A stretch of DNA of 64,000 bases from Halorientalis persicus (lineage in GTDB: Archaea > Halobacteriota > Halobacteria > Halobacteriales > Haloarculaceae). Shown here in pieces: positions 1 to 64,000 of the stretch (positions are counted from its first letter, which is position 1; every line of letters starts with the position of its first letter). The position numbers and the translations under genes were made by a program. The stretch covers positions 124,001-188,000 of the forward strand of contig NZ_FOCX01000002.1 in assembly GCF_900110215.1 (NCBI RefSeq), written 5' to 3'. Below the pieces are notes generated by a model. The model was given only the letters and a program-made list of their open reading frames with translations, was not told the origin of the DNA and did no database searches.

Positions 1-336
1 CGGTCCGCGAAGTTCGACGCCCCCGCGCCGTTGGAGTTGCTCCCGGACCGGTGGGAGTGCGAGCAGTCCCGCGCCCACGGCGAGCGCGCCGGGGAGCGGG
101 AGCTTCTGTGCGGTGACGAGCCCGAACAGGACGAGAAAGACGCCCACACACCAGACCACGAGTCGCCGCGCGGAAACGTCGATCCGCAGTCGTCGTCGCG
201 TCGGCGGGAAGACGTACAGCCCCAGCAACAGGATGACGACACCGACCGGCGGTGCGCCGATCAGCGAGAGTGCGCCGAGTGCGAGCAACACCAGTCCGCC
301 GACGTATGCCAGCCGTCCTTTGAGATTCCAACGCAC
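1..336 (-). CDS. membrane protein, 3' end outside window (partial)
   Basis: Open without a stop from a GTG at 336 to the left edge (112 codons). An in-frame TAG nine codons upstream leaves this GTG as the only possible start. The product begins MRWNLKGRLAYVGG and has a hydrophobic hairpin (about residues 7-42), an Arg-rich turn (PPTRRR), another helix (about 58-78) and a fourth hydrophobic stretch (about 84-100). This alternation of helices and basic turns is typical of a small haloarchaeal integral membrane protein. Function not recognised. It is divergent from the phosphate permease gene. Confidence 0.6.
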   Translation of the reverse strand, partial: MRWNLKGRLAYVGGLVLLALGALSLIGAPPVGVVILLLGLYVFPPTRRRLRIDVSARRLVVWCVGVFLVLFGLVTAQKLPLPGALAVGAGLLALPPVREQLQRRGGVELRGP

Positions 337-502
337 GGGCGAAGGTGGCGTATCCGGCGACTAAAAGCCTGTTACTCGGTGTTCGCGCCGTCCGGGTGCG
401 ACTGACGCCCGGTACGCGTCCTCGCATCGACCCGGGAGTGACTGCCGACAAACCGAAGGGCCACGGGGTGAAACCCACGGGCACTGGGGACTACAGTTCA
501 GT

Positions 503-1750
503 ATGGTCACAGCGCTCGTCGTCGTCGGCTTGCTCGTCGCAGCGTTCGTCGGGTACAACATCGGTGGCTCGTCGACCGGGGTCGCGTTCGGCCCGGCGGT
601 CGGCAGTCGGATCGTGCGGAAGACCACTGCGGCGGCGCTTTTCACCCTCTTTGCATTCGTCGGGGCCTGGACCGTCGGGCGCAACGTCATCGACACCATG
701 AGCGACGGGATCGTCCCCGCCGCGCAGTTCTCACCGACGGCCAGCGTGGGCGTTCTCTTTTTTACCGGGCTCGCACTCCTGATCTCGAACATCTATGGCG
801 TCCCCGCTTCCACGTCGATGACCGCGGTCGGTGCCATCGTCGGGCTGGGGCTGGCGACCGGGACGCTCGACGCGGCACTGATGTTCACCATCGTCTCGGC
901 GTGGATCGTCGCGCCGCTGATCGGCTTCGGTGTCGGTGCCGCCATCGGCCGCTATCTCTACCCCCACCTGGACGCCAGGCTCTCCTTTGGCCGGATGCGC
1001 GACCCGCTGTTGCGAATCGACCGGTCCGGATTCGTCCCGCGGCCCGGACTCAACGAGAACGCCTCCACGCGGGACCTGATCGGTGCCGCCCTCGTCCTCG
1101 TGATCGCCTGTTACATGGGCTTCTCGGCAGGGGCCTCGAACGCGGCCAACGCCGTCGCACCGCTGGTCGGCAACGGCTCGATCACCATGAACCAGGGCAT
1201 CCTGCTGGCGGTCGGAACTATCGGCCTCGGCGGGTTCACCATCGCCCGGCGGACGCTGGCGACCGTCGGCAACGACATCACCGACCTGCCGATTCTGGCG
1301 GCACTGATCGTCTCGCTCGTCGGCGCGACGATCATCACCGTCCTCTCACAGCTGGGGATCCCGGCGAGTCTCGCGGTGAGTACCACCTGCTGTATCATCG
1401 GCCTGGGCTGGGGCCGGGCCAGCCGGACCGCGACGCTGGCGGAGCTGGCGAAGCCGACACCACCGGGCGAAGGGGAGACGGACCTCGCCACGGGGTCGCT
1501 CGCCACCTCGCCGGCCGGCGAGGAGAGTGCCGGGCCGACGGTCGGGCAACTCGCGACCGGCGAGGCCGAAGCGCCGACCGAACCCCCGGAGAACCCCGAC
1601 ATTCCCGGGATCGGGAACGAAGCGCCCGAGGAAGTGACCGCCGAGAGCCTGTTCGATCCGGCGGCCACGGCCCGGATCGTCACGCTGTGGATCCTCTCGC
1701 CCGTGGTGTCGGTCGTGGGCTCGTACATCCTGTTCGCCCTGCTGCTGTGA
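503..1750 (+). CDS. PiT-family inorganic phosphate permease
   Basis: Imports inorganic phosphate across the cell membrane, normally coupled to Na+ or H+. The 415-residue product is strongly hydrophobic. It shows the two inverted family repeats: GYNIGGSSTGVAFGPAVG near residues 17-34 and GASNAANAVAPLVG near 210-223, followed by TVGNDITDLP. These match the PHO4 signature repeat, the first copy being degenerate. A long acidic, Pro-rich loop (about 305-385) precedes the last helix. The first repeat begins close to the N-terminus, supporting ATG 503. A Usp gene follows 36 bp downstream, a pairing often seen in haloarchaea, suggesting co-transcription. Confidence 0.93.
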   Translation: MVTALVVVGLLVAAFVGYNIGGSSTGVAFGPAVGSRIVRKTTAAALFTLFAFVGAWTVGRNVIDTMSDGIVPAAQFSPTASVGVLFFTGLALLISNIYGVPASTSMTAVGAIVGLGLATGTLDAALMFTIVSAWIVAPLIGFGVGAAIGRYLYPHLDARLSFGRMRDPLLRIDRSGFVPRPGLNENASTRDLIGAALVLVIACYMGFSAGASNAANAVAPLVGNGSITMNQGILLAVGTIGLGGFTIARRTLATVGNDITDLPILAALIVSLVGATIITVLSQLGIPASLAVSTTCCIIGLGWGRASRTATLAELAKPTPPGEGETDLATGSLATSPAGEESAGPTVGQLATGEAEAPTEPPENPDIPGIGNEAPEEVTAESLFDPAATARIVTLWILSPVVSVVGSYILFALLL

Positions 1751-1786
1751 CCCAACACGTTTGTCGCCACCCGTCGTAGGGACCGT

Positions 1787-2200
1787 ATGGACGTACTCGT
1801 CCCCATGGACGACTCCGAGATGGCCGAACACGCCCTCGAATACGCACTCGACGTGTTCGACGACGCCGAGATCACCGTACTGACGGTCGTCGGCGAGCCG
1901 TCGATCATGTGGGGTGAGGCGGCGGCGATCGCGATCGCCGACGATATGCAGGAAGCGGCCGAGGAACACGGCCAGACGGTCGCGGACCGGGCCGGCGAGA
2001 TCGCGGCCGACCACGACACCGAGGTCGACGTGTCGGTCCGGACCGGCCACCCGTCACGAGCGATCCTCGACGCCGCCGAGGACTACGACACCATCGTCCT
2101 CGGGAGCCACGGAGGATCGGTGGCCGACCGGCTGATGGTCGGCAACGTCGCGGAGACGGTGTTCCGGCGAGCGCCGGTTCCGGTGACGGTCGTCCGCTGA
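1787..2200 (+). CDS. universal stress protein (UspA family)
   Basis: Cytoplasmic Usp domain of usual length (137 residues). It starts MDVLVPMDDSE, the first beta strand with the nucleotide-contacting Asp, and ends with GSHGG followed by VGNVAETVFRRAPVPVTVV. That is the Gx2Gx9G(S/T) ATP-binding loop with Asn in the usual Ser position of the second half, so nucleotide binding is likely but not assured. It lies 36 bp behind the phosphate permease and probably shares its transcript. Such partners are thought to modulate transporters, but nothing here defines the role. Confidence 0.92.
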   Translation: MDVLVPMDDSEMAEHALEYALDVFDDAEITVLTVVGEPSIMWGEAAAIAIADDMQEAAEEHGQTVADRAGEIAADHDTEVDVSVRTGHPSRAILDAAEDYDTIVLGSHGGSVADRLMVGNVAETVFRRAPVPVTVVR

Positions 2201-2206
2201 GACTAC

Positions 2207-2221
2207 GTAGGCCGAGCCTAC
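2207..2221 (+). terminator. short stem-loop after the usp gene
   Basis: GTAGGC, loop CGA, GCCTAC: a perfect 6-bp stem seven bases after the usp stop codon, in the gap between two convergent genes. No T-tract follows, so this is a possible 3'-end structure rather than a demonstrated terminator. Confidence 0.3.
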
Positions 2222-2281
2222 TCGGACGCTACACCACCGCCAGAACCGCCCTGAGGGGTGCCGGGAGGTGTACCCAACCGC

Positions 2282-3628
2282 TCAGGACAGCAGTGTCGAA
2301 CCGTCGAAGGCGGTCCGGTCGTACTCGATGTCGAGCAGGTCCATCAGCGTCGGCGCGATGTCCAGCAGGTCGGCGTCGTCGATGCGTGCGTCGGGGTCGT
2401 CGACGAACAGACAGGCGTTGTCGAAGCTGTGCATCCCGTTACGTGGTCCCTTCCCGAAGACGTCGTCGTCGCCCTTGAACCCGGACTTGAGATCGAAGCC
2501 GTGGTTCGGGACGACCACGAGGTCGGGCGCGATGTCGTCGTGGTCGCCGCGGAAGGCGTCTTCCCGGGTGACCACGCGGTCGGCGACCTTGTTGCCGTCC
2601 GGCCCTTCCAGGGCTTCGAGTTCGGCCTGGAGTTCGTCCCGGACGGCCTCGTACTCGTCCTCGGGGACGCTCCCGCGGGGCTCGCGGTCTTCGAGGTTGA
2701 TGTAGAAGCGGCCGGGAATTAGCGAGTAGGCCTTCGTCTCCTCGGCGATGTCGCCGAGTTCGTCGTGATCGTCGTCCTCGTAGCTGAGCCAGCCGTTCTG
2801 GGAGAGCCACTCGTTGCAGTGGACCTCGTAGTTCAGCGTGGTGAAGCCGTGGTCGGAGGCGACGACCATCGTCACGTCGTCGGGGAGGAGTTCGCGCATC
2901 TCGCCGAGATACTGGTCGACCTTGCGGTAGAACTCCAGGAACTCCTCTTTGTACTCGCCGTCTTTCTCGTAGTCCTCGAACAGGAAGTGGTTGACACGGT
3001 CGGTCGTCATGTAGACGCCGAAAAACAGGTCCCAGTCGTCCTGTTCGACGTAGTTTTTGAACGCCTCGTGGTTGCGGTCGATGGTCTCGTGGGCGTCCTC
3101 GATGAAGTCGGACTTGTCGTCGTCGTGGCCCAGTTTGGCGTTGACGTCGATGCGGTAGTCGATATCCTCCAGATAGTCCCGGAGGTCGTCCGGGTAGGCC
3201 GCCTTGTCGATGCCGGGCGAGAGAAAGCCCGAGACCATCCGCTGGACGTCACGTTGGGGCGGGAACGTCACGGGGACGTTCATCACCGTCGCCTGCCGGT
3301 CGGCGTCGTGAACGCGATCCCAGATCCGGGTGGCCTGTACGTCCCGTCCCATCGGGACGTACGTGTCGTAGGAGCCGACCTCCCGATCCTGGAACCCGTA
3401 GACGCCGGTCTCGCCGGGGTTGACGCCGGTCGTCAACGACGGCCAACAGGCGCTCGATTCGGGGGGCACGATGCTGTCGATGGCCCCCGCACTCCCCTCG
3501 TCGGCCAGCGCCGCGAGGTTCTCGAACTCGTCGAAATGCTCCGAAAGCATACTGTACGGAACCCCGTCGATGCCGAAGAACGCGACACGGGGGCCGTCGT
3601 CGCCACGAAGCCGGTCGAACAGACCCAT
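2282..3628 (-). CDS. alkaline-phosphatase-superfamily phosphodiesterase/nucleotide pyrophosphatase
   Basis: Probable hydrolase of phosphodiester or pyrophosphate bonds with two metal ions. Ligands can be read in order: D21 (FFGIDGV), a Ser-rich nucleophile segment PPESSACWPSLTTG (Ser58 in the usual Thr position), TDRVNHF, ASDHGF and the late MHSFDN. The 448 residues fit haloarchaeal type I phosphodiesterase/NPP-like proteins. ATG 3628 (MGLFDRLRG) is preferred to the GTG nine codons upstream because the first strand lies right after it. No signal peptide is seen, so it acts in the cytoplasm. The substrate cannot be inferred from sequence. Confidence 0.88.
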   Translation of the reverse strand: MGLFDRLRGDDGPRVAFFGIDGVPYSMLSEHFDEFENLAALADEGSAGAIDSIVPPESSACWPSLTTGVNPGETGVYGFQDREVGSYDTYVPMGRDVQATRIWDRVHDADRQATVMNVPVTFPPQRDVQRMVSGFLSPGIDKAAYPDDLRDYLEDIDYRIDVNAKLGHDDDKSDFIEDAHETIDRNHEAFKNYVEQDDWDLFFGVYMTTDRVNHFLFEDYEKDGEYKEEFLEFYRKVDQYLGEMRELLPDDVTMVVASDHGFTTLNYEVHCNEWLSQNGWLSYEDDDHDELGDIAEETKAYSLIPGRFYINLEDREPRGSVPEDEYEAVRDELQAELEALEGPDGNKVADRVVTREDAFRGDHDDIAPDLVVVPNHGFDLKSGFKGDDDVFGKGPRNGMHSFDNACLFVDDPDARIDDADLLDIAPTLMDLLDIEYDRTAFDGSTLLS

Positions 3629-3714
3629 ACCGCTCGTTACCGGGACCGGGCACAAGAAGCTTCTTTTCGCGGTGGAATATCGGCGGCCATCCGGGACACC
3701 GGCAAAACCTGTCC

Positions 3715-3861
3715 TTACTCCCGCTCCGTCTCGTCGACCGACGGCTCTTCGCGGGATTCGAAGTTCTCGGGAACCACGGTCGCGTGAAACATACCGGCGG
3801 ACTGGTGATCGGTCGCCATCACATTCGGAGGTACGACAGCCGTGTCCAAATAATTACCCAT
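3715..3861 (-). CDS. possible 48-residue small protein
   Basis: Short reading frame MGNYLDTAVVPPNVMATD..., ending SVDETERE. It is upstream of and co-directional with the phosphodiesterase. The acidic tail (ESREEPSVDETERE) resembles real haloarchaeal coding sequence. Just upstream the DNA is unusually AT-rich (about 3850-3875), as a promoter would be. A second in-frame ATG two codons upstream is equally possible. No known family recognised; it could be a non-coding leader. Confidence 0.35.
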   Translation of the reverse strand: MGNYLDTAVVPPNVMATDHQSAGMFHATVVPENFESREEPSVDETERE

Positions 3862-4213
3862 AATCATAATACATCGGGTGGTGGGGCGTGCATAACTGAG
3901 AGGTATGCCACGGGACATCGACGGTCGCTCCCCGCTGTGTGGACGACGAGTTCTCGCCTCGCCCCCGCGAACGGTCGGGCGGGCGGGAGTTGTCGAATCG
4001 TGGCGCTCGTTTCCGGTTTCCCTTGCCGGAAGCTCGGGTAGGTTGCCGAGTGGGGACCGATACTCTAGGCTTTCCACCCGCGGTCGAGGAGCGGCCCGGC
4101 GTGACCGTCCCCCGTCTCGGTCGCTCGATCGACAGATCAGTTGTAGAACGGTCGTAACACCGTCCTGTCTCCCGAGCGGCCGGATCGGGGGGACACACCT
4201 CGGAAAAAACGGA
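3862..4213. other. intergenic stretch without a supported gene
   Basis: About 350 bp. The left end is AT-rich (taatcataatac) and probably holds the leftward promoter of the small frame. The remainder is GC-rich with short inverted repeats such as ACGGT-CGTAAC-ACCGT near 4151-4166. Frames on both strands give Arg/Pro/Ser-rich, low-quality translations without family resemblance. I searched for the conserved core of RNase P RNA and SRP RNA by eye and saw neither. Confidence 0.4.
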
Positions 4214-4215
4214 GC

Positions 4216-4224
4216 TATACTAAT
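4216..4224 (+). promoter_or_regulatory. TATA box of the ATP-grasp gene
   Basis: TATACTAAT in GC-rich surroundings, 25-33 bp before ATG 4249. This spacing predicts a leaderless or very short-leader transcript and favours ATG 4249 over the GTG two codons upstream. Confidence 0.6.
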
Positions 4225-4248
4225 CCGGGTCGCTGTCAGGGTGTGGGT

Positions 4249-5541
4249 ATGGCCACAGACAGCGCGCTGGTGTTGACCAGCCAGAAACAGAGCGGGCTGG
4301 CTATCGTCCGGTCGCTGGGGCGTCGGGGTGTCCCGGTCGTCGCCGGCGGTCCGTCCGCGCCCACGCTGGGGATGCGCTCGCGGTTCAGCGACGGCCGGTA
4401 CGTCCACCCGGATCCCGAGGCGGGGGCACAGCGCTTTCTCGACGATCTGCTCGCGTATCTCGACGACACGACCCACGAGTACGTGTTCGGGCCGACCGAC
4501 TGGATGACCTCGTTGCTCGCGAAACACCGCCCGGAGATCGAGGCGACCGGGACCTGTCCGGCGGTCGAAGACTGGGAGACTTTCCGTCGGGTCTTCGACA
4601 AGGGCCGCCTGTTCGAGCGCCTGGCCGACGTGGACGTGCCGTGTCCGGAGACACACGCGCCCGAAACCGTCGCCGACGTGGCGTCCATCGCGTCCGACCT
4701 GTCCTATCCCGTGGTCGTGAAACCGCGGAGCAAGACCTTCTGGGACGACGAGGGCCGGTACGCGACCTATCTCGTCGACGACCGGAACTACGCGGGGTCG
4801 CCCGCGGAACTGCGCGAGACCTACCGATCGCTGTTGGCCGAGGAGCCGAAACTCCGTGCGTGGCCGCCCATCGTCCAGGAGTACGTCCCCGGCGAGACGA
4901 CGACGACGGTCGTACTGGCCGAGGATGGCGAGGTCCGGGCACACTTCCAGGAGCGACGGCTCCGAACTGTCCCGCCGTCGGGGGGCAGTTCCGCACTGCT
5001 GGGCGTCGTCGACGACCGGCGGATGTACCGGTACGCCGAACGCGTGATCGGAGCGTTCGACTGGACCGGCCCCGCTCAGGTCGAGTTCATGGAACGGCCG
5101 GACGGCGAGTACGTACTCATCGAGGTCAACGGCCGCTACTGGGGATCGCTGCCGTTCGCCATCAACTGCGGTGTGGACTTCCCGTGGCTCCACTACCGAC
5201 AGCTCCGGGGCGAGTCCGCTCGCCACGACGGCGACTACCGGACCGACGTGACCCAGCGCCGCACCCGACAGGATCTGGAGTGGCTGGGCCACCAGCTCGC
5301 CGAGCGCAACTACCGGGCGCTGGGCCCTTTCCTCGCGGATGTCGTGCGTGCCGACCACACTTTCGTCTCGCTCCGGGACCCGCTGCCGACGCTGTGGACA
5401 CTGCGACAGGTTCCGGAGACACTCCTGAACATGGAGCCGTCGGCCCTCGAGACGAACGATGCGACGGCCGGTGTGGAACGGACGCGTCGCTCGGTGGCGG
5501 GTGACGAGCGAAAGAACGCAAACGCGGGAGAGCCCCGTTAG
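4249..5541 (+). CDS. ATP-grasp carboxylate-amine ligase-like protein
   Basis: ATP-grasp enzymes couple ATP hydrolysis to joining a carboxylate with an amine or thiol through an acyl phosphate. Seen here: an N-terminal pre-ATP-grasp fold (SALVLTSQKQSGLAIVRSLG), the ATP-contacting VVVKPRSKTF, the hinge region PIVQEYVPGE, and the metal-ligand segment GPAQVEFM...YVLIEVNGRYWGS. The C-terminal 90 residues are basic/acidic and unlike a catalytic domain. The family resembles haloarchaeal D-aspartate-ligase/CarB-like proteins of unknown substrate. The stop codon overlaps that of the convergent pyrophosphatase gene within TTAG. Confidence 0.85.
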   Translation: MATDSALVLTSQKQSGLAIVRSLGRRGVPVVAGGPSAPTLGMRSRFSDGRYVHPDPEAGAQRFLDDLLAYLDDTTHEYVFGPTDWMTSLLAKHRPEIEATGTCPAVEDWETFRRVFDKGRLFERLADVDVPCPETHAPETVADVASIASDLSYPVVVKPRSKTFWDDEGRYATYLVDDRNYAGSPAELRETYRSLLAEEPKLRAWPPIVQEYVPGETTTTVVLAEDGEVRAHFQERRLRTVPPSGGSSALLGVVDDRRMYRYAERVIGAFDWTGPAQVEFMERPDGEYVLIEVNGRYWGSLPFAINCGVDFPWLHYRQLRGESARHDGDYRTDVTQRRTRQDLEWLGHQLAERNYRALGPFLADVVRADHTFVSLRDPLPTLWTLRQVPETLLNMEPSALETNDATAGVERTRRSVAGDERKNANAGEPR

Positions 5542-6068
5542 AAGTTCTCCTCGTAGAGGTCCATCGCGTGCTCGATGGCGTCCATCGCCGCCTGCTTGTC
5601 CTCCCAGCCCTGCGTCTCGACTTCCTTGCCTTCTTCGAGGTTCTTGTAGGTCGCGAAGAACTCGTCGATCTCGTCGAGTTGCTGCTGGGGGATGTCCGAG
5701 AGGTTCTGGATGTGATCGAAGCGCGGGTCCTCGGTGGGGACGGCGATGACCTTGTCGTCCTGTTCGCCGTCGTCGTCCATCTTCATCAGGGCGACCGGAC
5801 GGGCCTCGATGACACAGCCGGGGAACGTCTGGTCCTCGACGAGGACCAGCACGTCGAAGGGGTCCTCGTCGTCGTAGTACGACTGCGGGATGAACCCGTA
5901 GTCGGAGGGATAGTGCACGTTGCTGTGGAGGACCCGGTCCAGCACCACGCCGGGGACGTCCTTGTCGTACTCGTACTTGTTGCGCTCGCCTTTCAGGCAC
6001 TCGACGACCGCGTAGATCTCTTCGGGCGGGTTCGGCCCGGTTTCGAGGTCTTCCCAGAGGTTCGTCAT
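5538..6068 (-). CDS. ppa: inorganic pyrophosphatase, family I
   Basis: Hydrolyses PPi released by biosynthetic reactions to two phosphates with Mg2+ in the cytoplasm. The 176-residue length is standard for archaeal family I enzymes. Diagnostic stretches: ERNKYEYDKDVPG, SNVHYPSDYGFIPQSYYDD and the active-site signature DEDPFDVLVLV, then VIAVP and DIPQQQLDEIDEFF. ATG 6068 (MTNLWEDLETGPNPPEEIY) matches the family N-terminus. The in-frame extension upstream is basic and unlike it. Confidence 0.96.
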   Translation of the reverse strand: MTNLWEDLETGPNPPEEIYAVVECLKGERNKYEYDKDVPGVVLDRVLHSNVHYPSDYGFIPQSYYDDEDPFDVLVLVEDQTFPGCVIEARPVALMKMDDDGEQDDKVIAVPTEDPRFDHIQNLSDIPQQQLDEIDEFFATYKNLEEGKEVETQGWEDKQAAMDAIEHAMDLYEENF

Positions 6069-6390
6069 CACCTGCCCGTGCGACAGCGGGCCAAAAAGTA
6101 CTTTCGTAATCCGTGCCGAGTACGATGTGACTCCCAATTTTCCGTCAGCGGCCCACGCCACGCGGCACGAGCGTGTCTCCCGTGGCACTGGCCGCACCCG
6201 TCATCACTGGCTTGTATCCTTTACGAATAAGAAATCAGACACAAGGGTGTCTGAAACGCCCCACCAGCGTACAGCACTATTCATTCCAACACAAATCTGC
6301 AAGGAGAAATCACACCACACTGGCCTCAAATCCAAAGGAACGCCGTTCGAGTTAACAAGCGTTAAATGGCTTGGTGACATTTAGCTAAGT
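6069..6390. promoter_or_regulatory. divergent control region, ppa / PadR-like gene
   Basis: This 322-bp region is much more AT-rich than its neighbours from about 6210 onward. It contains an 8-bp inverted repeat TCAGACAC-AAGG-GTGTCTGA (6235-6254) and a likely TATA element TTAAAT at 6362-6367, about 27 bp before the regulator's ATG. A second TTAA-containing half element (gttaacaagcgttaaat) precedes it. The inverted repeat is a candidate operator, perhaps for the adjacent regulator itself. No coding frame is supported. Confidence 0.5.
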
Positions 6391-6750
6391 ATGTCAGAGT
6401 CACAAACTGTGGAGGCAGACCTGGAGGTCGCGCGCGAACTCACGGCGTTTCAGCGTAACATTCTGGTCATCCTGAGCGAGGAACCCCGATACGGGCTCGC
6501 GATCAAGCGCGAACTCGAAGCCTACTACGACTCGGAAGTCAACCACGGGCGGCTCTACCCCAACCTCGACGACCTCGTCGAGATGGGGCTCGTCGAGAAG
6601 AGCGAACTCGACAAGCGGACCAACCAGTACTCGCTGACCGAGGCCGGTCACGACGTACTGCTCGACCAGCTCTCTTGGATCTTCGGCCGGTTCGTCACGG
6701 ACGACAGTCGGGCCGACGAGCTCGAAGCGCTCATCGACGAGCAGCGCTAG
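6391..6750 (+). CDS. PadR-like winged-helix transcriptional regulator
   Basis: DNA-binding regulator of 119 residues. After an acidic leader, LTAFQRNILVILSEEPRYGLAIKRELEAYY forms the first helices and the recognition helix. EVNHGRLYPNLDDLVEMGLVEK is the PadR-type helix plus wing, and RTNQYSLTEAGHDVL completes the domain. The form resembles haloarchaeal PadR proteins, including the oxidative-stress regulator RosR, but I cannot assign it to RosR. It probably acts as a dimer. The stop codon is shared with the convergent rnhA-operon gene in a CTAG. Confidence 0.88.
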   Translation: MSESQTVEADLEVARELTAFQRNILVILSEEPRYGLAIKRELEAYYDSEVNHGRLYPNLDDLVEMGLVEKSELDKRTNQYSLTEAGHDVLLDQLSWIFGRFVTDDSRADELEALIDEQR

Positions 6751-7367
6751 AAGGAGTCAGCGACGTCGAGAGTGAGCTCGACCGATCGGTCGATCCGGGC
6801 TCGCTGTTCATCGCTCGGCCACGCGTTGCGCGGGAAGTACTCGGTTACGAATTCTGCTATTTCGTCGTCGGTCGCGGCGTCGATGGGCTTGGCGTAATGG
6901 TTGTGCATGAACGCGGCCAGCGCCGCGGCGTTCTCGCCGTGGACATCGCCGTGTTCCTCGGCGACGGCCTCCGCGATGGCGCGGTTGCGCTGTGCGACGG
7001 CGTCCCAATCCTCGCCGTCGCCCGGCCCGCCCAGCGGGCGTTCGATCCCCCGGTCCACGTCCTCGACTACATCCATCTGGACCACGCCGTCGTCGAGCCA
7101 CTCCTCGGGATGGAGCACGAGCGTGTCGTGGCCCTCGTCCTCGCGGACGCGGGCGGTGAACTCGTGGTCGGCGAGCAGCGATTCCCGGCGGTCCCGGTAG
7201 GCCGCTGCTTCCTGTTCGTCGACAGCCGCCCGCGCCAGCCGCGTGAGCCGTTCGACTTCGTCGAGCACGTCCTGTGGGACCTCGGTGGACTCCTCGATGG
7301 CCTCGTCTGCCTCGTCGTCCAGTTGCGCGACCGGCGCGTCCTCGGGGTCGGGTGTCTCGTCAGTCAT
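6747..7367 (-). CDS. rnhA-operon protein, function unknown
   Basis: Acidic 206-residue protein encoded immediately downstream of rnhA, overlapping it by 8 bp, so translationally linked. ATG 7367 (MTDETPDPEDAPVAQLD) is chosen because the preceding seven residues look non-coding. It has a helical N-terminal half (EVPQDVLDEVERLTRLARAAV) and a conserved-looking tail with HNHYAKPIDAATDDEIAEF and FPRNAW. I recognise it as the haloarchaeal protein usually annotated as rnhA operon protein. No catalytic motif is visible. Confidence 0.75.
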   Translation of the reverse strand: MTDETPDPEDAPVAQLDDEADEAIEESTEVPQDVLDEVERLTRLARAAVDEQEAAAYRDRRESLLADHEFTARVREDEGHDTLVLHPEEWLDDGVVQMDVVEDVDRGIERPLGGPGDGEDWDAVAQRNRAIAEAVAEEHGDVHGENAAALAAFMHNHYAKPIDAATDDEIAEFVTEYFPRNAWPSDEQRARIDRSVELTLDVADSF

Positions 7368-7953
7368 CGTCGAGTGCGTCGTTTGCAAGTTCGTCGGCGC
7401 GTTCGTTTATCTCCCGCGGTACGTGGGTCAGCGTCCAGTCGTCAAAGCCCGCCAGCAGTTCCCGGACCGTCACCCGGTGTTCGCGCAATTGCGGGTCGTT
7501 GGCGTCGTACTCCCCCCGAACCTGCTTGACGATCAACTCGGAGTCACCACGCACCTCGACCGTATCGAATCCGAAGTCCCGGGCGACTTCCAGCGCCTTC
7601 GTCAGCGCCTCGTACTCGGCCTGATTGTTCGTGGCTCGGCCGATCCGCTCGCCACCCTCGGTGACGATGCCGCCGTCCGTGACGATTACCCACCCGACGG
7701 CCGCCGGCCCGGGATTGCCGCGGCACGCCCCGTCGAAGTAGACGTGTGCACGGCCGCCCTCCTCCCGGAGCAGGGCCTCGATGGCCTCCGGAGACCCACC
7801 CTGCACGACGACCTTGTCGTCGTAGGCAACGGCCGTGGCTCCCCCGTGTGTGGCCCGCCAGCGCTCGTGGTCGGTGTTCCCGTCCTGCACGTCGACGCCG
7901 GCGTCGGCCAGCCGCTCGCGGGCCTCGGCCACGTCACACTCGATGACCGGCAT
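7360..7953 (-). CDS. rnhA: ribonuclease HI
   Basis: Cleaves the RNA strand of RNA-DNA hybrids, helping remove primers and R-loops. The RNase H fold occupies about residues 69-195, with metal ligands D74 (YFDGACRGNPGP), E113 (NNQAEYEAL), D137 (VRGDSELIVKQ) and D187 (NERADELAN). The first 68 residues form an extra N-terminal domain (ERWRATHGGATAVAYDDKVV), as in other haloarchaeal RnhA proteins. A small domain of this sort may bind the hybrid, but that is inference. It overlaps the next gene and forms a two-gene operon. Confidence 0.93.
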   Translation of the reverse strand: MPVIECDVAEARERLADAGVDVQDGNTDHERWRATHGGATAVAYDDKVVVQGGSPEAIEALLREEGGRAHVYFDGACRGNPGPAAVGWVIVTDGGIVTEGGERIGRATNNQAEYEALTKALEVARDFGFDTVEVRGDSELIVKQVRGEYDANDPQLREHRVTVRELLAGFDDWTLTHVPREINERADELANDALDDD

Positions 7954-8110
7954 TGAAGTTCACTCACCAGTGGCCGGGCTTACCGTTTGTGGTCGCCACC
8001 GAACGACGCCGGACGTTCCTCCGGTGTAGAGATGGCCGAAATCGAGCCGTAGCGGGGCGAAGCGAACGTCTGACGCACGCGCCACGAACCATAAAGTATT
8101 TGTCCAAGGA

Positions 8111-8140
8111 TTTAAGATGCCGCGTGATACTACTATAAAA
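8111..8140 (+). promoter_or_regulatory. promoter elements of the first tfb gene
   Basis: Two TATA-like boxes precede ATG 8146. TTTAAG (8111-8116) is at the classical 30-35 bp distance. CTATAAAA (8133-8140) is only 6 bp before the ATG and would start transcription inside the gene. The first box fits the Zn-ribbon start. The second may be an alternative or mask the start; this is inference. Confidence 0.5.
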
Positions 8141-8145
8141 GTGCG

Positions 8146-9111
8146 ATGACACGGTCCACCCGTCAGCGGGAGCGCGAGCGCGAGGCCGAGACCGAATCAA
8201 CAGACCAGGAGGGGGTACGTGCCTGTCCGGAGTGTAATTCGGACAACCTGGTAAAAGACGCCGACCGTGGAGAACTGATATGTGACGACTGTGGTCTGGT
8301 CGTCGAGGAAGGGAACATCGATCCCGGACCGGAGTGGCGGGCGTTCAACCACCAGGAACGTCAGGAGAAATCGAGGGTCGGTGCCCCGACGACGAAGACG
8401 ATGCACGACAAGGGGCTGACGACCACCATCGACTGGAAGGACAAGGACGCCTACGGGCGCTCGATCTCCTCGAAAAAGCGGAGCCAGATGCACCGCCTGC
8501 GGAAGTGGCAGGAACGCATCCGGACGAAAGACGCCGGCGAACGGAACCTCCAGTTTGCCCTCTCGGAGATCGACCGGATGGCGTCCGCGCTCGGTGTTCC
8601 CCGGTCGGTCCGGGAGGTCGCCTCGGTCATCTACCGACGGGCCCTGAGCGAGGACCTGATCCGTGGCCGATCCATCGAGGGTGTCGCCACGTCTGCCCTG
8701 TACGCCGCCTGTCGGAAGGAAGGCATCCCGCGCAGTCTCGAAGAGATCTCGGAAGTCTCCCGGGTCGAACGCAAGGAGATCGGACGCACCTATCGATACA
8801 TCAGTCAGGAACTCGGACTGGAGATGGAACCGGTCGATCCGAAAAAATACGTTCCCCGCTTTTGCTCCGAACTCGATCTCAGCGAGGAAGTCCAGTCCAA
8901 GGCCAACGAGATCATCGAGACCACCGCCGAGAAGGGCCTGCTCTCGGGGAAGTCACCCACAGGGTACGCGGCCGCCGCCATCTACGCCGCCTCGTTGCTC
9001 TGCAACGAGAAGAAGACCCAGCGCGAGGTCGCCGACGTGGCGCAGGTCACCGAGGTCACTATCCGGAACCGCTATCAGGAACAGATCGAAGCGATGGGCA
9101 TCCACAGCTAA
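8146..9111 (+). CDS. tfb: transcription initiation factor TFB (first paralogue)
   Basis: Archaeal TFIIB homologue (321 residues), bridging TBP on the TATA/BRE element with RNA polymerase. It has a Zn ribbon with C27, C30, C46 and C49 (CPEC...CDDC). The B-reader/linker region follows ([33 protein letters not shown]), then two cyclin folds beginning about residues 125 and 220. The latter includes the DNA-recognition helix [19 protein letters not shown] 8146 retains the whole ribbon. Haloarchaea carry several TFBs with specialised regulons; a second one lies at 29056-30027 in this window. Confidence 0.95.
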
Positions 9112-9174
9112 TCCCCGTTCCGCAAACGGCCGGACGGGACAGATTCATAGCCCGGAGCCACCAAGGACGGATAG

Positions 9175-10431
9175 ATGCGCCTCGACGAGTTCATCGAGGA
9201 CTTCCAGCGCGACGAGGCGGCCGACCTGCGCCGGCTGGCCGAGGAGAAGTCCTACGCGATCACCGAGTACCTGGACGACGTGGAGCGCCAGCTCGACGAG
9301 ACCGTCCAGGGTGACGCCCTCTTCGGCTCGACGGCCCCCTCGATCTTCGTCGGCCGGTCGAACTACCCCGACGTGTCGACCGGCCTGCTCTCCCCCGTGG
9401 CCGGCCCCGAGACCGACCCAACCGACTACGTGACCAGCGGTGAGTGGTACCAGCAGGGCTACTCCATCGACGACGTGTTCCAGCGCCGGACGGGCCTGCT
9501 CAACTCGACACGTGCGGCCAAGGTCGACGTGAACGACGTGTGGGACGGCTTCGTCGGCGTCCAGCGCGAGGTCGCCATCGCCGACGAACCCGTCGACGTG
9601 GAGATCGGCCTCGACGGCCAGCCGGATCTGGACGTGGATCTCGACGACATCGGCGCGCCGCGTGGCCCCCGGGCCCGCGCTCGTGACGCCGAACTCGCGG
9701 AGAACCCCTCCGTGCCGCTGGAGGTCGAGAAGACCCTCGAAGACGACGACTGGCGGGCCGACGGCGCGATGACCTACCTCTACCGGCGCGGGTTCGACGT
9801 GTACGAGATCAACAAGATCCTCTCGGCCGGCGCGCTCGGCCAGGGCGCGAACCGCCGGCTGGTCCCGACCCGCTGGTCGATCACCGCCGTCGACGACACC
9901 GTCGGTCAGTACCTCCGAGGCACCATCCGCAACGCCAACTCCATCGACACGACGGAGGTCCGGGTCAACGAGTACATGGGCAACACCTACTGGGTCATCA
10001 TGACGCCCGGCCAGTGGGAGTTCGAACTCGTGGAGCTGAAAGCGCCCGGGAGCATCTGGAACCCCGACCCCGACGCCGGGATGTACATGGCCGCCGACAG
10101 CGAGGGCTACGAGGGTCGGACCGACTACGTCGACGAGACCTCCGGCGCGTACTACGCCTCACGGCTCGCTGTGCTGGAACACCTCCAGGAACGCGGCCGA
10201 CAGGCCAAGGTCCTCGTGGTTCGCCACGCCACCCCCGAATACTGGGCCCCTGTCGGCGTCTGGCAGATCCGCGAGGGGGTTCGGCACGCCTTCGAGCAGG
10301 AACTGGGCGAGGCCGAGAGCTTCCGGGACGCGCTCACCGAACTCGCGCCACACTTCCCCATCTCGCTCGCCCAGTTGCGCCGGAAGTCCGAGCTGGTGTC
10401 GGGGTTGCAGGCACAGATCACGGACTTTTGA
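9175..10431 (+). CDS. nreA: DNA repair protein NreA
   Basis: NreA is an archaeal PCNA-interacting protein implicated in repair of DNA damage. The 418 residues match the family's usual length. Recognisable stretches include SIFVGRSNYPDVSTGLLSP, WYQQGYSIDDVFQRRTGLLNS and NRRLVPTRWSITAVDDT. The last seven residues, QAQITDF, resemble a degenerate PIP box (Q-x-x-I-x-x-F), the PCNA contact expected at this end; unlike many haloarchaeal members there is no obvious Zn finger at the N-terminus. A TATA-like ATTCATA lies about 30 bp upstream. Confidence 0.88.
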   Translation: MRLDEFIEDFQRDEAADLRRLAEEKSYAITEYLDDVERQLDETVQGDALFGSTAPSIFVGRSNYPDVSTGLLSPVAGPETDPTDYVTSGEWYQQGYSIDDVFQRRTGLLNSTRAAKVDVNDVWDGFVGVQREVAIADEPVDVEIGLDGQPDLDVDLDDIGAPRGPRARARDAELAENPSVPLEVEKTLEDDDWRADGAMTYLYRRGFDVYEINKILSAGALGQGANRRLVPTRWSITAVDDTVGQYLRGTIRNANSIDTTEVRVNEYMGNTYWVIMTPGQWEFELVELKAPGSIWNPDPDAGMYMAADSEGYEGRTDYVDETSGAYYASRLAVLEHLQERGRQAKVLVVRHATPEYWAPVGVWQIREGVRHAFEQELGEAESFRDALTELAPHFPISLAQLRRKSELVSGLQAQITDF

Positions 10432-10460
10432 GCCGGGACCGCCAGCGGTTTTGTCGGCAG

Positions 10461-10709
10461 ATGAGACTTTCCGACATGGTCCTGTTCGTCCCCGGCTTGC
10501 CCGAACTCCTCGTCTCGGTCGTAGTTCTCCTGCTCAACGCCGCGTTCCTGCTCGGTGTGATCGTCCTCGGCGTTCGGATCGCGGACGCGTCCGTGGACGA
10601 CCATCCCGAGTCCGAGGAGATCCAGATGCGGGTCGCGCTGCTGGAGCGGAAGGTCGAGCGACTGGAGGCGAAACTCGACGCAGCGGAATCCGACGACCCG
10701 ACAGAGTGA
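10461..10709 (+). CDS. small membrane-anchored coiled-coil protein
   Basis: 82 residues: one long hydrophobic segment (about 12-40), then an acidic linker (DDHPESEE) and a C-terminal heptad-like helix (VALLERKVERLEAKLD). This predicts a single-pass protein with a cytoplasmic coiled coil. A second ATG five codons in is also possible. The next gene encodes a protein of the same plan, so this looks like a tandem pair in one operon behind nreA. No function recognised. Confidence 0.7.
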   Translation: MRLSDMVLFVPGLPELLVSVVVLLLNAAFLLGVIVLGVRIADASVDDHPESEEIQMRVALLERKVERLEAKLDAAESDDPTE

Positions 10710-10735
10710 AGCGCCCGCCGTGAGTACCGGCGCGC

Positions 10736-11002
10736 ATGGTCGCACTCCCAGTTCCGTCGCCCGAAGCCCTCCCTGCCGGTCCGCTGGTCGTTCCCGGCAT
10801 TCCAGGTGGGCCGGAGCTGTTCGTGATTCTGCTGATCGCGATTCTGTTGTTCGGCCTCCCGCTGGTACTCGTCGCCGGCGGATACGTCTATCTCCGCCGG
10901 GACGAGAGTATCGAGGAACTGGAGCAACGCATCGCCGACCTCGAAGCCGAACGAGCGGCCGGCAACGACGAACCCACTGGGAGGGAAGACGAGCAGTCCT
11001 AG
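10736..11002 (+). CDS. small membrane-anchored coiled-coil protein
   Basis: 88 residues with a Pro-rich start (PSPEALPAGPLVVPGIPGGPE), a hydrophobic helix (LFVILLIAILLFGLPLVLVAGGYVY) and a charged heptad helix (ESIEELEQRIADLEAERA). It has the same architecture as the gene 26 bp upstream. The first helix is reminiscent of short Tat-translocase-like anchors but lacks a convincing TatA FGP motif. Its stop codon is shared in a CTAG with the convergent DUF302 gene. Confidence 0.7.
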   Translation: MVALPVPSPEALPAGPLVVPGIPGGPELFVILLIAILLFGLPLVLVAGGYVYLRRDESIEELEQRIADLEAERAAGNDEPTGREDEQS

Positions 11003-11436
11003 AGGTTCTCGAAGGCTTCGTCGACGAGTTCGCCCGTCGTCGCGACGATATCGGCCCACTCCTCGTCGTCTTCGGCCAGCCCGAGCAGGCGCGCGACGCG
11101 CATGATCGAGAGGTGGTAGACTTCCTGTTTACCGGGTTCGACCTCACGGACGACGACGTTACACGGCATCAGGCCGCCGAGTTCGATGCACTCGTCGAGC
11201 GCGCGGTCGGCCACTTCGGGGTTACAGGCCCCGAGGACGTAGTAGGGATCGCGGTCGGCACCGATCTTCTCGGCCAGCAGATCCGAGACGGAGAACTCCA
11301 CGGCGACGCCGAAGCCAGCGTCGGCGAACGTCTCGCGGGTGTGTTCGATGGCCGCCTCGTGGTTCATCTCCAGGGTCGCGCGTTTCTCGCCGATGTCACC
11401 GGACTCGATCAGACTGGGGTCTATCGGTAGCGTCAT
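10999..11436 (-). CDS. DUF302 family protein
   Basis: 145 residues of the DUF302 fold: RATLEMNHEAAIEHTRETFADAGFGVAVEF, followed by YYVLGACNPEVADRALDECIELGGLMPCNVVVRE. The latter contains the family's conserved CNP and GLMPCNV stretches with two cysteines. The biochemical function of DUF302 is not established; a redox or ligand-binding role is often supposed. Single gene with its own start ATG at 11436. Confidence 0.85.
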   Translation of the reverse strand: MTLPIDPSLIESGDIGEKRATLEMNHEAAIEHTRETFADAGFGVAVEFSVSDLLAEKIGADRDPYYVLGACNPEVADRALDECIELGGLMPCNVVVREVEPGKQEVYHLSIMRVARLLGLAEDDEEWADIVATTGELVDEAFENL

Positions 11437-11521
11437 CGTCGATAGACAATCGCCGACGGGGGAAAAAGGTACCTCGGTCGTGTGACGGGGGCGACAGTCC
11501 GCGATCGGAGCGGGCGCGCCG

Positions 11522-11809
11522 TCACTCCGCGGTCGGGACGGGACCGGTGCCGATCACGTCGCGGACCGACTCCTCGAACTCCTGGCGACGCTGGAAGTAG
11601 GTCTCCTCGACGTCGTCGAGTACGTCGCCGAGTTCACGGGGCCCATCGGGTGTCCTGATGGTCGTGTCGCCCTCGCGCTGCTGGACGTAGCTCTTTTTCG
11701 CGCCCCACATCAATCGCGCCGAGACCTGCGCCAGCGGCACGCCCTCGACGGACTCGCCGTCGCCGAGTTCGACGGCGGGCCCCTCGTCTTCGGATTCGTC
11801 CTCAGCCAT
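11522..11809 (-). CDS. haloarchaeal small acidic protein (DUF5789-like)
   Basis: 95 residues from ATG 11809 (MAEDESEDEGPAVELGDGES). The preceding 21 codons are atypical and probably untranslated. The core VEGVPLAQVSARLMWGAKKSYVQQREGDTTIRTPDGPRELGDVLDDV matches, from memory, the haloarchaeal DUF5789 family, which looks like a small nucleic-acid-binding or regulatory module. No catalytic residues are evident. Confidence 0.75.
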   Translation of the reverse strand: MAEDESEDEGPAVELGDGESVEGVPLAQVSARLMWGAKKSYVQQREGDTTIRTPDGPRELGDVLDDVEETYFQRRQEFEESVRDVIGTGPVPTAE

Positions 11810-11890
11810 GCGCACGTCTTCTCGGGGACGCTGATTAGTTGTTTCGAAGACCTGCGAGACGAACACCGACACCGAAAACCGTCGCCCGCC

Positions 11891-12970
11891 TTACATCAGA
11901 TCGTCGAGTTCGTCGTTCTGGAAGGCGTCTCTGGCGCTCTCCGTGGACTCTTCTTGCTGTTGGCTGGCCTCGCGGGCCCGATCCATGAACTCCTGGACGC
12001 GCTGGGAGCGTTCGACCCCGCCCAGCAGGACCAGCGCGGCGATGCGGTCGCTACTGAGTGGGAAGTCCCCACCCCGGACTTCGAGGCTACCGGTCTCCTC
12101 TTCGAGCCACTTGCGGGCGCGTTCGACACCTTTGCGGGCGATGCGGTCGGGGTGGCCGGCGATCACGAGGAGGGCTTTGTCGGCTTCGACTGCCTGGGGG
12201 AGGGAGGTGCCGGTGAGGAGGGCTTTCCGCGCGGTGGAGGTGATGGCGTTGATGTTCTCGCCGGCGTCCTCGTCGGCCAGCGCGGAGGCGTATCCCAGCG
12301 AGGCGATGCCGCCGTTTTTGAGCGTGTTGATGATCTCGCTGGAGTCGACGACCGATTCGCCGACGCCTTCGACGATCTCACCGGCCGCCAACAGCAGGCC
12401 GACGCGCTCGGCGATGCGGTCGTTGATGGCCGAGAAGCCCTCCTCGATGCTCTCGTCGGAGGTCTTCCAGGCGTCGTTGTCGATAACCAGCACGGAGTCG
12501 GCCTCTCTCGTGAAGGTCTTGAGCGAGCGGCCGGCGTTGGCCTGGTAGATCGCACCCTCGTCGCGGCCGGGGAGGACCGCGAGGCCGTAGATCGGCATCG
12601 TGTACACACGCTTGAGTTCGCGGGCAAGCATGGGTGCGCCGCCGCTTCCGGTCCCGCCGCCCAGACCGGCGACGACGAAGACGGCGTCGGCCTGGCTGGT
12701 GACACGGCCGTCGAGTTCGTCCATGACCTCGGTGGCCTCGGCCTGCATGATCTCGGCCCCGAGCTCGTTGTCGCCGCCGACGCCGTGTCCTTTCACTCTG
12801 TCCTGTCCGATCAGCATCGTGTCGATGTCGATATTCTGCAGGTCCGCACGCGCCGTGTTGACCGCGAAGGCACCCTGGACCGCCTCGAATCCGCGGTCGT
12901 AGTCGAATTCCGCGAGGGCCTGCGCGATCTTCCCTCCTGCTTGTCCGACACCAATCAGGACGACTTTCAT
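11891..12970 (-). CDS. cetZ: CetZ-family tubulin-like GTPase
   Basis: Tubulin/FtsZ-superfamily cytoskeletal GTPase; CetZ proteins affect haloarchaeal cell shape rather than division. It starts directly with the first strand and P-loop-like KVVLIGVGQAGGKIAQAL. The tubulin signature GLGGGTGSGG is at residues 103-112, and the T7-like NDRIAER region follows. The C-terminus is acidic and Gln/Glu-rich, ending NDELDDLM. At 359 residues it is typical. ATG 12970 is chosen over an upstream start because the fold begins there. It is divergent from the pilus-like cluster, with a TATA-like TTGATTA about 27 bp upstream. Confidence 0.93.
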   Translation of the reverse strand: MKVVLIGVGQAGGKIAQALAEFDYDRGFEAVQGAFAVNTARADLQNIDIDTMLIGQDRVKGHGVGGDNELGAEIMQAEATEVMDELDGRVTSQADAVFVVAGLGGGTGSGGAPMLARELKRVYTMPIYGLAVLPGRDEGAIYQANAGRSLKTFTREADSVLVIDNDAWKTSDESIEEGFSAINDRIAERVGLLLAAGEIVEGVGESVVDSSEIINTLKNGGIASLGYASALADEDAGENINAITSTARKALLTGTSLPQAVEADKALLVIAGHPDRIARKGVERARKWLEEETGSLEVRGGDFPLSSDRIAALVLLGGVERSQRVQEFMDRAREASQQQEESTESARDAFQNDELDDLM

Positions 12971-13081
12971 GTGCGCATAGAGGTGAGGCCGGGTAATCAA
13001 AGATGGGGATGACAAAAGCGCGAGAAGTTCCGATCACGCCGACCCGACCGTTCAAATACGAGGACGGGAGCAGCGGCGAGT

Positions 13082-13675
13082 ATGGACGGAGACGACGTGG
13101 AGGCACGGCTCGAAGCGGTCGAACGGACACTCGCCGACGGGGACGCGGACCTGACGGCAGTCGCCGAGGCCGCCGAACGCGAGCACGAACTCGACGAACT
13201 GCAAGCGCGACTCGACGACCTCGAATCCCGGCTCACGAACCTGGCCGCCAGTGTCCAGGCGGTCCGGGGGTACGTCGGCAACGTGCGGACCGTCAACCGC
13301 GACGTGGAACGGCGAGCCGACGCCGCCCTCGCCAAGGTCGAGGAGCTGGAGCGCCACAGACCCGACCGTGGCCGTCGAGAATCCGACGGCGACACCGCCG
13401 CGTCGAGCCAGCCGACGCCGGATCGAGCGCGGACCGACGGGCGGGACGACGATCCACCCGAGTCACCCGGAGACATCGCGCGGCGGATCACCGGCCGAGA
13501 CGACGAGCAGCGAGACCGACGGCGAGCGCGTGATGAGCGTCGGCGTGACGGCAGGGGACGCAAACGAGAGGGAGAGAGACGGCGACAGTCACGGGACCGG
13601 AGTGGGGGCCCCGCCGGATCGAACGCGGGCGACGACGAGGACGGACTCCTCTCGGGCCTGCGCGACGCGTTCTGA
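13082..13675 (+). CDS. coiled-coil protein heading the tad-like cluster
   Basis: 197 residues. The first 95 form a long coiled coil (ARLEAVERTL, HELDELQARLDDLESRLTNLAA) and the rest is a highly charged, disordered tail (RDRRRARDERRRDGRGRKREG) ending GLLSGLRDAF. I recall it as the haloarchaeal DUF7310 family, found with secretion ATPases. TATA-like TTCAAATA lies 24-31 bp before the ATG. The stop overlaps the next start by one base, so it heads the operon. Perhaps a cytoplasmic scaffold for the ATPase; inference only. Confidence 0.75.
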   Translation: MDGDDVEARLEAVERTLADGDADLTAVAEAAEREHELDELQARLDDLESRLTNLAASVQAVRGYVGNVRTVNRDVERRADAALAKVEELERHRPDRGRRESDGDTAASSQPTPDRARTDGRDDDPPESPGDIARRITGRDDEQRDRRRARDERRRDGRGRKREGERRRQSRDRSGGPAGSNAGDDEDGLLSGLRDAF

Positions 13676-14169
13676 TGCTCCGAGCGGTCGTGGCGGTCGT
13701 CCTCGCGTCGGCGCTGCTCGCGGCCAGTCTGCCGGGGATCGAACTCGCGGCCCGCGAGCGCAGCGAGGCGACGCTCACAGCCGAGGCCGACCGGCTCCGG
13801 ACGGCGATCGTGGACCTCCGACAGCGCGAGAGTGCCGTCGGTTCGGGAGCGGGCGCGCGCCGGGTCGTCGCGGTCGAACTCCCTGCACGGTCCCGAACGG
13901 CCGCCGGCGAGGCCACGCTCGCACTCGGCGGCGTCCCCGGGCAGGTGCGCTCGGACGGCCAGTCCGCCGTCGACCTCGCGTGGCAGGTCGGCGACGAGAC
14001 GGTCACGACGCGGCGACTCCCCGGCAGCCAGGTAGTTCACTATCCTGACGGGCGTGTCCGCGACGAGCCGCTGGTTATAGAATCGCCGGGTTCCCACCGG
14101 ATCGCGCTGACGCGCATCGAGCACGACGGCGAGACACTGATCGGCGTCCGGCGGCTCCCGGAGGTTTAA
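13675..14169 (+). CDS. N-terminally anchored secretion-cluster protein (DUF7311-like)
   Basis: 164 residues. MLRAVVAVVLASALLAASLPGIELAARERSE gives a single N-terminal hydrophobic helix preceded by RA, like a short class III (prepilin-type) signal. A helical stretch (LTAEADRLRTAIVDLRQRE) and a beta-rich outer domain (LALGGVPGQVRSD..., VVHYPDGRVRDEPLV) follow. It lies between the coiled-coil protein and the ATPase. Probably exposed outside the membrane; function unknown. Confidence 0.75.
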   Translation: MLRAVVAVVLASALLAASLPGIELAARERSEATLTAEADRLRTAIVDLRQRESAVGSGAGARRVVAVELPARSRTAAGEATLALGGVPGQVRSDGQSAVDLAWQVGDETVTTRRLPGSQVVHYPDGRVRDEPLVIESPGSHRIALTRIEHDGETLIGVRRLPEV

Positions 14170-14184
14170 GTCCGGAAACGGGAC
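14165..14184 (+). promoter_or_regulatory. internal promoter of the ATPase gene, shared motif
   Basis: TTTAAGTCCGGAAACGGGAC. The TTAAG core is exactly 30 bp before ATG 14196 and overlaps the end of the preceding gene. A nearly identical block at 17858-17877 has the same 30-bp spacing to ATG 17889, arguing for a real, co-regulated promoter pair within the cluster. Confidence 0.55.
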
Positions 14185-14195
14185 GAGCGACGGCC

Positions 14196-16103
14196 ATGGG
14201 TGTACTCAGTCGGGTCCGAGGCAGTGGCGACGAAACGGGCTGTCGCTGTTCGCCGTCGTTCGACGGCGACCGACTAGTGGTCGACGCCGACGACTGTCGG
14301 GGGGAGGGACGACTCGCGGCGGAAGCGGCCTGTCGGGCCGCGGTCGTCGACGCGCTCCGCGAGCGGGACGCCGACGCGATCTGTACGCGAGCCGCAGGGG
14401 TCGAACGGGCCTACGAGGGGACGGCGGCGGCCGCGCTCGTGGCCGCCGGCCGGTTCGCCGACGCGGCCGCGTTCCACGACGAGGCCATCGCGGATCGGGC
14501 ACTGCGCGATCCGCTCGGAGCCGCACGGGCCGCCATGGGACGTGCAGGCCCAGTCGCGAGGCTAGCGGCGGAGACTGGACTGGCCGAGGGAGCCGCACAG
14601 GCCGACGGGTACGAGGATCTACTCGCGCCCGCGGTCGGACCGACCATCAGCCGGTCGCGGGTGCGGCTCCAGCCGCCCACGTCGGCCAGGTTCGCGTCGC
14701 GGCGTGAACTGGAGACGGGGGCAGTCGTGCGGATCTACGGCCAGCCCGATCGCGAGCGGCGGACGTACCATCTCGAACCGGTCGAGCACGGATTCGGACC
14801 GGCCGCGACCGAGCGGCTTGTCGCGGCCTACGACCGGCTTGCCAGCGGTGCGGTGACCGGTGGCGAGCGTGCGCCCGGGCGCGCAGTCCGGCGCGTCGTC
14901 GACGACGGCGACGGGATGGACACGACAGTGCGGGAACTCGAACGAGTCCTCGAAAAACACACGCAGGGCTACGGTGTCGTGACTGATCTGTTCGCCGACG
15001 AGCGCGTCTCGGACGTATTCGTGACCGCGCCAGCGTCGGACAACCGGATCCGCGTCCGCGTCGACGGCGAGACGCTGACGACGAACGTCCGGCTCACCGA
15101 GGGCGGCATCGAGGCGCTGGCCTCACGCTTCCGACGAGAGAGCGGACGGGCCTTCTCACGAGCCAGTCCGGCGCTCGACGCGACGGCGACGGTTTCCGGC
15201 CGCCGCGTCCGTGTCGCCGGCGTCACCGAACCGGTCAGCGAGGGCGTCGCCTTCGCCTTTCGTGCACACGAGCGGGAAGCCTGGACGCTCCCGGCGCTGG
15301 TCACCAACGGCACGCTCACCGCCCAAGCGGCCGCGCTCCTCTCGCTGGCAGTCGAACGCGACGCCGCGACGTTGCTCGCGGGGACCCGCGGTGCCGGGAA
15401 GACGACGATGCTCGGGGCCCTGCTGTGGGAGCTGCCCGCCGCAACCAGAACCGTCGTCATCGAGGACACGCCGGAGTTGCCGGTCGCGCAGTTACAGGAC
15501 GCCGGCCGGGACGTGCAGTCGCTCCGGACCGGCGACGAGGGCTCGGGGGAACTCGCCCCGGCGGAAGCGCTCCACACGGCGCTCAGACTCGGCGAGGGCG
15601 CGCTGGTCGTCGGTGAAGTTCGGGGCGAGGAAGCCGGCGTCCTCTACGAGGCGATGCGGGTCGGCGCGAGCGGCAGTGCGGTACTGGGGACGATCCACGG
15701 CGACGGCGGCGAAGCCGTCCGCGAGCGGGTCGTCACCGATCTGGGCGTCCCCGAGTCCGCCTTCGGCGCGACGGACCTGCTGGTGACGCTCGAACCCTTC
15801 GAGTCGTCGGCCGGTCGCGCTCGCCGGGTCAAACGGATCGAGGAGGTCGTCTGCGCGGACGGCGTGGGCTTCGAACCGCTGTTCGAGCTGGACGACGGTG
15901 AACTGACTTCGACCGGACGGATCGAACGCGGGAACAGCCGCCTGGTCGACGGGCTGGCCCGCTCCACGGAGCGTTACACAGCGGTCAGGGAGTGTCTCCG
16001 GGACCGCACGGACTGGCTGGCAGACCTCGCAGACAGCGGCCGCACCGATCCCGAGACGGTCCGTCGAGCGCACGCCGAGCGGCGAACGGGGCCGACAGCA
16101 TGA
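14196..16103 (+). CDS. Tad/GspE-type secretion ATPase
   Basis: Hexameric cytoplasmic ATPase that powers pilus-like assembly or secretion. The C-terminal half is the VirB11/TadA fold: GYGVVTDLFADERVSDVFV domain start near residue 260, Walker A GTRGAGKTT at 396-404, an Asp box VIEDTPEL, Walker B ALVVGEVRGEEAG and the His box GTIHGDGG. The first 250 residues are a family-specific domain with a Cys-containing start (CRCSPSF...). 635 residues. ATGA overlap with the TadC-like partner supports an ATPase/platform pair. It is distinct from the archaellum ArlI by context. Confidence 0.9.
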   Translation: MGVLSRVRGSGDETGCRCSPSFDGDRLVVDADDCRGEGRLAAEAACRAAVVDALRERDADAICTRAAGVERAYEGTAAAALVAAGRFADAAAFHDEAIADRALRDPLGAARAAMGRAGPVARLAAETGLAEGAAQADGYEDLLAPAVGPTISRSRVRLQPPTSARFASRRELETGAVVRIYGQPDRERRTYHLEPVEHGFGPAATERLVAAYDRLASGAVTGGERAPGRAVRRVVDDGDGMDTTVRELERVLEKHTQGYGVVTDLFADERVSDVFVTAPASDNRIRVRVDGETLTTNVRLTEGGIEALASRFRRESGRAFSRASPALDATATVSGRRVRVAGVTEPVSEGVAFAFRAHEREAWTLPALVTNGTLTAQAAALLSLAVERDAATLLAGTRGAGKTTMLGALLWELPAATRTVVIEDTPELPVAQLQDAGRDVQSLRTGDEGSGELAPAEALHTALRLGEGALVVGEVRGEEAGVLYEAMRVGASGSAVLGTIHGDGGEAVRERVVTDLGVPESAFGATDLLVTLEPFESSAGRARRVKRIEEVVCADGVGFEPLFELDDGELTSTGRIERGNSRLVDGLARSTERYTAVRECLRDRTDWLADLADSGRTDPETVRRAHAERRTGPTA

Positions 16104-17854
16104 GGGTGGGTAGAGAGCAGGCGATCCGACTGCTCGCCCGGTGCTATCCGTGGGAAGTCGAGGGGAGCGCCGACCTCGACCGGGCGCTCGGGTTTCTCGG
16201 CTCGGACCTGTCCCCCGAAACCGTCGTCCGGGCGGGCTACGGGGCGGCACTGCTGTGTGTCCCGGTAATCGTCCTCGCTGGGCTTCTCGTGCCTGCCGCG
16301 ACGATGCCGCTCGTCCTCGGGTGTGGCGCGGTGGGCGCGCTGGCGGTCGCCCACGCGGTCCACACCGCTCCTCACGCGCTCGCGACGGCCCGGCGGACCC
16401 GGGCGCTCGGGGAAGCACCGGCGCTGGTGAGCCGTGCCGTCCTCCGGATGCGGGTGACGCCAGCGACGGAGACGGCGGCGGCCTTCGCGGCCGAGACGGG
16501 ACAGGGGCCGCTCGCCGACAGTCTCGGCGAGCACGTGCGTCGTGCCGCCGGATCCGCAGGGTCGGGCTTTCCCTCGTTTACTGCCGAGTGGGACGAGTGG
16601 TTCCCTGCCCTTCGACGCGCGCTCTTGCTCGTCGAGTCCGCGGGCACCGCGGCCGACGGCGAGCGCGAGCGCGCCCTCGATCGCGGGATGGCGGCCGTGC
16701 TGGACGGCACCCGGGACCGGATGGCCGAGTTCGCCGCGGGCCTGCAGGGGCCGGCGACGGGACTGTACGCCTTCGGCGTCTTGCTCCCGCTCGCGCTGGT
16801 CGCGATGTTGCCCGCCGTCCGGACGACGGGCAGGTCCGTCCCGCTCACTGCCGTCGTGGTGCTGTACGACCTCGCCCTGCCAGCCGCCCTCGTGGCCGCG
16901 AGCGCGTGGCTCCTGATCCGCCGGCCGGTCACCTTCCCGCCGCCGTCGGTCGGACGGGAGCATCCCGACGTGCCGAGCCGACGGTGGCCGGCACCGGCCG
17001 GCGGACTGGTGGCCGGCGGGGCCGGGTGGCTCCTGGCAAGCAGGCTCGTCGCGCCGTGGACGGGTCCCCTCGCGGCCACCGGCTCGGCCTGTGGCGTGGC
17101 GCTCGTGGTCTACTACCGACCGATCACGGACATCCGCGAGCGGGTCCGGGCCGTCGAGGACGGGCTCGCCGACGCCCTCTACCAGATCGGGCGACGTGTC
17201 GAGGAGGGCGAAGCCGTCGAGAGTGCCGTCGCGACCGCCGCCGAGGAGGTGGCCGACCCGACCGGCGCAGTCCTGCGGGAGGCGGCCCAGCGACAGCGCC
17301 GCCTCAAAGTCGGCGTCCGTGAGGCCTTCCTCGGCGAACACGGCGCGCTGGCCGACATCCCGAGTCCGCGAGCACGGAGTACCGCCACACTCCTGGCACT
17401 GGCCGCGAGCGAAGGCCGGCCAGCAGGCGGCGCGATCGTCGCGATGGCCGACAACGTCGAGGAACTCGCGGCGGTCGAACGCGACGCGCGCCACGAAATC
17501 GGCACCGTGACCGGAACGCTGGCCAACACCGCCGCACTGTTCGGGCCACTCGTGGCGGGTGCGACCGTCGCACTCGCCGCCGGGATGGACGTTGGTGGGA
17601 CGGTCGCGGTGGGCGCCGTAAGAGCCACAGAGACGGCGGGCACAGCGGGAGTGGCGTCCGGATCGTCGACCGCCGGCCTCGGACTGGCCGTCGGCGCGTA
17701 CGCGCTCGTCCTCGCGGCGATCCTGACGACGCTCTCGACTGGACTGGCCCACGGCCTCGACCGCGCGCTGGTGGGCTACCGAGTGGGGTGGGCACTGCTG
17801 GTCGCGACCGCAACCTATCTGGCCGCGATCCACGCCGTGGGCCTGTTCGTCTGA
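16100..17854 (+). CDS. TadC/PilC-type inner-membrane platform protein (T2SSF)
   Basis: 584 residues with multiple membrane helices in two halves, each preceded by a T2SSF cytoplasmic helical domain (around GSDLSPETVVRAGYGA... and RVRAVEDGLADALYQIGRRVEEGEAVESAV). The second has the characteristic LADALYQIGRRVEEGE and, later, GTVTGTLANTAALFGPLVAG. It anchors the ATPase and the nascent pilus in the membrane. ATG 16100 overlaps the ATPase stop by four bases and starts MRVGREQAIRLLARCYPWE. Duplicated T2SSF domains are normal for archaeal PilC/TadC proteins. Confidence 0.88.
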   Translation: MRVGREQAIRLLARCYPWEVEGSADLDRALGFLGSDLSPETVVRAGYGAALLCVPVIVLAGLLVPAATMPLVLGCGAVGALAVAHAVHTAPHALATARRTRALGEAPALVSRAVLRMRVTPATETAAAFAAETGQGPLADSLGEHVRRAAGSAGSGFPSFTAEWDEWFPALRRALLLVESAGTAADGERERALDRGMAAVLDGTRDRMAEFAAGLQGPATGLYAFGVLLPLALVAMLPAVRTTGRSVPLTAVVVLYDLALPAALVAASAWLLIRRPVTFPPPSVGREHPDVPSRRWPAPAGGLVAGGAGWLLASRLVAPWTGPLAATGSACGVALVVYYRPITDIRERVRAVEDGLADALYQIGRRVEEGEAVESAVATAAEEVADPTGAVLREAAQRQRRLKVGVREAFLGEHGALADIPSPRARSTATLLALAASEGRPAGGAIVAMADNVEELAAVERDARHEIGTVTGTLANTAALFGPLVAGATVALAAGMDVGGTVAVGAVRATETAGTAGVASGSSTAGLGLAVGAYALVLAAILTTLSTGLAHGLDRALVGYRVGWALLVATATYLAAIHAVGLFV

Positions 17855-17857
17855 ACG

Positions 17858-17877
17858 CTTAAGTACCGGAACGGGAC
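17858..17877 (+). promoter_or_regulatory. internal promoter before the pseudopilin genes, shared motif
   Basis: CTTAAGTACCGGAACGGGAC, with TTAAG 30 bp before ATG 17889. It matches the block before the ATPase gene in sequence and spacing, suggesting the pseudopilin segment can be transcribed separately yet under the same control. Confidence 0.55.
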
Positions 17878-17888
17878 CACCCTCGCCC

Positions 17889-18359
17889 ATGTTCGACGCA
17901 CCGATCGACACCTGGTATCTCTGGCTCGGCGTCGCGACGGCGAGCGCGCTCGCGTTCGGCGTCGCGGTCGCGCTCCCGACGACCGTGCCGCCGGACGCCC
18001 AGCGGGCGGCGGCGACGGTCGACGCCGTGGCGACCAGCCCGCACAACGCGACGGGCGAACACAGCGTGGACGCGACGGCGGTCGAGCTCGGCAGTCGCCG
18101 TATCGCACTGCGCAACGACGGTGGCACCGCACACGCAGCCTTCGCGTACGGTCCCGTCACGCCGGTCCGGAACGGGACGGATCTGGCGGCGGTTCTCCGG
18201 GGCCACGCGCCAGCGGCTGTGTTTCCGAACGCCACGGCGTTCCGGGCTGCGGCGGCGGAGGCACGGAACCGGACACGCGCGTGGCGAGAGACCGACGGTC
18301 GGCTCGTCGCTCGACGCGTCACCTGGGAGGGGGTCGATGTCACGCTCGTCGGCGCGTAG
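17889..18359 (+). CDS. membrane-anchored cluster protein (DUF7283-like)
   Basis: 156 residues: N-terminal helix WYLWLGVATASALAFGVAVALP followed by an extracytoplasmic domain with several N-x-T/S sequons (HNATG, RNGTD, PNATA, RNRTR), fitting an N-glycosylated surface protein. No clear prepilin cleavage site. It overlaps the next gene by 23 bp. From memory this is the family DUF7283, known only from such clusters. Confidence 0.7.
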   Translation: MFDAPIDTWYLWLGVATASALAFGVAVALPTTVPPDAQRAAATVDAVATSPHNATGEHSVDATAVELGSRRIALRNDGGTAHAAFAYGPVTPVRNGTDLAAVLRGHAPAAVFPNATAFRAAAAEARNRTRAWRETDGRLVARRVTWEGVDVTLVGA

Positions 18360-18726
18360 GGGGCAGGTCGAGCCGGTCGCGGCCATCGTCGCGGTGTTCG
18401 CGCTCGGCGTCGGGCTGACGATCTACGCGGGCGCGGTCGACGACGCGCTCCCGGGCACCGAGCCCCGAAACGTCGCACAGCCCACCCTATCGGCGGTCGA
18501 GGACGCCATCGAGACCGACGGTGTGGTTCGCCCGACTCGGCTGACTCGCGTGACGGCCGCGGCACCCGCGGGCCGTCGACTGAACGTGACGCTCACCGCT
18601 GGCGATCGACGGTGGACCCGCGGCGCGTCGCCGCCCGCATCGGCACAGCGAGCGAGGACCAGCGTGAGCGTCGATCGCGGGCCCGGGCAGGTCGAACCGG
18701 GGCGGCTCACAGTGAGGGTGTGGTGA
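18337..18726 (+). CDS. pilin-like protein with class III signal (DUF7285-like)
   Basis: 129 residues. The start MSRSSARRGQVEPVAAIVAV has RRG/QVEP followed by a long hydrophobic helix, which closely resembles archaellin and PilA-type signals processed by PibD between G and Q. A short beta-rich domain follows. This makes it the best candidate for a pilus subunit in the cluster. The start overlaps the previous gene by 23 bp and the stop shares a base with the next ATG. Confidence 0.72.
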   Translation: MSRSSARRGQVEPVAAIVAVFALGVGLTIYAGAVDDALPGTEPRNVAQPTLSAVEDAIETDGVVRPTRLTRVTAAAPAGRRLNVTLTAGDRRWTRGASPPASAQRARTSVSVDRGPGQVEPGRLTVRVW

Positions 18727-19625
18727 TGCGGGCGATCAGCACGGTGCTGGACGCCGCGATCTTCCTCCTGCTCGTCGGGGCCGCGGTCGGCACCCTCGCG
18801 CTCGGGACGAGTCCGCCGCCGACGGCCACCGCCGACGCGGCCGACGGCGTGGCCGACACGCTCACGACGAGTACGGCGACGGTCCAGTACACGCTCGCCC
18901 CGGGCGCACGGCGAGCCTCGTCGCGGGTCGTCGAGTTTCCGATCACGGACGGGCCGGCGTTCCAGCGGACCGCTCACGGAACGCTCGCGAGCCACCTTTC
19001 GACGGCTGCTCTCGGCAGTCTCGCCGTCCGTGACCATCGTGTCACTCACACGCGAGCGGACTACCAGCGCGCGGTGGCGAACGCGACGCGAAACCTGACT
19101 CGGGGGCGGCGGCACCTCGCGCAGATCCGCGCACGCTGGAGTCCCTATCCCGGCGCACCGATCGAGGGCGCGTTCACCGTCGGTCCGACGCCGCCACCGG
19201 ACGAGACCGTCCACGCCGAGACGGTCGTCGTCGCGAGTGGCTTGCCGTCGGCCCGCGGGCCTGCGCGGCGCGTGACGCCGGGAAACGCGACGAACGTGTC
19301 GTTCGGTCGAGTGGCATCGGTCGTCGCCCGGCGGATCGTTCGAGGGCTGTTCCCGCCGGATCGGACCCGGAGTGCGCTGCTCGGTGACTACCCGGTAGAG
19401 GGGCTCGTGACCTACCGGTACGAGCGACTCGGGCGGTTCTTCGGCGCGAACGTGACGACCCCGGCAGTCGCCGATAACGCCACGAGAGCCAACGAGAGAC
19501 TCACGACGGGGCTGGGCGAGCGACTGGCCGCGGATATGCGCACTCGCTTCCGGTCGCCCCGGGACGCCGCCGACGCGATATCCGTCGGACAGGTTCGGAT
19601 CACCGTCCGGACGTGGTCACCGTGA
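18726..19625 (+). CDS. pseudopilin-like protein (DUF7284-like)
   Basis: 299 residues beginning MRAISTVLDAAIFLLLVGAA. RA/IS followed by a hydrophobic helix resembles haloarchaeal prepilin N-termini (RA-VSPV type). The large extracytoplasmic part carries many sequons (NATRNLT, NATNVS, NVTT, NATR). Tandem overlaps at both ends (1 and 4 bp) show tight translational coupling. Perhaps a minor pilin. Confidence 0.7.
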   Translation: MRAISTVLDAAIFLLLVGAAVGTLALGTSPPPTATADAADGVADTLTTSTATVQYTLAPGARRASSRVVEFPITDGPAFQRTAHGTLASHLSTAALGSLAVRDHRVTHTRADYQRAVANATRNLTRGRRHLAQIRARWSPYPGAPIEGAFTVGPTPPPDETVHAETVVVASGLPSARGPARRVTPGNATNVSFGRVASVVARRIVRGLFPPDRTRSALLGDYPVEGLVTYRYERLGRFFGANVTTPAVADNATRANERLTTGLGERLAADMRTRFRSPRDAADAISVGQVRITVRTWSP

Positions 19626-22600
19626 GCCGGACGACTCGCCTGCGGGACGACGACCGCGGGTGGCTCCCCTTCGCGCTGGTCGGCGTCGTCCTCCTCGTCG
19701 GGAGTGTGGCACTGTTCGTGGGGCTCCAACCGGATCGGCCGGCCGCGGAACCGACCACGGACGTGGCCGTCGAGCGCGTCGCCGGCGAGACACAGACCGC
19801 GATCCGGACGGCGGTCGTCGAGGCCGGCGACGCCGCAGCGCGGGATCCGGCTCTCGACCGCGCAAACACGTCGACTGGTCAGGTGCTCTCCCACGAGACG
19901 CCGTTCCGGGACGCGCTGCGCATCCGGATCTACCTGCGAGCCCGGGCCCGCCTCGACGACGTGGCCGTCACGCGCAACGACGTGACGGCGACCGCCTCGC
20001 TCCCTGGGACGCCGAACGCCAGCAGTCTGGGCGCGGCGATGGAGCGAGTCTACGTCGAAGCGATCGACGACAATCGGACGCGGCTCCGGGTGCGTGTCGC
20101 GAACGTCACCGTGACCGCCCGACGGGGAAACAGGCCGGTCGTCCAGCGGACGGTGAGTCCGACGGTCGTGGTCCGGACACCGGTGCTGGCCGTCCACGAC
20201 CGGGTCGACCGCTTCGAGCAGCGGCTGAACGCCGGGATCGGACGGCCGGGCCTGACCACCCGGTTGACGAAGCGGCTGTACGGCGTGGTCTGGGCGCGTG
20301 GCTACGCGCAGTACAGTTCCGGTGGCGTCGCCATCGAGAACGTCCTCGCGAACCGCCACGTCGAGATCACGACCAACGGCGCGATCCTGCGCGAACAGCG
20401 CCACCTGTTCGGCCGGAGCGACGCAACCGGCCGCCAAGCGATGGCCCGGGCGATGGTCGGCGTCGCTACGACCGACCTGTTGCGCGGCGCGGACGTCCCT
20501 GGTGGCTACGTCAAGACGCTGTTCGAGGGTGGGCGACCCGGGCCGAGCCCGAACGTCCCCGCCGGAGTCCCGTCGCTGGACACGGCCACCGGAGCACCGG
20601 ACCCCGGGGACCGGATGACCGTCAGCGTCGACGGCACCGCCGACCGGGGCCTGGCCAGGGCCGCGGCACCGGTGAGTCTCCGGTCGCTCGTCCGGTCGGT
20701 CTACAGCGCCGAGGTCGAGACGATCAGCGACGTGGAGCGGACCAGCGGGTCGGTGCCGAGTTGCTGGGCCATCCAGCCGGAGGGCTGGTGGCGACTCGAC
20801 TACGAGAGCATCGACGGGAGCGACCCAGTCGTGAAAGGGGCGACCGAGGTGCGTCCGCAGATCCCGGACGGCTGGCACGCGTTCGAGTCGTACGGTCGCC
20901 GGGTGAGACAGGAGCGAACGAGATACTGCCACTGGGTCGACGGCAACGAGACGGCTGTCACACAGACGAGTGACACGTTCCGCTTCGACGTGGGGGTCAC
21001 GCTGGTCGGCCGCCACGCCGAGACCGCGTACGCGCCGGCCAACGGGATCGAGACTGTTCACGACGCCGGAGAAGGGCCGCTCGACGGGCCGAACCTGGCG
21101 AACGTCAGTCGGCGAGCGCGATTGCGGCTCGTCGAAGGACGGGGCGGTCCGGACGCGCTCGCGAAGACGGCAGTCCGGAAGGGCGAGAACATCACAGGTA
21201 TTCGGACCGTTCGCGGGCGGATTCCCGACGGGATTCGGCGGTGGCTGCTGACGGACCTGGTCGGCTTCCGCGACCGTGTCGCGAACGTCTCCGTAACCGT
21301 CGAACGCGGCCGCGCGAGCACGTTCGAGGCGAACCCAGCGGCCGAACTGGATCGGGAACTCGCCGGACTGGTCGACCCTCCGTCCGAGTACGGGAGCGTC
21401 GCCGAGAAAGCGCGGTTCGCCGCACGGGGCGTGTACGTCGAACGGACCCGAAAGCTCCTGGAGCGACGGGCCGAGAAACAGACCCAGCGTCGACGGAGCC
21501 TGGGCGACGCAGTCGAGAGTGTCGGTGGCGGGTCGACGGACCTGCTCGGGACGGCACTGGAAAACCGGGCCGGCGTCGGAGCCGAGGCCGCCGACGCTGG
21601 AATCGACGGCGTCGACGTCACCGCCGTCGAGAGCTCGCCAGCGTACCTGACGGTCGCCGAGGTCGGGCCGAAATACGCCGACTCGTTGCCCGAGGCCCAT
21701 CGCATCAGTCCGCTGGCGGCGAGAAACGTCAATCTGGTCGCGTCACCGCACGGCGACGTTGCGGACACCCTGCTACAGAGTGTGGACCTCGGATCGACGG
21801 TCGACCTCCGGACGGCCGCTCGGACGCTCCACGCGACGCGGAGCGCCACCGAACTGACGACGGAAAACGAGACGCTCGACCGCACACTCGACCGGAAATC
21901 GGAGTCACTCGACGGAGCGGTCCGACGGAAGGTCGTGGACGCCCGGCAACTGCTCCGGGACCGGCTGGCCGATTTCGGGGTCGGCGACGACGAGAGCGAA
22001 CGCCGCCGCATCGTCGGTGACGCGCTCGCAGAGTGGGACGGACCGGGAGCAACGGCCCTCGCGTTGACGAACGGGTCGGCCGCGGCGGCGGTCGCCGACC
22101 GGGCGGTCGAGCGCAACGAGACCAGGCGCGACAGTCTGCGTGCGACGCTCCAGGTGCTCTTGCACGCGACTGCGACCGGCAAAGACACGCGAATCTCGCG
22201 GGCGAAGATCAGCACGACCGCCGAATTGCTCCGGCAGAAAGTGAAGTTGCGGCTGGCGGCCGGCATCGAGAACGCGACCCAGGAGGGTGCGAGCCGACTC
22301 GCGGACGGGCTCGACGAGCGACTGGCGCGGTCGGTGAACAGAGTCCCCGCTGGCCTTCCTATCGTCCCGGCCGGGCCGGCGTGGTGGGTGACGGTGAACG
22401 GTTGGCTCGTGGACGTACGGGGCGGATACGACCGCTTCGCGGTCCGAGCGGAAACCGGCGCGGCCGGGAGTCCCGGTGGCTCGCTCACGTACGTCCGGGA
22501 TGGGGGTGTCGCGAGCGTCGACTACGACGGCGACGGCGAGGCCGAACGGCTGGGACACGCCGACCGGATCGCCTTCGAGTCCCAGACCGGCGTCGTCATC

Positions 22601-22744
22601 GCGGTCCCGCCGGGTCCACAGGGCGTCGGCGACAAGAACGGGAACGTGGACGAGCGATCCGCGAGCTGGACGGACTGGCAGGGCGTCCAGTCCGGTCAGA
22701 ACGCCGGTCCAGCAGTGCCGGACACCTGGCCCGACCGTCGGTAA
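19622..22744 (+). CDS. giant membrane-anchored cluster protein (DUF7286-like)
   Basis: 1040 residues from GTG 19622, which overlaps the previous stop by four bases (GTGA). The N-terminus MSRTTRLRDDDRGWLPFALV is a charged leader, RG/WLPF and one helix, so it could be a class III-like anchor on an unusually large protein. The remainder is extracytoplasmic, with long charged helices (VYVERTRKLLERRAEKQTQ), sequons and a conserved-looking end (VNGWLVDVRGGYDRF, YDGDGEAERLGHADR). Known, from memory, only as the haloarchaeal DUF7286 family beside TadA/TadC homologues. Possibly a tip adhesin or extracellular stalk; inference. Confidence 0.7.
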   Translation: MSRTTRLRDDDRGWLPFALVGVVLLVGSVALFVGLQPDRPAAEPTTDVAVERVAGETQTAIRTAVVEAGDAAARDPALDRANTSTGQVLSHETPFRDALRIRIYLRARARLDDVAVTRNDVTATASLPGTPNASSLGAAMERVYVEAIDDNRTRLRVRVANVTVTARRGNRPVVQRTVSPTVVVRTPVLAVHDRVDRFEQRLNAGIGRPGLTTRLTKRLYGVVWARGYAQYSSGGVAIENVLANRHVEITTNGAILREQRHLFGRSDATGRQAMARAMVGVATTDLLRGADVPGGYVKTLFEGGRPGPSPNVPAGVPSLDTATGAPDPGDRMTVSVDGTADRGLARAAAPVSLRSLVRSVYSAEVETISDVERTSGSVPSCWAIQPEGWWRLDYESIDGSDPVVKGATEVRPQIPDGWHAFESYGRRVRQERTRYCHWVDGNETAVTQTSDTFRFDVGVTLVGRHAETAYAPANGIETVHDAGEGPLDGPNLANVSRRARLRLVEGRGGPDALAKTAVRKGENITGIRTVRGRIPDGIRRWLLTDLVGFRDRVANVSVTVERGRASTFEANPAAELDRELAGLVDPPSEYGSVAEKARFAARGVYVERTRKLLERRAEKQTQRRRSLGDAVESVGGGSTDLLGTALENRAGVGAEAADAGIDGVDVTAVESSPAYLTVAEVGPKYADSLPEAHRISPLAARNVNLVASPHGDVADTLLQSVDLGSTVDLRTAARTLHATRSATELTTENETLDRTLDRKSESLDGAVRRKVVDARQLLRDRLADFGVGDDESERRRIVGDALAEWDGPGATALALTNGSAAAAVADRAVERNETRRDSLRATLQVLLHATATGKDTRISRAKISTTAELLRQKVKLRLAAGIENATQEGASRLADGLDERLARSVNRVPAGLPIVPAGPAWWVTVNGWLVDVRGGYDRFAVRAETGAAGSPGGSLTYVRDGGVASVDYDGDGEAERLGHADRIAFESQTGVVIAVPPGPQGVGDKNGNVDERSASWTDWQGVQSGQNAGPAVPDTWPDRR

Positions 22745-22849
22745 TCGGTCCTGTGCCTCCGGGACGGGAGGAGCCACTGCTCCGGTACTCCGACGGTGAA
22801 TGTCCCCGACTTCGCCATGTTCAAGCCGGGCGACTGCGAGGCGTGACAC

Positions 22850-24016
22850 ATGACACGCTCCGTCTGGCTGAAAGCCGACGACGAAGTCGGCGACTGGGAG
22901 ACACGCAAACGCCGCATCACGGCCGGCCTGGAAGCCGGCGTGGACTGGGTGCTGGTCGACGAGTCCGACGTGGAACGCGTCCGCGAACTCGGCGAAGTCA
23001 ACGTCGCCGCCTTCTCGAACGGCGACGTCCACGTCATGGAAGCCGAAGAAGACGAGAACGACGCCGACGCCGTCGTCGTCGGCAAAGACGGCGAGGGCGA
23101 CGGCACCGTCGATCTACCGACCGACTTCTCCGGCTCTGCCGATCTCTCCTCGCTTCGCTCGAACGGCGACAGCCCGCAGGGCGGCTACGTTCGCATCCTG
23201 AACGAGGACTACGAGGCCTTCGCCCAGGCGGTCGCCACCGAGGCCGAGTACACCCTCGTCATCGGCGAGGACTGGCAGATCATCCCCCTGGAAAACCTCA
23301 TCGCCCGCATCGGCGAGGAGACGGACCTCATCGCCGGCGTCCAGACGGCCGAAGAGGCCCGCACCGCCTTCGAGACGCTGGAACTGGGCTCGGATGGCGT
23401 CCTGCTCGACACCGACGACCCCGACGAAATTCGGAAAACGGTGGAGGTCCGCGACGAGAGCCAGCGCGAGTCCGTCGACCTGCAGTGGGCCGAGGTCACG
23501 GCCATCGAACAGACCGGCTCCGCGGATCGCGTCTGTGTCGACACGGGCAATCTGATGGAACACGACGAGGGGATGCTCGTCGGCTCCATGAGTCGGGGCC
23601 TCTTTTTCGTCCACGCCGAGACGGCCGAATCGCCCTACGTCGCCTCCCGCCCCTTCCGGGTCAACGCCGGCGCGGTCCACGCCTACGTCCGCACGCCAGA
23701 CGGCGGCACGAAGTACCTCTCGGAACTGCGCAGCGGCGACGAAGTGCAGGTCGTCGACACGGACGGGAACACCCGCGAGGCCATCGTCGGCCGCGTGAAA
23801 ATCGAGAAACGACCGATGTTCCGGGTCCAGGCCGAGACGGCGGAGGGCGACCGCATCGAGACCCTGCTCCAGAACGCCGAGACGATCAAAGTCGCCACCA
23901 AGGACGGCCGGAAAGCGGTCACCGACCTGGAAGCGGGCGACGAACTGAAAGTGTTCTACGAGGACACCGCCCGCCACTTCGGCGAGGCCGTCGACGAGAG
24001 CATCATCGAGAAGTAG
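22850..24016 (+). CDS. aroB': 3-dehydroquinate synthase II
   Basis: NAD-dependent enzyme of the archaeal shikimate route: converts 2-amino-3,7-dideoxy-D-threo-hept-6-ulosonate to 3-dehydroquinate. The 388-residue length and MTRSVWLKADDEVGDWETRK start are characteristic. Also diagnostic are the internal VDTGNLMEHDEGMLVGSMSRGLFFVHAE and SPYVASRPFRVNAGAVHAYV. It supplies AroD, encoded 2 kb away on the other strand. Its substrate is the product of AroA', encoded at 51885-52688. Confidence 0.95.
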   Translation: MTRSVWLKADDEVGDWETRKRRITAGLEAGVDWVLVDESDVERVRELGEVNVAAFSNGDVHVMEAEEDENDADAVVVGKDGEGDGTVDLPTDFSGSADLSSLRSNGDSPQGGYVRILNEDYEAFAQAVATEAEYTLVIGEDWQIIPLENLIARIGEETDLIAGVQTAEEARTAFETLELGSDGVLLDTDDPDEIRKTVEVRDESQRESVDLQWAEVTAIEQTGSADRVCVDTGNLMEHDEGMLVGSMSRGLFFVHAETAESPYVASRPFRVNAGAVHAYVRTPDGGTKYLSELRSGDEVQVVDTDGNTREAIVGRVKIEKRPMFRVQAETAEGDRIETLLQNAETIKVATKDGRKAVTDLEAGDELKVFYEDTARHFGEAVDESIIEK

Positions 24017-24057
24017 GCCACGGTTTGTGACTGACGGGGTTCGGAATCTAACGTTGG

Positions 24058-24063
24058 TTTATA
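24058..24063 (+). promoter_or_regulatory. TATA box of the aldehyde dehydrogenase gene
   Basis: TTTATA in the AT-richer gap after aroB', 71 bp before ATG 24134. It would give a leader of roughly 45 nt, longer than most genes here. Confidence 0.4.
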
Positions 24064-24133
24064 GGCGGCCCGTGTAACTAACAGTGTTTCCGCTACCTCT
24101 GGGTTTTTGCACTTGCGTAACGATTGGTGATTG

Positions 24134-25648
24134 ATGGCACAGACACCACAGACCGAGCGATCCGAACCGGACCTGTCCGCGGACGCGGACTGGAACTGCC
24201 TGTACGTCGACGGGAACTGGCACGGCCCGGGCGACCGTGACACGATCTCAGTCGAGGATCCCTCCACACGCGAGGAGTGGACGCGGGTCCCCGCGGGGAC
24301 GACCGAGGACGTAGACGACGCCTACGCGGCGGCGAAAAGCGCCCAGGAGAACTGGGCCGAGAAGAGCCCGGACAGGCGGGCCGAGGTCGTCCAGACGGTC
24401 TATCAGCTGATGGACGAGTACGAGGACGAACTCACCGAATTGCTCATGGCCGAGTCGGGCAGCGCCCAGCTCAAGAGCAACGTCGAACTCCAGACCGCGG
24501 CCGGCGGCGTCGCCGAGGCGGCGACCTACCCCTCACGGGCCGGCGGCGATATCCGGGATTCGACCATCGAGGGCAAAGAGAACCTCGTCAAGCGCGAACC
24601 AGCGGGTGTCGTCGCGGTCATCCCGCCGTGGAACTTCCCGTTCCACCTGGCGATCCGCGCGGTCGCACCCGCGGTCGCGCTGGGCAACGGGGTCGTGATC
24701 AAGCCCGCCTCGGACACGCCAGTCACGAGCGGCCTCGCCATCGCCAAGCTGTTCGAGATGGCCGGCGCACCGTCGGGCCTGGTCAACTGCGTCCCGGGCA
24801 AAGGCTCGGAGATCGGTGACCGTGTCGCCGGCCACCCCGACGTGGACGTGGTCGCCTTTACCGGCTCCACCGAGGTCGGCCGCCACGTCGCGAAACAGGC
24901 CGTCGACTCGCTTGCCTTCCCCGCGATGGAACTGGGCGGGAACGGGCCGAACGTCGTCCTCGAAGACGCGGACCTGGACAACGCCCTCTCGGGCAGCGCC
25001 TTCGGCAGTTTCTCCCACCAGGGGCAGGTCTGTATCTCGATCAACCGTCATCTGGTCCACGAGTCCATCTACGACGAGTTCGTCGAGGGACTGGTCGAGA
25101 AAGCCGAGATGCTCCCGGCAGGCAGCGTCCACGACGGCAACATCGTCGGTCCGATCATCAACGAGTCCCAGCGCGACCAGATCCTCCAGTTCGTCGAGGA
25201 CACGGTCGATCAGGGCGCGACTCTCGAAACCGGCGGCGACACGGTCGAAATCGACGGCGTCGAGGACTCGCTGGTCGTCGAGCCGACGGTGCTGTCGGAC
25301 GCGACCAACGACATGACCGCGGCCTGCAACGAACACTTCGGCCCGGTCGCGCCGGTCATCCCGTTCTCGGACGACGAGGAGGCCATCGAGCTGGCCAACG
25401 ACACCGAGTACGGGCTGGCGGCCTCGGTCTGGTCGGGTGACCGGAACCGGGCCGAGGACGTGGCCGACGCCATCGACGCGGGGATGGTCCACATCAACGA
25501 TCAGCCGATCAACGAGGAGGCCAACGTTCCCTTCGGCGGCATGAAGGCCTCGGGCATCGGTCGGTTCCACGGTGACGCGATCATGCGCGAGTTGACCGAG
25601 ACCAAGTGGATCTCGGTCCAGCGCGAGCCCCGCCAGTTCCCGATGTAG
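24134..25648 (+). CDS. NAD(P)-dependent aldehyde dehydrogenase
   Basis: Oxidises an aldehyde to the acid. Rossmann segments VVAVIPPWNFPFHLAIRAVAPA, VIKPASDTPVT and FTGSTEVGRHV bind the cofactor. E266 (MELGGNGPN) is the general base and C300 (HQGQVCISINR) the nucleophile. The C-terminal VPFGGMKASGIGRFHG is the usual ALDH ending. 504 residues from ATG 24134; a TTG one codon upstream is less likely. The set resembles benzaldehyde/vanillin-type dehydrogenases, but the substrate is not determinable. Confidence 0.94.
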   Translation: MAQTPQTERSEPDLSADADWNCLYVDGNWHGPGDRDTISVEDPSTREEWTRVPAGTTEDVDDAYAAAKSAQENWAEKSPDRRAEVVQTVYQLMDEYEDELTELLMAESGSAQLKSNVELQTAAGGVAEAATYPSRAGGDIRDSTIEGKENLVKREPAGVVAVIPPWNFPFHLAIRAVAPAVALGNGVVIKPASDTPVTSGLAIAKLFEMAGAPSGLVNCVPGKGSEIGDRVAGHPDVDVVAFTGSTEVGRHVAKQAVDSLAFPAMELGGNGPNVVLEDADLDNALSGSAFGSFSHQGQVCISINRHLVHESIYDEFVEGLVEKAEMLPAGSVHDGNIVGPIINESQRDQILQFVEDTVDQGATLETGGDTVEIDGVEDSLVVEPTVLSDATNDMTAACNEHFGPVAPVIPFSDDEEAIELANDTEYGLAASVWSGDRNRAEDVADAIDAGMVHINDQPINEEANVPFGGMKASGIGRFHGDAIMRELTETKWISVQREPRQFPM

Positions 25649-25658
25649 AAGGGGCCGT

Positions 25659-26069
25659 TCAGTTTTCTTCGGGCTCGCCGTTCAGTTCCGTCGTACACCA
25701 GTGACAGAACTCCAGATCGGGGTCGACCTCGCGGCCACAGCTGGGGCACTGGGTCCCGTCTGCGACGCGCTGACTGGTCTCGTTGTTCCGTGAGGCCAGG
25801 ATGTACGCGTCGACCATGTTCATGCCCGTCACGGCCGAGAGTGCGATGACCGCCCGGAGCGGCATGGCGCGGGACATCTGCATCAGCGAGTCGACGGTCA
25901 GCGTCGTCGGGTAGACCCCGTCGGGGATCATGAGCGAACCGGTGAGGATGATGAGTCCGAACCACAGGAGCGCACGCGCCCACTCCCGCAGGTAGACGTG
26001 GCCGAGTCCCGGATAGACGAGCCCCAGCACGGCGGCGAGCAGCGGCCGCTTCCGCGCGCTATCTAGCAC
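25659..26069 (-). CDS. membrane protein with C-terminal zinc ribbon
   Basis: 136 residues: hydrophobic helices (LLAAVLGLVYPGLGHVYLREW, LLWFGLIILTGSLMI, RAVIALSAVTGMNMVDAYIL), then a single zinc ribbon CPSCGREVDPDLEFCHWC. The PGLGHVYLREWARAL start resembles TM2-type domains. Haloarchaea have several such TM2/zinc-ribbon proteins of unknown role. It is convergent with the aldehyde dehydrogenase gene. Confidence 0.75.
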   Translation of the reverse strand: MLDSARKRPLLAAVLGLVYPGLGHVYLREWARALLWFGLIILTGSLMIPDGVYPTTLTVDSLMQMSRAMPLRAVIALSAVTGMNMVDAYILASRNNETSQRVADGTQCPSCGREVDPDLEFCHWCTTELNGEPEEN

Positions 26070-26162
26070 TATCTCGGATTTCTGTGACGGGCGGTTGTTA
26101 AGCTTCCGCCTTCGGGAAACGGCGTTGTCGGGCGCTCTCGGGCGGTTCGACGGGGCGACCGT

Positions 26163-26852
26163 TCAGTCTTCGGTCGGCTTCGACTCCAGCTCGGAGACGA
26201 GTCGTCGCAGGGTCGCGAGGTCGTACTGGCCGGGCGCGGTCGCGTCGGCTGGATCGACGGGTGCGTAGCCGATCTTCGACCCGTACAGCGGCGCGACGGC
26301 CCGGGAGTGGCGGCCGGGTTCGCCCATCGCCATCGTCGCGACGCGGTCGCCACCGGCCACGGAGGCCCGGGTCGCCGCCAGCAGTTCGAGCACGTCGTCG
26401 GTCGAGCGGGCCGTCACCGCCAGCTTGCCCACGTCGCCGTACTCGCAGGCCCGGTCGAGCAACTGCCGGAGCTTGGGCGGCTCGGGCGTCTTCGCGAAGT
26501 CGTGGGTCGAGACGATGACGGCGGCTCCGTGATCGCGGGCGTGGTCGATCACGCGCCCGCCGTCACCGTCGGACGCGGTCGTGAGTTCCACGTCGACGGC
26601 CTCGACTTTGGGGTGTTCGACGGCGGTACAGAGCGCGTCGAGGCGGGCGGCATCGTCGGCGGCCTCCCCGCCCTCGAAGGCCGCGCGGTTGGTCACGATC
26701 AGCGGGAGCGTGCCGTCGTAGTCGGCGAGTGCCGCGAGCGGGTCCGTCGCGAGGTCCAACCGGAACTCGACGGCGTCTGCGTGCTCGCGGGCGGCGGGCT
26801 CGTCCCCCAGATCGGCCGTGGCCGCCGCCAGCACGAACGACTCGAAGTCCAT
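26163..26852 (-). CDS. aroD: 3-dehydroquinate dehydratase, type I
   Basis: Shikimate-pathway enzyme removing water from 3-dehydroquinate through a Schiff base. The (beta/alpha)8 fold shows VEFRLDLA near residue 28, VIVSTHDF with the catalytic His, and GKLAVTARS with the Schiff-base Lys, then ATMAMGEPGRHSR and GSKIGYAPV. 229 residues. ATG 26852 (MDFESFVLAAATADL) begins the first strand; the 13 codons upstream look spurious. Confidence 0.93.
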   Translation of the reverse strand: MDFESFVLAAATADLGDEPAAREHADAVEFRLDLATDPLAALADYDGTLPLIVTNRAAFEGGEAADDAARLDALCTAVEHPKVEAVDVELTTASDGDGGRVIDHARDHGAAVIVSTHDFAKTPEPPKLRQLLDRACEYGDVGKLAVTARSTDDVLELLAATRASVAGGDRVATMAMGEPGRHSRAVAPLYGSKIGYAPVDPADATAPGQYDLATLRRLVSELESKPTED

Positions 26853-26893
26853 ACCTCCGGTCAGTCCGAGTCCGAACAAAAACCTGTCCACTT

Positions 26894-27859
26894 TCAGGTG
26901 GCCGAGGCCAGGTTCACGAGGAAGAGCAGGTACATGAGGACCAGCGTCGCCCCCTCCCAGCGGGTGACCTCGCGGTCCTGGGTCACGAACAGGTACAGCA
27001 CGGTCGCCAGCACCATCGCCGGCAGGCCGTAGGCCCGGATCGTGGGCGGAATCGTGAGCGTCCCGACCAGCGACGCGACGCCCATAACGCCGAAGGCGTT
27101 GACGACGTTCGAACCCAGGATCGCACCGACGGCGACCGCGGTGTCGCCACGCCGCGCGGCCATCACGCTCACGGTCAACTCCGGCAGGACCGTCCCGATA
27201 GAGAGCGCCGTGACGGCGATCAGGGCGGGGTCGACCGCCAGCGCCGACGACAGCGCGACCACCGAGTCGACCAGCACCGACGCCGACCCGACGACGAGGA
27301 CGAGACCCCCGACGAAGGCCACGTACGTCGCCGCCCCGATGGTCGGGTCCTCGAGATCAGTCTCGGCCTCCGTGACTTCCTCGACGATCTCGGGGACGGA
27401 CACGTCGCGCTCGGCGATGGTGAAGTGGATGTACACCGCGAGCGCTCCGAGCGCGAGGACGCCCTCGATGCGGGTGAACGGACTCGACCAGATCGCGAGC
27501 GTGAGGAACGCGGCCGAGGCCGCGAACAGCGGTAGGTCGACCTGCATGAGGTCGCGCTCGACGCGCACGTCCCGGCCGACGACAGCGGTGATACCCAGCA
27601 CGAGGAAGACGTTCGAGACGTTCGACCCGACGACGTTGCCGACGACGATGCCCGGTTCGTCCCGTAACACCGCGAGAACGGCGGCGACGAGTTCCGGCAG
27701 GGAGGTCCCGATGGCCACGACGGTCATCCCGATGACGAACGGTGAGAGCCCGATCGCGAGCCCGATCTTCTGTGCGGCGTCGGTGAACAGGTCGGCCGAC
27801 CACAGAAGCACCGCCAGCCCACCGACGAACATCGCTACCGCGACCGGCAGACTCGCCAT
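26894..27859 (-). CDS. CaCA-family Na+/Ca2+-type cation antiporter
   Basis: Membrane exchanger of about ten helices, 321 residues, with two inverted alpha repeats. The first is VVAIGTSLPELVAAVLAVL plus IVVGNVVGSNVSNVFLVLG; the second is LSIGTVLPELTVSVMAARRG plus AVGAILGSNVVNAFGV. The Gly-Ser-Asn (GSN) and Pro-Glu (PE) pairs form the ion pathway. In the second repeat the canonical GTS(L)PE is GTVLPE (Ser to Val). An acidic cytoplasmic loop lies between the halves. Exports Ca2+ or exchanges other cations against Na+. Confidence 0.92.
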   Translation of the reverse strand: MASLPVAVAMFVGGLAVLLWSADLFTDAAQKIGLAIGLSPFVIGMTVVAIGTSLPELVAAVLAVLRDEPGIVVGNVVGSNVSNVFLVLGITAVVGRDVRVERDLMQVDLPLFAASAAFLTLAIWSSPFTRIEGVLALGALAVYIHFTIAERDVSVPEIVEEVTEAETDLEDPTIGAATYVAFVGGLVLVVGSASVLVDSVVALSSALAVDPALIAVTALSIGTVLPELTVSVMAARRGDTAVAVGAILGSNVVNAFGVMGVASLVGTLTIPPTIRAYGLPAMVLATVLYLFVTQDREVTRWEGATLVLMYLLFLVNLASAT

Positions 27860-27926
27860 AGACCGAGTTCACCGCTCGACGTGAAAAGCCTCGACCTCCC
27901 GGCAACGCTGGCGAAACCTGTCGCGA

Positions 27927-28970
27927 TCAGTACGGGTCGTGCGTCGCCAGGTAGCGGTGCCCATCGTCGGTCCGCTCGCTGGCCACGTCGGTGACGGTGT
28001 ACAGCTGCATCTCCTGTTCGTTCCGGGTCGTCACGGGGAACTCGTAGTTTTCGGCCTCGTAGCCCGGCGGGTCGCCCTCGGCGCGGCGGCGCTCGACGAA
28101 CTCGCGGTGGGCGTCGAGCCGGTCCGCCGTGAGTCGGTCCGAGAGTTCGGGGACGCGCTCGACGCTCTCGCCGATGGCCTCGGCGAAGGCCGGATCGAGT
28201 TCGTAGCCCACGGAGTCGCGGCCGGCGACCATCGCCGCGACGGTCGTCGTCCCCGTCCCGAGGAACGGGTCCAGAACCGAGTCCCCGTACGTCGAGAACA
28301 TCCGAATCAGGCGGAGCGGGATTTCGAGCGGATAGGCGGCCGACCGCTCGCGGGTGCGGTCGCCGTCGAGGTGTTGCTCTTCCCCCAGAATCTCCCAGCA
28401 GTCCGAGAACCACTCGTTGCGCTCCTCCCAGAAGTAGGCGCTCTCGTACCGCTCGCCGTCCCCCGGCGGGAACTCCCGGAGGTCGCCGTTGCGAAAGACG
28501 AGGACGTGTTCGTGTTCCAGCGTCGGGTAGGCGTTGGGCGGCAGGGTGCCCGACCCCATGAACTTGCTCGGGCTGTTGGTGGGTTTCCGCCAGAGGATCT
28601 CGGGCAGGCTGGAGAAACCGTGGTCGCGCATCCGGGTGACGATCTCGCAGTGATTGGGCCACAGCTGGAACTGGCCGTCCACAGTACGAGTAGCGTCACC
28701 GACGTTGATACAGGCGATCCCACCCGGAGCCAGGACACGTTCGCATTCGGCCCAGACGGTGTCGAGCGCGTCGTGCATCAACTGGAAGGCGCGGTCGCCG
28801 TCGCCGTCGTCGAGTGCGCTCTCGACGGCGGGGTCCAGCTCCGCGAAGAGGTCGTCCCACTGCTCGACCAGGGGGTACGGGGGCGAAGTCACGACGAGGT
28901 CGACAGCGTCGTCGTCGACGGCGGCCAGCGTCCGCGCGTCGTCGAGGACGACCCTGTGCTCGGTCTCCAT
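27927..28970 (-). CDS. zim: DNA N4-cytosine methyltransferase, probable CTAG modification enzyme
   Basis: SAM-dependent DNA methyltransferase. The catalytic motif IV is TSPPY (T28-Y32), typical of N4-cytosine enzymes; the SAM motif DPFLGTGTTTVAAM comes near residue 245, so the order is that of the beta class. The 347 residues end QLYTVTDVASERTDDGHRYLATHDPY. No restriction endonuclease is adjacent, so it is an orphan. It resembles the widely conserved haloarchaeal Zim enzyme that modifies CTAG; I infer that identity from motif, length and orphan context. ATG 28970 is preferred over a GTG four codons upstream. Confidence 0.8.
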   Translation of the reverse strand: METEHRVVLDDARTLAAVDDDAVDLVVTSPPYPLVEQWDDLFAELDPAVESALDDGDGDRAFQLMHDALDTVWAECERVLAPGGIACINVGDATRTVDGQFQLWPNHCEIVTRMRDHGFSSLPEILWRKPTNSPSKFMGSGTLPPNAYPTLEHEHVLVFRNGDLREFPPGDGERYESAYFWEERNEWFSDCWEILGEEQHLDGDRTRERSAAYPLEIPLRLIRMFSTYGDSVLDPFLGTGTTTVAAMVAGRDSVGYELDPAFAEAIGESVERVPELSDRLTADRLDAHREFVERRRAEGDPPGYEAENYEFPVTTRNEQEMQLYTVTDVASERTDDGHRYLATHDPY

Positions 28971-29055
28971 GCGGGTGGCCACGAGCGGACCCCTTTCGAC
29001 TCTTGTGGTCCTGTCGCTCCCGAGTCGGCGACTGCGGGAGAAACACGGCAGCCAA

Positions 29056-30027
29056 TCAGGCCATCGGGAGGTCCTGCTCGGCTTCGAGCAGTTCGTGATA
29101 GCGGTTGCGGATGGTGACCTCGCTGATGTCCGCGACCTCGGAGACGGCGGCCTGGGTGGTCTTCTCGTTGGTCAGCAGGGCGGCCGCGTAGACGGCGGCA
29201 GCGGCGAGTCCGACCGGGGACTTCCCGGAGTGGACGCCCTGTTCCTTGGCGTTCTGGAGGAGCTGGCGAGCGCGATGTTCGGCCTCGTCGGACAGTTCGA
29301 GCGACGAGGCGAAACGGGGCACGTAGCTCTCGGGGTCGGCCGGCTTCACTTCGAGGCCGAGTTCGCGCACGACGTAGCGGTACGTGCGGGCAATCTCGCT
29401 TTTTTCGACACGGGACACGTCGGTGATCTCGTCGAGGCTCCGCGGGACACCGGCCTGGCGTGCGGCGGCGTAGACCGAGGCCGTCGAGACGCCCTCGATG
29501 GACCGTCCGGGGAGGAGATCCTCGTCGAGCGCGCGACGGTAGATGACACTGGCGGTCTCGCGGACGTTCTCGGGAAGGCCCAGTGCGGAGGCCATGCGGT
29601 CGATCTCACCGAGAGCCTGCTTGAGGTTGCGCTCTTTGGAGTCGCGGGTCCGGAACCGTTCGTTCCACTTCCGGAGGCGCTGCATCTTCTGGCGCTGGCG
29701 ACTGCCCAGGGAATTGCCGTAGGCGTCCTTGTCGCGCCAGTCGATGTTGGTCGAGAGCCCCTTGTCGTGCATCATGTTCGTGGTCGGGGCACCGACCCGG
29801 CTCTTCTCGTCTTTCTCGCTGGCGTCGAACGCGCGCCACTCGGGGCCGCGGTCGATCTCGTCTTCCTCGACGACCAGTCCGCAGTCCTCACAGACCGTCT
29901 CGCCGTGTTCGTTGTCCATGACGAGGTGACCGCCACACTCCGGGCAGTCTACCTCCTCGGCCTCGCCAGTCTCCTCCTCTGTCGTCTCGTCGGTCGTGCG
30001 CGTTCGCGCTCTCGTGTTCTCGCTCAT
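29056..30027 (-). CDS. tfb: transcription initiation factor TFB (second paralogue)
   Basis: 323-residue TFIIB homologue. Zn ribbon C28, C31, C46 and C49 (CPECGG...CEDCG), linker [18 protein letters not shown] and STNIDWRDKDAYGN, and two cyclin folds with the recognition helix [16 protein letters not shown]. Clearly paralogous to the tfb at 8146 but divergent in the acidic leader and second cyclin repeat, suggesting a distinct promoter set. It stands alone with a 60-nt leader and a symmetrical element over its TATA box. Confidence 0.95.
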   Translation of the reverse strand: MSENTRARTRTTDETTEEETGEAEEVDCPECGGHLVMDNEHGETVCEDCGLVVEEDEIDRGPEWRAFDASEKDEKSRVGAPTTNMMHDKGLSTNIDWRDKDAYGNSLGSRQRQKMQRLRKWNERFRTRDSKERNLKQALGEIDRMASALGLPENVRETASVIYRRALDEDLLPGRSIEGVSTASVYAAARQAGVPRSLDEITDVSRVEKSEIARTYRYVVRELGLEVKPADPESYVPRFASSLELSDEAEHRARQLLQNAKEQGVHSGKSPVGLAAAAVYAAALLTNEKTTQAAVSEVADISEVTIRNRYHELLEAEQDLPMA

Positions 30028-30366
30028 TGGTACGAAGGCGAATGCTATCCGGGCAGGTTATGACCTGAAAATTCCCGGACAGTCGTGGGTAGCAAATACA
30101 TTACGGCGAAACTTATTTAAAAGTTTCGGTGTGAGTTGCTGTTCCCCGGGTAACGGGTTCTACGTATCTGATTTCGGCCGGATGGTTAGAGTATTAATAC
30201 GTTGTTACGGTGTGACACCCCACACGGGGATCGGCGAGAGCGGGGCCGGTCGTGGGGTCGTACTGCCGGACAGAAACTCGCACACGTCGTTCGTCGAGAC
30301 TGTCCGACGATACCGGTCTCCACTCGTCCTCAACAACGCCGAGACGAACTGTTCTGTCCGACAGTA
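30028..30366 (-). promoter_or_regulatory. control region of the second tfb
   Basis: This 339-bp gap contains no supported gene. Its striking feature is a 22-bp palindrome at 30107-30128: CGAAACTT, ATTTAA, AAGTTTCG. The AT core reads as TATA on the minus strand and would start transcription near 30088-30092, leaving a leader of about 60 nt. Arms that flank and overlap the TATA box are an obvious place for a repressor or for autoregulation. The rest of the gap, to 30366, shows nothing notable. Confidence 0.55.
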
Positions 30367-31680
30367 TCACTCGATAGCGCGTTCGACGTGGTCGACGACG
30401 TAGTCCGCGAACTCCTCACCTGCCTGCTGGTCGAACTGATTGCGGAGGTAGCGGAAAGAGAGGTTGACCCGACCCTGGAAGGTGGCGACGCCGATGGAGA
30501 CCGGCGTCCCCCGCCAGGCCGGGGGTGAGAACCACGGCCGCTCCTCGGCGTCCGGTTCGAGCGACGGCATCGCCGGAATGCGACCGAGGTTCGACAGCAT
30601 CGCGGTGTCGAGCAGTCGCCGGCCCGGCCCCCGGAGCAGGCGAGGAAGCTGGCGTTTCAGCTCCACCGGCGTCCCCGGCGGCACCATCTCCAGAATCTTG
30701 TAGAGGGCGGCCGCCCGGTCGCGCTCGGTGAGTTCCTCTGTCTGCTCGCCGATCTCCCGGGCCGCCGTCATGTGATCGACCCGATCACGGGAACGAGTCT
30801 CGACGCTCTCGAACACCGAGTACATCCCGGCGACCTGATAGAACCAGTCGTCGGGACGGAGGTTGATCGGCATCATGACGCTGATCTTCCGGGCCGATTT
30901 GCCGTGGTCCTCGTTCCACTCCTCGATGGCCAAGTGCAGCGCCGCCTGTAACACGTCGTTGACGGACACGCCGTCGGGGCGGTCGCCGATGAGCCGTGCC
31001 GTCAGATCGGTGTCGAGTTTGCGTCGGGCGAATCGCCAGCCCGCCTCGTCGGTCCCGCCGACCCGTGCGATCCGGGTCGGGGAGTCGACCACGTTCTGGA
31101 GGTGCCGGGTCGCCGAATCGACCACGTTCAGCCCGTCGTCGAGCGAGTCGGGCCGGAGGTCGTCGAGCATCGCCCGCGACTCCCGGAAGCTCACCGAATC
31201 CTGCATCGGCTCGTCGCCGCGGTAGGCCTCACAGAGCGCCTGTGCGATGCGCAGAGTGCCGACGCCGTCGGCGGCGACGTGGTTCATGCTCACCAGGATT
31301 CGGTCACCGCCGTCGATCCCTTCGCCCCGGACGACCAGCACACGGAAAGGCGGTTCCTCGGTGAGGTCGAACCGCCGGTAGTAGAGCTGGTTCTGGATCT
31401 CTTCGAGGTCCCGACCCTCCCCGTCGATCGCGCCGACCTCGACCTCGTATTCGTCCTCGGGAAGTTCCCACTCGAAGCGGGTCGAGGAGAGGTCACTCGG
31501 CCGCTTGCGCGCCCCGGCGATCGGGTGGACTGCACAGGCCGTCGCCGCGGCCTCACCCAGCCGGTCGACGTCGACCGTCACCGTCGTTTCGAGTTCGGCC
31601 TGGATGTTCCAGGGCTGGAACTCGTGTTCGATGTGATGGACCGACTCCTCGATCATCGAGAACGGAACTGTCGTACTCAC
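30367..31680 (-). CDS. stand-alone condensation-domain (acyltransferase-like) protein
   Basis: 437 residues resembling condensation-domain/PapA/WES-DGAT acyltransferases. The active-site motif is SMNHVAADGVGTLRIAQAL (HxxxDG form; the usual first His is Asn). Also present are VSVNDVLQAALHLAI, MPINLRPDDW and the late SNLGRIP, all usual in this fold. It has no adenylation or carrier domain nearby, so it is not part of an NRPS. It could esterify or amidate a lipid or sugar. GTG 31680 or ATG 31656 may be the start. Confidence 0.75.
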   Translation of the reverse strand: MSTTVPFSMIEESVHHIEHEFQPWNIQAELETTVTVDVDRLGEAAATACAVHPIAGARKRPSDLSSTRFEWELPEDEYEVEVGAIDGEGRDLEEIQNQLYYRRFDLTEEPPFRVLVVRGEGIDGGDRILVSMNHVAADGVGTLRIAQALCEAYRGDEPMQDSVSFRESRAMLDDLRPDSLDDGLNVVDSATRHLQNVVDSPTRIARVGGTDEAGWRFARRKLDTDLTARLIGDRPDGVSVNDVLQAALHLAIEEWNEDHGKSARKISVMMPINLRPDDWFYQVAGMYSVFESVETRSRDRVDHMTAAREIGEQTEELTERDRAAALYKILEMVPPGTPVELKRQLPRLLRGPGRRLLDTAMLSNLGRIPAMPSLEPDAEERPWFSPPAWRGTPVSIGVATFQGRVNLSFRYLRNQFDQQAGEEFADYVVDHVERAIE

Positions 31681-31831
31681 CGGTTCTCACCCCGTTTCTG
31701 ACCCCACATACACGAGCGAAAACCGTGGTCGCACATAAATTCACACCAAACGTTTTGATTTTTGGGAGCGGGCGGCCTGAGAGCGGGCTTCGGACACAAC
31801 GCACAAGACCGGGGCCACCCGAGAGGGCGAT

Positions 31832-32338
31832 ATGCGCGTCGCAGTCGGCAGCGAGAATCCAGTGAAGGTGGCCGCGACCGAGCGAGCCCTCCCCGACGCG
31901 GTCGCCGAACCGATCGAGGTGGCGTCGGGCGTCCCCGAACAGCCCCGCGGCCGCGAGCAGACGATCACCGGTGCGCGGAACCGCGCCGAAGCCGCGCTGG
32001 CCGCGATCGACGCCGACCTCGGCGTCGGCATCGAGGGCGGCGTCGCCCGAATCGAGGGCGCAGACGGCCTCTTTCTGATCATGTGGGCCGCCGTCACCGA
32101 CGGCGAGCGCGGGGGCGTCGGCGGCGGCCCGAGTCTCCGACTGCCCGAAGCGGTAGCCGCTCGCGTCGCGGCCGGCGACGAACTCGGGCCAGTGATGGAC
32201 GACCTGCTCGATACCGAGGGTGTGGCCGAGCGAGAGGGTGCGGCGGGCGTGCTCACCGGCGAGCGGATCGACCGCGAGTCGGCGCTGGTCCACGCCGTCG
32301 CGAGCGCGGCCGGCCCGTTCGTGACCGAGCAGTACTAG
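31832..32338 (+). CDS. inosine/xanthosine triphosphatase-like house-cleaning enzyme (YjjX/DUF84)
   Basis: 168 residues. It probably hydrolyses non-canonical purine triphosphates (ITP/XTP) to prevent their incorporation. The N-terminus MRVAVGSENPVKVAATERAL is the family signature, followed by QTITGARNRAEAAL and GVGIEGGVA. The active-site acids are in the IEGG and TDGERGG segments. The stop overlaps that of the convergent aglD gene in a CTAG. Confidence 0.88.
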   Translation: MRVAVGSENPVKVAATERALPDAVAEPIEVASGVPEQPRGREQTITGARNRAEAALAAIDADLGVGIEGGVARIEGADGLFLIMWAAVTDGERGGVGGGPSLRLPEAVAARVAAGDELGPVMDDLLDTEGVAEREGAAGVLTGERIDRESALVHAVASAAGPFVTEQY

Positions 32339-34194
32339 GCCGCCTCGTCGCCAGTGTCGGCGGCACTCGCGCTCGCCTCCTCGGTCTCGGCGACCGCAGT
32401 CGTCAGCGAGACGTTGAGCCAGGCCATCGAGGCCAGCCCCCCGGCGACGGTGACGAGGTTCTTGACCGCGTGATCGACGATCGCGATGCCGAGCGCGACC
32501 AGCGCGGTGAGTCCGGGAGTGGCGGTCAGACCCACGACGATGATGGTGAACGCACCCTCGTACAGCCCGATCCCGCCCGGCGAGAGCGGGAGGATCTTCG
32601 CGAGGTTCCCGACGCTGACCGCGAAGAAGGCGACCGCGGTCAGGTACGGCGTCACCTCGATGCCGAACGCCGCGAACACGATCAGTGCGGTCACCACGTC
32701 CAGCGTCCAGATGGCGAGGCTGCCGAGGCCGACCCGGAGGAAGGCTCCGCGGTCGCTGACGACCCGCTCCACGTCGCCGACGAACCGCTCGATCACGCCC
32801 GCGACGTACTCCGCGTAGGAGTCGTTGCTGATGGCCCGGACCCCTCGCCGGACGAGGTTTGTGTCCCGGCGGGCGTTGACGACGATGATTACCACCGCGA
32901 GGATAGCGACCAGTCCGACACCGGCCGCGACCCCCATCGCGGTCTCGGCGGCCGCCGCCGGATTCAGCGTCTCCCCGCCGATGGTGATCGTCCCCACGTC
33001 CGCGGCGATGGCCGCGACCACCTCGTCGGTCCCGCCAGTCGCCACCAGTCCCAGCAGGACGCTCCCGCCCAGCACCGTGATCGACAGCAGGTCGAACACC
33101 CGCTCGACGGCCAGCGACGCGAACCCCGTCGGATAGGGGACCGACCGGCGGGCCTTCACGACGTAGGCCCGCACCGCGTCGCCGGCCCGCGCCGGGAACA
33201 CGAGGTTGCCGGTCTGGCTGATGAAGATCGCCCCGGTCAGGAACCACGTGTCGCCCTCGTAGTCCAGCCGCGAGAGGATGTCCCGGTAGCGCAGGCCCCG
33301 GAGCGGCCACGAGAGCAGGTAGACCACGCCCGAGGCCGCGACCAGCGCCGGGTCCGCGCCCGTGATCGCGTCCAGCACGGCCGCGGGCTCCAGATAGACG
33401 AGCATGAGCGCCAGCGCGACGAAGACGAGCACCGACCCGGCGGCCATGCTCACCCGGCGAGTCAGGCGCGGACTCACCGTCAGTTGCCACCAGGTCCGGA
33501 CGATTTGACTGCCCATCCCGAACACGTCCCGCACGAGGTCGACCTTCGAGTCGCCCTGTGGCGTCCACTCGACGGGAAACTCGGCGACCCGGTAGCCCGC
33601 CCGCTGGGCCCGAACGAGGACTTCCGTGTCCCAGAACCAGTGCTCGTCCTCCACGTCGTCCAGCAGGTCGAGCAGGGCCTCGCGGTCGAAGGCCTTGAAC
33701 CCACACTGATGATCGAGCAGATCCGACCGGAGGAACAGCCGCACGAGCCGGTTGTATCCCTTCGAGGGGATGCCACGCTTTGCCGGCCGGTCGGCGTCGG
33801 CCCCGGGGACCCAGCGCGATCCGGTCGCCACGTCGTACTCGTCGGAGCGGACGCGCTGGACCAGTTCTTCGAGGTGGCGCATATCCGTCGCGAGGTCGGT
33901 GTCGAAATAGACCAGTGTCTCGCCCTCGCTGGCGCGGAAGGCTTCTTCGAGGGCTCTCCCCCGGCCCAGGCGCTCGTCGCTGTGGAAGTGCCGGACGCGG
34001 TCGTCTTCGCTGGCCAGTCGCTCGGCGATCTCGGGCGTCCGATCCCCACAGCCGTCCTCGGCGACGATCACCTCGAAGGACTCGGCCGGGAGGAAGGATG
34101 CGAGCGTCTCGAGGGTGATCTCGACCGTGTCCTCGATCGTCGCCGCCTCGTTGTAGGCGGGGAGGACGACGCTCACCTCCCGGGTCGGACTCAT
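32335..34194 (-). CDS. aglD: AglD-type dolichol-phosphate mannosyltransferase with flippase-like domain
   Basis: 619 residues in two parts. N-terminal GT2 domain: VSVVLPAYNEAATIEDTVE, VIVAEDGCGDRTPE, RLGRGRALEEAFR and the DxD acidic pair D98-T-D100 (YFDTDLATDMRH), then HWFWDTEVLVRAQRAGY. C-terminal part: about eight helices of the YbhN/flippase-like type (SQTGNLVFPARAGDAVRAYVV). In Haloferax, AglD adds the last sugar of the N-linked S-layer glycan via dolichol phosphate. Length and fusion match. ATG 34194 (MSPTREVSV) is chosen. Confidence 0.88.
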   Translation of the reverse strand: MSPTREVSVVLPAYNEAATIEDTVEITLETLASFLPAESFEVIVAEDGCGDRTPEIAERLASEDDRVRHFHSDERLGRGRALEEAFRASEGETLVYFDTDLATDMRHLEELVQRVRSDEYDVATGSRWVPGADADRPAKRGIPSKGYNRLVRLFLRSDLLDHQCGFKAFDREALLDLLDDVEDEHWFWDTEVLVRAQRAGYRVAEFPVEWTPQGDSKVDLVRDVFGMGSQIVRTWWQLTVSPRLTRRVSMAAGSVLVFVALALMLVYLEPAAVLDAITGADPALVAASGVVYLLSWPLRGLRYRDILSRLDYEGDTWFLTGAIFISQTGNLVFPARAGDAVRAYVVKARRSVPYPTGFASLAVERVFDLLSITVLGGSVLLGLVATGGTDEVVAAIAADVGTITIGGETLNPAAAAETAMGVAAGVGLVAILAVVIIVVNARRDTNLVRRGVRAISNDSYAEYVAGVIERFVGDVERVVSDRGAFLRVGLGSLAIWTLDVVTALIVFAAFGIEVTPYLTAVAFFAVSVGNLAKILPLSPGGIGLYEGAFTIIVVGLTATPGLTALVALGIAIVDHAVKNLVTVAGGLASMAWLNVSLTTAVAETEEASASAADTGDEAA

Positions 34195-34365
34195 TGGCCG
34201 TCTTTCCACCAGCGCGCAAAAGTACCTTCTGTTAGCCCGCGAGTGCGACAGTCCCTCGGGAGCCGCCGCCCGGGCAGGACCGCCAGGGCAAAATCCCGCC
34301 CCGTCCGTTCTTTCCCGACGGGAACCGCCGTCACTTTTTCACGTCCGCGGATCGCACGCTGAGGT

Positions 34366-34551
34366 ATGGACCAAGCGTTCGTCCAACTCCTGTGTCCCGC
34401 CTGTGAGAAAGACTGGGAGAGCGCGCCAACGGACCTCCCCGCGCCCGACGCGCAGTTCACCTGCCCGGACTGTGGCGCCGAGCGCCGGACCGCCGAGTTC
34501 ATGCGCACCGACCGCGATCTGGAAGTGCTGAAAGAGATGACGACGGCCTGA
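34366..34551 (+). CDS. small zinc-ribbon protein
   Basis: 61 residues with two CxxC pairs (LCPACEKDW... and FTCPDCGAERR), predicting one zinc ribbon. A short charged C-terminal helix follows (FMRTDRDLEVLKEM). A haloarchaeal micro-protein of unknown role (I recall DUF7836). The upstream CACTTTTTCACG has no strong TATA box. Confidence 0.75.
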   Translation: MDQAFVQLLCPACEKDWESAPTDLPAPDAQFTCPDCGAERRTAEFMRTDRDLEVLKEMTTA

Positions 34552-34562
34552 GCGGCCACCGA

Positions 34563-36284
34563 TCAGTCCGCGCTCTTTTCGCTCGTTTCCGCCACGAACC
34601 GTTCCAGCGCCGCGTCCGGCGCGATCTCGCCGACCGACTCGTGTGGCCGGTCGACGACGATGTTCCCGGCGGTCTGATCGCCGATCCCCGGAATCTCGGT
34701 CAACTCGTCCATCGAGGCGGCGTTCAGATCGAGCGGGTAGGGCACCCCCGAGACCGAGCGGTAGCCGTGGCCGGTGACCGCCACGTCGATGATCCGCCCG
34801 AGGTCGCGCTCGCCCGGGATTCCCACCAGAAGGGGGTAAGTCCCGAGTTGCCGACCGAAGGTGTAGCCGTCCTCGTGGTACTCAAGATGGACATCGGGCA
34901 GGACCGTGCCCGGCGGGGCCACGCGCTGGAGCATCGGATTGTCGATGGTCTCTCTGACCTCGCGCTTGTACTGTTTGAACTGCTGTTTGTGGTCGTTGGC
35001 AATCTCCGCGCCGGTGTCGGCCATGTCGGTCCCCTCGAAGGCCATCACCTGCCGGATGTTCACCCGGCGGAGCATCAGCCCCTCGTCGTACACCCGCTGG
35101 AGGAACTGCTTGTTGTGCTCGAAGGTCTCGGATCGTTCGCCCTTCAGCCCGTGGACGAGGTTGATCCCGGGCAGGAGTTTCGGGAGCTGGGGCGCGGCGT
35201 CGTCCCCGAAGTTGGGCGCTGAGTCCGGGTCACCACCGGGTCTGAACCCCGCCTCCTCGTTGACGATCTTGACAGCTTGGAAACACTCCTCGGCGGAGAC
35301 GTTGAGGTTGTTCTCGTCCTGCACCAGCGGATCGGCCGACTCCAGCCCGAACGCCGCGGTATCGCCGGGCGTGTTGTGCTCGGCGATGATCCGGATGCCC
35401 TCGCGGGCCAACTCCGGCCACTTCACGACCGTGATCGGGTTCATGTTGTCCAGATGGAACGTGTCCAGATCGGGGGCGACCTCGCGGATGCCACTGTACA
35501 GCTCCCGGAGCGCGTCGGGATTGGGGGCCTCGCCGTCGCCGCCGTAGGCGAGGATGTCCGCCTGTCGGCCCAGACGGAAGTCGGACACGCCGTGGTCGGC
35601 CAGGGCGGCCACCTCGTCGACGACGCTCTCGGGCGGCCGGAAGTCCGGGTCGCCGTACATGGGTTCCGTGCAGAACGAACACCGGTAGGGACAACCCCGC
35701 GAGGTCTCCAGTTCCGCGAGGATGTACTCGGGGTGGTTGGGGTGTTGCTCGACGACGAAGGCTCCCTGTTTCGCCCAGCGGGTCTCCTCGGGCACGCCGC
35801 GGTAGCGGTCCTCGAACCCCTCCAGGCCGTTGTGGACGAGGTCGTAGGCCGCCGCCTCCACGTCGGCCATCGCCATGAAGTCGAAGTCCAGGTCGTCACG
35901 GGCGGTCTCGGAGGCCCCCTCGTTGGCCTCGCCGACGCCGAAGCGAACGGGCCCGCCGATCATCGAGACGCCCTCGGCGGTCCAGGCGATGCGGCGCACC
36001 TCGTCGGGTTCGGCGGGCGTCCCCCCGACGTAGTTCCCGGGGACGGTCATGCCGCCGACGTAGATCAGCAGGTCCGCGTCCTCCACGTCGCGCCAGCGCG
36101 AGCCGTCGTCCCGGAGCGCGTCGATGGTGTGGTAGGTGATCCGCTCCTCGGGGACGCCGGCGTCGACCAGCGCCCCGGCGGTGTAGCGCGGGTACGTCGA
36201 GATGTAGGGCGGCACGCCGAAGTGCGCCGGCTCGTCGACGTAGCCGTCGACGATGGTCACGTCGATCTCGGCCGGGTCGGTCAT
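34563..36284 (-). CDS. radical SAM protein with C-terminal helix-hairpin-helix
   Basis: 573 residues. An N-terminal B12-binding-like region (DVTIVDGYVDEPAHFGVPPYISTYPRY) precedes the radical SAM core with cluster ligands C198, C202 and C205 (SRGCPYRCSFCTEPMYG). After EHNTPGDTAAFGLES and further barrel strands comes a C-terminal HhH pair, LNAASMDELTEIPGIGDQTAGNIV. This combination suggests a nucleic-acid-linked radical reaction, possibly a tRNA/DNA modification; the substrate is unknown. ATG 36284 is chosen because the fold begins there. Confidence 0.85.
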   Translation of the reverse strand: MTDPAEIDVTIVDGYVDEPAHFGVPPYISTYPRYTAGALVDAGVPEERITYHTIDALRDDGSRWRDVEDADLLIYVGGMTVPGNYVGGTPAEPDEVRRIAWTAEGVSMIGGPVRFGVGEANEGASETARDDLDFDFMAMADVEAAAYDLVHNGLEGFEDRYRGVPEETRWAKQGAFVVEQHPNHPEYILAELETSRGCPYRCSFCTEPMYGDPDFRPPESVVDEVAALADHGVSDFRLGRQADILAYGGDGEAPNPDALRELYSGIREVAPDLDTFHLDNMNPITVVKWPELAREGIRIIAEHNTPGDTAAFGLESADPLVQDENNLNVSAEECFQAVKIVNEEAGFRPGGDPDSAPNFGDDAAPQLPKLLPGINLVHGLKGERSETFEHNKQFLQRVYDEGLMLRRVNIRQVMAFEGTDMADTGAEIANDHKQQFKQYKREVRETIDNPMLQRVAPPGTVLPDVHLEYHEDGYTFGRQLGTYPLLVGIPGERDLGRIIDVAVTGHGYRSVSGVPYPLDLNAASMDELTEIPGIGDQTAGNIVVDRPHESVGEIAPDAALERFVAETSEKSAD

Positions 36285-36398
36285 GCCCGCCACTTGCCCG
36301 CCGACGCGTATAACGATGACTGACTCGCACGATCCCAGGCCCACGACCACGGCCGCACTCCCCCCACGCTCTTGAGACCGGCCCGCGTACACCCAGCC

Positions 36399-37226
36399 AT
36401 GCCCTCCGCGGTCTCGTGGCGGTACGATTACGGCACCGAGCCGTGGCTCCGCTGGCTGGTCCGGGCCGGAATGGGAGCCGTCTTCGGCGTCTACGCCGGA
36501 ATCCTCGCACTCGGATCGCTCGGCGTGGTCCTCGTGTTTTTCGTCGGGAGTACCGAGGTGAAGCTGCTCGTCGTCCTCCTCGCGCTGGTCGGCGGCCCGT
36601 TCTCGTTGTTGTACCTCCTGCCGATGATCACCGACAGGTCCCAGCGCAAACTCCCGTTCACCGATCGCGAACCGCGGATCCCCGGCCGGGAGCGAGTCGT
36701 CGTCGGGATCGTCGGCGGGTTGGCGCTCGCGGTTGCGACGGCGATCGACGAATGGCTGGCACTCGCGCTGTTCGCCGCCGGCTTCCTCGCCGGAACGGTC
36801 GGCGTGGTCTGCTCGACCCGAGGTGAGATCGATCCCGAGACGGCCACCTACGAGAACGAGTACCGCGAGTGGGACCTCGCGCGCGTCACCGATTACAGCG
36901 CCCGGCGGCTCGGCCCGCTCGTGGTCGTCACCCCCTCGGCGTCCGGCCCCGGACGTTTCGGGGCGGTCCCCTCGTGGCTCCTCGTCCCCGTGACCGTCGC
37001 CGACGACGCGACAGCCGCACTCGACGAGATCGTCGCGACGACCGAGGCCGATCCGGGACGCGACCCGAACCGCGCGGTCCGGGCGGTCGCCGTGGCCTTC
37101 GCCGTCCTGCTGTTCGGGACTGGCGCAGCCGCCGTGACGCAACTGGACGGTCCGATCGGCTGGTGGGCCGCGACGATCACGGGGTTTTTCGCCGTGATCT
37201 TCCTCGCCGTCGCCCGCGAGGGGTAG
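36399..37226 (+). CDS. membrane protein of unknown function
   Basis: 275 residues with five or six hydrophobic helices (GMGAVFGVYAGILALGSLGV, LLVVLLALVGGPFSLLYLL, LALAVATAIDEWLALALFAAGFLAG, AVAFAVLLFGTGAAAV, WWAATITGFFAVIFLAVA). Between the helices is a moderately polar domain (VTDYSARRLGPLVVVTPSASG). No family recognised. It is divergent from the radical SAM gene, and a DUF429 gene ends 9 bp behind its stop. Confidence 0.7.
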   Translation: MPSAVSWRYDYGTEPWLRWLVRAGMGAVFGVYAGILALGSLGVVLVFFVGSTEVKLLVVLLALVGGPFSLLYLLPMITDRSQRKLPFTDREPRIPGRERVVVGIVGGLALAVATAIDEWLALALFAAGFLAGTVGVVCSTRGEIDPETATYENEYREWDLARVTDYSARRLGPLVVVTPSASGPGRFGAVPSWLLVPVTVADDATAALDEIVATTEADPGRDPNRAVRAVAVAFAVLLFGTGAAAVTQLDGPIGWWAATITGFFAVIFLAVAREG

Positions 37227-37234
37227 CCGGCGAC

Positions 37235-38026
37235 TCAGACGTAGATGTGCCCCTCAATCGGGTCCCAGGCCCGATCCGGTTCGAAGTCCGCCTCGCGGGC
37301 CCGATACGTCGCGAGCGCCGCGACCACCGCGTCCAGCGCGTCCCCGCCCGCGTCGTCGATCAACTCGGCGCGGACGCCCTGGGGGAAGGCGAGGGGTGTC
37401 TCGGCTGCCAGTCCCTCGACGATGGTCCGACGGCGCTCCCGGGCAGGCTGGCCGCCGTCCTTGTACTCGGCGGCGGGGAGGTCGCAACTGGCCAGCGTCG
37501 CCGCGGGGTAGACCTCACACAGCGAGGTATCGCCACCGTCCTGCATCGGGCGGACGGCCACCTCGTCGGTCCGGGCCAGCGGCGCGAGTACGTCCCGGAT
37601 GCCGAAGAACGTCTGCTTCCAGACGTGACTGCCGTAGGGACAGAGTGCACCGACGGGGCCATCGGTCTCGCGACGGAGGTCGGCCCGCTCGCCGTCGGTG
37701 GCCTCACGCGCTCGGGAGCGGCAGATTTCCTGAAACCCGTCGGCGTCGGTCGCGGCGGTGGCGACCCACTCCAGACTCCCCGCCCAGGTATCACGCTGGT
37801 GGACGGTCGCGGGCACGCCGAAGGGAAAGTCCAGTCCGACGGTGTCGGCGTCCCGGAGGAACGCGCTCAACTGGCCGAGACAGGGGGCACGCTCGGCGAC
37901 GCCGAAGCGGTCGGCGGCCGAGTCACAGGTTTCGATCCGGAGTTCGTCCGCCCGTACTTCGCCCTCGGCGATCCAGATATCGTGTCCAGCCTGAGCCGCG
38001 CCGCTGAAGTCGACGCCGTGGAGCAT
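37235..38026 (-). CDS. DUF429 family protein
   Basis: 263 residues of the DUF429 superfamily (RNase H-like fold): MLHGVDFSGAAQAGHDIWIAEG at the start, VGLDFPFGVP with a paired Asp, and VYPAATLA and DALDAVVAALATYRA near the end. The family is predicted to be a nuclease by fold. ATG 38026 directly precedes the first strand. Confidence 0.8.
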   Translation of the reverse strand: MLHGVDFSGAAQAGHDIWIAEGEVRADELRIETCDSAADRFGVAERAPCLGQLSAFLRDADTVGLDFPFGVPATVHQRDTWAGSLEWVATAATDADGFQEICRSRAREATDGERADLRRETDGPVGALCPYGSHVWKQTFFGIRDVLAPLARTDEVAVRPMQDGGDTSLCEVYPAATLASCDLPAAEYKDGGQPARERRRTIVEGLAAETPLAFPQGVRAELIDDAGGDALDAVVAALATYRAREADFEPDRAWDPIEGHIYV

Positions 38027-38095
38027 ACTCCGGGATGGGTGCGACGGGTGCAAAAAGCCGGGGCATTGATAGGCGAGGCCGCCTTACCAGTGGGT

Positions 38096-38254
38096 ATGCC
38101 CAAAACGCTCGAAGTCAGGTGCACGAGCGGGGACTGTGAACTCGATATGTTCGAGCTTCACTACACCTACGATATGCCCGACGACGTGGGAGTCACGGAC
38201 TTCTCGTGCCCGTACTGCGGTGAGACGGAGGGACTCGAGGAGATCGAACTATGA
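38096..38254 (+). CDS. small zinc-finger protein (DUF7559-like)
   Basis: 52 residues: MPKTLEVRCTSGDCELDMFE... FSCPYCGETEGLEEIEL. Two Cys pairs make a compact zinc finger. The stop overlaps the Hsp20 gene start by four bases (ATGA), so the two are translationally linked. Homologues seem frequent in haloarchaea; the role is not known. Confidence 0.75.
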   Translation: MPKTLEVRCTSGDCELDMFELHYTYDMPDDVGVTDFSCPYCGETEGLEEIEL

Positions 38255-38739
38255 TCCGGGAACTCGGCCGCTCGCTCGGGAACACGGTCATGGAGACCGT
38301 CGGCCGCGCGGCCAGCCGCGTCCAGGAGCGCCGCCCGCTCCCGGTCGATCTGCTCGAATCCGAGGACGCTTTTCTGGCGGTGTTCGACGCGCCCGGCGCG
38401 ACCAGCAGCGACGTGCAGGTCCGCTTCGACGACGACGCCGTCGAGGTCCGTATCGACCGCTTCCGTGACTTCTACGAGGGCTTCGAGATGCTCGTCCCCG
38501 GCCGCGGCCTCGCGCTCGACGGCCGCGTCACTCTCCCCGAAGACGCCGCCGTCGAACCCGACGAAGCCGACGCCACCCTCCGGCGCAACGGCACGCTCGA
38601 AGTCCGGATCCCCAAAGACGAGGACGCCCCCGAGATGCCCGTCGAGGAGGAATCGACCGCGGTCGAAGATGCCGAACCGTCGACTGCCGACGAATCGGCC
38701 GACGAGGACGCGGACGCACCAGAAGCAGACGACGCGTAG
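38251..38739 (+). CDS. Hsp20/alpha-crystallin-like small heat-shock protein
   Basis: 162 residues. A short amphipathic leader (GRSLGNTVMETVGRAASRVQ) precedes a domain with the alpha-crystallin pattern: DLLESEDAFLAVFDAPGATSSDVQVRF, VRIDRFRDF and RNGTLEVRIPK. The last 45 residues are acidic and low-complexity. The family binds unfolding proteins as oligomers. It is shorter than a canonical Hsp20 and lacks a C-terminal IxI, so the substrate range may differ. Its stop abuts that of the convergent oxidoreductase (TAGCTA). Confidence 0.78.
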   Translation: MIRELGRSLGNTVMETVGRAASRVQERRPLPVDLLESEDAFLAVFDAPGATSSDVQVRFDDDAVEVRIDRFRDFYEGFEMLVPGRGLALDGRVTLPEDAAVEPDEADATLRRNGTLEVRIPKDEDAPEMPVEEESTAVEDAEPSTADESADEDADAPEADDA

Positions 38740-39924
38740 CTACTCGACAGTCAGCCCCTCGACGACCGGAAACTGTTCGTCCCCGTCGAACCGCGTCGGA
38801 TCGAACGCGTCGATGCCGTCGTCGCCCAGAATCGCTCCTGCGACCGTTCTCCCCAGCGCCGGCGCACGCATGAACCCGTGGCCGTGCCACCCCGCCGCGA
38901 CGAACAGTCCGGGCTCGACCTCGCCGACCAGTGGGTCCCGGTCCGGTGTCGCGGTACAGAGTCCGGCCCACGACCGATCGACCGCAGTCGGTCGCGTCAC
39001 CCCCGGAGCCAGCGCCGCGTCGACGCGCTCGATGGCGCTGGCGAGGAAGCCCTCGTCGGCCGTCCGGTCCCAGTCCTCGGGGTCGAAGTCGCGTTTCTCC
39101 ACGCCGTCGCCGACGAGCAGGCCGCCCTCGCGCACTCGCCGACGGACTTCCGACGCGCGTCCGTCGAGCCCAGTCTCGCACTGCTCGACTGGACGCCAGT
39201 AGAACTGCTCGGTCGCGTCGTACAGCGTCGGCAGGTCCTCGCTCGCCGGAATCGGCTCGGTGACCAGCGCCTGCACCCGGTAGGCCTTGATCGGGGCCGC
39301 GACGCCGGCGTCGGCCAGCAGTGGGCGCGTGTGTGCCCCGGCCGCGACCAGCACCGCATCGAACTCTCGCGTCCCGTCGGGCGTCACCACCGCGGAATCC
39401 TCGGTCAGGCCGACCTCGGTCCCGGTTCGGATCGTCGCCCCCGTCTCGCGGGCCTGCTCGGCCGTCACGGCGGCGTATTCGGCCGGATCGGCACAGGCCG
39501 CGTCCCGCGCGACCGCGGCGACGGCCACGTCGTCGGTGCGCAATCCGGGGAACTCGTCGGCCAGCGACCCCGGATCGAGCAGTTCGACGGCACGACCCCG
39601 CTCGCGCATCCGTGGCACCTGCTCGCGGATCGCCTCGGCCCGCGTCTCGTCGCCCTCGCGTGCGAGCCAGACGTAGGGGCGCTCGACGAACGAAAAGCGG
39701 GTCTCGGACGCGAGTTCGCGGAAGTGTGTCATCGCCCGGGCGGCGATGGCCGCGTCGGTCCGGCCGGCGAAGGCGTCGTAGCAGATGCCCGCCGCGCGGC
39801 CCGTGCTCTCGGCCGCGATGGCCCCACGCTCGAACAGCGTCACGTCAGCGCCGCGGTCGGCGAGGGCGCGGGCCGCGGTCACGCCCACAGCGCCACCGCC
39901 GACGACGGCGACCGAATCGGTCAT
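38740..39924 (-). CDS. FAD-dependent amino-acid/glycine-type oxidoreductase (DAO family)
   Basis: 394 residues. The N-terminal VAVVGGGAVGVTAARALADRG is the FAD Rossmann signature, and a flavin-facing GRAAGICYDAF follows. AVLVAAGAHTRPLL is the second FAD contact and WAGLCTATPDRDPLVGEV...LFVAAGWHGHGFMRAP the DAO end. It probably oxidises an amine or amino acid such as sarcosine; the substrate is not deducible. Confidence 0.88.
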   Translation of the reverse strand: MTDSVAVVGGGAVGVTAARALADRGADVTLFERGAIAAESTGRAAGICYDAFAGRTDAAIAARAMTHFRELASETRFSFVERPYVWLAREGDETRAEAIREQVPRMRERGRAVELLDPGSLADEFPGLRTDDVAVAAVARDAACADPAEYAAVTAEQARETGATIRTGTEVGLTEDSAVVTPDGTREFDAVLVAAGAHTRPLLADAGVAAPIKAYRVQALVTEPIPASEDLPTLYDATEQFYWRPVEQCETGLDGRASEVRRRVREGGLLVGDGVEKRDFDPEDWDRTADEGFLASAIERVDAALAPGVTRPTAVDRSWAGLCTATPDRDPLVGEVEPGLFVAAGWHGHGFMRAPALGRTVAGAILGDDGIDAFDPTRFDGDEQFPVVEGLTVE

Positions 39925-39949
39925 TACCGGTCCTCCGGGCCGCCCGCAC

Positions 39950-40399
39950 TTACCGGCGTCGGCGGACGGCGTCGGCCACGCCGACGAGCGTCAGCGTACC
40001 GAACACCGCCACGCTCGCGTAGAACAGCAGGACCTCGGGGAGGTCGATCCCGGCCCGTTCCACGGCGGTGCCGACCAGCACGGCGAGGTCGTCCAGCACG
40101 ACGAGCGGAAAGAAAAGCGACAGTCCGAGGACGCCCGCGACACCGAAGGCGATCCGGCGGGCCGCCGTCTCGTCGACGCTCCCCTGGCGCTGGTGGTACG
40201 CCGAGTAGACGATGACCGCGAACCCGAGACAGAACACCGCGACGGCGGCGATCCGAAAGGAGACGAAGATGAACAGTTCGGCCGCCCACGCGGCCGTCGC
40301 GGCCAGCCCCGGCGACGTTTCGAGGACGGCGGCCAGCACGGTCAGGAGCAGGCCGACGACGCCGACGACACCGGCCGCGCGGGCCCGGCCGACGCTCAT
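39950..40399 (-). CDS. four-helix membrane protein
   Basis: 149 residues with four hydrophobic stretches (AAGVVGVVGLLLTVLAAVL, ELFIFVSFRIAAVAVFCLGFAVIVY, IAFGVAGVLGLSLFFPLVVL, LPEVLLFYASVAVFGTLTLVGVA) and a basic end RRRR. The upstream gene's stop overlaps its ATG by four bases, so it is in an operon with the next gene. Function unknown. Confidence 0.7.
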   Translation of the reverse strand: MSVGRARAAGVVGVVGLLLTVLAAVLETSPGLAATAAWAAELFIFVSFRIAAVAVFCLGFAVIVYSAYHQRQGSVDETAARRIAFGVAGVLGLSLFFPLVVLDDLAVLVGTAVERAGIDLPEVLLFYASVAVFGTLTLVGVADAVRRRR

Positions 40400-40836
40400 C
40401 GTCCGAGGGCGTCGAGCCCGCGGGCCGGATGCGCGATCGCGGTGTCGGCCCCGGCCTCGCGGAGCCGTTCGACCCGGTTCTCGACCGCCTCCCCGTCACC
40501 GACCAGCGCGTAGTCCCGGACGGCCTGCGTGAGGACCTCCCTTGCCCGGCCCGTCGCCGTCGCGTCCGTCGCGGCACCGTCGGGCAACGCCGCCCGGAGC
40601 GCGTGCAGGTCCCGTTCGGTCGTGCGAGAGAGTAACTCGAACTGCGGCCCGCCGGCGGCCAGCGCGACCCGTTCGACGCTCTCGGTGCCGACCCAGGCGT
40701 CGGGCAGGGTGTCCCGCCCCTCGTAGTCGACGACGGCGTCGACCGCCAGCGACGCCGCTCGCGAGAGATCGACCTCCGTAGGTTTCAGCGCCACCGCGCC
40801 GATGCCGGTCTTCGCCAGCACGCCCTCGGTTAACAT
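40396..40836 (-). CDS. haloarchaeal protein of unknown function, possibly shortened
   Basis: 146 residues: LTEGVLAKTGIGAVALKPTEVDLSRAAS, DYEGRDTLPDAWVGTESVERVALA, TERDLHALRAALPDGAATD, ending AHPARGLDALGR. It resembles, from memory, a longer haloarchaeal family (DUF7388-type, TIM-barrel-like) in which more sequence separates these blocks, so internal segments may have been lost. ATGA-coupled to the four-helix membrane protein. Confidence 0.55.
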   Translation of the reverse strand: MLTEGVLAKTGIGAVALKPTEVDLSRAASLAVDAVVDYEGRDTLPDAWVGTESVERVALAAGGPQFELLSRTTERDLHALRAALPDGAATDATATGRAREVLTQAVRDYALVGDGEAVENRVERLREAGADTAIAHPARGLDALGR

Positions 40837-40938
40837 GGTCTCCGACCGGCCGCGTTCCCGCGACCCGTTGTGCGCCAGTGTGGGAGTGGCCCGCAAAACG
40901 CTGTCGTTTCCTCGCTGGAGCGCGGTCTCTCCGGACGG

Positions 40939-41538
40939 CTACATCGGGAGGTCTGCGTCCGGGTCGACCTCCCGGTCCACCTCCGCCGGCATCTCCCAGT
41001 CGGTCGTGAGTTCGAGCAACTGCACGAGGATGCGGGCGGTCGCGCCCCAGACCGTGTAGCCGTCGACGTGGAAGAAGTGCAGGCGGATGTCGCCGTAGTG
41101 GGGGTGGTCCCGTCGCTCGGACTCGTAGTTGTCCAGGTCGATGAGGTCAGCGACCGCGAGGACGGCGATCTCGGCGACCTCGCGCTCGTCGGGGACGTAC
41201 TCCTGGTCGGGGATTCTCGCGACGTACGGTCGGACGGAGTACTGGGTGACGGTACGGATGTCGTCGAGTCGGCCGACGATATCGGCCGCGTCGGGAACGA
41301 GCCCGATCTCCTCGTTTGCCTCCCGGAGCGCGGTCGCCTCCAGATCTCGATCGCTGGGCTCGCGGCCACCGCCGGGGAAACTCATCTGACCCGGATGCTC
41401 CCCGAGGTGGTCCGCCCGCTTGGTGAACAGCAGGTGTTCACCGCCGTCACGGGCGATGATCGGCGCGAGAACGGCGGCCTCGCGCTCCTCGTCGTTGATT
41501 CCGGTCGCCCGGAAGTTCCCGACCCGCTCCAGGTCCAT
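40939..41538 (-). CDS. Nudix hydrolase, CoA-pyrophosphatase-like
   Basis: 199 residues. Nudix box at about 57-80: GGGREPSDRDLEATALREAN followed by EEIGL, with the metal-binding REANEE. The preceding FTKRADHLGEHPGQMSFPGG is characteristic of CoA/NADH pyrophosphatases (NudL/YeaB type). It probably cleaves CoA or its oxidised forms. ATG 41538 is preferred over ATG 41547. On the minus strand a TATA-like AAATTAAGA near 41563-41571 predicts a start at about 41540, beyond the upstream ATG. Confidence 0.9.
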   Translation of the reverse strand: MDLERVGNFRATGINDEEREAAVLAPIIARDGGEHLLFTKRADHLGEHPGQMSFPGGGREPSDRDLEATALREANEEIGLVPDAADIVGRLDDIRTVTQYSVRPYVARIPDQEYVPDEREVAEIAVLAVADLIDLDNYESERRDHPHYGDIRLHFFHVDGYTVWGATARILVQLLELTTDWEMPAEVDREVDPDADLPM

Positions 41539-41595
41539 ACACTCCATGTGGGCCCCCGCGCTCTTAATTTGCCCGGGGACACCGCCGTCCGTGAG

Positions 41596-42066
41596 TCATG
41601 CTAACGCGTCGTCGAGGCGTTCTCGCGCCGACGCCAAATCGACCGGGCCCCACACTTCGAGTTCGTAGCTCACGTCGAGCAGTTCCCGCATTCGATCGTC
41701 GTCGCCCTCGTCGACGGCCTGTGCCGTGTCCGCCCGGAAGCGTTCTTCCGCGGCAGCCCCCAACTGCTCGCGGTCGACCGTCCGGTCGGGCACGTCGAGG
41801 ATGTGCGGCAGGTCCGTCGCGTCTTCGGGGAGTTCCGGGAACGCCACTGGCCCAGGGACCAGCCACTCCTCGTCGGCGGCCGTCGGCTCGAATCCGACCA
41901 GATGATAGGTCTCGCGGGCCGCGGCGATGTCGCCCTCGAAGGCCGCCGGCTCCAGGTCCTCGCCCTGCCGGTAGGCGAGTTCGACCAGTGCCTGCCCGAG
42001 TTCCGCGGCCGTCAGCGCGTCGAACAGGTCGACGACCCCCGCCAACTCGTCGCCCGTCACGTCCAT
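41596..42066 (-). CDS. conserved haloarchaeal acidic protein (DUF7109-like)
   Basis: 156 residues from ATG 42066. Mostly helical and acidic: MDVTGDELAGVVDLFDALTAAELGQAL, AYRQGEDLEP, WLVPGPVAFPELPEDATDLPHILD, FRADTAQAVDEGDD. The ordered helix pattern and codon bias mark a genuine gene. Not assigned to a biochemical function. It is divergent from the response regulator gene. Confidence 0.65.
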   Translation of the reverse strand: MDVTGDELAGVVDLFDALTAAELGQALVELAYRQGEDLEPAAFEGDIAAARETYHLVGFEPTAADEEWLVPGPVAFPELPEDATDLPHILDVPDRTVDREQLGAAAEERFRADTAQAVDEGDDDRMRELLDVSYELEVWGPVDLASARERLDDALA

Positions 42067-42137
42067 GCTCCGACCGGCGAGTGGCACCCTCTTTACTCTG
42101 ACGGGGCGACCGACAACCCACTGTGCCAGGCCCCACG

Positions 42138-42149
42138 TTTATTGTATAG
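42138..42149 (+). promoter_or_regulatory. promoter of the response-regulator gene
   Basis: TTTATTGTATAG, with TTTATTG starting 34 bp before GTG 42172. Sequence context is AT-rich. Spacing predicts a leaderless transcript and supports GTG as start. Confidence 0.5.
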
Positions 42150-42171
42150 TATTCCCAACGTGTAAGGAACT

Positions 42172-42951
42172 GTGCACGCATCGACCGACGACCGGATACG
42201 GGTACTCCACGTCGACGACGAGGTCGGCCTCCTCGATCTGACCCGGGAGTGTCTAGAGCGGGCGTCGGACCGGCTCGAAGTGGCTCGGGAGACCACTGCC
42301 GCGGCGGGACTGGACCGGCTCGCCGACTCGACCGTCGACTGCGTCCTCAGCGACTACGATATGCCCGGGATGGACGGGCTGGCCTTCCTCGACCGCGTCC
42401 GGGAGGCGTACGACGACCTCCCGTTTATCCTCTACACCGGGAAAGGCAGCGAGGAGATCGCCAGCGAGGCCATCTCCGCGGGCGTGACCGACTACCTCCA
42501 GAAACAGTCGGGAATCGACCACTACGACGTGTTAGCGAACAAGATCGAGACGGCCGTCGCGCGCCACCGGGCCGAACGGGAACTGCGCACGACCACAGAG
42601 CAGTACCAGCGCCTCGTCGAACAGAACGTCGTCGGGATCTACCTGATCCAGAACGGCGAGTTCCGGTTCGTCAACGAGAAACTCGCCTCGATCCACGGCT
42701 ACGACCGGACGGAGATGGTCGGGATGTCGCCGCTCGAAGTCGTCGCCGAGTCCGACCGGGACCGCGTCCGTCGGAACCTCCAGGCGCGACTGGCGGGCGA
42801 CCGCGAGGAACTGAACTACCGGATCGTCGGGGAACACCGCGATGGCTCGACGCTGGATCTGGAACTCCACGGCGGCCGGATCGAGTACGAGGGACGCCCC
42901 GCGGTGATGGGTGTGGTCGTCAACTGGTCGGAACCGGACGGCGAGGAGTGA
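42172..42951 (+). CDS. response regulator with PAS domain
   Basis: 259 residues. Receiver domain (1-125): VLHVDDEVG with D15/D16, phospho-acceptor D61 in SDYDMPGMDG, T89 and K111 (LYTGKG, LQKQSG). PAS domain (about 140-255): YQRLVEQNVVGIYLIQNGEF, HGYDRTEMVGM, REELNYRIVGEHRDGSTL. There is no kinase or DNA-binding output domain, so it probably relays phosphate or senses a ligand and acts through protein partners. No cognate histidine kinase is adjacent. Confidence 0.92.
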   Translation: MHASTDDRIRVLHVDDEVGLLDLTRECLERASDRLEVARETTAAAGLDRLADSTVDCVLSDYDMPGMDGLAFLDRVREAYDDLPFILYTGKGSEEIASEAISAGVTDYLQKQSGIDHYDVLANKIETAVARHRAERELRTTTEQYQRLVEQNVVGIYLIQNGEFRFVNEKLASIHGYDRTEMVGMSPLEVVAESDRDRVRRNLQARLAGDREELNYRIVGEHRDGSTLDLELHGGRIEYEGRPAVMGVVVNWSEPDGEE

Positions 42952-42958
42952 ACGCCGG

Positions 42959-44056
42959 TCACCGGTCGGTCGCCCGGTCCAGCCCCTGCCGGGCGGCCCG
43001 TTCGACTGTTTCGGGTTCGAGTTTCGTCTCGGCCCAGGCGGGGAGCCGGGTGTCTTCCTCGGGCGGGGCGACGGCCTCGGCGTACGTGTCGACCTGCTCG
43101 CGTTCGCCGGCGGCGTCGAACGCGAACCCGTTGAACGCGGCGTCGGTTTCGTACTGTGCGACGAGGTCGTCCGCGACCGTCCGGTAGCGCTCGCGGAGCC
43201 GGTCGTAGTCGGGATCGACGCCCGCGCCCTCGACGGCGTGGAACAGCGCAGTGGCGACCTCGCGACACATATCACCCAGTCCCTGTGGGCCGCCGACGGC
43301 ACGATGGTCGTGTTCGTGCCGCCCGAGGTCGACCTGTGCGGTGCCCGAAAAGCCGGCGGCCTCGAAGGCGTCGCCCAGCGTCCCGACTTCCAGCCCCCAG
43401 CCCCGCTGGGCGCGCAGTTGGCGAACGAGATCGCTCGTGGCCGCGAACTCGCCGGCCAGCGCGTAGCGGAAACTCGCCAGGTAGTCCACGATGGGCGCGT
43501 CGTCGTCCGCGGCGAGCGCCCGGACCAGCGGCGTGTAAAAGAGCCGAAAGAGGCGACCGTACAGCCGGTCGTTCTCGACGCGAGCGTAGTAGCCCTTCGA
43601 GAAGTCATAGCCCCGGGCGAGCGGGAACAGCAGGCGCGGGACGTGGGCCCGCGAGTAGGTCGTCGCGTCGGCGTCGTGGACCGCGACGTACTTCTCCTGA
43701 GCCGCGAGCCCCAGCGCCAGCCACACGTCCCGCCCCTTCCCGGCGGGGCCGTTCAGCCCGTGCTCGCCGAGGGCGTCCCGGACCTCGGGGGCGTTACACC
43801 ACAGCACGTCGGGGCCGAGTTCGAAGGAGTCGAGCCAGCGGGCGACGGTATCGACGCGCTCCTCGCTGGCCCGGAGCGCGACGATTACGCGGGCGGGGTC
43901 GACCCGATCCAGCGTCGTCAGTACCCGTTCGGCCGCGAGACTGGCGTGTTCCCGTTCGGTCAGGGGGACGACGACGGCCGCGTTCTCGGTCGGCGCGTCG
44001 GGAACGCGGTCGGCGAACGCGTGGAGCGTCGCCACCCGCTCCTGGACGTATTCCAT
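42959..44056 (-). CDS. glycosyltransferase (GT81/glucosyl-3-phosphoglycerate synthase-like)
   Basis: 365 residues, GT-A fold. VVVPLTEREHASLAAERVLTTL is the nucleotide-binding start; the DxD motif is HDADATTYSRAHVPRL. Conserved downstream are FSKGYYARV, YGRLFRLFYTPLVRAL and GWGLEVGTLGDAFE. The middle block, including YGRLFRLFYTPLV, is typical of glucosyl/mannosyl-3-phosphoglycerate-type enzymes. A role in compatible-solute or lipid glycosylation is possible, but not shown. Confidence 0.85.
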   Translation of the reverse strand: MEYVQERVATLHAFADRVPDAPTENAAVVVPLTEREHASLAAERVLTTLDRVDPARVIVALRASEERVDTVARWLDSFELGPDVLWCNAPEVRDALGEHGLNGPAGKGRDVWLALGLAAQEKYVAVHDADATTYSRAHVPRLLFPLARGYDFSKGYYARVENDRLYGRLFRLFYTPLVRALAADDDAPIVDYLASFRYALAGEFAATSDLVRQLRAQRGWGLEVGTLGDAFEAAGFSGTAQVDLGRHEHDHRAVGGPQGLGDMCREVATALFHAVEGAGVDPDYDRLRERYRTVADDLVAQYETDAAFNGFAFDAAGEREQVDTYAEAVAPPEEDTRLPAWAETKLEPETVERAARQGLDRATDR

Positions 44057-44172
44057 CGACCCATCGTTAGGACTGGCCTCGAAAAAACCCGCCGTTCTCG
44101 GCCGTGTGTCGGTCTCCCGGCCGGCTCCGAGACGCGCGCTGTCGAACGCGCGTCAGACACGTCGGCACGGGC

Positions 44173-44180
44173 TTTTTAAT
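44173..44180 (+). promoter_or_regulatory. TATA box of the small zinc-finger gene
   Basis: TTTTTAAT, 23-30 bp before ATG 44203; the spacing predicts a leaderless transcript. Confidence 0.55.
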
Positions 44181-44202
44181 GCGGCCACGAGTATGGCCGG
44201 TT

Positions 44203-44373
44203 ATGGATTCCGTCCGCAAGGGGCTACGCTCGGGCGACATCGAGAAGGACACCTACGAGCGACTCACCTGTGCGGCGTGTGGGGAGCAACTCGGGACGAA
44301 AAACGACCCCGACGAACTCAACACGATCAGGTTCTGTCCGAGCTGTGACCGCGAGTGGAAGAAAGTCGGGTAG
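44203..44373 (+). CDS. zinc-finger micro-protein, HVO_0758 family
   Basis: 56 residues: MDSVRKGLRSGDIEKDTYERLTC, CxxC pairs TCAACG and FCPSCDREW, ending KKVG. It closely resembles the Haloferax HVO_0758-type micro-protein, a zinc-binding small protein linked to swarming and phosphate-starvation phenotypes in that species. The precise function is not established. One base separates its stop from that of the convergent aldo/keto reductase gene. Confidence 0.85.
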   Translation: MDSVRKGLRSGDIEKDTYERLTCAACGEQLGTKNDPDELNTIRFCPSCDREWKKVG

Positions 44374-45462
44374 TCACTCGAAGACGGCGTCGAAGGCGCT
44401 CGCCCCCAGCGGTTCGAACGTGCCCGCCGCGACGTTCTCGGCGACGTGGTCGGGCGAGCCCATTCCGACCAGCGAACTCGTTACTCCGGGCGCGCTCCGC
44501 GCGAAGTTGATCGCCCGCTGCGCCCGCGTCTCCCCGTCCAGTTTCGCCTCGACCTGTTCGGGCATCTCCGCCGCCAGCTTCCCCTGCATGATCGACGCGC
44601 TCGTGAACACGTCCAGCCCCGCGTCGTTCGCGAACCACAGCGCCGACTGTGGGCCCTCCGCGCCGTCGTGCGATGCGACCGTGAACGCGTCGGCCATGAA
44701 CACGTTGAACGGTAACTGGATCGCCCGGAAGTGGGTGGCATCGGTGCCCGCCCGATCCGATGCCGTCCGGGCGCGCGAGACGATCTCCGGGAGTGAGAGG
44801 TAGCTGTCGTCGTCCGGCCCAACCCGGAACGACTCCCAGGACGCCACGCCGTACTGGCGCAGGTCCCCCTCCGCCGCCCGTTCTTCGAGACGCGTGAAGG
44901 TGTCCTCTAGCTGGTCGTAGACCGCCTCCTGCGACTTCGCTTCGAGTTGCGTCTCCGGGTTGTGGACGTAATAGAGGTCCACGGCGTCGAGCCCCAGGTT
45001 CGCCAGCGACCGATCCAGCTGGTCGTCGATGTATTCGGGCGCGATGCAGTGCTGTCCCCGAACGAGGTCGTCGGGGTCGACGAGGCCGGTCTCGACGTAC
45101 TCCTCGCGGACGAACTGGCCGGGATCTGTCGGTCGCTCGCCGTCGAAGGGCACGAATCCACCCTTGGTCGCCACCAGCACGGCCTCGCGGTCCACGTCGG
45201 CGGCCTCGATGGCCGCGCCGGCGACGCGTTCCGAGCGCTGACAGCGGTAGTTGATCGCCGTGTCGACGACGTTGACGCCCGATTCCAGCGCTTCGACGAT
45301 GGCCTCGCGGTAGTTCTCGTCGGCTTCGTCGGTCGGGTCGCCGAGGTAGGTGCCGACGCCGACCGAGGAGACGACGCAGTTCCCGAAGGAGCGGAAGTAG
45401 GTGCGGGCGAACCGCTCGTGGTGACGGTCGCGGTAGTCCCATGTTGCCTCGCGGGTAGCCAT
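44374..45462 (-). CDS. aldo/keto reductase
   Basis: 362 residues with (beta/alpha)8 features: VVSSVGVGTYLGDPTDEADE, NVVDTAINYRCQRSERVAGAAI (catalytic Asp and Tyr), VATKGGFVPFDG with Lys and LGLDAVDLYYVHNPETQLE with His. Near the C-terminus come ARSAPGVTSSLVGMGSPDHV, the NADPH-binding end. ATG 45462 begins MATREATWDYRDRHH, matching the family. Reduces carbonyls with NADPH or the reverse; substrate unknown. Confidence 0.9.
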   Translation of the reverse strand: MATREATWDYRDRHHERFARTYFRSFGNCVVSSVGVGTYLGDPTDEADENYREAIVEALESGVNVVDTAINYRCQRSERVAGAAIEAADVDREAVLVATKGGFVPFDGERPTDPGQFVREEYVETGLVDPDDLVRGQHCIAPEYIDDQLDRSLANLGLDAVDLYYVHNPETQLEAKSQEAVYDQLEDTFTRLEERAAEGDLRQYGVASWESFRVGPDDDSYLSLPEIVSRARTASDRAGTDATHFRAIQLPFNVFMADAFTVASHDGAEGPQSALWFANDAGLDVFTSASIMQGKLAAEMPEQVEAKLDGETRAQRAINFARSAPGVTSSLVGMGSPDHVAENVAAGTFEPLGASAFDAVFE

Positions 45463-45511
45463 GGGCCTTGCTTGGGTGGCCGGCAGTAAAGGAGAAGTGG
45501 TCGCAGCCTGC

Positions 45512-46105
45512 TCAGTCGAAACACTCGACGGGTTCACCGCTCTCCCACGGGTCGGGGATCAGTTTGGCCTCCTCCGCGTCGTCTAGGAACCCCTCGCGCT
45601 TTGCGCGGACGACCACCGAATCGTCGACGTAGTAGGTGGCGTAGTGGATTGGCGAATCGGCGTGGACCGTTCGGTTTCCGTCAGCCTCGTATTCGTACCA
45701 GTAGGTGTACCGGAACCGAACGAGGGCGGTATCTGCCGGTGCGTCGTAGATTCGGGTCCCGCCACTCAGACCGAACGCGGTAACCCGCTCGGGGGCATCG
45801 TTTCGCACTCGTCTCTGCACGAGCGCGCGCTCGTACCGGGTCACGTACTCGACGACCGCGTCCTCGTCGCCCAGCGGCGGCGGCCCGTCCGGATACGGTC
45901 GCGATTCCACGGTGTCACCGCGCGCTCTCGAGCCCCCGGTCAGCGTCGGCCGACCTGCCACGCTGCAGTCGTACTCGGGCGGTGCCCGCCTGTTCGGCGT
46001 CGGATTCGTTCCCGTCCCAGTTTCAGAACTGTTCCCGGAAGAACAGCCAGCAGTCGCGAGACCGACGCCCACACCGAGCAGGCCGAGGAAGCGACGGCGA
46101 CGCAT
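45512..46105 (-). CDS. Tat-exported lipoprotein
   Basis: 197 residues. MRRRRFLGLLGVGVGLATAGC is a twin-Arg signal with lipobox TAGC, lipidated at C21. The mature part is a Thr/Asn/Pro-rich linker and then a globular domain (VEYVTRYERALVQRRVRNDA, DTALVRFRYTYWYEYEADGNRT, VVVRAKREGFLDDAEEAKLIPDPW). Membrane-anchored outside the cell. No family assigned. ATG 46105 places the RR motif at the right distance. Confidence 0.78.
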   Translation of the reverse strand: MRRRRFLGLLGVGVGLATAGCSSGNSSETGTGTNPTPNRRAPPEYDCSVAGRPTLTGGSRARGDTVESRPYPDGPPPLGDEDAVVEYVTRYERALVQRRVRNDAPERVTAFGLSGGTRIYDAPADTALVRFRYTYWYEYEADGNRTVHADSPIHYATYYVDDSVVVRAKREGFLDDAEEAKLIPDPWESGEPVECFD

Positions 46106-46171
46106 TCGGATTCGACTGGTCGTCACCGCGGTAAATGCTTTCTCCCGCTCGGGTGGGCGGAGTCGAGACCG

Positions 46172-46576
46172 TCACTCGGGGGTGTGTATCACGTCGACGT
46201 CGGCCAGCGAGTGAATCGGTCCCTCGTCAAAGTCGTTCTTGTTGTGGGTGACGAAGGTTCCACCTTCGGTGTAGGCAGTCGCGAGGTTGAACAGATCGAT
46301 AGCGTCGAGTGCGACGCCCTGAGACTGAAGTTTGTCGTCGAGATAGGACGCTTCGAGGGCCGTATCGGCCCCAAACGAGAGGATTCGGTCGAACGTCGAT
46401 TGAAGACGGTGTTGTTCCTGTCGAATCTCGTCTCGACTTGTCTTGTATTGAAACGACTCCCAGGCGACGTGAGCGGGAATCGTCCACTCCTCGGTGCTGT
46501 ACTGCTGCAGGTGCTGGATGACGGCTGGATCCGAGTTTCGTAGTTTCACCAACACGTCCCTGTCGAGGACGATCAT
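46172..46576 (-). CDS. vapC: PIN-domain toxin VapC
   Basis: 134 residues. PIN-fold ribonuclease with acidic ligands at D5 (MIVLDRDVLVKL), E40 (HVAWESFQYK), D91 (ALDAIDLFNLATAYTEGG) and the late THNKNDF. VapC toxins cleave tRNA or rRNA when freed from their antitoxin. The start ATG directly follows the vapB stop, so it is coupled to it. Confidence 0.88.
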   Translation of the reverse strand: MIVLDRDVLVKLRNSDPAVIQHLQQYSTEEWTIPAHVAWESFQYKTSRDEIRQEQHRLQSTFDRILSFGADTALEASYLDDKLQSQGVALDAIDLFNLATAYTEGGTFVTHNKNDFDEGPIHSLADVDVIHTPE

Positions 46577-46792
46577 CTACCGTCGCTCCTCCAGCGAGTC
46601 GTTCAACCGGTCGCGGGCTTCGTCCATCCGTTCGATGTCCTCGTCGTCCACGGGCGGGAGCGATTCGGCGATCCGTTCCACGTCCTTTTCCGTCCGACTG
46701 AGCCGTTCCAGCAGGTCGTTGAAACTCTCGTCGTCCCGCTTGAGGTCCCGCAACCGCTCTTTGACCTCCTCGCTGACCCGGATCGTACTCAT
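46577..46792 (-). CDS. vapB: antitoxin VapB
   Basis: 71 residues: MSTIRVSEEVKERLRDLKRD, the ribbon-helix-helix fold of haloarchaeal VapB, then a helical toxin-binding tail (SFNDLLERLSRTEKDVERIAE). Neutralises VapC and represses its own operon. The in-frame extension before ATG 46792 reads through a repeat and is not coding. Confidence 0.85.
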   Translation of the reverse strand: MSTIRVSEEVKERLRDLKRDDESFNDLLERLSRTEKDVERIAESLPPVDDEDIERMDEARDRLNDSLEERR

Positions 46793-46810
46793 GTGTATAC
46801 GTTGTGTACA
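46793..46810 (-). promoter_or_regulatory. possible VapB operator
   Basis: GTGTATAC-GTT-GTGTACA immediately upstream of vapB. The two 7-8 bp direct half-sites contain the palindromes GTATAC and TGTACA. Position and repeats fit autoregulation by an RHH antitoxin. Confidence 0.4.
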
Positions 46811-46830
46811 GGATGGTGGTAGCTGTTTCG

Positions 46831-46998
46831 CCGCTCGGGCACCGATGCCCCCGGAGCGGTCGCGGGTGGTGCGTCGACACTCAGTGTCGTACCGGACGCG
46901 AGCCGCTGGCTCGCGTCCGGCAGTTTTTCCCCAAGTTTTTGCAAAGGGGGTTCCGCAGGGTGCCGAAGGCACCCAAGGAATCCCCCTGCAGTAAAAAG
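46831..46998 (-). repeat. multi-hairpin intergenic repeat, copy A
   Basis: Read on the minus strand, it starts 8 bases after the DHH stop codon: CTTTTTACTGCAGGGGG, a nested hairpin, then CCCCCTTTGCAAAAAC. In plus coordinates: GTTTTTGCAAAGGGGG 46935-46950; nested stems GGGTGCC-GAA-GGCACCC; CCCCCTGCAGTAAAAAG 46982-46998; a 13-bp perfect stem CCGGACGCGAGCC/GGCTCGCGTCCGG at 46892-46920; CGACAC-TCA-GTGTCG at 46875-46889; and CCGCTC/GAGCGG at 46831-46859. The flanks match copy B at 51738-51854. Spurious frames read TPFAKTW. Confidence 0.75.
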
Positions 46999-47006
46999 TG
47001 GGAGGG

Positions 47007-48179
47007 TCAGATATCACCACTCATCGCGTCGAACAGCCGATCCGTGAGTTCGGGCATCGTGATGCCGGTCGAGGGACCCAGACCCTCCATGTGATCCAGC
47101 GAGATCTGGCCGCCGCCCATGCGGGCGTGGCCGCCGGCTTCGGCCATCGGGATGTCGTCGACGGCGGCCCGGAGGGTCTTGCCCATGTGGACGCGGTCGT
47201 CCCGGGATCGACCGGAGAGGTGAACGGTGCCGTCTTTCTCGCCGGCGACGACGACGGCCGTGACGCCCTCCAGTCGGAGGAGTTCGTCGGCGGCCTGCGG
47301 GATGGCGTCGGCATTGTTGACCTCGCCGACGTTGGCGAAGGCGAAGGCGTTGCGGACCTCGCGGTTGGTGATCGCCCTCGCTTTGACTTCCAGCACTTCG
47401 GCGTCGACTTCGGGATTGGCGATGCGGTCGAGCATATCCTCGTCGACCCCGTCGTAGAGGTAGGCGGCGGCACTGAACTCGGCGGCCGAACAGCCCTTGG
47501 TGAGGCTCTTGGTGTCGGACTGAATGCCGTGGACGAGGCCGGTCGCGAGATCCGTCGGGAGCTGTTCGGGCCCGGCCTCGTCGTCGGGGTCGATGGTGTC
47601 CCAGCCCAGATTCTCGAAGTACTCCGCGCAGATCGTCGCGCAGGCACCGCTGTCGGTGCGAACGTCGGTGAACTCCGAGCCGGTCCCCTCGCCGGGGTGG
47701 TGGTCGACGACGGCGAAGGGATCGACGCTGTCCGCGCCCGAGAACCCTCTGGGGGTGTTGTGGTCGACGAGAATGACGTTCTTGGATGTGAGTTCGCTGG
47801 CGTCGTCGACGCGCTCGAATTCCAGGTCGAGGACGGTCTCGAAGGCGCGGTTTTCCTGATGGCGGATCTGGCCGGTGTACTGCATCGTCGCGTCGGTGTC
47901 GACGGAGTCGGCGAGCGTCCGGACGGCCATGGCGCTGGCCATGGCGTCCGGGTCGGGGTTGGGGTGCATCAACACCGATACCTCGTCGCGGGCAGCCAGG
48001 AGCCGTTCGAGTTTCGCCCCCTTCGTTCGGCGGAGGCGGGCGACGAGCCAGGCGACGACACCGAGGGCGACCAGCGCAGCGACGGCCACCGCCACCAGCG
48101 GTGGGCCTTCCAGGGCGAACGCCGCGGTGGTATCGACGGCTTCACCGAGCCCGACGCCACCCGCGGCAGCAAGTGGCAT
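47007..48179 (-). CDS. membrane-anchored DHH-family phosphoesterase
   Basis: 390 residues. An N-terminal hydrophobic anchor (GPPLVAVAVAALVALGVVAWLVARL) precedes a DHH domain: VLMHPNPDPDAMASAMAV, VILVDHNTPR, AVVDHHPGEGTG and HGIQSDT. A DHHA1 C-terminal domain follows, with AEAGGHARMGGGQI. The catalytic Asp/His set for two metals is complete. May cleave small RNAs or cyclic dinucleotides/PAP. ATG 48179 (MPLAAAGGVGLGEAVD) is chosen. A paralogue is 1.5 kb upstream. Confidence 0.88.
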   Translation of the reverse strand: MPLAAAGGVGLGEAVDTTAAFALEGPPLVAVAVAALVALGVVAWLVARLRRTKGAKLERLLAARDEVSVLMHPNPDPDAMASAMAVRTLADSVDTDATMQYTGQIRHQENRAFETVLDLEFERVDDASELTSKNVILVDHNTPRGFSGADSVDPFAVVDHHPGEGTGSEFTDVRTDSGACATICAEYFENLGWDTIDPDDEAGPEQLPTDLATGLVHGIQSDTKSLTKGCSAAEFSAAAYLYDGVDEDMLDRIANPEVDAEVLEVKARAITNREVRNAFAFANVGEVNNADAIPQAADELLRLEGVTAVVVAGEKDGTVHLSGRSRDDRVHMGKTLRAAVDDIPMAEAGGHARMGGGQISLDHMEGLGPSTGITMPELTDRLFDAMSGDI

Positions 48180-48278
48180 ACTCGCGATGTGTCGAACCCG
48201 ACGAACATGAAGGTTCCCCATCGGTACACAACTCGAAAGCCGCAACCGAGACGCACGTATCGGTGCTGTACGGCGGGA

Positions 48279-49175
48279 TTAACCGTAATCGCCGCGCCGA
48301 TACGCCTCGATAGCCGCCCGGTACCCCTCGCGGTAGGTCGGGAACGAGAAGTCGTATCCCCACTCGCGGAGCCGGTCGTTCGAACACCGCTTGCTCGTCT
48401 CGATTCGGCGACGCGCCGCGGCCGACAGCGAGTCGTCGGCCAGCCGCTCGGCTTTCGTCCGCTTGGGCGGCTCGGGCACACCACACTCGGTGGCCAGCCA
48501 GTCCGCGAACGCCCACTTCGAGACGGGTTCGTCGTCGACTACCAGGACGGCATCGTCCCGACCCCGGTCAGTTTCCAGCAGGTACCGCACCGCGCCGGCG
48601 GCGTCGTCCCGGTGGACCATGTTCAGGTACCCCTCGGTCACCGGCCCCTCCAGATACCGCTCCAGTCGGTACCGATCGGGGCCGTACAGGCCGGCGAAGC
48701 GGGCGACGGTGCCGTCGATGCCGTGGTCGCCGGCCACCTCGGTGGCGATCCGTTCGGCCTCGGCCAGCACCTCGGTCTTCTCGGTGGTCGGCGAAAGCGG
48801 CGTGTCCTCGTCCACCCAGTCGCCGTCGTGGTCGCCGTAGACGCCAGTGCTCGAGGTGTAGACCAGCCGTTCCGGTGGGTCGTCCCGGGCGGCGAAGTGC
48901 TCGACGGCAGTCCGGAGGCCGTCGACGTAGATGTCGCGTGCCGCCTCGGCACCGCGACCGCCGGAACTGGCCGCGAACACGACCGCGTCCGCGTCTGGGA
49001 CCCGCTCCAGATCGGCGGGGTCGGTCACGTCCGCCTGCACGGCCTCGAACCCCGCCGACTCGATGGCCGCGACGCCCGCGTCCGAGCGGCGGACGCCGAC
49101 GACCTCGTGGTCGGCCGATAGCTGTCGCCCCAGTTCCAGGCCGACGTAGCCACAGCCGAGGATCGCGACGCGCAT
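48279..49175 (-). CDS. NAD-dependent epimerase/dehydratase (SDR family)
   Basis: 298 residues. VAILGCGYVGLELGRQL is the Rossmann start (GxGxxGL form). Further markers: ADVTDPADL, VFAASSGG, VYTSSTGVYGDHDGDWVDE with Ser and Tyr positions, and FAGLYGPDRYRLE. The S/YxxxK triad is incomplete to my eye, as in YeeZ-like atypical SDRs. ATG 49175 leaves a 2-bp gap to the upstream gene, so they form an operon. Confidence 0.85.
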   Translation of the reverse strand: MRVAILGCGYVGLELGRQLSADHEVVGVRRSDAGVAAIESAGFEAVQADVTDPADLERVPDADAVVFAASSGGRGAEAARDIYVDGLRTAVEHFAARDDPPERLVYTSSTGVYGDHDGDWVDEDTPLSPTTEKTEVLAEAERIATEVAGDHGIDGTVARFAGLYGPDRYRLERYLEGPVTEGYLNMVHRDDAAGAVRYLLETDRGRDDAVLVVDDEPVSKWAFADWLATECGVPEPPKRTKAERLADDSLSAAARRRIETSKRCSNDRLREWGYDFSFPTYREGYRAAIEAYRRGDYG

Positions 49176-49177
49176 GG

Positions 49178-49603
49178 TCACTTCTTGCTCTCGATGTACG
49201 CGTGGAGCAGGGCGTACTCGGCGATGGTCATCGGGTGTCGCCCCTCGACTTTCTGCTGGATCTCCTTGGCTTCGAGTTGGCTGTCGATCCCCGACTGGAT
49301 CGCCTCCACGTCGAGGACGGCAGTGCTCATCCCCATCATGAGGATGTCGCGGGCGTCGGCCACCAGAAAGTCCGCGTCGGGCCGGTCGGGGTCGGTCGCG
49401 AGGACCGCCGCCGCCTCTTCGAGGGTCAGGTCCGGCGACTCACCGTCGACCAGCGCCGAGAGCCGTTCCTCGTCGATCCCGGTCTCGTCGGCGACGGTCT
49501 CGATACCCCGATCGTCGATCACGTCCGTCAGGACCGCTTCGTAAGCGGCCAGCAGGTCCTCGGGGTCGCGGTCCCCGACTGCCTCGAACTCGTCTCTGAG
49601 CAT
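49178..49603 (-). CDS. small acidic haloarchaeal protein (DUF5791-like)
   Basis: 141 residues from ATG 49603 (MLRDEFEAVGDRDPEDLLAAYEAVL), mostly helical. An HTH-like segment (ETVADETGIDEERLSALVDGE) is followed by LTLEEAAAVLATDPDRPDAD and SIESKK-type C-terminus (HPMTIAEYALLHAYIESKK). This looks like a helix-turn-helix style adaptor. I recall the family as DUF5791. It is 2 bp from the epimerase gene. Confidence 0.7.
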   Translation of the reverse strand: MLRDEFEAVGDRDPEDLLAAYEAVLTDVIDDRGIETVADETGIDEERLSALVDGESPDLTLEEAAAVLATDPDRPDADFLVADARDILMMGMSTAVLDVEAIQSGIDSQLEAKEIQQKVEGRHPMTIAEYALLHAYIESKK

Positions 49604-49676
49604 ACACGCTGGTAGGGTATCGTCCCCTAAATCAGTGTCAGTTCGAGCGGGTTCCGACGGGGCCGCCGCGGGCCGC

Positions 49677-50750
49677 TCACCCGTCGTCGCCGCCCAGATG
49701 CATCGCGTCGAAAAAGCGACCCCGGACCCGGCGGTCGGCAAAGGCGAGGAGATCGGGGTCGTCGTCACCGTGGTCCGCGAACAGCCCCAACGGGATCTGT
49801 CCGCCAGCCATGTCGCTGTGGCCACCGACCTGTCCCACATCGGCGAACGAGACCCGCAGGGCGTCGGCGATGTCGACCCGGGAGTCGATGGACCGGGCGC
49901 TGAGTCGGACGGTCTCGTCGACCAGCCCGAACACCAGGACCGTCGTGATCCCCTCCAGATTCAGGAGGTAGTCGGCGGCCTGGGGGATCGCACCGCCCTC
50001 GCTCGTCCGGCCGACGGTCGCGACCAGACTCGATCCGCGGACGGTGCGACTCCGGATCGCCTCGCCGATAGCGTCGAGCATGGCGGGGGTAAATGCCGAC
50101 CCGTACATCTCCTCGACCAGCGGCACGTCGGCCTGTCGGAAGACGGTGAGGGCGGCCTGGTACTCCTCGGCCGTCGGGTGGCGCACGTAGTCCAGACGCT
50201 CGCGGTGGAGGGCAAAGAGCAGCGCCGACGCGACGGGCTCGGAGAGGGGGACGTCGCTCCGCGTGAGATAGCCGACGAGGATCGACGCGGTCGCGCCACA
50301 GCGATCGCGCACGTCGACGTACTCGGCCTCGGGTGGCTCCGGGAAGTCGTGGTGGTCGATGACCACGTCGACGCTGGTCGAGGCCGGGACGCTGTTGTTG
50401 ACGCCGGGAATCGAGTGGTCGACGAAAGCGATGCAGTCGAAGGTGTCGAGCTCCGTCTCGTCGAGGTGAGTCAGATCGAGGTCGAGCAGGTTGACGAACG
50501 CGCGGTTCTGCTGGTGGGTGATCGAGCCGCCGTAGACGATATCGGTCTCGGGGACGCCCCAGGCCTCGGCGAGCAGTTCCAGTGCCAGCGCGCTCGCGAT
50601 GGAGTCGGGATCGGGGTCGTCGTGACAGACGATGCCCAGCGACTCTGCGTCGGCCAGCACCGAGGCCAGTTCGTCGATACGCGAAGTCGCCGGTCGGGGA
50701 ACGGCCGACTCCGACTCACCGGCCCCTTCGTCTTGCTGTACGGGAGCCAT
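49677..50750 (-). CDS. DHH-family phosphoesterase (second paralogue)
   Basis: 357 residues without a membrane anchor. IVCHDDPDPDSIASALAL, AFVDHSIPG, VVIDHHDFPE and the DHHA1 end GQVGGHSDMAGGQIPLGL are all present, so the di-metal site is intact. Homologous over its length to the protein encoded at 47007-48179, including the QNRAF and NLEGI segments. The minus-strand TATA CTTATACG near 50773-50781 is 23-31 bp before the ATG. Confidence 0.88.
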   Translation of the reverse strand: MAPVQQDEGAGESESAVPRPATSRIDELASVLADAESLGIVCHDDPDPDSIASALALELLAEAWGVPETDIVYGGSITHQQNRAFVNLLDLDLTHLDETELDTFDCIAFVDHSIPGVNNSVPASTSVDVVIDHHDFPEPPEAEYVDVRDRCGATASILVGYLTRSDVPLSEPVASALLFALHRERLDYVRHPTAEEYQAALTVFRQADVPLVEEMYGSAFTPAMLDAIGEAIRSRTVRGSSLVATVGRTSEGGAIPQAADYLLNLEGITTVLVFGLVDETVRLSARSIDSRVDIADALRVSFADVGQVGGHSDMAGGQIPLGLFADHGDDDPDLLAFADRRVRGRFFDAMHLGGDDG

Positions 50751-50879
50751 AGTCCCAACCGGCAGTTACAGGCGTATAAGCGTCCTCGCAGGGTAGCTAC
50801 CGATCGGTTGCGAGCGACGGATACGAACCGAACGGCCACGTTCGCCGAGGCCGGCCGGTTCCGACGGAATCGGACAAGA

Positions 50880-50887
50880 TTTTATTA
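50880..50887 (+). promoter_or_regulatory. TATA box of the SCP2-like gene
   Basis: TTTTATTA in an AT-rich island, followed by the small inverted repeat ACAC-GAC-GTGT. This would give a leader of about 65 nt before ATG 50977. Confidence 0.4.
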
Positions 50888-50976
50888 CACGACGTGTTGC
50901 GTTAGGTAGTGTGACGCCGGGCGGTACCGCGCCAGCGGGACCGGTGCCGCCCGCGGCGACCACGGGGTGAGACCAC

Positions 50977-51732
50977 ATGAGTACGCAACAGGAGGGGACG
51001 CCAGCGGACGAACTGACCTACTACGAACTGGACGAGTACTTCCCGACGACGGCGTGGCTGGAGACCTACGCCGAACGGCTCTGTGCGAGCGAGGCGCTCG
51101 ACCGGGAGATGGACGGCTGGGGCACCGACTGGAACGGCGATTTCGTGTTCGAGATCCGTAACCTCCCGATCTTCGAGAACGCCGTCAACGATCTGCCCGA
51201 GGAACTCTGGCGCAACCTCGGCGACGCCATCCGGCAACTGCCCGACAGTACGCTCGAAGCCGTCATGCAGACCGCACCCGAAGAGATCCAGGAGAACGTC
51301 GACAAGCGGACCGGGACCCTCCAAGAGCGTGCGTCCGCCGAGCTACTCGAGACACCGCTCAACGAGTCGCCCGAGAAAGTCTGGCCCGGCCTGCGCAACA
51401 TCATGCCGGAGGTGCTCGACGCGCTGGTCGACGAACTCGACGATCACGTCACCGACGAGGGCCACGTCTTCGCCTGGCTCAACATGGTCGACGGCGACTG
51501 TCGCGAGACCGCGACCATGCAGTCGGTGGACGAGCGTGAACACCGCGTCCGCCTCACCGGCGAGTACGAGGACTGGAAACGCCTGCTCTCGGGCGAACTG
51601 GGCCTCCTCGACGCCGTGATGGGTGGGACGCTGAACGTGACCGCCGACATGAAAAACACCCTGCAGTACATGGACGCCCAGCTGGTGATGGTCGAGGTCG
51701 CCGCGGAGACGGACAAGCGGTTCCTCTTCTAA
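50977..51732 (+). CDS. SCP2 sterol-carrier-like domain protein
   Basis: 251 residues. The N-terminal acidic part (ELTYYELDEYFPTTAWLETYAERL) leads into an SCP2-type lipid-binding fold: FVFEIRNLPIFENAV, HVFAWLNMVDGDCRE, EYEDWKRLLSGELGLLDAVMGGTLNVTADMKNTL. The GG.L..TADM... strand-loop is characteristic of SCP2 domains. It may hold a lipid or hydrophobic cofactor. It ends just before a multi-hairpin repeat. Confidence 0.78.
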   Translation: MSTQQEGTPADELTYYELDEYFPTTAWLETYAERLCASEALDREMDGWGTDWNGDFVFEIRNLPIFENAVNDLPEELWRNLGDAIRQLPDSTLEAVMQTAPEEIQENVDKRTGTLQERASAELLETPLNESPEKVWPGLRNIMPEVLDALVDELDDHVTDEGHVFAWLNMVDGDCRETATMQSVDEREHRVRLTGEYEDWKRLLSGELGLLDAVMGGTLNVTADMKNTLQYMDAQLVMVEVAAETDKRFLF

Positions 51733-51737
51733 ACCAC

Positions 51738-51854
51738 CTTTTTACTGCAGGGGGTGCGCTCCCTTCGGTCGCGCACCCCCTTTGCAAAAACGTGGGTGAA
51801 AAAGGCGCGAGCGCCGAAGGCGCTCGCGAAGAACCGCGCGCCTGCGGCGCGCGG
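51738..51854 (+). repeat. multi-hairpin intergenic repeat, copy B
   Basis: Starts five bases after the SCP2 stop. CTTTTTACTGCAG (51738-51750) leads into a 10-bp stem GGGGGTGCGC/GCGCACCCCC (51750-51759, 51771-51780) and then TTTGCAAAAAC (51781-51791). Two perfect stems follow: CGCGAGCGCC-GAA-GGCGCTCGCG (51806-51828) and CCGCGCGCC-TGC-GGCGCGCGG (51834-51854). The left half matches copy A in sequence and in orientation relative to the gene end. Confidence 0.75.
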
Positions 51855-51884
51855 ATGCTTGTCGGCAGCCAACAACGGTACGTT

Positions 51885-52688
51885 TCAGGCCTCGACGGCC
51901 AGCCCGGCCTCGCGGGCGGCGTCCTCGGCGCTCGCGTCGTCGTGGAGGACGCTCGCGACGCCCTGCGTGATCGCCTCGGGGTCGTCGTGCTGGAAGATCG
52001 ACCGGCCCATCGAGACGCCGGCCGCGCCGGCGTCCATCGCGCCCCGGACCATCTCCAGAGTCTCCTTGTCGGTGCCTTTCGACCCGCCTGCGATGACGAC
52101 CGGCAGGCTGGTGGACTCGACGACGTGCTGGAAACTCTCGGCGTCGCCGGTGTAGCCGGTCTTCACCAGATCCGCGCCGAGTTCCTCGCCCAGGCGGACG
52201 GCGTGGCCGACGGCCTGATTGTACTCCTCGCTTTCGGGGTCGATGTCCGGCCCGCGCGCGTAGGTCATCGCGAGGACGGGCATCCCGTAGCGGTCGGCCT
52301 CGCTGGTGACCGTCGCGAGTTCCTCGATCTGTTCGCGTTCGTACGTGGAACCGACGTTGATGTGGAAGGAGACGGCGTCGGCCCCGGCCCGGATGGCGTC
52401 CTCCACAGTACCAGTCGTGCGCTTGTCGTTTTCGTCCGGACCGATGGCCGTCGAACCGTTGAGATGGCAGATATAGCCCGCGCCGTTCTTGTGCTCGTGG
52501 ACGCGCCCCGCGATGCCCTTCTGCGTGAGAACTGCATCCGCGCCGCCTCGCGTGATCGCGTCGATTGTCGATTCGATGTCCTTGAGGCCTTTGACGGCCC
52601 CCAGTGTGATGCCGTGGTCCATGGGGACGATGAGGTGACGTCCCCCTGTCCCGATGCGCGCCAGCCGCGCTGTGTTCCCCGTACTCAT
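51885..52688 (-). CDS. aroA': 2-amino-3,7-dideoxy-D-threo-hept-6-ulosonate synthase
   Basis: Class I aldolase-fold enzyme starting the archaeal aromatic pathway; its product feeds AroB'. 267 residues: HLIVPMDHGITLGAVKGL, AGYICHLNGSTAIGPDENDK, FHINVGSTYEREQ, MTYARGPDI and the Schiff-base Lys region ADLVKTGYTG. The close FbaB relatives share the fold, but context (aromatic genes) and the archaeal N-terminus favour ADTH synthase. ATG 52688 lies about 30 bp after a minus-strand TATA (CTTATG near 52716-52721). Confidence 0.9.
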   Translation of the reverse strand: MSTGNTARLARIGTGGRHLIVPMDHGITLGAVKGLKDIESTIDAITRGGADAVLTQKGIAGRVHEHKNGAGYICHLNGSTAIGPDENDKRTTGTVEDAIRAGADAVSFHINVGSTYEREQIEELATVTSEADRYGMPVLAMTYARGPDIDPESEEYNQAVGHAVRLGEELGADLVKTGYTGDAESFQHVVESTSLPVVIAGGSKGTDKETLEMVRGAMDAGAAGVSMGRSIFQHDDPEAITQGVASVLHDDASAEDAAREAGLAVEA

Positions 52689-52715
52689 ATTAGGTGAAGG
52701 TGTGGCAAGTACGGA

Positions 52716-52721
52716 CATAAG
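52716..52721 (-). promoter_or_regulatory. TATA box of aroA'
   Basis: CTTATG on the minus strand, 28-33 bp before ATG 52688 and identical to the core of the trpC promoter, allowing a leaderless transcript. Confidence 0.5.
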
Positions 52722-52829
52722 CGTTGCGAGACTGCGACATCACCGGCCCCAGCAGGGCAGTCTCTCTCGGTGATTTTTGCCACTGTCGGCCGCGGTATCA
52801 GGTCGTGGCAGTGTTCCGACAATTCCCGG

Positions 52830-53093
52830 TCAGATGTACCAGAGGTATCGCTTCCAGAGCGCGACAGCGGCCCGCGTCACCGGGAAGGGCTCACCGCCGC
52901 GCACGGCGGCCAGGGCCCCGAGTACGAACCCGGCGGCGAGACCGAGTCCGGCGACCGCGAGGACGAGTTCCAGCCGTGGATATCCCGTGACCCACGACCA
53001 GAGCTGGAAGACCACCGCGACGGCCACCGCCGTCGGGACGAGTGCGTCGACGAGTCCCAACAGTGCGTATCCGACGGGCTTCCCGAACGGCAT
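52830..53093 (-). CDS. small two-helix membrane protein
   Basis: 87 residues: LLGLVDALVPTAVAVAVVFQLW, then a Pro/Arg turn and LELVLAVAGLGLAAGFVLGALAAV, ending WKRYLWYI. It sits 31 bp downstream of trpA and is co-directional with it, so it is possibly the last gene of the trp operon. Nothing links it to tryptophan; probably a conserved haloarchaeal membrane protein. Confidence 0.65.
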   Translation of the reverse strand: MPFGKPVGYALLGLVDALVPTAVAVAVVFQLWSWVTGYPRLELVLAVAGLGLAAGFVLGALAAVRGGEPFPVTRAAVALWKRYLWYI

Positions 53094-53124
53094 ACTCGAA
53101 GGGGTTTTCGCCGGCAGAAATAGC

Positions 53125-53979
53125 TTACTGGTCCTCGGGCACGACGGATTCGGCGCGCTGTTGGGCCCCGCGCAGTGCGCCCTCCTTCAGGTCGCGGGCC
53201 TTCGCTTCCAGCCGGTCGGCCACCGCCGAGACCGGTTCGTCGTTCTCGTAGCCCTCGGCCACGATGTCGACGAGGGCGGAGCCGACGATGATCCCGTCGG
53301 CCCCCGCGCGGACGATTCGCGCGGCGTGATCGCCCTCCTTGATCCCGAAGCCGACGGCCTTGGGCACGTCCCAGTCGTCGATGCGGGCCAGGCTCTCGTC
53401 GGTCTGGTCGCTCACGTCGTCGCGCGCACCGGTCGTGCCCAGTCGCGCCTGCACGTAGACGTAGCCCGACACCTGCTCGCGCATCCGGTCGAGTCGGTCG
53501 CCCCGCGTCGTCGGCGCGACGATGAACACGAGGTCGAGGTCGAACTCGTCGCAGGCCTCCCGGAGCGGATCAGCCTCCTCTGCGGGCAGATCCGGCACGA
53601 CGAAGCCCGTGATCCCCACGTCTGCGGCTTTCTCGACGAAGGGGCGTGGCCCCTCTTCCTGGCCGTACTGGTAGATCAGGTTGTAGTAGGTCATACAGAC
53701 CAGCGGCACGTCCACGTCCAGTTCCGCGACGAACTCGAAGTACCGGTCGGGGGTCATGCCGGCGTCCAGCGCGCGGACGATGGCGTCCTGGATCGTCTTG
53801 CCCTCCGCGATGGGTTCCGAGAAGGGCAGGCCGAGTTCGATCACGTCCGCGCCGCCGCGGGCCAGCGCCTCGACGTATTCGAGGGAGGCCTCGTAATCGG
53901 GGTCGCCCGCGGCCAGATACGGCACGAAGGCGGGGTCGTCGCGCTCGAAGGCCCCGGCGAGGTCGGGATTGTTGGCCAT
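53125..53979 (-). CDS. trpA: tryptophan synthase alpha subunit
   Basis: Cleaves indole-3-glycerol phosphate to indole and glyceraldehyde phosphate. 284 residues: [13 protein letters not shown], catalytic Glu48 in [11 protein letters not shown], then IAEGKTIQ. The position of the second catalytic acid (Asp60 of the bacterial enzyme) is Glu59, and the adjacent Asp of the DP pair is also Glu. [14 protein letters not shown] and PTTRGDRL follow normally. The ATG directly follows the trpB stop. Confidence 0.94.
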
Positions 53980-55224
53980 CTACATCCCCTCCGCAGCTTC
54001 GAATACACTCATATCCACGTCCACGTCCAGATCCCGCTGCTCGGTCTCCTCGATGACCGTTTCGAGGTCCTTGTCGCCCCGGCCCGAGACGTTTATCACT
54101 GTGACGTCACCGACGGCATCGGGGTTCTCGTGCAGGTACCCGAAGGCGTGGGCCGTCTCCAGTGCGGGGATGATCCCCTCCTCCTGTGAGAGGCGGTGGA
54201 ACGCCTCCAGCGCGGCGTCGTCGTCGACGTTCGCGGGCGTGACCCGACCCTCGTCGACGAGGTGTGCCAGTTCCGGGCCGACGCCGGCGTAGTCCAGCCC
54301 CGCCGAGACGCTGTGGGACTCCATGATCTGGCCGTCCGAGTCCTGCAGGAGTTTGGTGCGCGCGCCGTGGAGGACGCCCTCGTCCCCGGTCGACAGCGTG
54401 GCCGAGTTGGGTGCGACGCCCTCCTGTTCGTTCACGGTCAGCGAGGAGCCGCCGGCCTCGACGGCCAGCAGGTCCACGTCCGCGTCGTCGACGAACTCGG
54501 CGAACGACCCCATCGTGTTCGACCCGCCGCCGGCGCAGGCGACCACGGAGTCGGGGAGACGACCCGCGTGGTCCCGAATCTGCTCGCGGGCTTCCTCGGA
54601 GATTACCGACTGGAAGTCACGGACCATCGCGGGGAACGGTGCGGGCCCGACGATCGACCCGATGACGTAGTGGGTGGTCTCGACGGTCGTCGCCCAGTCA
54701 CGCATCGTCTCACTGATGGCCTCCTTGAGCGTCCCCCGGCCCACTGTGACGGGGTTGACCTCGGCCCCGTTGAGCCGCATCCGGAACACGTTGGGCCGCT
54801 GGCGGTTGATATCGGTCCGGCCCATGTAGATCTCACAGGGCATATCCAGATGGGCGGCGGCCATCGCCGTCGCGGTACCGTGCTGACCGGCCCCGGTCTC
54901 GGCGATGATCCGTTCTTTGCCCATGTACTTGGCCAGCAGGACCTGCCCGAGCGCGTTGTTCAGCTTGTGTGCGCCGCCGTGGAGCAGGTCCTCGCGCTTG
55001 AGATAGACCGCGGTATCGTACGCTTCCGAGAGCTGGTCCGCGTACTGCAGCGGTGTCGGTCGCCCGCCGAAGTCGCGCAGTCGCTGCCGGAACTCGTCCA
55101 TGAACCCGTCCTCGTTGTCCAGCACGTACCGCTCGTAGGCGTCCGTCAGTTCCTCGATGGCCGGCATCAACACCTCGGGCACGTACTGTCCGCCGTACTG
55201 TCCGAATTTTACTGTCTCGCTCAT
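53980..55224 (-). CDS. trpB: tryptophan synthase beta subunit
   Basis: Pyridoxal-phosphate enzyme joining indole and serine. 414 residues: [18 protein letters not shown]-Lys in [26 protein letters not shown], phosphate cup region [10 protein letters not shown], and [11 protein letters not shown]. TrpB1-type with the usual COMM-domain region. It overlaps trpC by 4 bases (ATGA) and abuts trpA, so it is part of a trpCBA operon. Confidence 0.96.
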
Positions 55225-56000
55225 GTCTCTGTCTCGGTTTGTGTCAGTCGCGACGTCTTCTCCTTGACCGATCCGTCCATGATCGCACTGCCGATCAACA
55301 GCCCGTCGGCCCCGGCGGCGCGCATCCGGGCCACGTCCTCGGCCGTCTCGATCCCGCTCTCGGCGAGCACGGTCACGTCGTCTGGCACGTCGGGCGCGAC
55401 CCGCTCGAACGTGTCCAGATCGACGTTCAACTGCGCGAGATCGCGGTTGTTCACACCCACGATATCGGCCCCGGCGTCAAGTGCCTGCTGGAGTTCCGTG
55501 CCGTCGTGGACCTCCACGAGGACCTGAAAGCCCCGATCCCGGGCCGCCGCCAGCAGGTCGTCCAGATCGTCCGTGTCGTCTTCCTGCAGGAACCGGACGA
55601 TCAACAGGACCACGTCGGCCGCCACGGTGTCGAGTTGGGCCTCGCGGACGACGAAGTCCTTCCGCAGGACCGGCACGTCGACGGCCGCACGGATGCGCCG
55701 CAGGTTCTCCGGTGACCCGCCGAAGTGGTCAGGTTCGGTCAGCACCGACAGCGCCGCCGCGCCGCCGGCGACCATCTCCTCGGCGAGCGCGACGGGATCG
55801 TCCGTCCGCTCGCCGTCGGTCGTCGGACTCGTCGGTTTCACCTCCGCGATCACGGGCACCCTGCCGTCGGCCTCGGCGGCCGCGAACGCGGCGGGCAACG
55901 ACCGCGTGTCGACCGACAGCCGCTCGTCGCCCCCGCCCCGCTCGCGTGCGGCCGCGAGGATCGACTTCACCGCTGGCGCAATCTCTCCACTAGCGTCCAT
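55221..56000 (-). CDS. trpC: indole-3-glycerol-phosphate synthase
   Basis: 259 residues, (beta/alpha)8. [14 protein letters not shown] contains the first catalytic Lys; [14 protein letters not shown] the second; [16 protein letters not shown] and [13 protein letters not shown] the substrate-binding strands; [12 protein letters not shown] the phosphate loop. Makes the substrate for TrpA. First gene of trpCBA; the anthranilate genes are not in this window. Confidence 0.95.
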
Positions 56001-56003
56001 TAC

Positions 56004-56034
56004 TGTACATTAACGGACGGAACTGCACATAAGA
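56004..56034 (-). promoter_or_regulatory. trpCBA promoter with duplicated TG(T/C)ACA box
   Basis: Plus-strand ACTGTACATTAA (from 56002) and ACTGCACATAAG (from 56022) are direct repeats 20 bp apart, i.e. about two helical turns. The inner one is within the near-palindrome TTACTGTACATTAA (56000-56013); the outer overlaps the minus-strand TATA CTTATG. The box resembles the TGTACA TRP box of methanogen TrpY. A repressor site is inferred. Confidence 0.55.
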
Positions 56035-56091
56035 CTTGCGTCACAGCGACGAACAGGCTAAAGGGCCGGCACGGATAACTACCGAGCAGAA

Positions 56092-56760
56092 ATGACGGGC
56101 AGACGAGGGTTCCTCCGGAGGCTGGCACTCCTCGGGGTCGCTGGCGCGGCCGGCTGTCTCGGTGACGAGGGCGGTGACAGGGAGAGCGGTAGCGACGGCG
56201 ACACGACGCCGACGACGGTGGGGCCGGGCGAAACCGGGAGTGGGTTCACGGGACCGGACGAGTCGGACGAGGAGCGGTCACTCCCGTCGGCACTCCGGGT
56301 CGTCTCGGCGGTCGGGACCAACGTCGCCCAGCGCCGGATCGGGACGGTCGAGGTGACGGTCGCGAAGGCCGACTGGGTGGAAGAGGTCGATCTGACAGGC
56401 GTCACCGCCACGTGGACCGTCCCCGGCGAGAGTTACGAACTAGCCGCGGCCACGACCGACGCCGACGCCGACGGCTACTTCGGAATCGAGCCAGCCAGGA
56501 GCACGAGCGCGGACGCGACGCTGCAGACGACCCACGAACGCCACCGGCTGGTGTTCGATCTCGGGGACGACGACGAGGAGATCGACGACTGGCACCGACG
56601 GCTGGAGACAGACAGCACGCACTTCGGCGAGGTCGTGCGTGTCGACGACGTGATCGGCCTCCGGCTCACGACCGCCGGCGGATCGACGACGGACGCCAGA
56701 CTCCTCGCACCGACCGAGGTGAACCGGATCGAGGGCACCGTCGAGTTGGGCGTCGACTGA
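56092..56760 (+). CDS. Tat lipoprotein with archaellin-like domain, copy 1
   Basis: 222 residues. Twin-Arg signal RRGFLRRLALLGVAGAAGC with lipidated C22, an acidic/Thr linker (to about 65), then a beta domain: LRVVSAVGTNVAQRRIGTVE, DLTGVTATW, DGYFGIEPARS, HRLVFDL, VIGLRLTTAGGSTTDARL. Segment order and pattern parallel the C-terminal domain of haloarchaeal archaellins, without their N-terminal helix. It is clearly a paralogue of the next gene. Surface-anchored. Confidence 0.75.
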   Translation: MTGRRGFLRRLALLGVAGAAGCLGDEGGDRESGSDGDTTPTTVGPGETGSGFTGPDESDEERSLPSALRVVSAVGTNVAQRRIGTVEVTVAKADWVEEVDLTGVTATWTVPGESYELAAATTDADADGYFGIEPARSTSADATLQTTHERHRLVFDLGDDDEEIDDWHRRLETDSTHFGEVVRVDDVIGLRLTTAGGSTTDARLLAPTEVNRIEGTVELGVD

Positions 56761-56924
56761 TACCGTCGGACGGCGTATCTCGCGAGAGTTCGTCGAAGGC
56801 CCCGGGCGAACGGGTGCTTCCTGCAACGGCCGTCCAGTGTTCACGAGCGCCCGTCGAGTAGCTGGGGTTTCGAATCTCGTCACGGTACGGATCTTTAGGA
56901 CCTGGAGACATCTCATCGCTGTCC

Positions 56925-57581
56925 ATGTATCAGCGACGGACGGTCCTGCGGGCCGGCGTCACCGCCACAGCCCTGGCGGTGGCTGGCTGTACCAGTCAGG
57001 ACGACGCGACCGATGCGACCAGCGACGGGACCGACGACGACGGCGTCGACGAGACCGACGACGCCGCTGGAACCGACTCGCCCGAGGAAAACACCGACAC
57101 GGACGAGCCGACCGAGACCGCGACGGACGGCGACCCAGAGTCGGTGGCTCGTGTCAGGGTGATCTCGTCCGTCGGCCTCGTCGCGGATGGGGCGATCAGC
57201 GCCGTCGAACTCGTGGTCGCACCCACTCCAGGGGCCGGGCCGGCCGACCTGCGGCGGACGACGGTCCAGTGGGTCGACGAGCGCGGGTCCTACGACCTCG
57301 CCGCGGCGTCGAGTGACACGACGGCCGACGGCACCTTTCGGATCACGCCGATCAAGGACGCTGACGACTCCGCACCCGTCCTGAACGCCGACGACGACCG
57401 GATGCAGCTGTCGATGGATCTCGGGGCGGCCGACGAGGTGTCCGGCGTCGAGGGGTTCGGTGAACCGCTCCAGCCTGGAGCCACCGCCACGCTCCAGCTC
57501 ACGACAGCCGCTGGCGCGACCTCGACCGTCCGGCTCACGGTCCCGGAGACCCTCGCCGGTGAACGGGCAGTCACCCTGTAG
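56925..57581 (+). CDS. Tat lipoprotein with archaellin-like domain, copy 2
   Basis: 218 residues. Signal MYQRRTVLRAGVTATALAVAGC (lipidated C22) and an extreme Asp/Thr linker. The beta domain from about residue 73 includes VRVISSVGLVADGAISAVEL, DLRRTTVQWVDERGSYDLAA, DGTFRITPIKDADDS, NADDDRMQLSMDL, PGATATLQLTTAAGATSTVR and the ending VPETLAGERAVTL. This ending is what haloarchaeal archaellins have. It has its own TATA (TTTAGG near 56894). Confidence 0.78.
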   Translation: MYQRRTVLRAGVTATALAVAGCTSQDDATDATSDGTDDDGVDETDDAAGTDSPEENTDTDEPTETATDGDPESVARVRVISSVGLVADGAISAVELVVAPTPGAGPADLRRTTVQWVDERGSYDLAAASSDTTADGTFRITPIKDADDSAPVLNADDDRMQLSMDLGAADEVSGVEGFGEPLQPGATATLQLTTAAGATSTVRLTVPETLAGERAVTL

Positions 57582-57616
57582 CCAGTTTCAAGACACTCTC
57601 GCCCGTTCAGGCGAGC

Positions 57617-58078
57617 ATGAGTGACGTTGCGGGCATCTACGCGCACGAATCGTCGTATCTCGACCGCTACGTGCAGGTCGGGATCGCACAGGGTCGAGTC
57701 ATCTCCGTCTCGTTCCCCGAGACGCCCGACGAGGGTGCCGAGGCCGACCACGACCTCCTGAACCGGATCGACGCCTACCTCGACGGCGTCGAGGAGACCT
57801 TCGAGGACGTGCAGGTCGCGTTGACGGTCCCGACCGACCAGCGCAAGATTCTCGAATCCGTGCGCGAGATTCCGTACGGCCAGGATTCCTCGGTCGCGCA
57901 ACTCGTGCGGATGACACCCGGACTGGACGACGGGAGCGACGACGACATCCGAGCAGTGCGAGAAGCGCTCACCGAGAATCCCGCACCCCTGCTCATCCCC
58001 GACCACCGCGTCCGCGACGGCCCCGGCGCGACCCCGCCCGCCATCGTCGACAAACTCCGGTCGATCGAAGGGATCTGA
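57617..58078 (+). CDS. MGMT-like DNA-binding protein lacking the acceptor cysteine
   Basis: 153 residues, methyltransferase/ATL superfamily C-terminal domain: REIPYGQDSSVAQLVRMTPGL, then LLIPDHRVRDGPG. In O6-alkylguanine transferases this motif is IPCHRV; here the acceptor Cys is Asp129. It may act like alkyltransferase-like proteins, binding lesions to direct other repair. Nearby genes do not clarify the job. Confidence 0.8.
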   Translation: MSDVAGIYAHESSYLDRYVQVGIAQGRVISVSFPETPDEGAEADHDLLNRIDAYLDGVEETFEDVQVALTVPTDQRKILESVREIPYGQDSSVAQLVRMTPGLDDGSDDDIRAVREALTENPAPLLIPDHRVRDGPGATPPAIVDKLRSIEGI

Positions 58079-58120
58079 GCCCCAGGACGTCGACAGCGCG
58101 CTGGCCGATTAAATTACACG

Positions 58121-58165
58121 CTGTTCTACCGTGAACTTATTTATGCCTGTTTTACCGACAACAGG
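58121..58165 (+). promoter_or_regulatory. promoter with duplicated CTGTT(C/T)TACCG elements
   Basis: CTGTTCTACCG (58121-58131) and CTGTTTTACCG (58147-58157) flank the TATA-like TTATTTAT (58137-58144, 24-31 bp before ATG 58168). The downstream copy also forms the inverted repeat CCTGTT/AACAGG (58146-58151, 58160-58165). This suggests an operator controlling the dehydrogenase pair. Confidence 0.55.
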
Positions 58166-58167
58166 TC

Positions 58168-59064
58168 ATGGTGGAGAGAGACGTACCGCGGCGATCGGTA
58201 CTTCGCGGCGTCGCAGCGGGTGGGGGAGTGGTCGCGGTCTCGGGGTCGGCGTCGGCCTCGGGGTCGTCGCTGACCTTCGAGACACACACGGAGATCACGT
58301 TCCGGGCCGTCGTGGACGCGGTGCTCCCGGAGACGCCGGAACTGGCCGAGCCACTGGGGGCCGAACACGTGCCCGGTGGGCTAGCTGTCGGCCTCGACGA
58401 GTTCCTGATCACGTACGCGAACGACCTGTTCACGTTCGGCCTGCCCTACATCGGCGAGGTCGGGAACATCCCTATCGCGGGGCCGGTGGCGGCGGTGCTG
58501 GACCTGGCCGCGAAGGAGTTGCTCGACCGCGGCGACAACGAGGACGACCCCAGCGTCGACCGACCGCTGGCGCTGCTGGAGGCCGACGACACCTCGGCCT
58601 GGGTCGTCCGCTTTGCCGCCGGCACGTTCTCGAAGCTATCGCGGCGCGACCGATTGCGCGCCATCGGTCTGCTCGACGGCTACGAACTGGAGCTCTCACC
58701 CGTCTCGGGGTTCCTGTTCGAGGCCGACGCCGGCCTCGTCGGGCAACTGGTGGTCGGCTTCGCCGAGGTCATCTACTACAGCGAGTGGCAGGGCTACGAC
58801 GAGTTCACCCAGCCGCCGAGCCAGCGCGCGCACCCGAACGATCCCGACGCCGTCCAGAGCTGGCGACAGACCGGCTACCCCGGATTCGCCGACGGCTACG
58901 CGGCCCTCCGGGGTTACGTCGACAAGCCCGATAGTCCGCTGGGCGGCGGTGACGTCTGGAAAGATCTCGACGGCGACGTGCGCATCGCCCGCGACTCGGG
59001 GCAGTTCCGGGAGAACGACTACGACACCAGCGGCTACGAGGAACCGTACCCGGAGGGCGCGTAG
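58168..59064 (+). CDS. Tat-exported small subunit of a GMC-type dehydrogenase
   Basis: 298 residues. Signal PRRSVLRGVAAGGGVVAVSG with twin Arg, no lipobox Cys. The mature domain has features of gluconate 2-dehydrogenase subunit 3 (FETHTEITFRAVVDAVLPE, near VRFAAGTFSKLSRRDRLRAI, VIYYSEWQGYDEFTQPPSQRA). It may escort the cofactor-loaded catalytic subunit through Tat. The stop (TAG) directly abuts the next ATG. Confidence 0.8.
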   Translation: MVERDVPRRSVLRGVAAGGGVVAVSGSASASGSSLTFETHTEITFRAVVDAVLPETPELAEPLGAEHVPGGLAVGLDEFLITYANDLFTFGLPYIGEVGNIPIAGPVAAVLDLAAKELLDRGDNEDDPSVDRPLALLEADDTSAWVVRFAAGTFSKLSRRDRLRAIGLLDGYELELSPVSGFLFEADAGLVGQLVVGFAEVIYYSEWQGYDEFTQPPSQRAHPNDPDAVQSWRQTGYPGFADGYAALRGYVDKPDSPLGGGDVWKDLDGDVRIARDSGQFRENDYDTSGYEEPYPEGA

Positions 59065-60774
59065 ATGGTCGCGAACGAGTACGACGCCGTGATCGTCGGT
59101 GCCGGCGGCGACGGCCCCGTCGCGGCCTGGAAACTCGCTGAAGCCGGCCTCTCCGTGCTGGTGCTGGAGGCCGGTCCGTTCCACGGCAACGAGCAGTGGC
59201 CCAACCCGCACGAAGATTCCGGCGGCGAGGCCTCCTCCTCGGTCGAGGACCTCAGCGGCGAGTTGCTCGACGAGCAGTTCACCACCCGCGAGTTCGAGAT
59301 GGTGAACAAGCTCGTCTTCGGCCCCGCCGACCACGAGCGGGGGTTTTACTTCCGGAAGTTCCCCGGCGACGGCGCGATCTTGCAGTGTTCGGGCGTCGGC
59401 GGCACCACCCTGCACTACACCGGCAACCACCCGCGGGCCTACCCCGCGTCCATCGACGAGCAGGGCCACTGGCCCATCGACTACGCCGACCTCGTGCCCT
59501 ACTACCAGGAAATCGAGGAGATGTGCGAGGTCGCGCCCGCGCCCGTGACCGCCAAGGAGGAGCTGTTCTTCCAGGGTGCGGACGCCGCCGGCTGGGACCT
59601 GCTGGACGTGAAAAACGTCACCGAACCCGGCTACCGGCCCCAGCCAAACGCGATCAAACAGCCCGACGAGAAACTCCACGTCGACGGGGACTACGACGGC
59701 GACTTCACGTATCCCGAGGTCGAGGGCGACACGCTCGCGCTCGGGAACATCGCCGGCAACCCCCACCCGCGGGGCGCGCCGTTCGAGGAGAAAGCCAAAC
59801 GAGCCAGCAACGTCAGCTTCGTCCCGCCGGCCCTGCGCACCGGGAACGTCACGATCCGACCCAACGCCTTCGTCACCGACATCGAGACCGACACCTGGTT
59901 CGGCGACGACCCCTCGGCGACCGGTGTCGAGTTCCGCGACACGTGGTCCGGCGAGACCGAATCGGTCGACGCCGAGGTGGTCGTGCTCGCCGCTGGTGCC
60001 ATCGAGACCCCGCGACTCTGGAAGAACGCCGACCTCCCGGAGAACGACTGGGTCGGGAGCGGCATGACCATCCACTTCGGCGACAACGTGATGGGCCTGT
60101 TCGACGGCGACGACCTGGCGGGCCGCCTCGGGAAGGCCACCGTCGACCAGCACCAGGGCCAGGACATCGCCGCCCGCTTCGACTACCCCGGGATCGGGAT
60201 GCTCCAGACCGTCGGCACCACGCCCGGCCTCGGCGCGATCCTGGGCTTCGGCGCGAGCGCGTCCGGGTTCACCTTCCAGAACGACACTGCCGATGCTCCC
60301 TGGGACACGATGGGGCGACTCGCCGGCGGCCGGCTGAAGGAACTGCTATCGGGGTACCGCCGGATGCTCCAGTTGCTCGTCGTCTCCGACGATCGGCCGC
60401 ACGAGCGCAACGGCGTCACGGTCGTTCCAGGGGTGTCCGACGAGAACGGCTCGATCCCGCTGGTGAACTACGAACCCAGCGAGGGCGACCAGCAACGCCG
60501 CGACCGTCTCGCCGAGATCGGCGCGGAGATCCTGCGCGAGGCCGGCGCGTCCCACGTCCACCGCTCGGACTCGCCCCCGACCGCCCTCCACGTCCAGAGT
60601 ACGATGCGGATGGGAAAAGTCGTCGATACGGCGTGTGAGGCCTACGACGTGGACCGACTGTTCGTCGCCGACCACAGCGCGCTGGCCAACTCGGTCGGTG
60701 GCGTCAATCCGACGAATACGGGGCAGGCCCTGGCCGCCCGGACCGCGGAGAAGATCGTCGAACGCTACTTCTAG
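59065..60774 (+). CDS. GMC-family FAD-dependent dehydrogenase
   Basis: 569 residues. FAD Rossmann YDAVIVGAGGDGPVAAWKLA, then ILQCSGVGGTTLHYTGNHPRAYP, VVVLAAGAIETPRLWKN and the catalytic C-terminus FVADHSALANSVGGVNPTNT with the His-Asn pair. Oxidises an alcohol, such as a sugar or polyol, passing electrons to a carrier. It lacks a signal, so it is probably co-exported with the Tat subunit. No cytochrome c gene follows, which is unusual. Confidence 0.9.
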   Translation: MVANEYDAVIVGAGGDGPVAAWKLAEAGLSVLVLEAGPFHGNEQWPNPHEDSGGEASSSVEDLSGELLDEQFTTREFEMVNKLVFGPADHERGFYFRKFPGDGAILQCSGVGGTTLHYTGNHPRAYPASIDEQGHWPIDYADLVPYYQEIEEMCEVAPAPVTAKEELFFQGADAAGWDLLDVKNVTEPGYRPQPNAIKQPDEKLHVDGDYDGDFTYPEVEGDTLALGNIAGNPHPRGAPFEEKAKRASNVSFVPPALRTGNVTIRPNAFVTDIETDTWFGDDPSATGVEFRDTWSGETESVDAEVVVLAAGAIETPRLWKNADLPENDWVGSGMTIHFGDNVMGLFDGDDLAGRLGKATVDQHQGQDIAARFDYPGIGMLQTVGTTPGLGAILGFGASASGFTFQNDTADAPWDTMGRLAGGRLKELLSGYRRMLQLLVVSDDRPHERNGVTVVPGVSDENGSIPLVNYEPSEGDQQRRDRLAEIGAEILREAGASHVHRSDSPPTALHVQSTMRMGKVVDTACEAYDVDRLFVADHSALANSVGGVNPTNTGQALAARTAEKIVERYF

Positions 60775-60875
60775 GTGCCGGCGGCGGGCCATCGGTTCCG
60801 GCTTCCGAGCGAACGCCCGGGTACCTCCCGGTCCGATTCGGTTGGTTTTACACACTCCGGGGAGTGAGCCGAGGT

Positions 60876-61037
60876 ATGGCACTGCCACTCCACGTCGGAC
60901 TGGAACACCCGAACCTCACCTGGATCGTCGTCGCCGGTGTCGCCGCGTTCGCGGCCGGACTCGGCGTGAACCTGTACCGCTCGCTCGGCGACGAAACGGC
61001 AGTCGAGACCGCCGACGGCGACGACCGGCCCGAGTAG
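60876..61037 (+). CDS. small single-helix membrane protein
   Basis: 53 residues: MALPLHVGLEHPNLTWIVVA, then hydrophobic GVAAFAAGLGVNLYRSLG and an acidic tail. I recognise the start as a conserved haloarchaeal micro-protein. TATA-like GTTTTACA is about 30 bp before the ATG. It is convergent with the CPBP protease gene, the two stops two bases apart. No known function. Confidence 0.65.
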   Translation: MALPLHVGLEHPNLTWIVVAGVAAFAAGLGVNLYRSLGDETAVETADGDDRPE

Positions 61038-61039
61038 GC

Positions 61040-61942
61040 TCAGCCACCGAATCCCTTCTCCGCCCACTCGATCCCCAGCAGTTCGTGGACCACGAACTCC
61101 AGGGCGTTCACCAGATAGTGGGCGACGAACACCACGAGGAAGCTTCCGGTGAGGACGAAGGCCGCCGCGAGGACGAACCCGAGCGAGCCAGTGACGAGCA
61201 CACCGGCCCGCCCCTGTGCACCGTGACCCAGCGCGAACGCCAGCGACGAGATCACCGCCAGCGCCCACACCGAGGTCCCGAACCCGGCGTTGGTCGCGCC
61301 GATCACCGCCGCCCGGAAGATGAACTCCTCGACGCCCGCGATGATCGGCAGCACCACCAGCAGGAGGACGAGCCACCCGCCGGCCGAGTCCGGCGCGAGC
61401 ATCGACCGCAGGCGCTCGTCGTGTTCGACCCCCACCGCGTCGGCGCTGACCGCACCGATCTCGTTCACGACGTACAGCGACACGCCCAGCAGACCGCCGA
61501 CCGCAAGCGCCGGGAGGCCGGTCGAGAGCGGTGCGTCGGTGACGCCGAAGGCCGACCCGGGAATCCCGAAGTACCACGCGCCGGCGAGCAAGAACCCGCC
61601 GAACAACCCCTGCGTGAGCGCGACGTTGGCCAGCAGGGTTCCGGTCGAGAGGTCGCCCGCCGTGGGCTCGGCACGCGGCGTTCGTCCCCCGGGCGTCCCG
61701 GTCGCCGCGAGTTCGCCGTCCGCCCGGAGCGGTCGCTCGTCGGCGTGCGTGTCGTCGACCGCCGGCGGGACGAACGTCGGAATCTCGTCGCTCCGTCGAC
61801 GGTCGGGTGCAGAAGGCGGTGCGTCGCTCGGTCCCGTCCCGTCCGCGTCGTCACGGACCAGATGCTGGGAGAGTCGAGCAAGCGCGAGTAAAAGGGTGCA
61901 GACGACGCCCGTCAGTCCGACGAACGCACCCCACTGCGCCAC
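61040..61942 (-). CDS. CPBP-family intramembrane metalloprotease
   Basis: 300 residues. After one N-terminal helix and a disordered Asp/Pro-rich linker (30-100), six or more helices carry the EExxxR motif (VEEFIFRA), FALGHGA and HYLVNALEF with the His/Asn. These are the catalytic motifs of CAAX/Bacteriocin processing proteins. Substrate unknown. GTG start; lies 3 bp from the lon stop. Confidence 0.88.
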   Translation of the reverse strand: MAQWGAFVGLTGVVCTLLLALARLSQHLVRDDADGTGPSDAPPSAPDRRRSDEIPTFVPPAVDDTHADERPLRADGELAATGTPGGRTPRAEPTAGDLSTGTLLANVALTQGLFGGFLLAGAWYFGIPGSAFGVTDAPLSTGLPALAVGGLLGVSLYVVNEIGAVSADAVGVEHDERLRSMLAPDSAGGWLVLLLVVLPIIAGVEEFIFRAAVIGATNAGFGTSVWALAVISSLAFALGHGAQGRAGVLVTGSLGFVLAAAFVLTGSFLVVFVAHYLVNALEFVVHELLGIEWAEKGFGG

Positions 61943-61945
61943 GGC

Positions 61946-64000
61946 TTACTGGGGGCTTGGGCTTCCGCTGGAGCGCCCGACTTCGCGCTGTTCCAGCGCC
62001 TTGCCGGTAATGTTTTTCAGGCGGTCGACGAGGCCGTCCTTCTCGGGTTCGCCCGCGAGGGCGACCTCCAGGACCTCGCTGATGTGGGAGACGGGGATGA
62101 TCTCGATCATCTCCTCGTACTCCTCCTCGATCATGACGTCCTGTTCGTTGGCCTTCGGGATGATGACCTTGTCGAGGCCGGACTTGGCCGCGGCCTCGAT
62201 CTTGTGGGTGACGCCACCGACGGGCAACACGTCGCCCCGGACCGACAGCGAGCCGGTCATGGCGATGTTCTGCTCGACGGGCACGTCCTCCAGCGCGGAG
62301 ATCACCGCGGTCGCGACGGTGATGGAGGCCGAATCGCCGTCCACACCGCCCTCACCGGCCTGGACGAACTGGATGTGGACGTCTTTCTCGGTGATGTCCT
62401 CGTCGCTGAACTTCTTGATGATCGCCGAGACGTTCTGGACTGCCTCCTGGGCCATCTCCTTGAGCTGACCCGTGGCGATCACTTCACCGGGGCCCTGCGA
62501 GGGCGTGACCTCGGCCATGACGGGGAGGACGATACCGGAGTCCTCGCCCATCACTGCGAGACCGTTGACGCGGCCGACCACGTCGCCCTGGTTGACGGTG
62601 AGCTCGTAGTCTTTGCGGCGTTCGATGTAGTTGTCCGCGAGCTGTTGCTCGATGGAGCGGCTGCGGCGTTTGGCCTGCAACACGTCCTCGCGCTCGGTGT
62701 ACTCCTTGTCCTCTGCGCGGGCGATGTCGCCGGCGACCCGCACCAGCCCACCGAGGTCGCGCAGTTTGAGGGTCAGGTGCCCCTTCCGGCCCGCGCGGCG
62801 GCGGGCTTCGAGGATGACCTCTTCGACGGCTTCCTCGTCGAAGTGGGGGAGCCGCCCGTCTTTCTCGACCTCCTGGGCGATGAAGCGGGCGTACTTCCGG
62901 CGCATCTCGGCGTCGTCCTCGATGGTGTCGTCCATGTACACCTCGTACCCGTAGCCCTTGATCCGCGAGCGCAGGGCGGGGTGCATATTCTCCATCGCGT
63001 CGAGGTTCCCGGCCGCGATCATGATGAAGTCACACGGGACGGGCTCGGTCTGGACCATCGCACCCGAGGAGCGCTCGGACTGGCCCGTGATCGAGAACTT
63101 GCCCTCCTGGATCGCCGTCATCAGCTTCTGCTGACTGCGGATGTCGAGGGTGTTGATCTCGTCGACGAACAGGACGCCCTTGTTGGCCTTGTGGATCGCG
63201 CCGGGTTCGACGCGGTCGTGGCTGGGCGTCTCCATGCCACCGGACTGGAACGGGTCGTGGCGCACGTCGCCCAGCAGGGCACCGGCGTGGGCACCGGTCG
63301 CGTCCTCGAAGGGTGCGGTGTTCTGCTCGGCGTTGTTGACGAGCAGGTTCGGGATCATCGCGTCGTTGCCCCGCGAGCCGTAGCGGAACGCGAGGTAGAT
63401 GACACCGGCCGCCAGGATGCCCAGCAGGGGTTGCTGGACGATCAACAGCGAGTAGCCGATGACGATAGCGATGATGATCCACATGAGGAAGCTACGCATC
63501 TGGTTGCGCTTGCGGGCTTCCTCCTTGTGAGCGTCGACGATCTGGTCCCCCTTGCCGGCGGGAACGGTCCGAACTTTCGGCTCGTTACCGTCGTCGGGGT
63601 TGTGATAGACGAGGACGTCCTGCAGTTCCTCCTTGGGGAGCAACTGGCTCATCGCCTTGGCGAGCATCGACTTCCCGGTCCCGGGCGAGCCGATCATCAT
63701 GACGTGGCGCCGCTGTTTGGCGGCCTTTTTCACCACGTCGCGGGCGTGGTCCTGCCCGATGACCTGATCGACCAGGCGGTCCGGGACCTCGATGTCGTGG
63801 GTCGAGTCGATGTCGAGGCCGCCGAGGATGTCGTCCTCGGCGTTCTCCTCGTCGACCGGAGCATCGATCTCGACTTCGCTACCGAGGTCGTCGATGGTGC
63901 CCTCGTTGCCGTCGGGAACGCCCGACTCGTCGTCGTCCCCATCGCGGACGCTCTCGACGCCGTCGATGTCGTCGACCACGTCGTCGAACGCGTCCGGGGA
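61946..64000 (-). CDS. lon: ATP-dependent protease LonB (5' end outside window)
   Basis: Archaeal membrane LonB. AAA module with Walker A MIGSPGTGKSMLAKAM, Walker B-like KGVLFVDEINTLD; within it two transmembrane helices (MWIIIAIVIGYSLLIVQQ, LLGILAAGVIYLAFR). The protease domain has catalytic Ser in GGVDGDSASITVA and Lys in VIIPKANEQDV. The frame stays open to the edge, so the N-terminus (probably about 10-20 residues) is missing. LonB degrades misfolded and regulatory proteins and is essential in Haloferax. Confidence 0.95.
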   Translation of the reverse strand, partial: SPDAFDDVVDDIDGVESVRDGDDDESGVPDGNEGTIDDLGSEVEIDAPVDEENAEDDILGGLDIDSTHDIEVPDRLVDQVIGQDHARDVVKKAAKQRRHVMMIGSPGTGKSMLAKAMSQLLPKEELQDVLVYHNPDDGNEPKVRTVPAGKGDQIVDAHKEEARKRNQMRSFLMWIIIAIVIGYSLLIVQQPLLGILAAGVIYLAFRYGSRGNDAMIPNLLVNNAEQNTAPFEDATGAHAGALLGDVRHDPFQSGGMETPSHDRVEPGAIHKANKGVLFVDEINTLDIRSQQKLMTAIQEGKFSITGQSERSSGAMVQTEPVPCDFIMIAAGNLDAMENMHPALRSRIKGYGYEVYMDDTIEDDAEMRRKYARFIAQEVEKDGRLPHFDEEAVEEVILEARRRAGRKGHLTLKLRDLGGLVRVAGDIARAEDKEYTEREDVLQAKRRSRSIEQQLADNYIERRKDYELTVNQGDVVGRVNGLAVMGEDSGIVLPVMAEVTPSQGPGEVIATGQLKEMAQEAVQNVSAIIKKFSDEDITEKDVHIQFVQAGEGGVDGDSASITVATAVISALEDVPVEQNIAMTGSLSVRGDVLPVGGVTHKIEAAAKSGLDKVIIPKANEQDVMIEEEYEEMIEIIPVSHISEVLEVALAGEPEKDGLVDRLKNITGKALEQREVGRSSGSPSPQ

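What the first reader, a model, noticed from the sequence alone, without database searches (positions are those of the whole stretch)
13082..22744. Compact nine-gene Tad-like secretion/pilus cluster with pseudopilins including a 1040-residue member
Genes overlap or nearly touch from a coiled-coil protein through a Tad/GspE ATPase and a TadC/PilC platform to four membrane-anchored proteins. The products starting at 18337, 18726 and 19622 begin RG/QVEP, RA/ISTV and RG/WLPF before a hydrophobic helix, as in PibD substrates. A one-domain pilin, a mid-sized one and a 1040-residue one side by side would be unusual. I recognise the DUF-like families only from such clusters, so the machine may be an undescribed archaeal surface or secretion system.
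Basis: partly seen in the sequence, partly recalled or inferred. Interest (0 to 1): 0.72.

Follow-up and report, generated by a model that had tools for sequence, protein, structure and literature searches.

The report
Haloarchaeal PilB2/PilC2 type IV pilus operon
This is an eight-gene operon for a pilus-like surface machine that most salt-loving archaea carry next to a tubulin-like gene; it was already predicted by computer but its job is unknown, and a second copy in the same genome carries what looks like a toxin and its antidote on the machine's giant subunit.

Summary
In order: coiled coil DUF7310, DUF7311, PilB/TadA-type ATPase, TadC/PilC, DUF7283, DUF7285, DUF7284 and the 1040-residue DUF7286. 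DUF7285 keeps an R[GA] site in 80/80 relatives. DUF7286 keeps it in 78/80, with an atypical basic or aromatic +1 residue. DUF7284 lost it in 44/79. The gene order is nearly invariant; DUF7286 occurs in 130/195 genomes of the order.

The cluster is not undescribed. The divergent neighbour is CetZ2. The ATPase has a four-Cys N-terminus and groups with Cys-rich methanogen ATPases. This is the pilB2/pilC2 regulon next to cetZ2 (Brown & Duggin 2023), which fits subclade 4F of Makarova et al. 2016. Its role is unknown. I infer a short pseudopilus presenting the DUF7286 ectodomain, which matches no solved fold.

New lead, outside the window: a second copy ~175 kb away carries a longer DUF7286. Its C-terminal extension diverges sharply (body 92% identity, extension 42%). 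The extension recurs on unrelated secreted proteins, and in 8 of 9 cases a homologous small soluble gene follows, like a toxin–immunity pair. The window copy lacks it.

The parts
11891..12970 (-). cetZ2 (tubulin-like GTPase), divergently transcribed neighbour
   Evidence: CetZ_C and Tubulin Pfam hits. Best solved match is 4B45 (494 bits) over 4B46 (345 bits); PMC9856176 identifies 4B45 as CetZ2 and 4B46 as CetZ1. The start is the in-frame ATG; the ORF listing begins at an upstream TTG.
13082..13675 (+). DUF7310 coiled-coil protein, cytoplasmic; probably the coiled-coil component (arCOG07564) of subclade 4F
   Evidence: PF23991 E 4.4e-29; no transmembrane segment. Found in 72/80 named loci, several of which are contig-truncated.
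13675..14169 (+). DUF7311, single N-terminal transmembrane segment, no R[GA] class III site
   Evidence: PF23993 E 6.6e-34; TM 4-22; N-terminal comparison.
14196..16103 (+). PilB2-type assembly ATPase with a four-cysteine N-terminal region
   Evidence: T2SSE 1.7e-19; 2OAP, CpaF and FlaI in PDB. The cluster clade with methanogen ATPases has support 100/99; cysteine pattern.
16100..17854 (+). TadC/PilC2 membrane platform
   Evidence: T2SSF in 16/18 family members; six hydrophobic segments.
17889..18359 (+). DUF7283, single N-terminal transmembrane segment, no class III site
   Evidence: PF23954 E 6.3e-54; conserved DxWYxWxG N-terminus.
18337..18726 (+). DUF7285, small pilin-like protein with class III site RRG/QVEP
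   Evidence: PF23956 E 2.4e-37; R[GA] site in 80/80 homologues.
18726..19625 (+). DUF7284, mid-sized pilin-like protein, MRA/ISTV
   Evidence: PF23955 E 4e-92. Model pLDDT 90 with no PDB fold match; site present in 35/79 homologues.
19622..22744 (+). DUF7286, 1040-aa membrane-anchored surface protein, DRG/WLPF; alternative GTG start at 19613
   Evidence: PF23957 E 6.9e-302. Model pLDDT 78, no PDB fold or sequence match. In 130/195 genomes of the order.

Best explanation
The cluster is the haloarchaeal pilB2/pilC2 type IV pilus-like regulon next to cetZ2 and fits subclade 4F. Shown: an assembly ATPase, a TadC/PilC platform, five single-TM proteins and a coiled-coil protein in one tight, highly conserved operon. 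Inferred: the single Peptidase_A24 enzyme of the genome cleaves DUF7285 and, where a leader exists, DUF7284. Inferred: ATP hydrolysis by PilB2 through PilC2 stacks the hydrophobic helices of DUF7285, DUF7284 and DUF7286 into a short pseudopilus or pilus. Inferred: this presents the ~1000-residue DUF7286 ectodomain, as tip or surface contact protein, beyond the S-layer. Inferred: a PilA-family pilin encoded elsewhere may supply the shaft. Inferred: DUF7311, DUF7283 and DUF7310 are accessory parts, and CetZ2 may position the machine.
For: Domain identities. Operon order D7310-D7311-ATPase-TadC-D7283-D7285-D7284-D7286 in nearly all of 80 named loci: D7283/85/84/86 in 80, TadC in 77, ATPase in 75, CetZ in 58, and in a 40-locus survey. 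CetZ is CetZ2 (with PMC9856176). The ATPase clade is separate from ArlI and the other PilBs and has the Cys-containing N-terminus described for subclade 4F. PMC4858521 reports the same FtsZ/CetZ neighbour and a coiled-coil partner for halobacterial 4F loci. A prepilin-peptidase homologue exists in the genome, as do 16 PilA-type (PF07790) matches, 15 over the cut-off, all outside the cluster. In methanogens DUF7285-DUF7284-DUF7286 stay together in the same order (L079, L080, L094), so they behave as one module.
Against: No major pilin is encoded in the cluster. DUF7284 and DUF7286 have a short TM helix followed by a low-confidence linker rather than a long pilin helix, and their folds match no solved pilin. 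The +1 residue of DUF7286 is atypical for PibD. DUF7284 dispensed with its leader in 44/79 homologues. The arCOG numbers of the published subclade 4F could not be matched directly; assignment rests on neighbourhood, cysteine pattern and tree.
Confidence: 0.62

Rival explanations
1. A type II-secretion-like exporter: a pseudopilus built from DUF7285/7284/7286 works as a piston that pushes folded proteins through the S-layer.
For: Several pseudopilin-like proteins of graded size, no major pilin in the operon, and a large non-pilin ectodomain.
Against: None of the eight products looks like cargo, secretin or S-layer gate; neighbours outside the operon were profiled only for CetZ and DHQS. DUF7286 itself is far larger than known pseudopilins (my knowledge).
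Confidence: 0.17
2. A contact-dependent effector-display machine: DUF7286 is the carrier whose C-terminus can be loaded with exchangeable effector domains, as in the second copy in this genome.
For: Second-copy DUF7286 paralogues share 92% identity over the 854-aa body and 86% over the C-terminal domain, but 42% over the extension. Orphan cassettes keep the junction, and one carries a metallo-beta-lactamase fold. The extension is shared with unrelated secreted proteins and is followed by one immunity-like family in 8 of 9 cases.
Against: The window copy and nearly all of the 80 named copies end at or soon after the conserved C-terminal domain with no such extension, and no immunity-like gene is found near the canonical loci tested, L039 and L041. 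Toxicity is untested.
Confidence: 0.13
3. An adhesion pilus whose shaft is PilA-type pilins encoded in trans, with the cluster proteins as minor pilins and adhesin (a more specific form of the best explanation).
For: 16 PF07790 matches elsewhere in the genome; PMC6491452 shows that PilB paralogues can share pilin sets.
Against: Deletion of pilB3-C3 alone removes visible pili in H. volcanii (PMC4371748), so PilB2 makes no obvious pili under those conditions.
Confidence: 0.3

Closest known systems
pilB2/pilC2 regulon next to cetZ2 in Haloferacales and Halobacteriales (Brown & Duggin 2023, PMC9856176)
   Same: CetZ2 neighbour, one ATPase, one PilC, several predicted pilins and one predicted surface protein, conserved order.
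   Different: Nothing found in the window that departs from it. The arCOG identifiers could not be matched directly.
Archaeal type IV pilus subclade 4F (Makarova et al. 2016, PMC4858521)
   Same: Cys-containing N-terminal region on the ATPase, halobacterial coiled-coil partner, CetZ-family neighbour, relatives in methanogens.
   Different: The predicted PilA-family major pilin of that model is not encoded here (that paper itself says it is mostly a stand-alone gene).
Bacterial Tad (Flp) pilus
   Same: ATPase scores best among NCBIfam models to TadA (127 bits, below cut-off); TadC-like platform; several small R[GA]-led membrane proteins.
   Different: No Flp pilin, TadV, TadB, RcpA secretin or TadZ gene among the eight products.
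Haloferax volcanii PilB3/PilC3-PilA adhesion pili
   Same: Homologous ATPase and platform.
   Different: Different ATPase clade by Makarova's scheme; the pilB3-C3 operon has no pilin genes (PMC6491452).

Membership tests
Type IV filament superfamily | PilB/TadA-family assembly ATPase | tested here: met
   T2SSE 1.7e-19; 2OAP, CpaF, FlaI.
Type IV filament superfamily | PilC/TadC platform protein | tested here: met
   T2SSF in 16 of 18 family members, best 6.4e-7; window member alone only E 0.33.
Type IV filament superfamily | Class III leader before a hydrophobic helix on the subunits | tested here: inconclusive
   DUF7285 80/80. DUF7284 35/79. DUF7286 78/80 but mostly with R at +1. DUF7283 and DUF7311 have none.
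Type IV filament superfamily | Pilin fold of the subunits | tested here: inconclusive
   DUF7284 (pLDDT 90) and DUF7286 (pLDDT 78) match no solved structure, pilin or other, at E<0.001, but minor pilins vary widely; DUF7285, the best candidate, was not modelled.
Type IV filament superfamily | Prepilin peptidase in the genome | tested here: met
   One Peptidase_A24 gene over cut-off.
pilB2/pilC2 regulon next to cetZ2 | Divergent or adjacent cetZ2 | tested here: met
   4B45 494 bits versus 4B46 345 bits; CetZ in 58 of 80 loci.
pilB2/pilC2 regulon next to cetZ2 | ATPase belongs to arCOG01818 | not testable with these tools
   No arCOG library at hand.
Archaeal T4P subclade 4F | Cysteine-rich N-terminal region on the ATPase | tested here: met
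   Four or more N-terminal Cys in essentially all complete cluster ATPases and in L195, L199, L204, few or none in most other PilBs.
Archaeal T4P subclade 4F | ATPase monophyletic with methanogen 4F ATPases | tested here: inconclusive
   46-row clade, 100/99, contains three Cys-rich methanogen ATPases, but these are not the paper's named reference sequences, and the tree tool warned of long branches.
Archaeal T4P subclade 4F | Coiled-coil cytoplasmic partner (arCOG07564) | tested here: inconclusive
   DUF7310 is a coiled coil in the same place; arCOG identity not testable.
Bacterial Tad (Flp) system | Flp pilin and TadB/TadZ/RcpA partners | tested here: not met
   None among the eight gene products.

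The most novel reading that the evidence does not exclude
PilB2-type (subclade 4F) machines are contact-dependent display or delivery systems: DUF7286 is a pilin-anchored carrier whose C-terminal domain can be loaded with exchangeable effector domains paired with downstream immunity genes, a delivery mode I did not find among those listed for polymorphic toxins (PMC3482391). The window copy would be the unloaded, ancestral state.
Probability: 0.25. Interest if true: 0.75.

Novelty: already known. Interest (0 to 1): 0.42.

Why it matters
Most sampled haloarchaea keep this machine, yet its role is reported as unknown. The genes are now tied to named Pfam families, to CetZ2 and to a genetically tractable relative (Haloferax), so deletion tests are straightforward. 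If the second-copy toxin-like cassettes hold up, they would point to a type IV pilus-like route for antagonism between archaea.

Tried and rejected
(1) 'Undescribed system': rejected after CetZ2 identification and PMC9856176/PMC4858521. (2) Tad membership: rejected, no Tad partners. (3) PDB matches for DUF7286 by sequence and fold and for DUF7284 by fold: none. (4) Profile-profile homology among DUF7285, DUF7284, DUF7286, DUF7283 and DUF7311: no credible hit. (5) My first TadC query was one base out of frame; redone. (6) A literature search for the DUF names found nothing. (7) The regex count was unreliable and was replaced. (8) NCBIfam and Pfam gave no name for the second-copy extension domain. 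(9) H. volcanii itself was not among the 80 loci returned, so no HVO locus tag is given for the orthologue.

Full report
What is there. The span 13082-22744 holds eight + strand genes in a tight operon: DUF7310 (13082-13675), DUF7311 (13675-14169), an assembly ATPase (14196-16103), TadC/PilC (16100-17854), DUF7283 (17889-18359), DUF7285 (18337-18726), DUF7284 (18726-19625) and DUF7286 (19622 or 19613 to 22744). The only gaps between genes are 26 and 34 bases; the other junctions overlap. Upstream, on the other strand, is a CetZ gene. Downstream is 3-dehydroquinate synthase II, found with the operon in only 3 of 80 named loci.

The machine parts. The ATPase matches T2SSE (E 1.7e-19), and its best solved relatives are archaeal GspE (2OAP), CpaF and FlaI. 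It is not the archaellum ATPase: the genome has another gene that passes the ArlI equivalog cut-off (886 bits) and sits elsewhere in the tree. The platform protein is weak alone but matches T2SSF in 16 of 18 relatives, best 6.4e-7. The genome has one Peptidase_A24 enzyme and 16 PilA-type matches, 15 over the cut-off, none in this cluster.

The leader sites. In 80 named relatives DUF7285 always has R[GA] at the site. DUF7286 has it in 78 of 80, but +1 is R in 72, and W, H, L or P in the rest. DUF7284 has it in 35 of 79; the other 44 start M-T-S-T-V-L-D, M-N-A-A-[VI]-D or similar directly and come from genera I place in Haloferacaceae (my knowledge). R[GA] occurs at about 2% of positions in these proteins, so the conserved placement is not chance. 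By the class III motif as I remember it, DUF7285 and the window's DUF7284 conform and DUF7286 does not. DUF7283 and DUF7311 are single-TM proteins without a site.

Structures. AlphaFold gave DUF7284 pLDDT 90 and DUF7286 pLDDT 78. Both have a short N-terminal helix, a low-confidence linker and a large ectodomain. Foldseek against the PDB gave nothing at E<0.001 for either. So they are pilin-like by leader and context, not by a recognised fold.

Conservation. DUF7286 is in 130 of 195 genomes of the order and in 76 of 295 of the phylum sample, including other classes, among the controls Methanosarcina acetivorans, where mainly the C-terminal part matches. In 80 named haloarchaeal loci DUF7283, 7285, 7284 and 7286 are all present in 80, TadC in 77, ATPase in 75, DUF7310 and DUF7311 in 72, CetZ in 58, mostly in one order. 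Because those loci were fetched with a DUF7286 query, its own count is by construction. In several non-haloarchaeal members of the phylum DUF7285-DUF7284-DUF7286 keep their order with no ATPase within the fetched stretch.

Identity with a described system. The window CetZ matches 4B45 at 494 bits and 4B46 at 345. PMC9856176 names these as H. volcanii CetZ2 and CetZ1 and reports that cetZ2 lies next to a pilB2/pilC2 type IV pilus regulon in Haloferacales and Halobacteriales, with a mobile-looking distribution and unknown role. PMC4858521 describes subclade 4F: ATPases with a Cys-rich N-terminus, a halobacterial coiled-coil partner and an FtsZ-family neighbour. The window ATPase has the CxC...C...C pattern, as do its orthologues and the more distant ATPases L195, L199 and L204. 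All fall in one clade with support 100/99 (the tree tool warned of long branches). I conclude it is this known, uncharacterised system. The arCOG numbers could not be checked.

How it probably works. See Best explanation; only the gene content and conservation are shown, the assembly model is inferred from homologous systems. Background: five pil operons plus the archaellum are reported in H. volcanii (six pilBC pairs in PMC7921747), pilB3-C3 alone accounts for visible pili, and three of the five operons were not detectably transcribed in microarrays (PMC4371748).

A lead outside the window. The same contig, ~175 kb away, has a second operon of this type (L078, L235; contig positions ~303.5-324 kb). 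Its DUF7286 paralogue has 1331 residues, with a ~350-residue extension after the conserved C-terminal domain. Between this genome and sister species G098 the body is 92.2% identical over 854 residues, the C-terminal domain 86.1%, the extension 42.5%; ATPase and TadC are 94.0% and 90.5%. Two orphan ORFs in this genome keep the junction and C-terminal domain but then differ: one continues into a ComEC-like metallo-beta-lactamase fold, the other into a related extension. The extension family also sits on unrelated haloarchaeal proteins with TSP3 repeats or a VWA domain and on shorter ones. In 8 of 9 such places, counting the three DUF7286-linked ones, the next gene downstream is a soluble protein of one family (iterated profile E about 1e-34 to 1e-55; three tandem copies in L270; none found in L266). 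The layout resembles polymorphic toxin-immunity systems, which PMC3482391 calls rare in archaea; activity is untested. The window copy has no extension.

Scores. The cluster itself is already known in silico, so novelty is 'already known'. Interest is moderate because the role is open and now testable, and because of the second-copy lead.

Noticed in passing
L078:3944-7939 (-) and L078:2859-3896 (-); contig C51 ~307.4-312.4 kb, outside the window: Second PilB2-type operon whose DUF7286 paralogue has a fast-diverging C-terminal extension followed by an immunity-like soluble gene.
   Followed up: partly
L078:11465-13159 (-): Orphan ORF: DUF7286 C-terminal domain joined to a ComEC-like metallo-beta-lactamase fold, no N-terminal anchor.
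   Followed up: partly
L235:11265-12911 (-) and L235:10505-11191 (-): Orphan DUF7286 C-terminal domain with an extension related to that of the full-length paralogue, plus its own immunity-like gene.
   Followed up: partly
L266-L271: The same extension domain at the C-terminus of unrelated haloarchaeal secreted or short proteins, with the same small downstream gene family in five of six. No Pfam or NCBIfam name.
   Followed up: partly
DUF7284 in L095-L098, L106, L107, L109, L110, L115, L117-L119, L121-L125 and others: DUF7284 lost its leader in 44 of 79 homologues; translation starts at what would be the mature N-terminus, suggesting a peptidase-independent subunit.
   Followed up: partly
L082:15519-18798, L088:3-3772: Outside haloarchaea, tandem partial copies of the DUF7286 C-terminal part lie near or without a full-length gene.
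   Followed up: no
window 14196-14400 and orthologues: Conserved CxC...C...C pattern at the ATPase N-terminus, a possible metal site shared with more distant relatives.
   Followed up: partly
window 22850-24016 and 26163-26891: 3-dehydroquinate synthase II and type I 3-dehydroquinase lie close together downstream of the operon.
   Followed up: no

Follow-up and report, generated by a model that had tools for sequence, protein, structure and literature searches.

Analysis of a 64,000-nucleotide stretch of the Halorientalis persicus genome (contig NZ_FOCX01000002.1; hereafter the window) revealed two genes in tandem, LIPO1 and LIPO2, each encoding a putative lipoprotein with an archaellin beta domain (Table 1). 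They lie between a divergent neighbour, which we take from its sequence to be trpC, and an MGMT-type gene that starts 35 bases past LIPO2. Two genes after the MGMT-type gene (window positions 58168-60774), presumably coding for a Tat-type protein and a GMC-type oxidoreductase, are arranged in the same way in the Halorientalis genome G075. Searches with tblastn revealed neither of them in the stretches of G078, G080, G077 and G079, and in the G081 stretch detected a GMC match of 50 residues only and no match for the Tat-type protein.

Table 1. Genes and protein features around the tandem pair (window positions).
Feature	Position	Strand	Basis
trpC, divergent neighbour	55221..56000	-	syntenic in 6/7 lipoprotein-bearing Halorientalis genomes, own included
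LIPO1, putative lipoprotein with archaellin beta domain, 222 aa	56092..56760	+	PF01917, structure, profile comparison
LIPO1 Tat-like leader up to lipobox Cys22 (GAAGC)	56092..56157	+	read by eye
LIPO1 acidic/Thr linker, residues 23-62	56158..56277	+	composition
LIPO1 archaellin beta domain, residues 63-222	56278..56757	+	AlphaFold pLDDT 79.6, archaellin Z 17.6
LIPO2, putative lipoprotein with archaellin beta domain, 218 aa	56925..57581	+	PF01917, structure
LIPO2 Tat-like leader up to lipobox Cys22 (VAGC)	56925..56990	+	read by eye
LIPO2 acidic/Thr linker, residues 23-72	56991..57140	+	composition
LIPO2 archaellin beta domain, residues 73-218	57141..57578	+	AlphaFold pLDDT 92.5, archaellin Z 20.6
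MGMT-type DNA-binding domain gene, downstream of LIPO2	57617..58078	+	PF01035

The original prediction described both proteins as Tat lipoproteins with an Asp/Thr linker and without a class III signal, and our analysis agrees with it on these points. The leaders (MTGRRGFLRRLALLGVAGAAGC and MYQRRTVLRAGVTATALAVAGC), judged by eye without a signal-peptide program, each have a twin arginine, then a hydrophobic segment and, at residue 22, the Cys of a lipobox; the RR pair, the FL and the AGC of the lipobox are invariant across five LIPO1 orthologues. The linkers comprise about 40-50 residues rich in D/E and T/S, and in LIPO1 the linker is the least conserved part. The NCBIfam model of the class III N-terminus (TIGR02537) matched neither LIPO1 nor LIPO2 up to E 1 and gave 41.7 bits (cut-off 20) on the genome's own archaellin.

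In their RR motif, hydrophobic stretch, lipobox and acidic linker the two proteins resemble haloarchaeal Tat lipoproteins. The sections of PMC2945643 considered here give Tat as the route of 78-87% of predicted haloarchaeal lipoproteins, but do not mention a type with an archaellin domain. Neither window protein contains a glycosylation sequon; lost glycosylation sites were dropped as a mark of leaving the filament because the genome's own archaellin is also without a sequon.

Homology and predicted fold of the domains

Sequence blocks in the order of the archaellin beta domain, on which the original prediction was based, were all found in LIPO2. LIPO1 contains counterparts of them (RIGTVEVTV, VTATWTV, DGYFGIEP, LRLTTAGGSTT) but lacks the VPETLAG end, and the two proteins match each other at 36% over 141 aligned residues. 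The proposed profile search identified PF01917 (Arch_flagellin) as the sole Pfam family matched by both proteins, with a specific score. LIPO2 (E 1.8e-6, 28.8 bits) aligned with profile positions 50-161 of 162 and LIPO1 (E 0.0041, 17.9 bits) with positions 47-136, both matches being confined to the beta part of the profile. As proteins neither reaches the curated cut-off of 29.5 bits; in the genome search LIPO2 exceeded it (29.7) only with its neighbours in frame. Residues 64-218 of LIPO2 match the genome's own archaellin at 45% (E 2.8e-22). Among PDB sequences LIPO2 detected two solved flagellins (E 6.7e-10 and 7.1e-7) and the archaellin 9eq7 (E 0.0031), and LIPO1 gave no match up to E 1. Judged from sequence, the resemblance to archaellins is beyond chance. 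Of 41 columns conserved in archaellins, 37 are kept in a Halorientalis marina relative, 27 in LIPO2 and 17 in LIPO1, which is a graded series.

AlphaFold models, with one weak loop in the LIPO1 domain, showed the archaellin beta-sandwich for both proteins, so the proposed structural comparison returned the expected fold and not a different one. The best Foldseek match was the Halobacterium archaellin for LIPO2 (E 6.2e-12) as well as for LIPO1 (E 6.5e-9). Superposition on this archaellin aligned 134 residues of LIPO2 with an rmsd of 1.8 and 138 residues of LIPO1 with an rmsd of 3.0 (Z scores in Table 1), compared with Z 10.2-11.2 for ArlF/ArlG and, for the best matches outside archaellins, stator proteins and pili, Z 7.7 (LIPO2) and 6.9 (LIPO1). 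Since true archaellins were present in the alignments supplied to AlphaFold, the models depend in part on sequence homology, and the fold result leans on it. Comparison of a LIPO1-only profile (5 orthologues) with an archaellin-only profile (12 archaellins), which is independent of these archaellin rows, gave a probability of 99.3% (E 7e-21) and, together with the predicted structures, makes the homology firm. We regard it as almost certain that the putative lipoproteins LIPO1 and LIPO2 each carry an archaellin domain.

Both proteins thus share the beta-sandwich and its strand order with archaellins (ArlA/ArlB; PF01917; Halobacterium salinarum archaellum 9eq7), but they lack the class III signal and the filament-core helix, carry a lipobox leader and linker instead, and are encoded outside the arl cluster. 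The ordinary archaellin, ArlF (168 bits) and ArlG (211 bits) of the genome are encoded together on another contig (C82), and the ArlF and ArlG models (NF052590 and NF052591) gave no match to LIPO1 or LIPO2 up to E 1. Given these ordinary copies and the failure of TIGR02537 and of the ArlF and ArlG models to match, the lipoproteins are by sequence neither filament subunits nor stators. A second archaellin gene of the genome (G000:C33:39858-40814) lies in a 403-residue open frame, in which a long insertion splits the PF01917 match into profile positions 1-61 and 64-161.

Conservation in Halorientalis and recurrence in other genomes

In seven of eight Halorientalis genomes, H. persicus included, one or two such lipoproteins adjoin the MGMT-type gene, and in six of these seven trpC flanks them on the opposite side; the stretch of G079 that was examined revealed no trp gene. 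In G076 trpC and the MGMT-type gene are less than 100 bases apart with nothing between them. This genome has archaella genes and no such lipoprotein at the site, so the lipoprotein is not needed for the archaellum. LIPO1 orthologues were found in four other Halorientalis genomes. G080 and G075 have LIPO1 only, and the LIPO2 copy of G081 (L069:10089-10732), which matches in two reading frames, may be broken. The suggested inspection of orthologue neighbourhoods gave no link to the archaellum: the locus lies by trpC and the MGMT-like gene, outside the archaellum cluster, and no motility gene was found at it. The trp genes and the MGMT-type gene are conserved around the site, as are genes that we take to encode a CPBP protease and LonB. 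These neighbours point to no common function, and the neighbourhood was discarded as a functional clue.

Between H. persicus and G078, trpC showed 92% identity, the MGMT-type protein 93%, LIPO1 74% and LIPO2 58%. Pairwise dN/dS was 0.23-0.47 for the LIPO1 domain (10 pairs, five species), 0.28 for the LIPO2 domain (the one pair available, two species) and 0.11-0.21 for trpC, and dN reached 0.11-0.35 in LIPO1 domains versus 0.05-0.11 in trpC. LIPO1 and LIPO2 are real genes under purifying selection that evolve faster than their neighbours. The dS of LIPO2 in the H. persicus/G078 pair is 0.78, with neighbouring genes at less than half of that (0.30-0.32), which hints that alleles may have been exchanged at LIPO2 alone.

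To place the pair among related proteins we used 187 distinct archaellin-domain ORFs, which are chosen matches and not a census. A class III-type N-terminus was recognised by pattern in 158; of the other 29, eight were judged by eye to be truncated, frame-shifted or variant archaellins and were excluded. This leaves 21, of which 11 are proteins of the Halorientalis locus and 10 come from elsewhere. The latter take several forms. A lipoprotein of G004 has a tandem pair of archaellin domains, lipobox proteins of G079 (539 aa) and G102 (358 aa) have another region ahead of the domain, and longer proteins with a membrane stretch are found in G070 (two) and G071 (one). G159, from another family of the order, has a Tat-type lipoprotein of the same plan as the window proteins. 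The proteins of G141, G223 and G215 start with a plain N-terminal helix and may be degenerate archaellins, not transplants. The break points differ between these proteins, as seen from the first profile position covered by the PF01917 match: 22 in the G079 fusion, where the last part of the archaellin helix region is retained (LNTAGFLQTEAEETGEQSHEQVTNRLQV), 21 in the G071 protein, 26 in one G070 protein, 34-38 in three Halorientalis lipoproteins, 41 in G102 and 47-50 in LIPO1/LIPO2.

Several further arrangements were observed. In G070 (L082:7662-9035 and L081:8840-11269) the archaellin domain is joined via a membrane stretch to a zinc-ribbon or Gln/Pro-rich region, and these fusions are possibly transmembrane proteins with the archaellin head outside. 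Four tandem archaellins of G002 (L076:7178-11063), nearly identical at their ends but variable over a stretch that separates helix and beta domain, are likely a cassette of filament variants. The archaellin of a Halobacteriales MAG (QS_4_69_31; L099:994-1790) is split over two frames by a frame-shift or assembly error.

In a tree built by a quick method from 154 columns of 84 domains, with SH-aLRT support values, the two G004 domains grouped with the archaellins of the same genome (92). The G079 lipoprotein and fusion fell into a starred group (95) that otherwise consists of Halorientalis archaellins, and one G070 fusion into a starred group (98) of archaellins, its own genus included; the placement of G102, G159, G141, G223 and G215 is unsure because of long branches. 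A single clade of all 22 anchored domains was rejected (p-AU 0.00016), whereas one of the 11 Halorientalis lipoprotein domains was not (p-AU 0.064). The archaellin label required nine changes on the tree, three of them forced by starred branches. Taken together, the rejected single clade, the groupings and the forced changes indicate that the domain was detached more than once. What is new here is that the anchored arrangement recurs and arose more than once.

Two possible signs of a tie to the archaellum were discarded. LIPO2 scored 253 with the archaellin of its own genome versus 314 with that of another genus and thus does not track a filament partner. A full-length archaellin is present in 14 of 15 genomes with anchored domains; this co-occurrence is weak evidence and does not discriminate, as archaellins are common in the family (101 of 146 genomes).

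Possible functions of the anchored domains

The reading that we prefer, with a probability of about 0.5, is that the domains were detached from archaellins and now serve, within the S-layer zone, as binding domains that are tethered to the membrane and do not polymerise; in function ArlF/ArlG would be their nearest counterparts. LIPO1 and LIPO2 would then be paralogues of archaellins in which the class III signal and the filament-core helix gave way to a Tat/lipobox leader followed by a flexible linker rich in acidic residues. Once exported and cleaved, they would be lipid-anchored at the outer face of the membrane, and the 40-50 residue tether would hold the archaellin beta-sandwich in the S-layer zone. 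Without a filament-core helix they would be unable to enter the filament core, and their inherited polar faces may dock, in the manner of ArlF/ArlG, on a partner at the surface, for which the S-layer and the archaellum at its exit from the cell are the likeliest candidates.

ArlF and ArlG are described, in the parts of PMC8667602 considered here, as products of archaellin duplication that no longer belong to the filament; those of Sulfolobus acidocaldarius bind to the S-layer and to one another. Like LIPO1 and LIPO2 they are archaellin-fold domains recruited off the filament and extracytoplasmic. However, they have an N-terminal transmembrane helix of their own in place of a lipobox, the window proteins are nearer to archaellin, and the genome has a separate ordinary ArlF and ArlG. 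According to the portions of PMC11239922 used, the globular domain of an archaellin touches six neighbours, chiefly through polar contacts, so the fold can dock.

A docking role of LIPO1 and LIPO2 near the S-layer or archaellum is proposed tentatively, as a motility link is absent at the locus, most archaellin-conserved residues are lost in LIPO1, G076 has archaella genes without the lipoprotein at the site, and LIPO2 is not closest to the archaellin of its own genome. About as likely as a strict archaellum role is that of a general adhesin or recognition protein apart from the archaellum, in which the stable, salt-proof sandwich would be reused for cell-cell, surface or ligand contact. The high dN of the LIPO1 domain relative to trpC, the gain or loss of the gene at a single site from species to species, the fusion of archaellin domains to unrelated membrane proteins and the retention of just 17 of 41 archaellin-conserved columns in LIPO1 are consistent with such a protein, but we detected no match to a known adhesin, and nearly all genomes bearing an anchored domain have archaellins.

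Turnover and quicker evolution than in neighbouring genes might also be expected of a decoy or receptor mimic, a tethered near-copy of the outer archaellin surface that would bind archaellum-using viruses or toxins off the filament or point of entry. This is improbable: PADLOC, PHROGs and phage records gave no match, no defence genes were noticed adjoining the pair, and pairwise counts revealed dN/dS below 1 and no sign of positive selection. Plasmid records gave two weak matches, one of them annotated as an archaellin/type IV pilin protein. Even less probable is that LIPO1 and LIPO2 are decaying, functionless archaellin copies that acquired a leader by accident. The two-frame match of LIPO2 in G081, the presence of LIPO1 only in G080 and G075 and the absence of both in G076 would fit decay, but purifying selection on LIPO1 (five species) and LIPO2 (two), the lack of variation in leader, Cys and domain core across LIPO1 orthologues and the recurrence across several lineages argue against it.

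A further reading, in which the outer domain of archaellins acts as a docking module that can be moved between proteins and that haloarchaea have repeatedly cut from their own archaellins and fused to lipoproteins and membrane proteins, appears unlikely to us. If true, the fused proteins would be placed at the archaellum base, on the filament or on the S-layer as tethered collars, brakes or sensors, and they would form a so far undescribed class of archaellum-associated proteins.

We found no description of a lipid-anchored archaellin domain in the open-licence literature searched. ArlF and ArlG illustrate that duplicated archaellins can turn into stator parts; here the domain seems to have come away anew on several occasions, now onto a lipid or membrane anchor. 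The series from 37 to 17 of 41 retained columns offers natural material on the change from filament subunit to surface protein, and it carries a warning that not every archaellin match in a haloarchaeal genome is a filament subunit.
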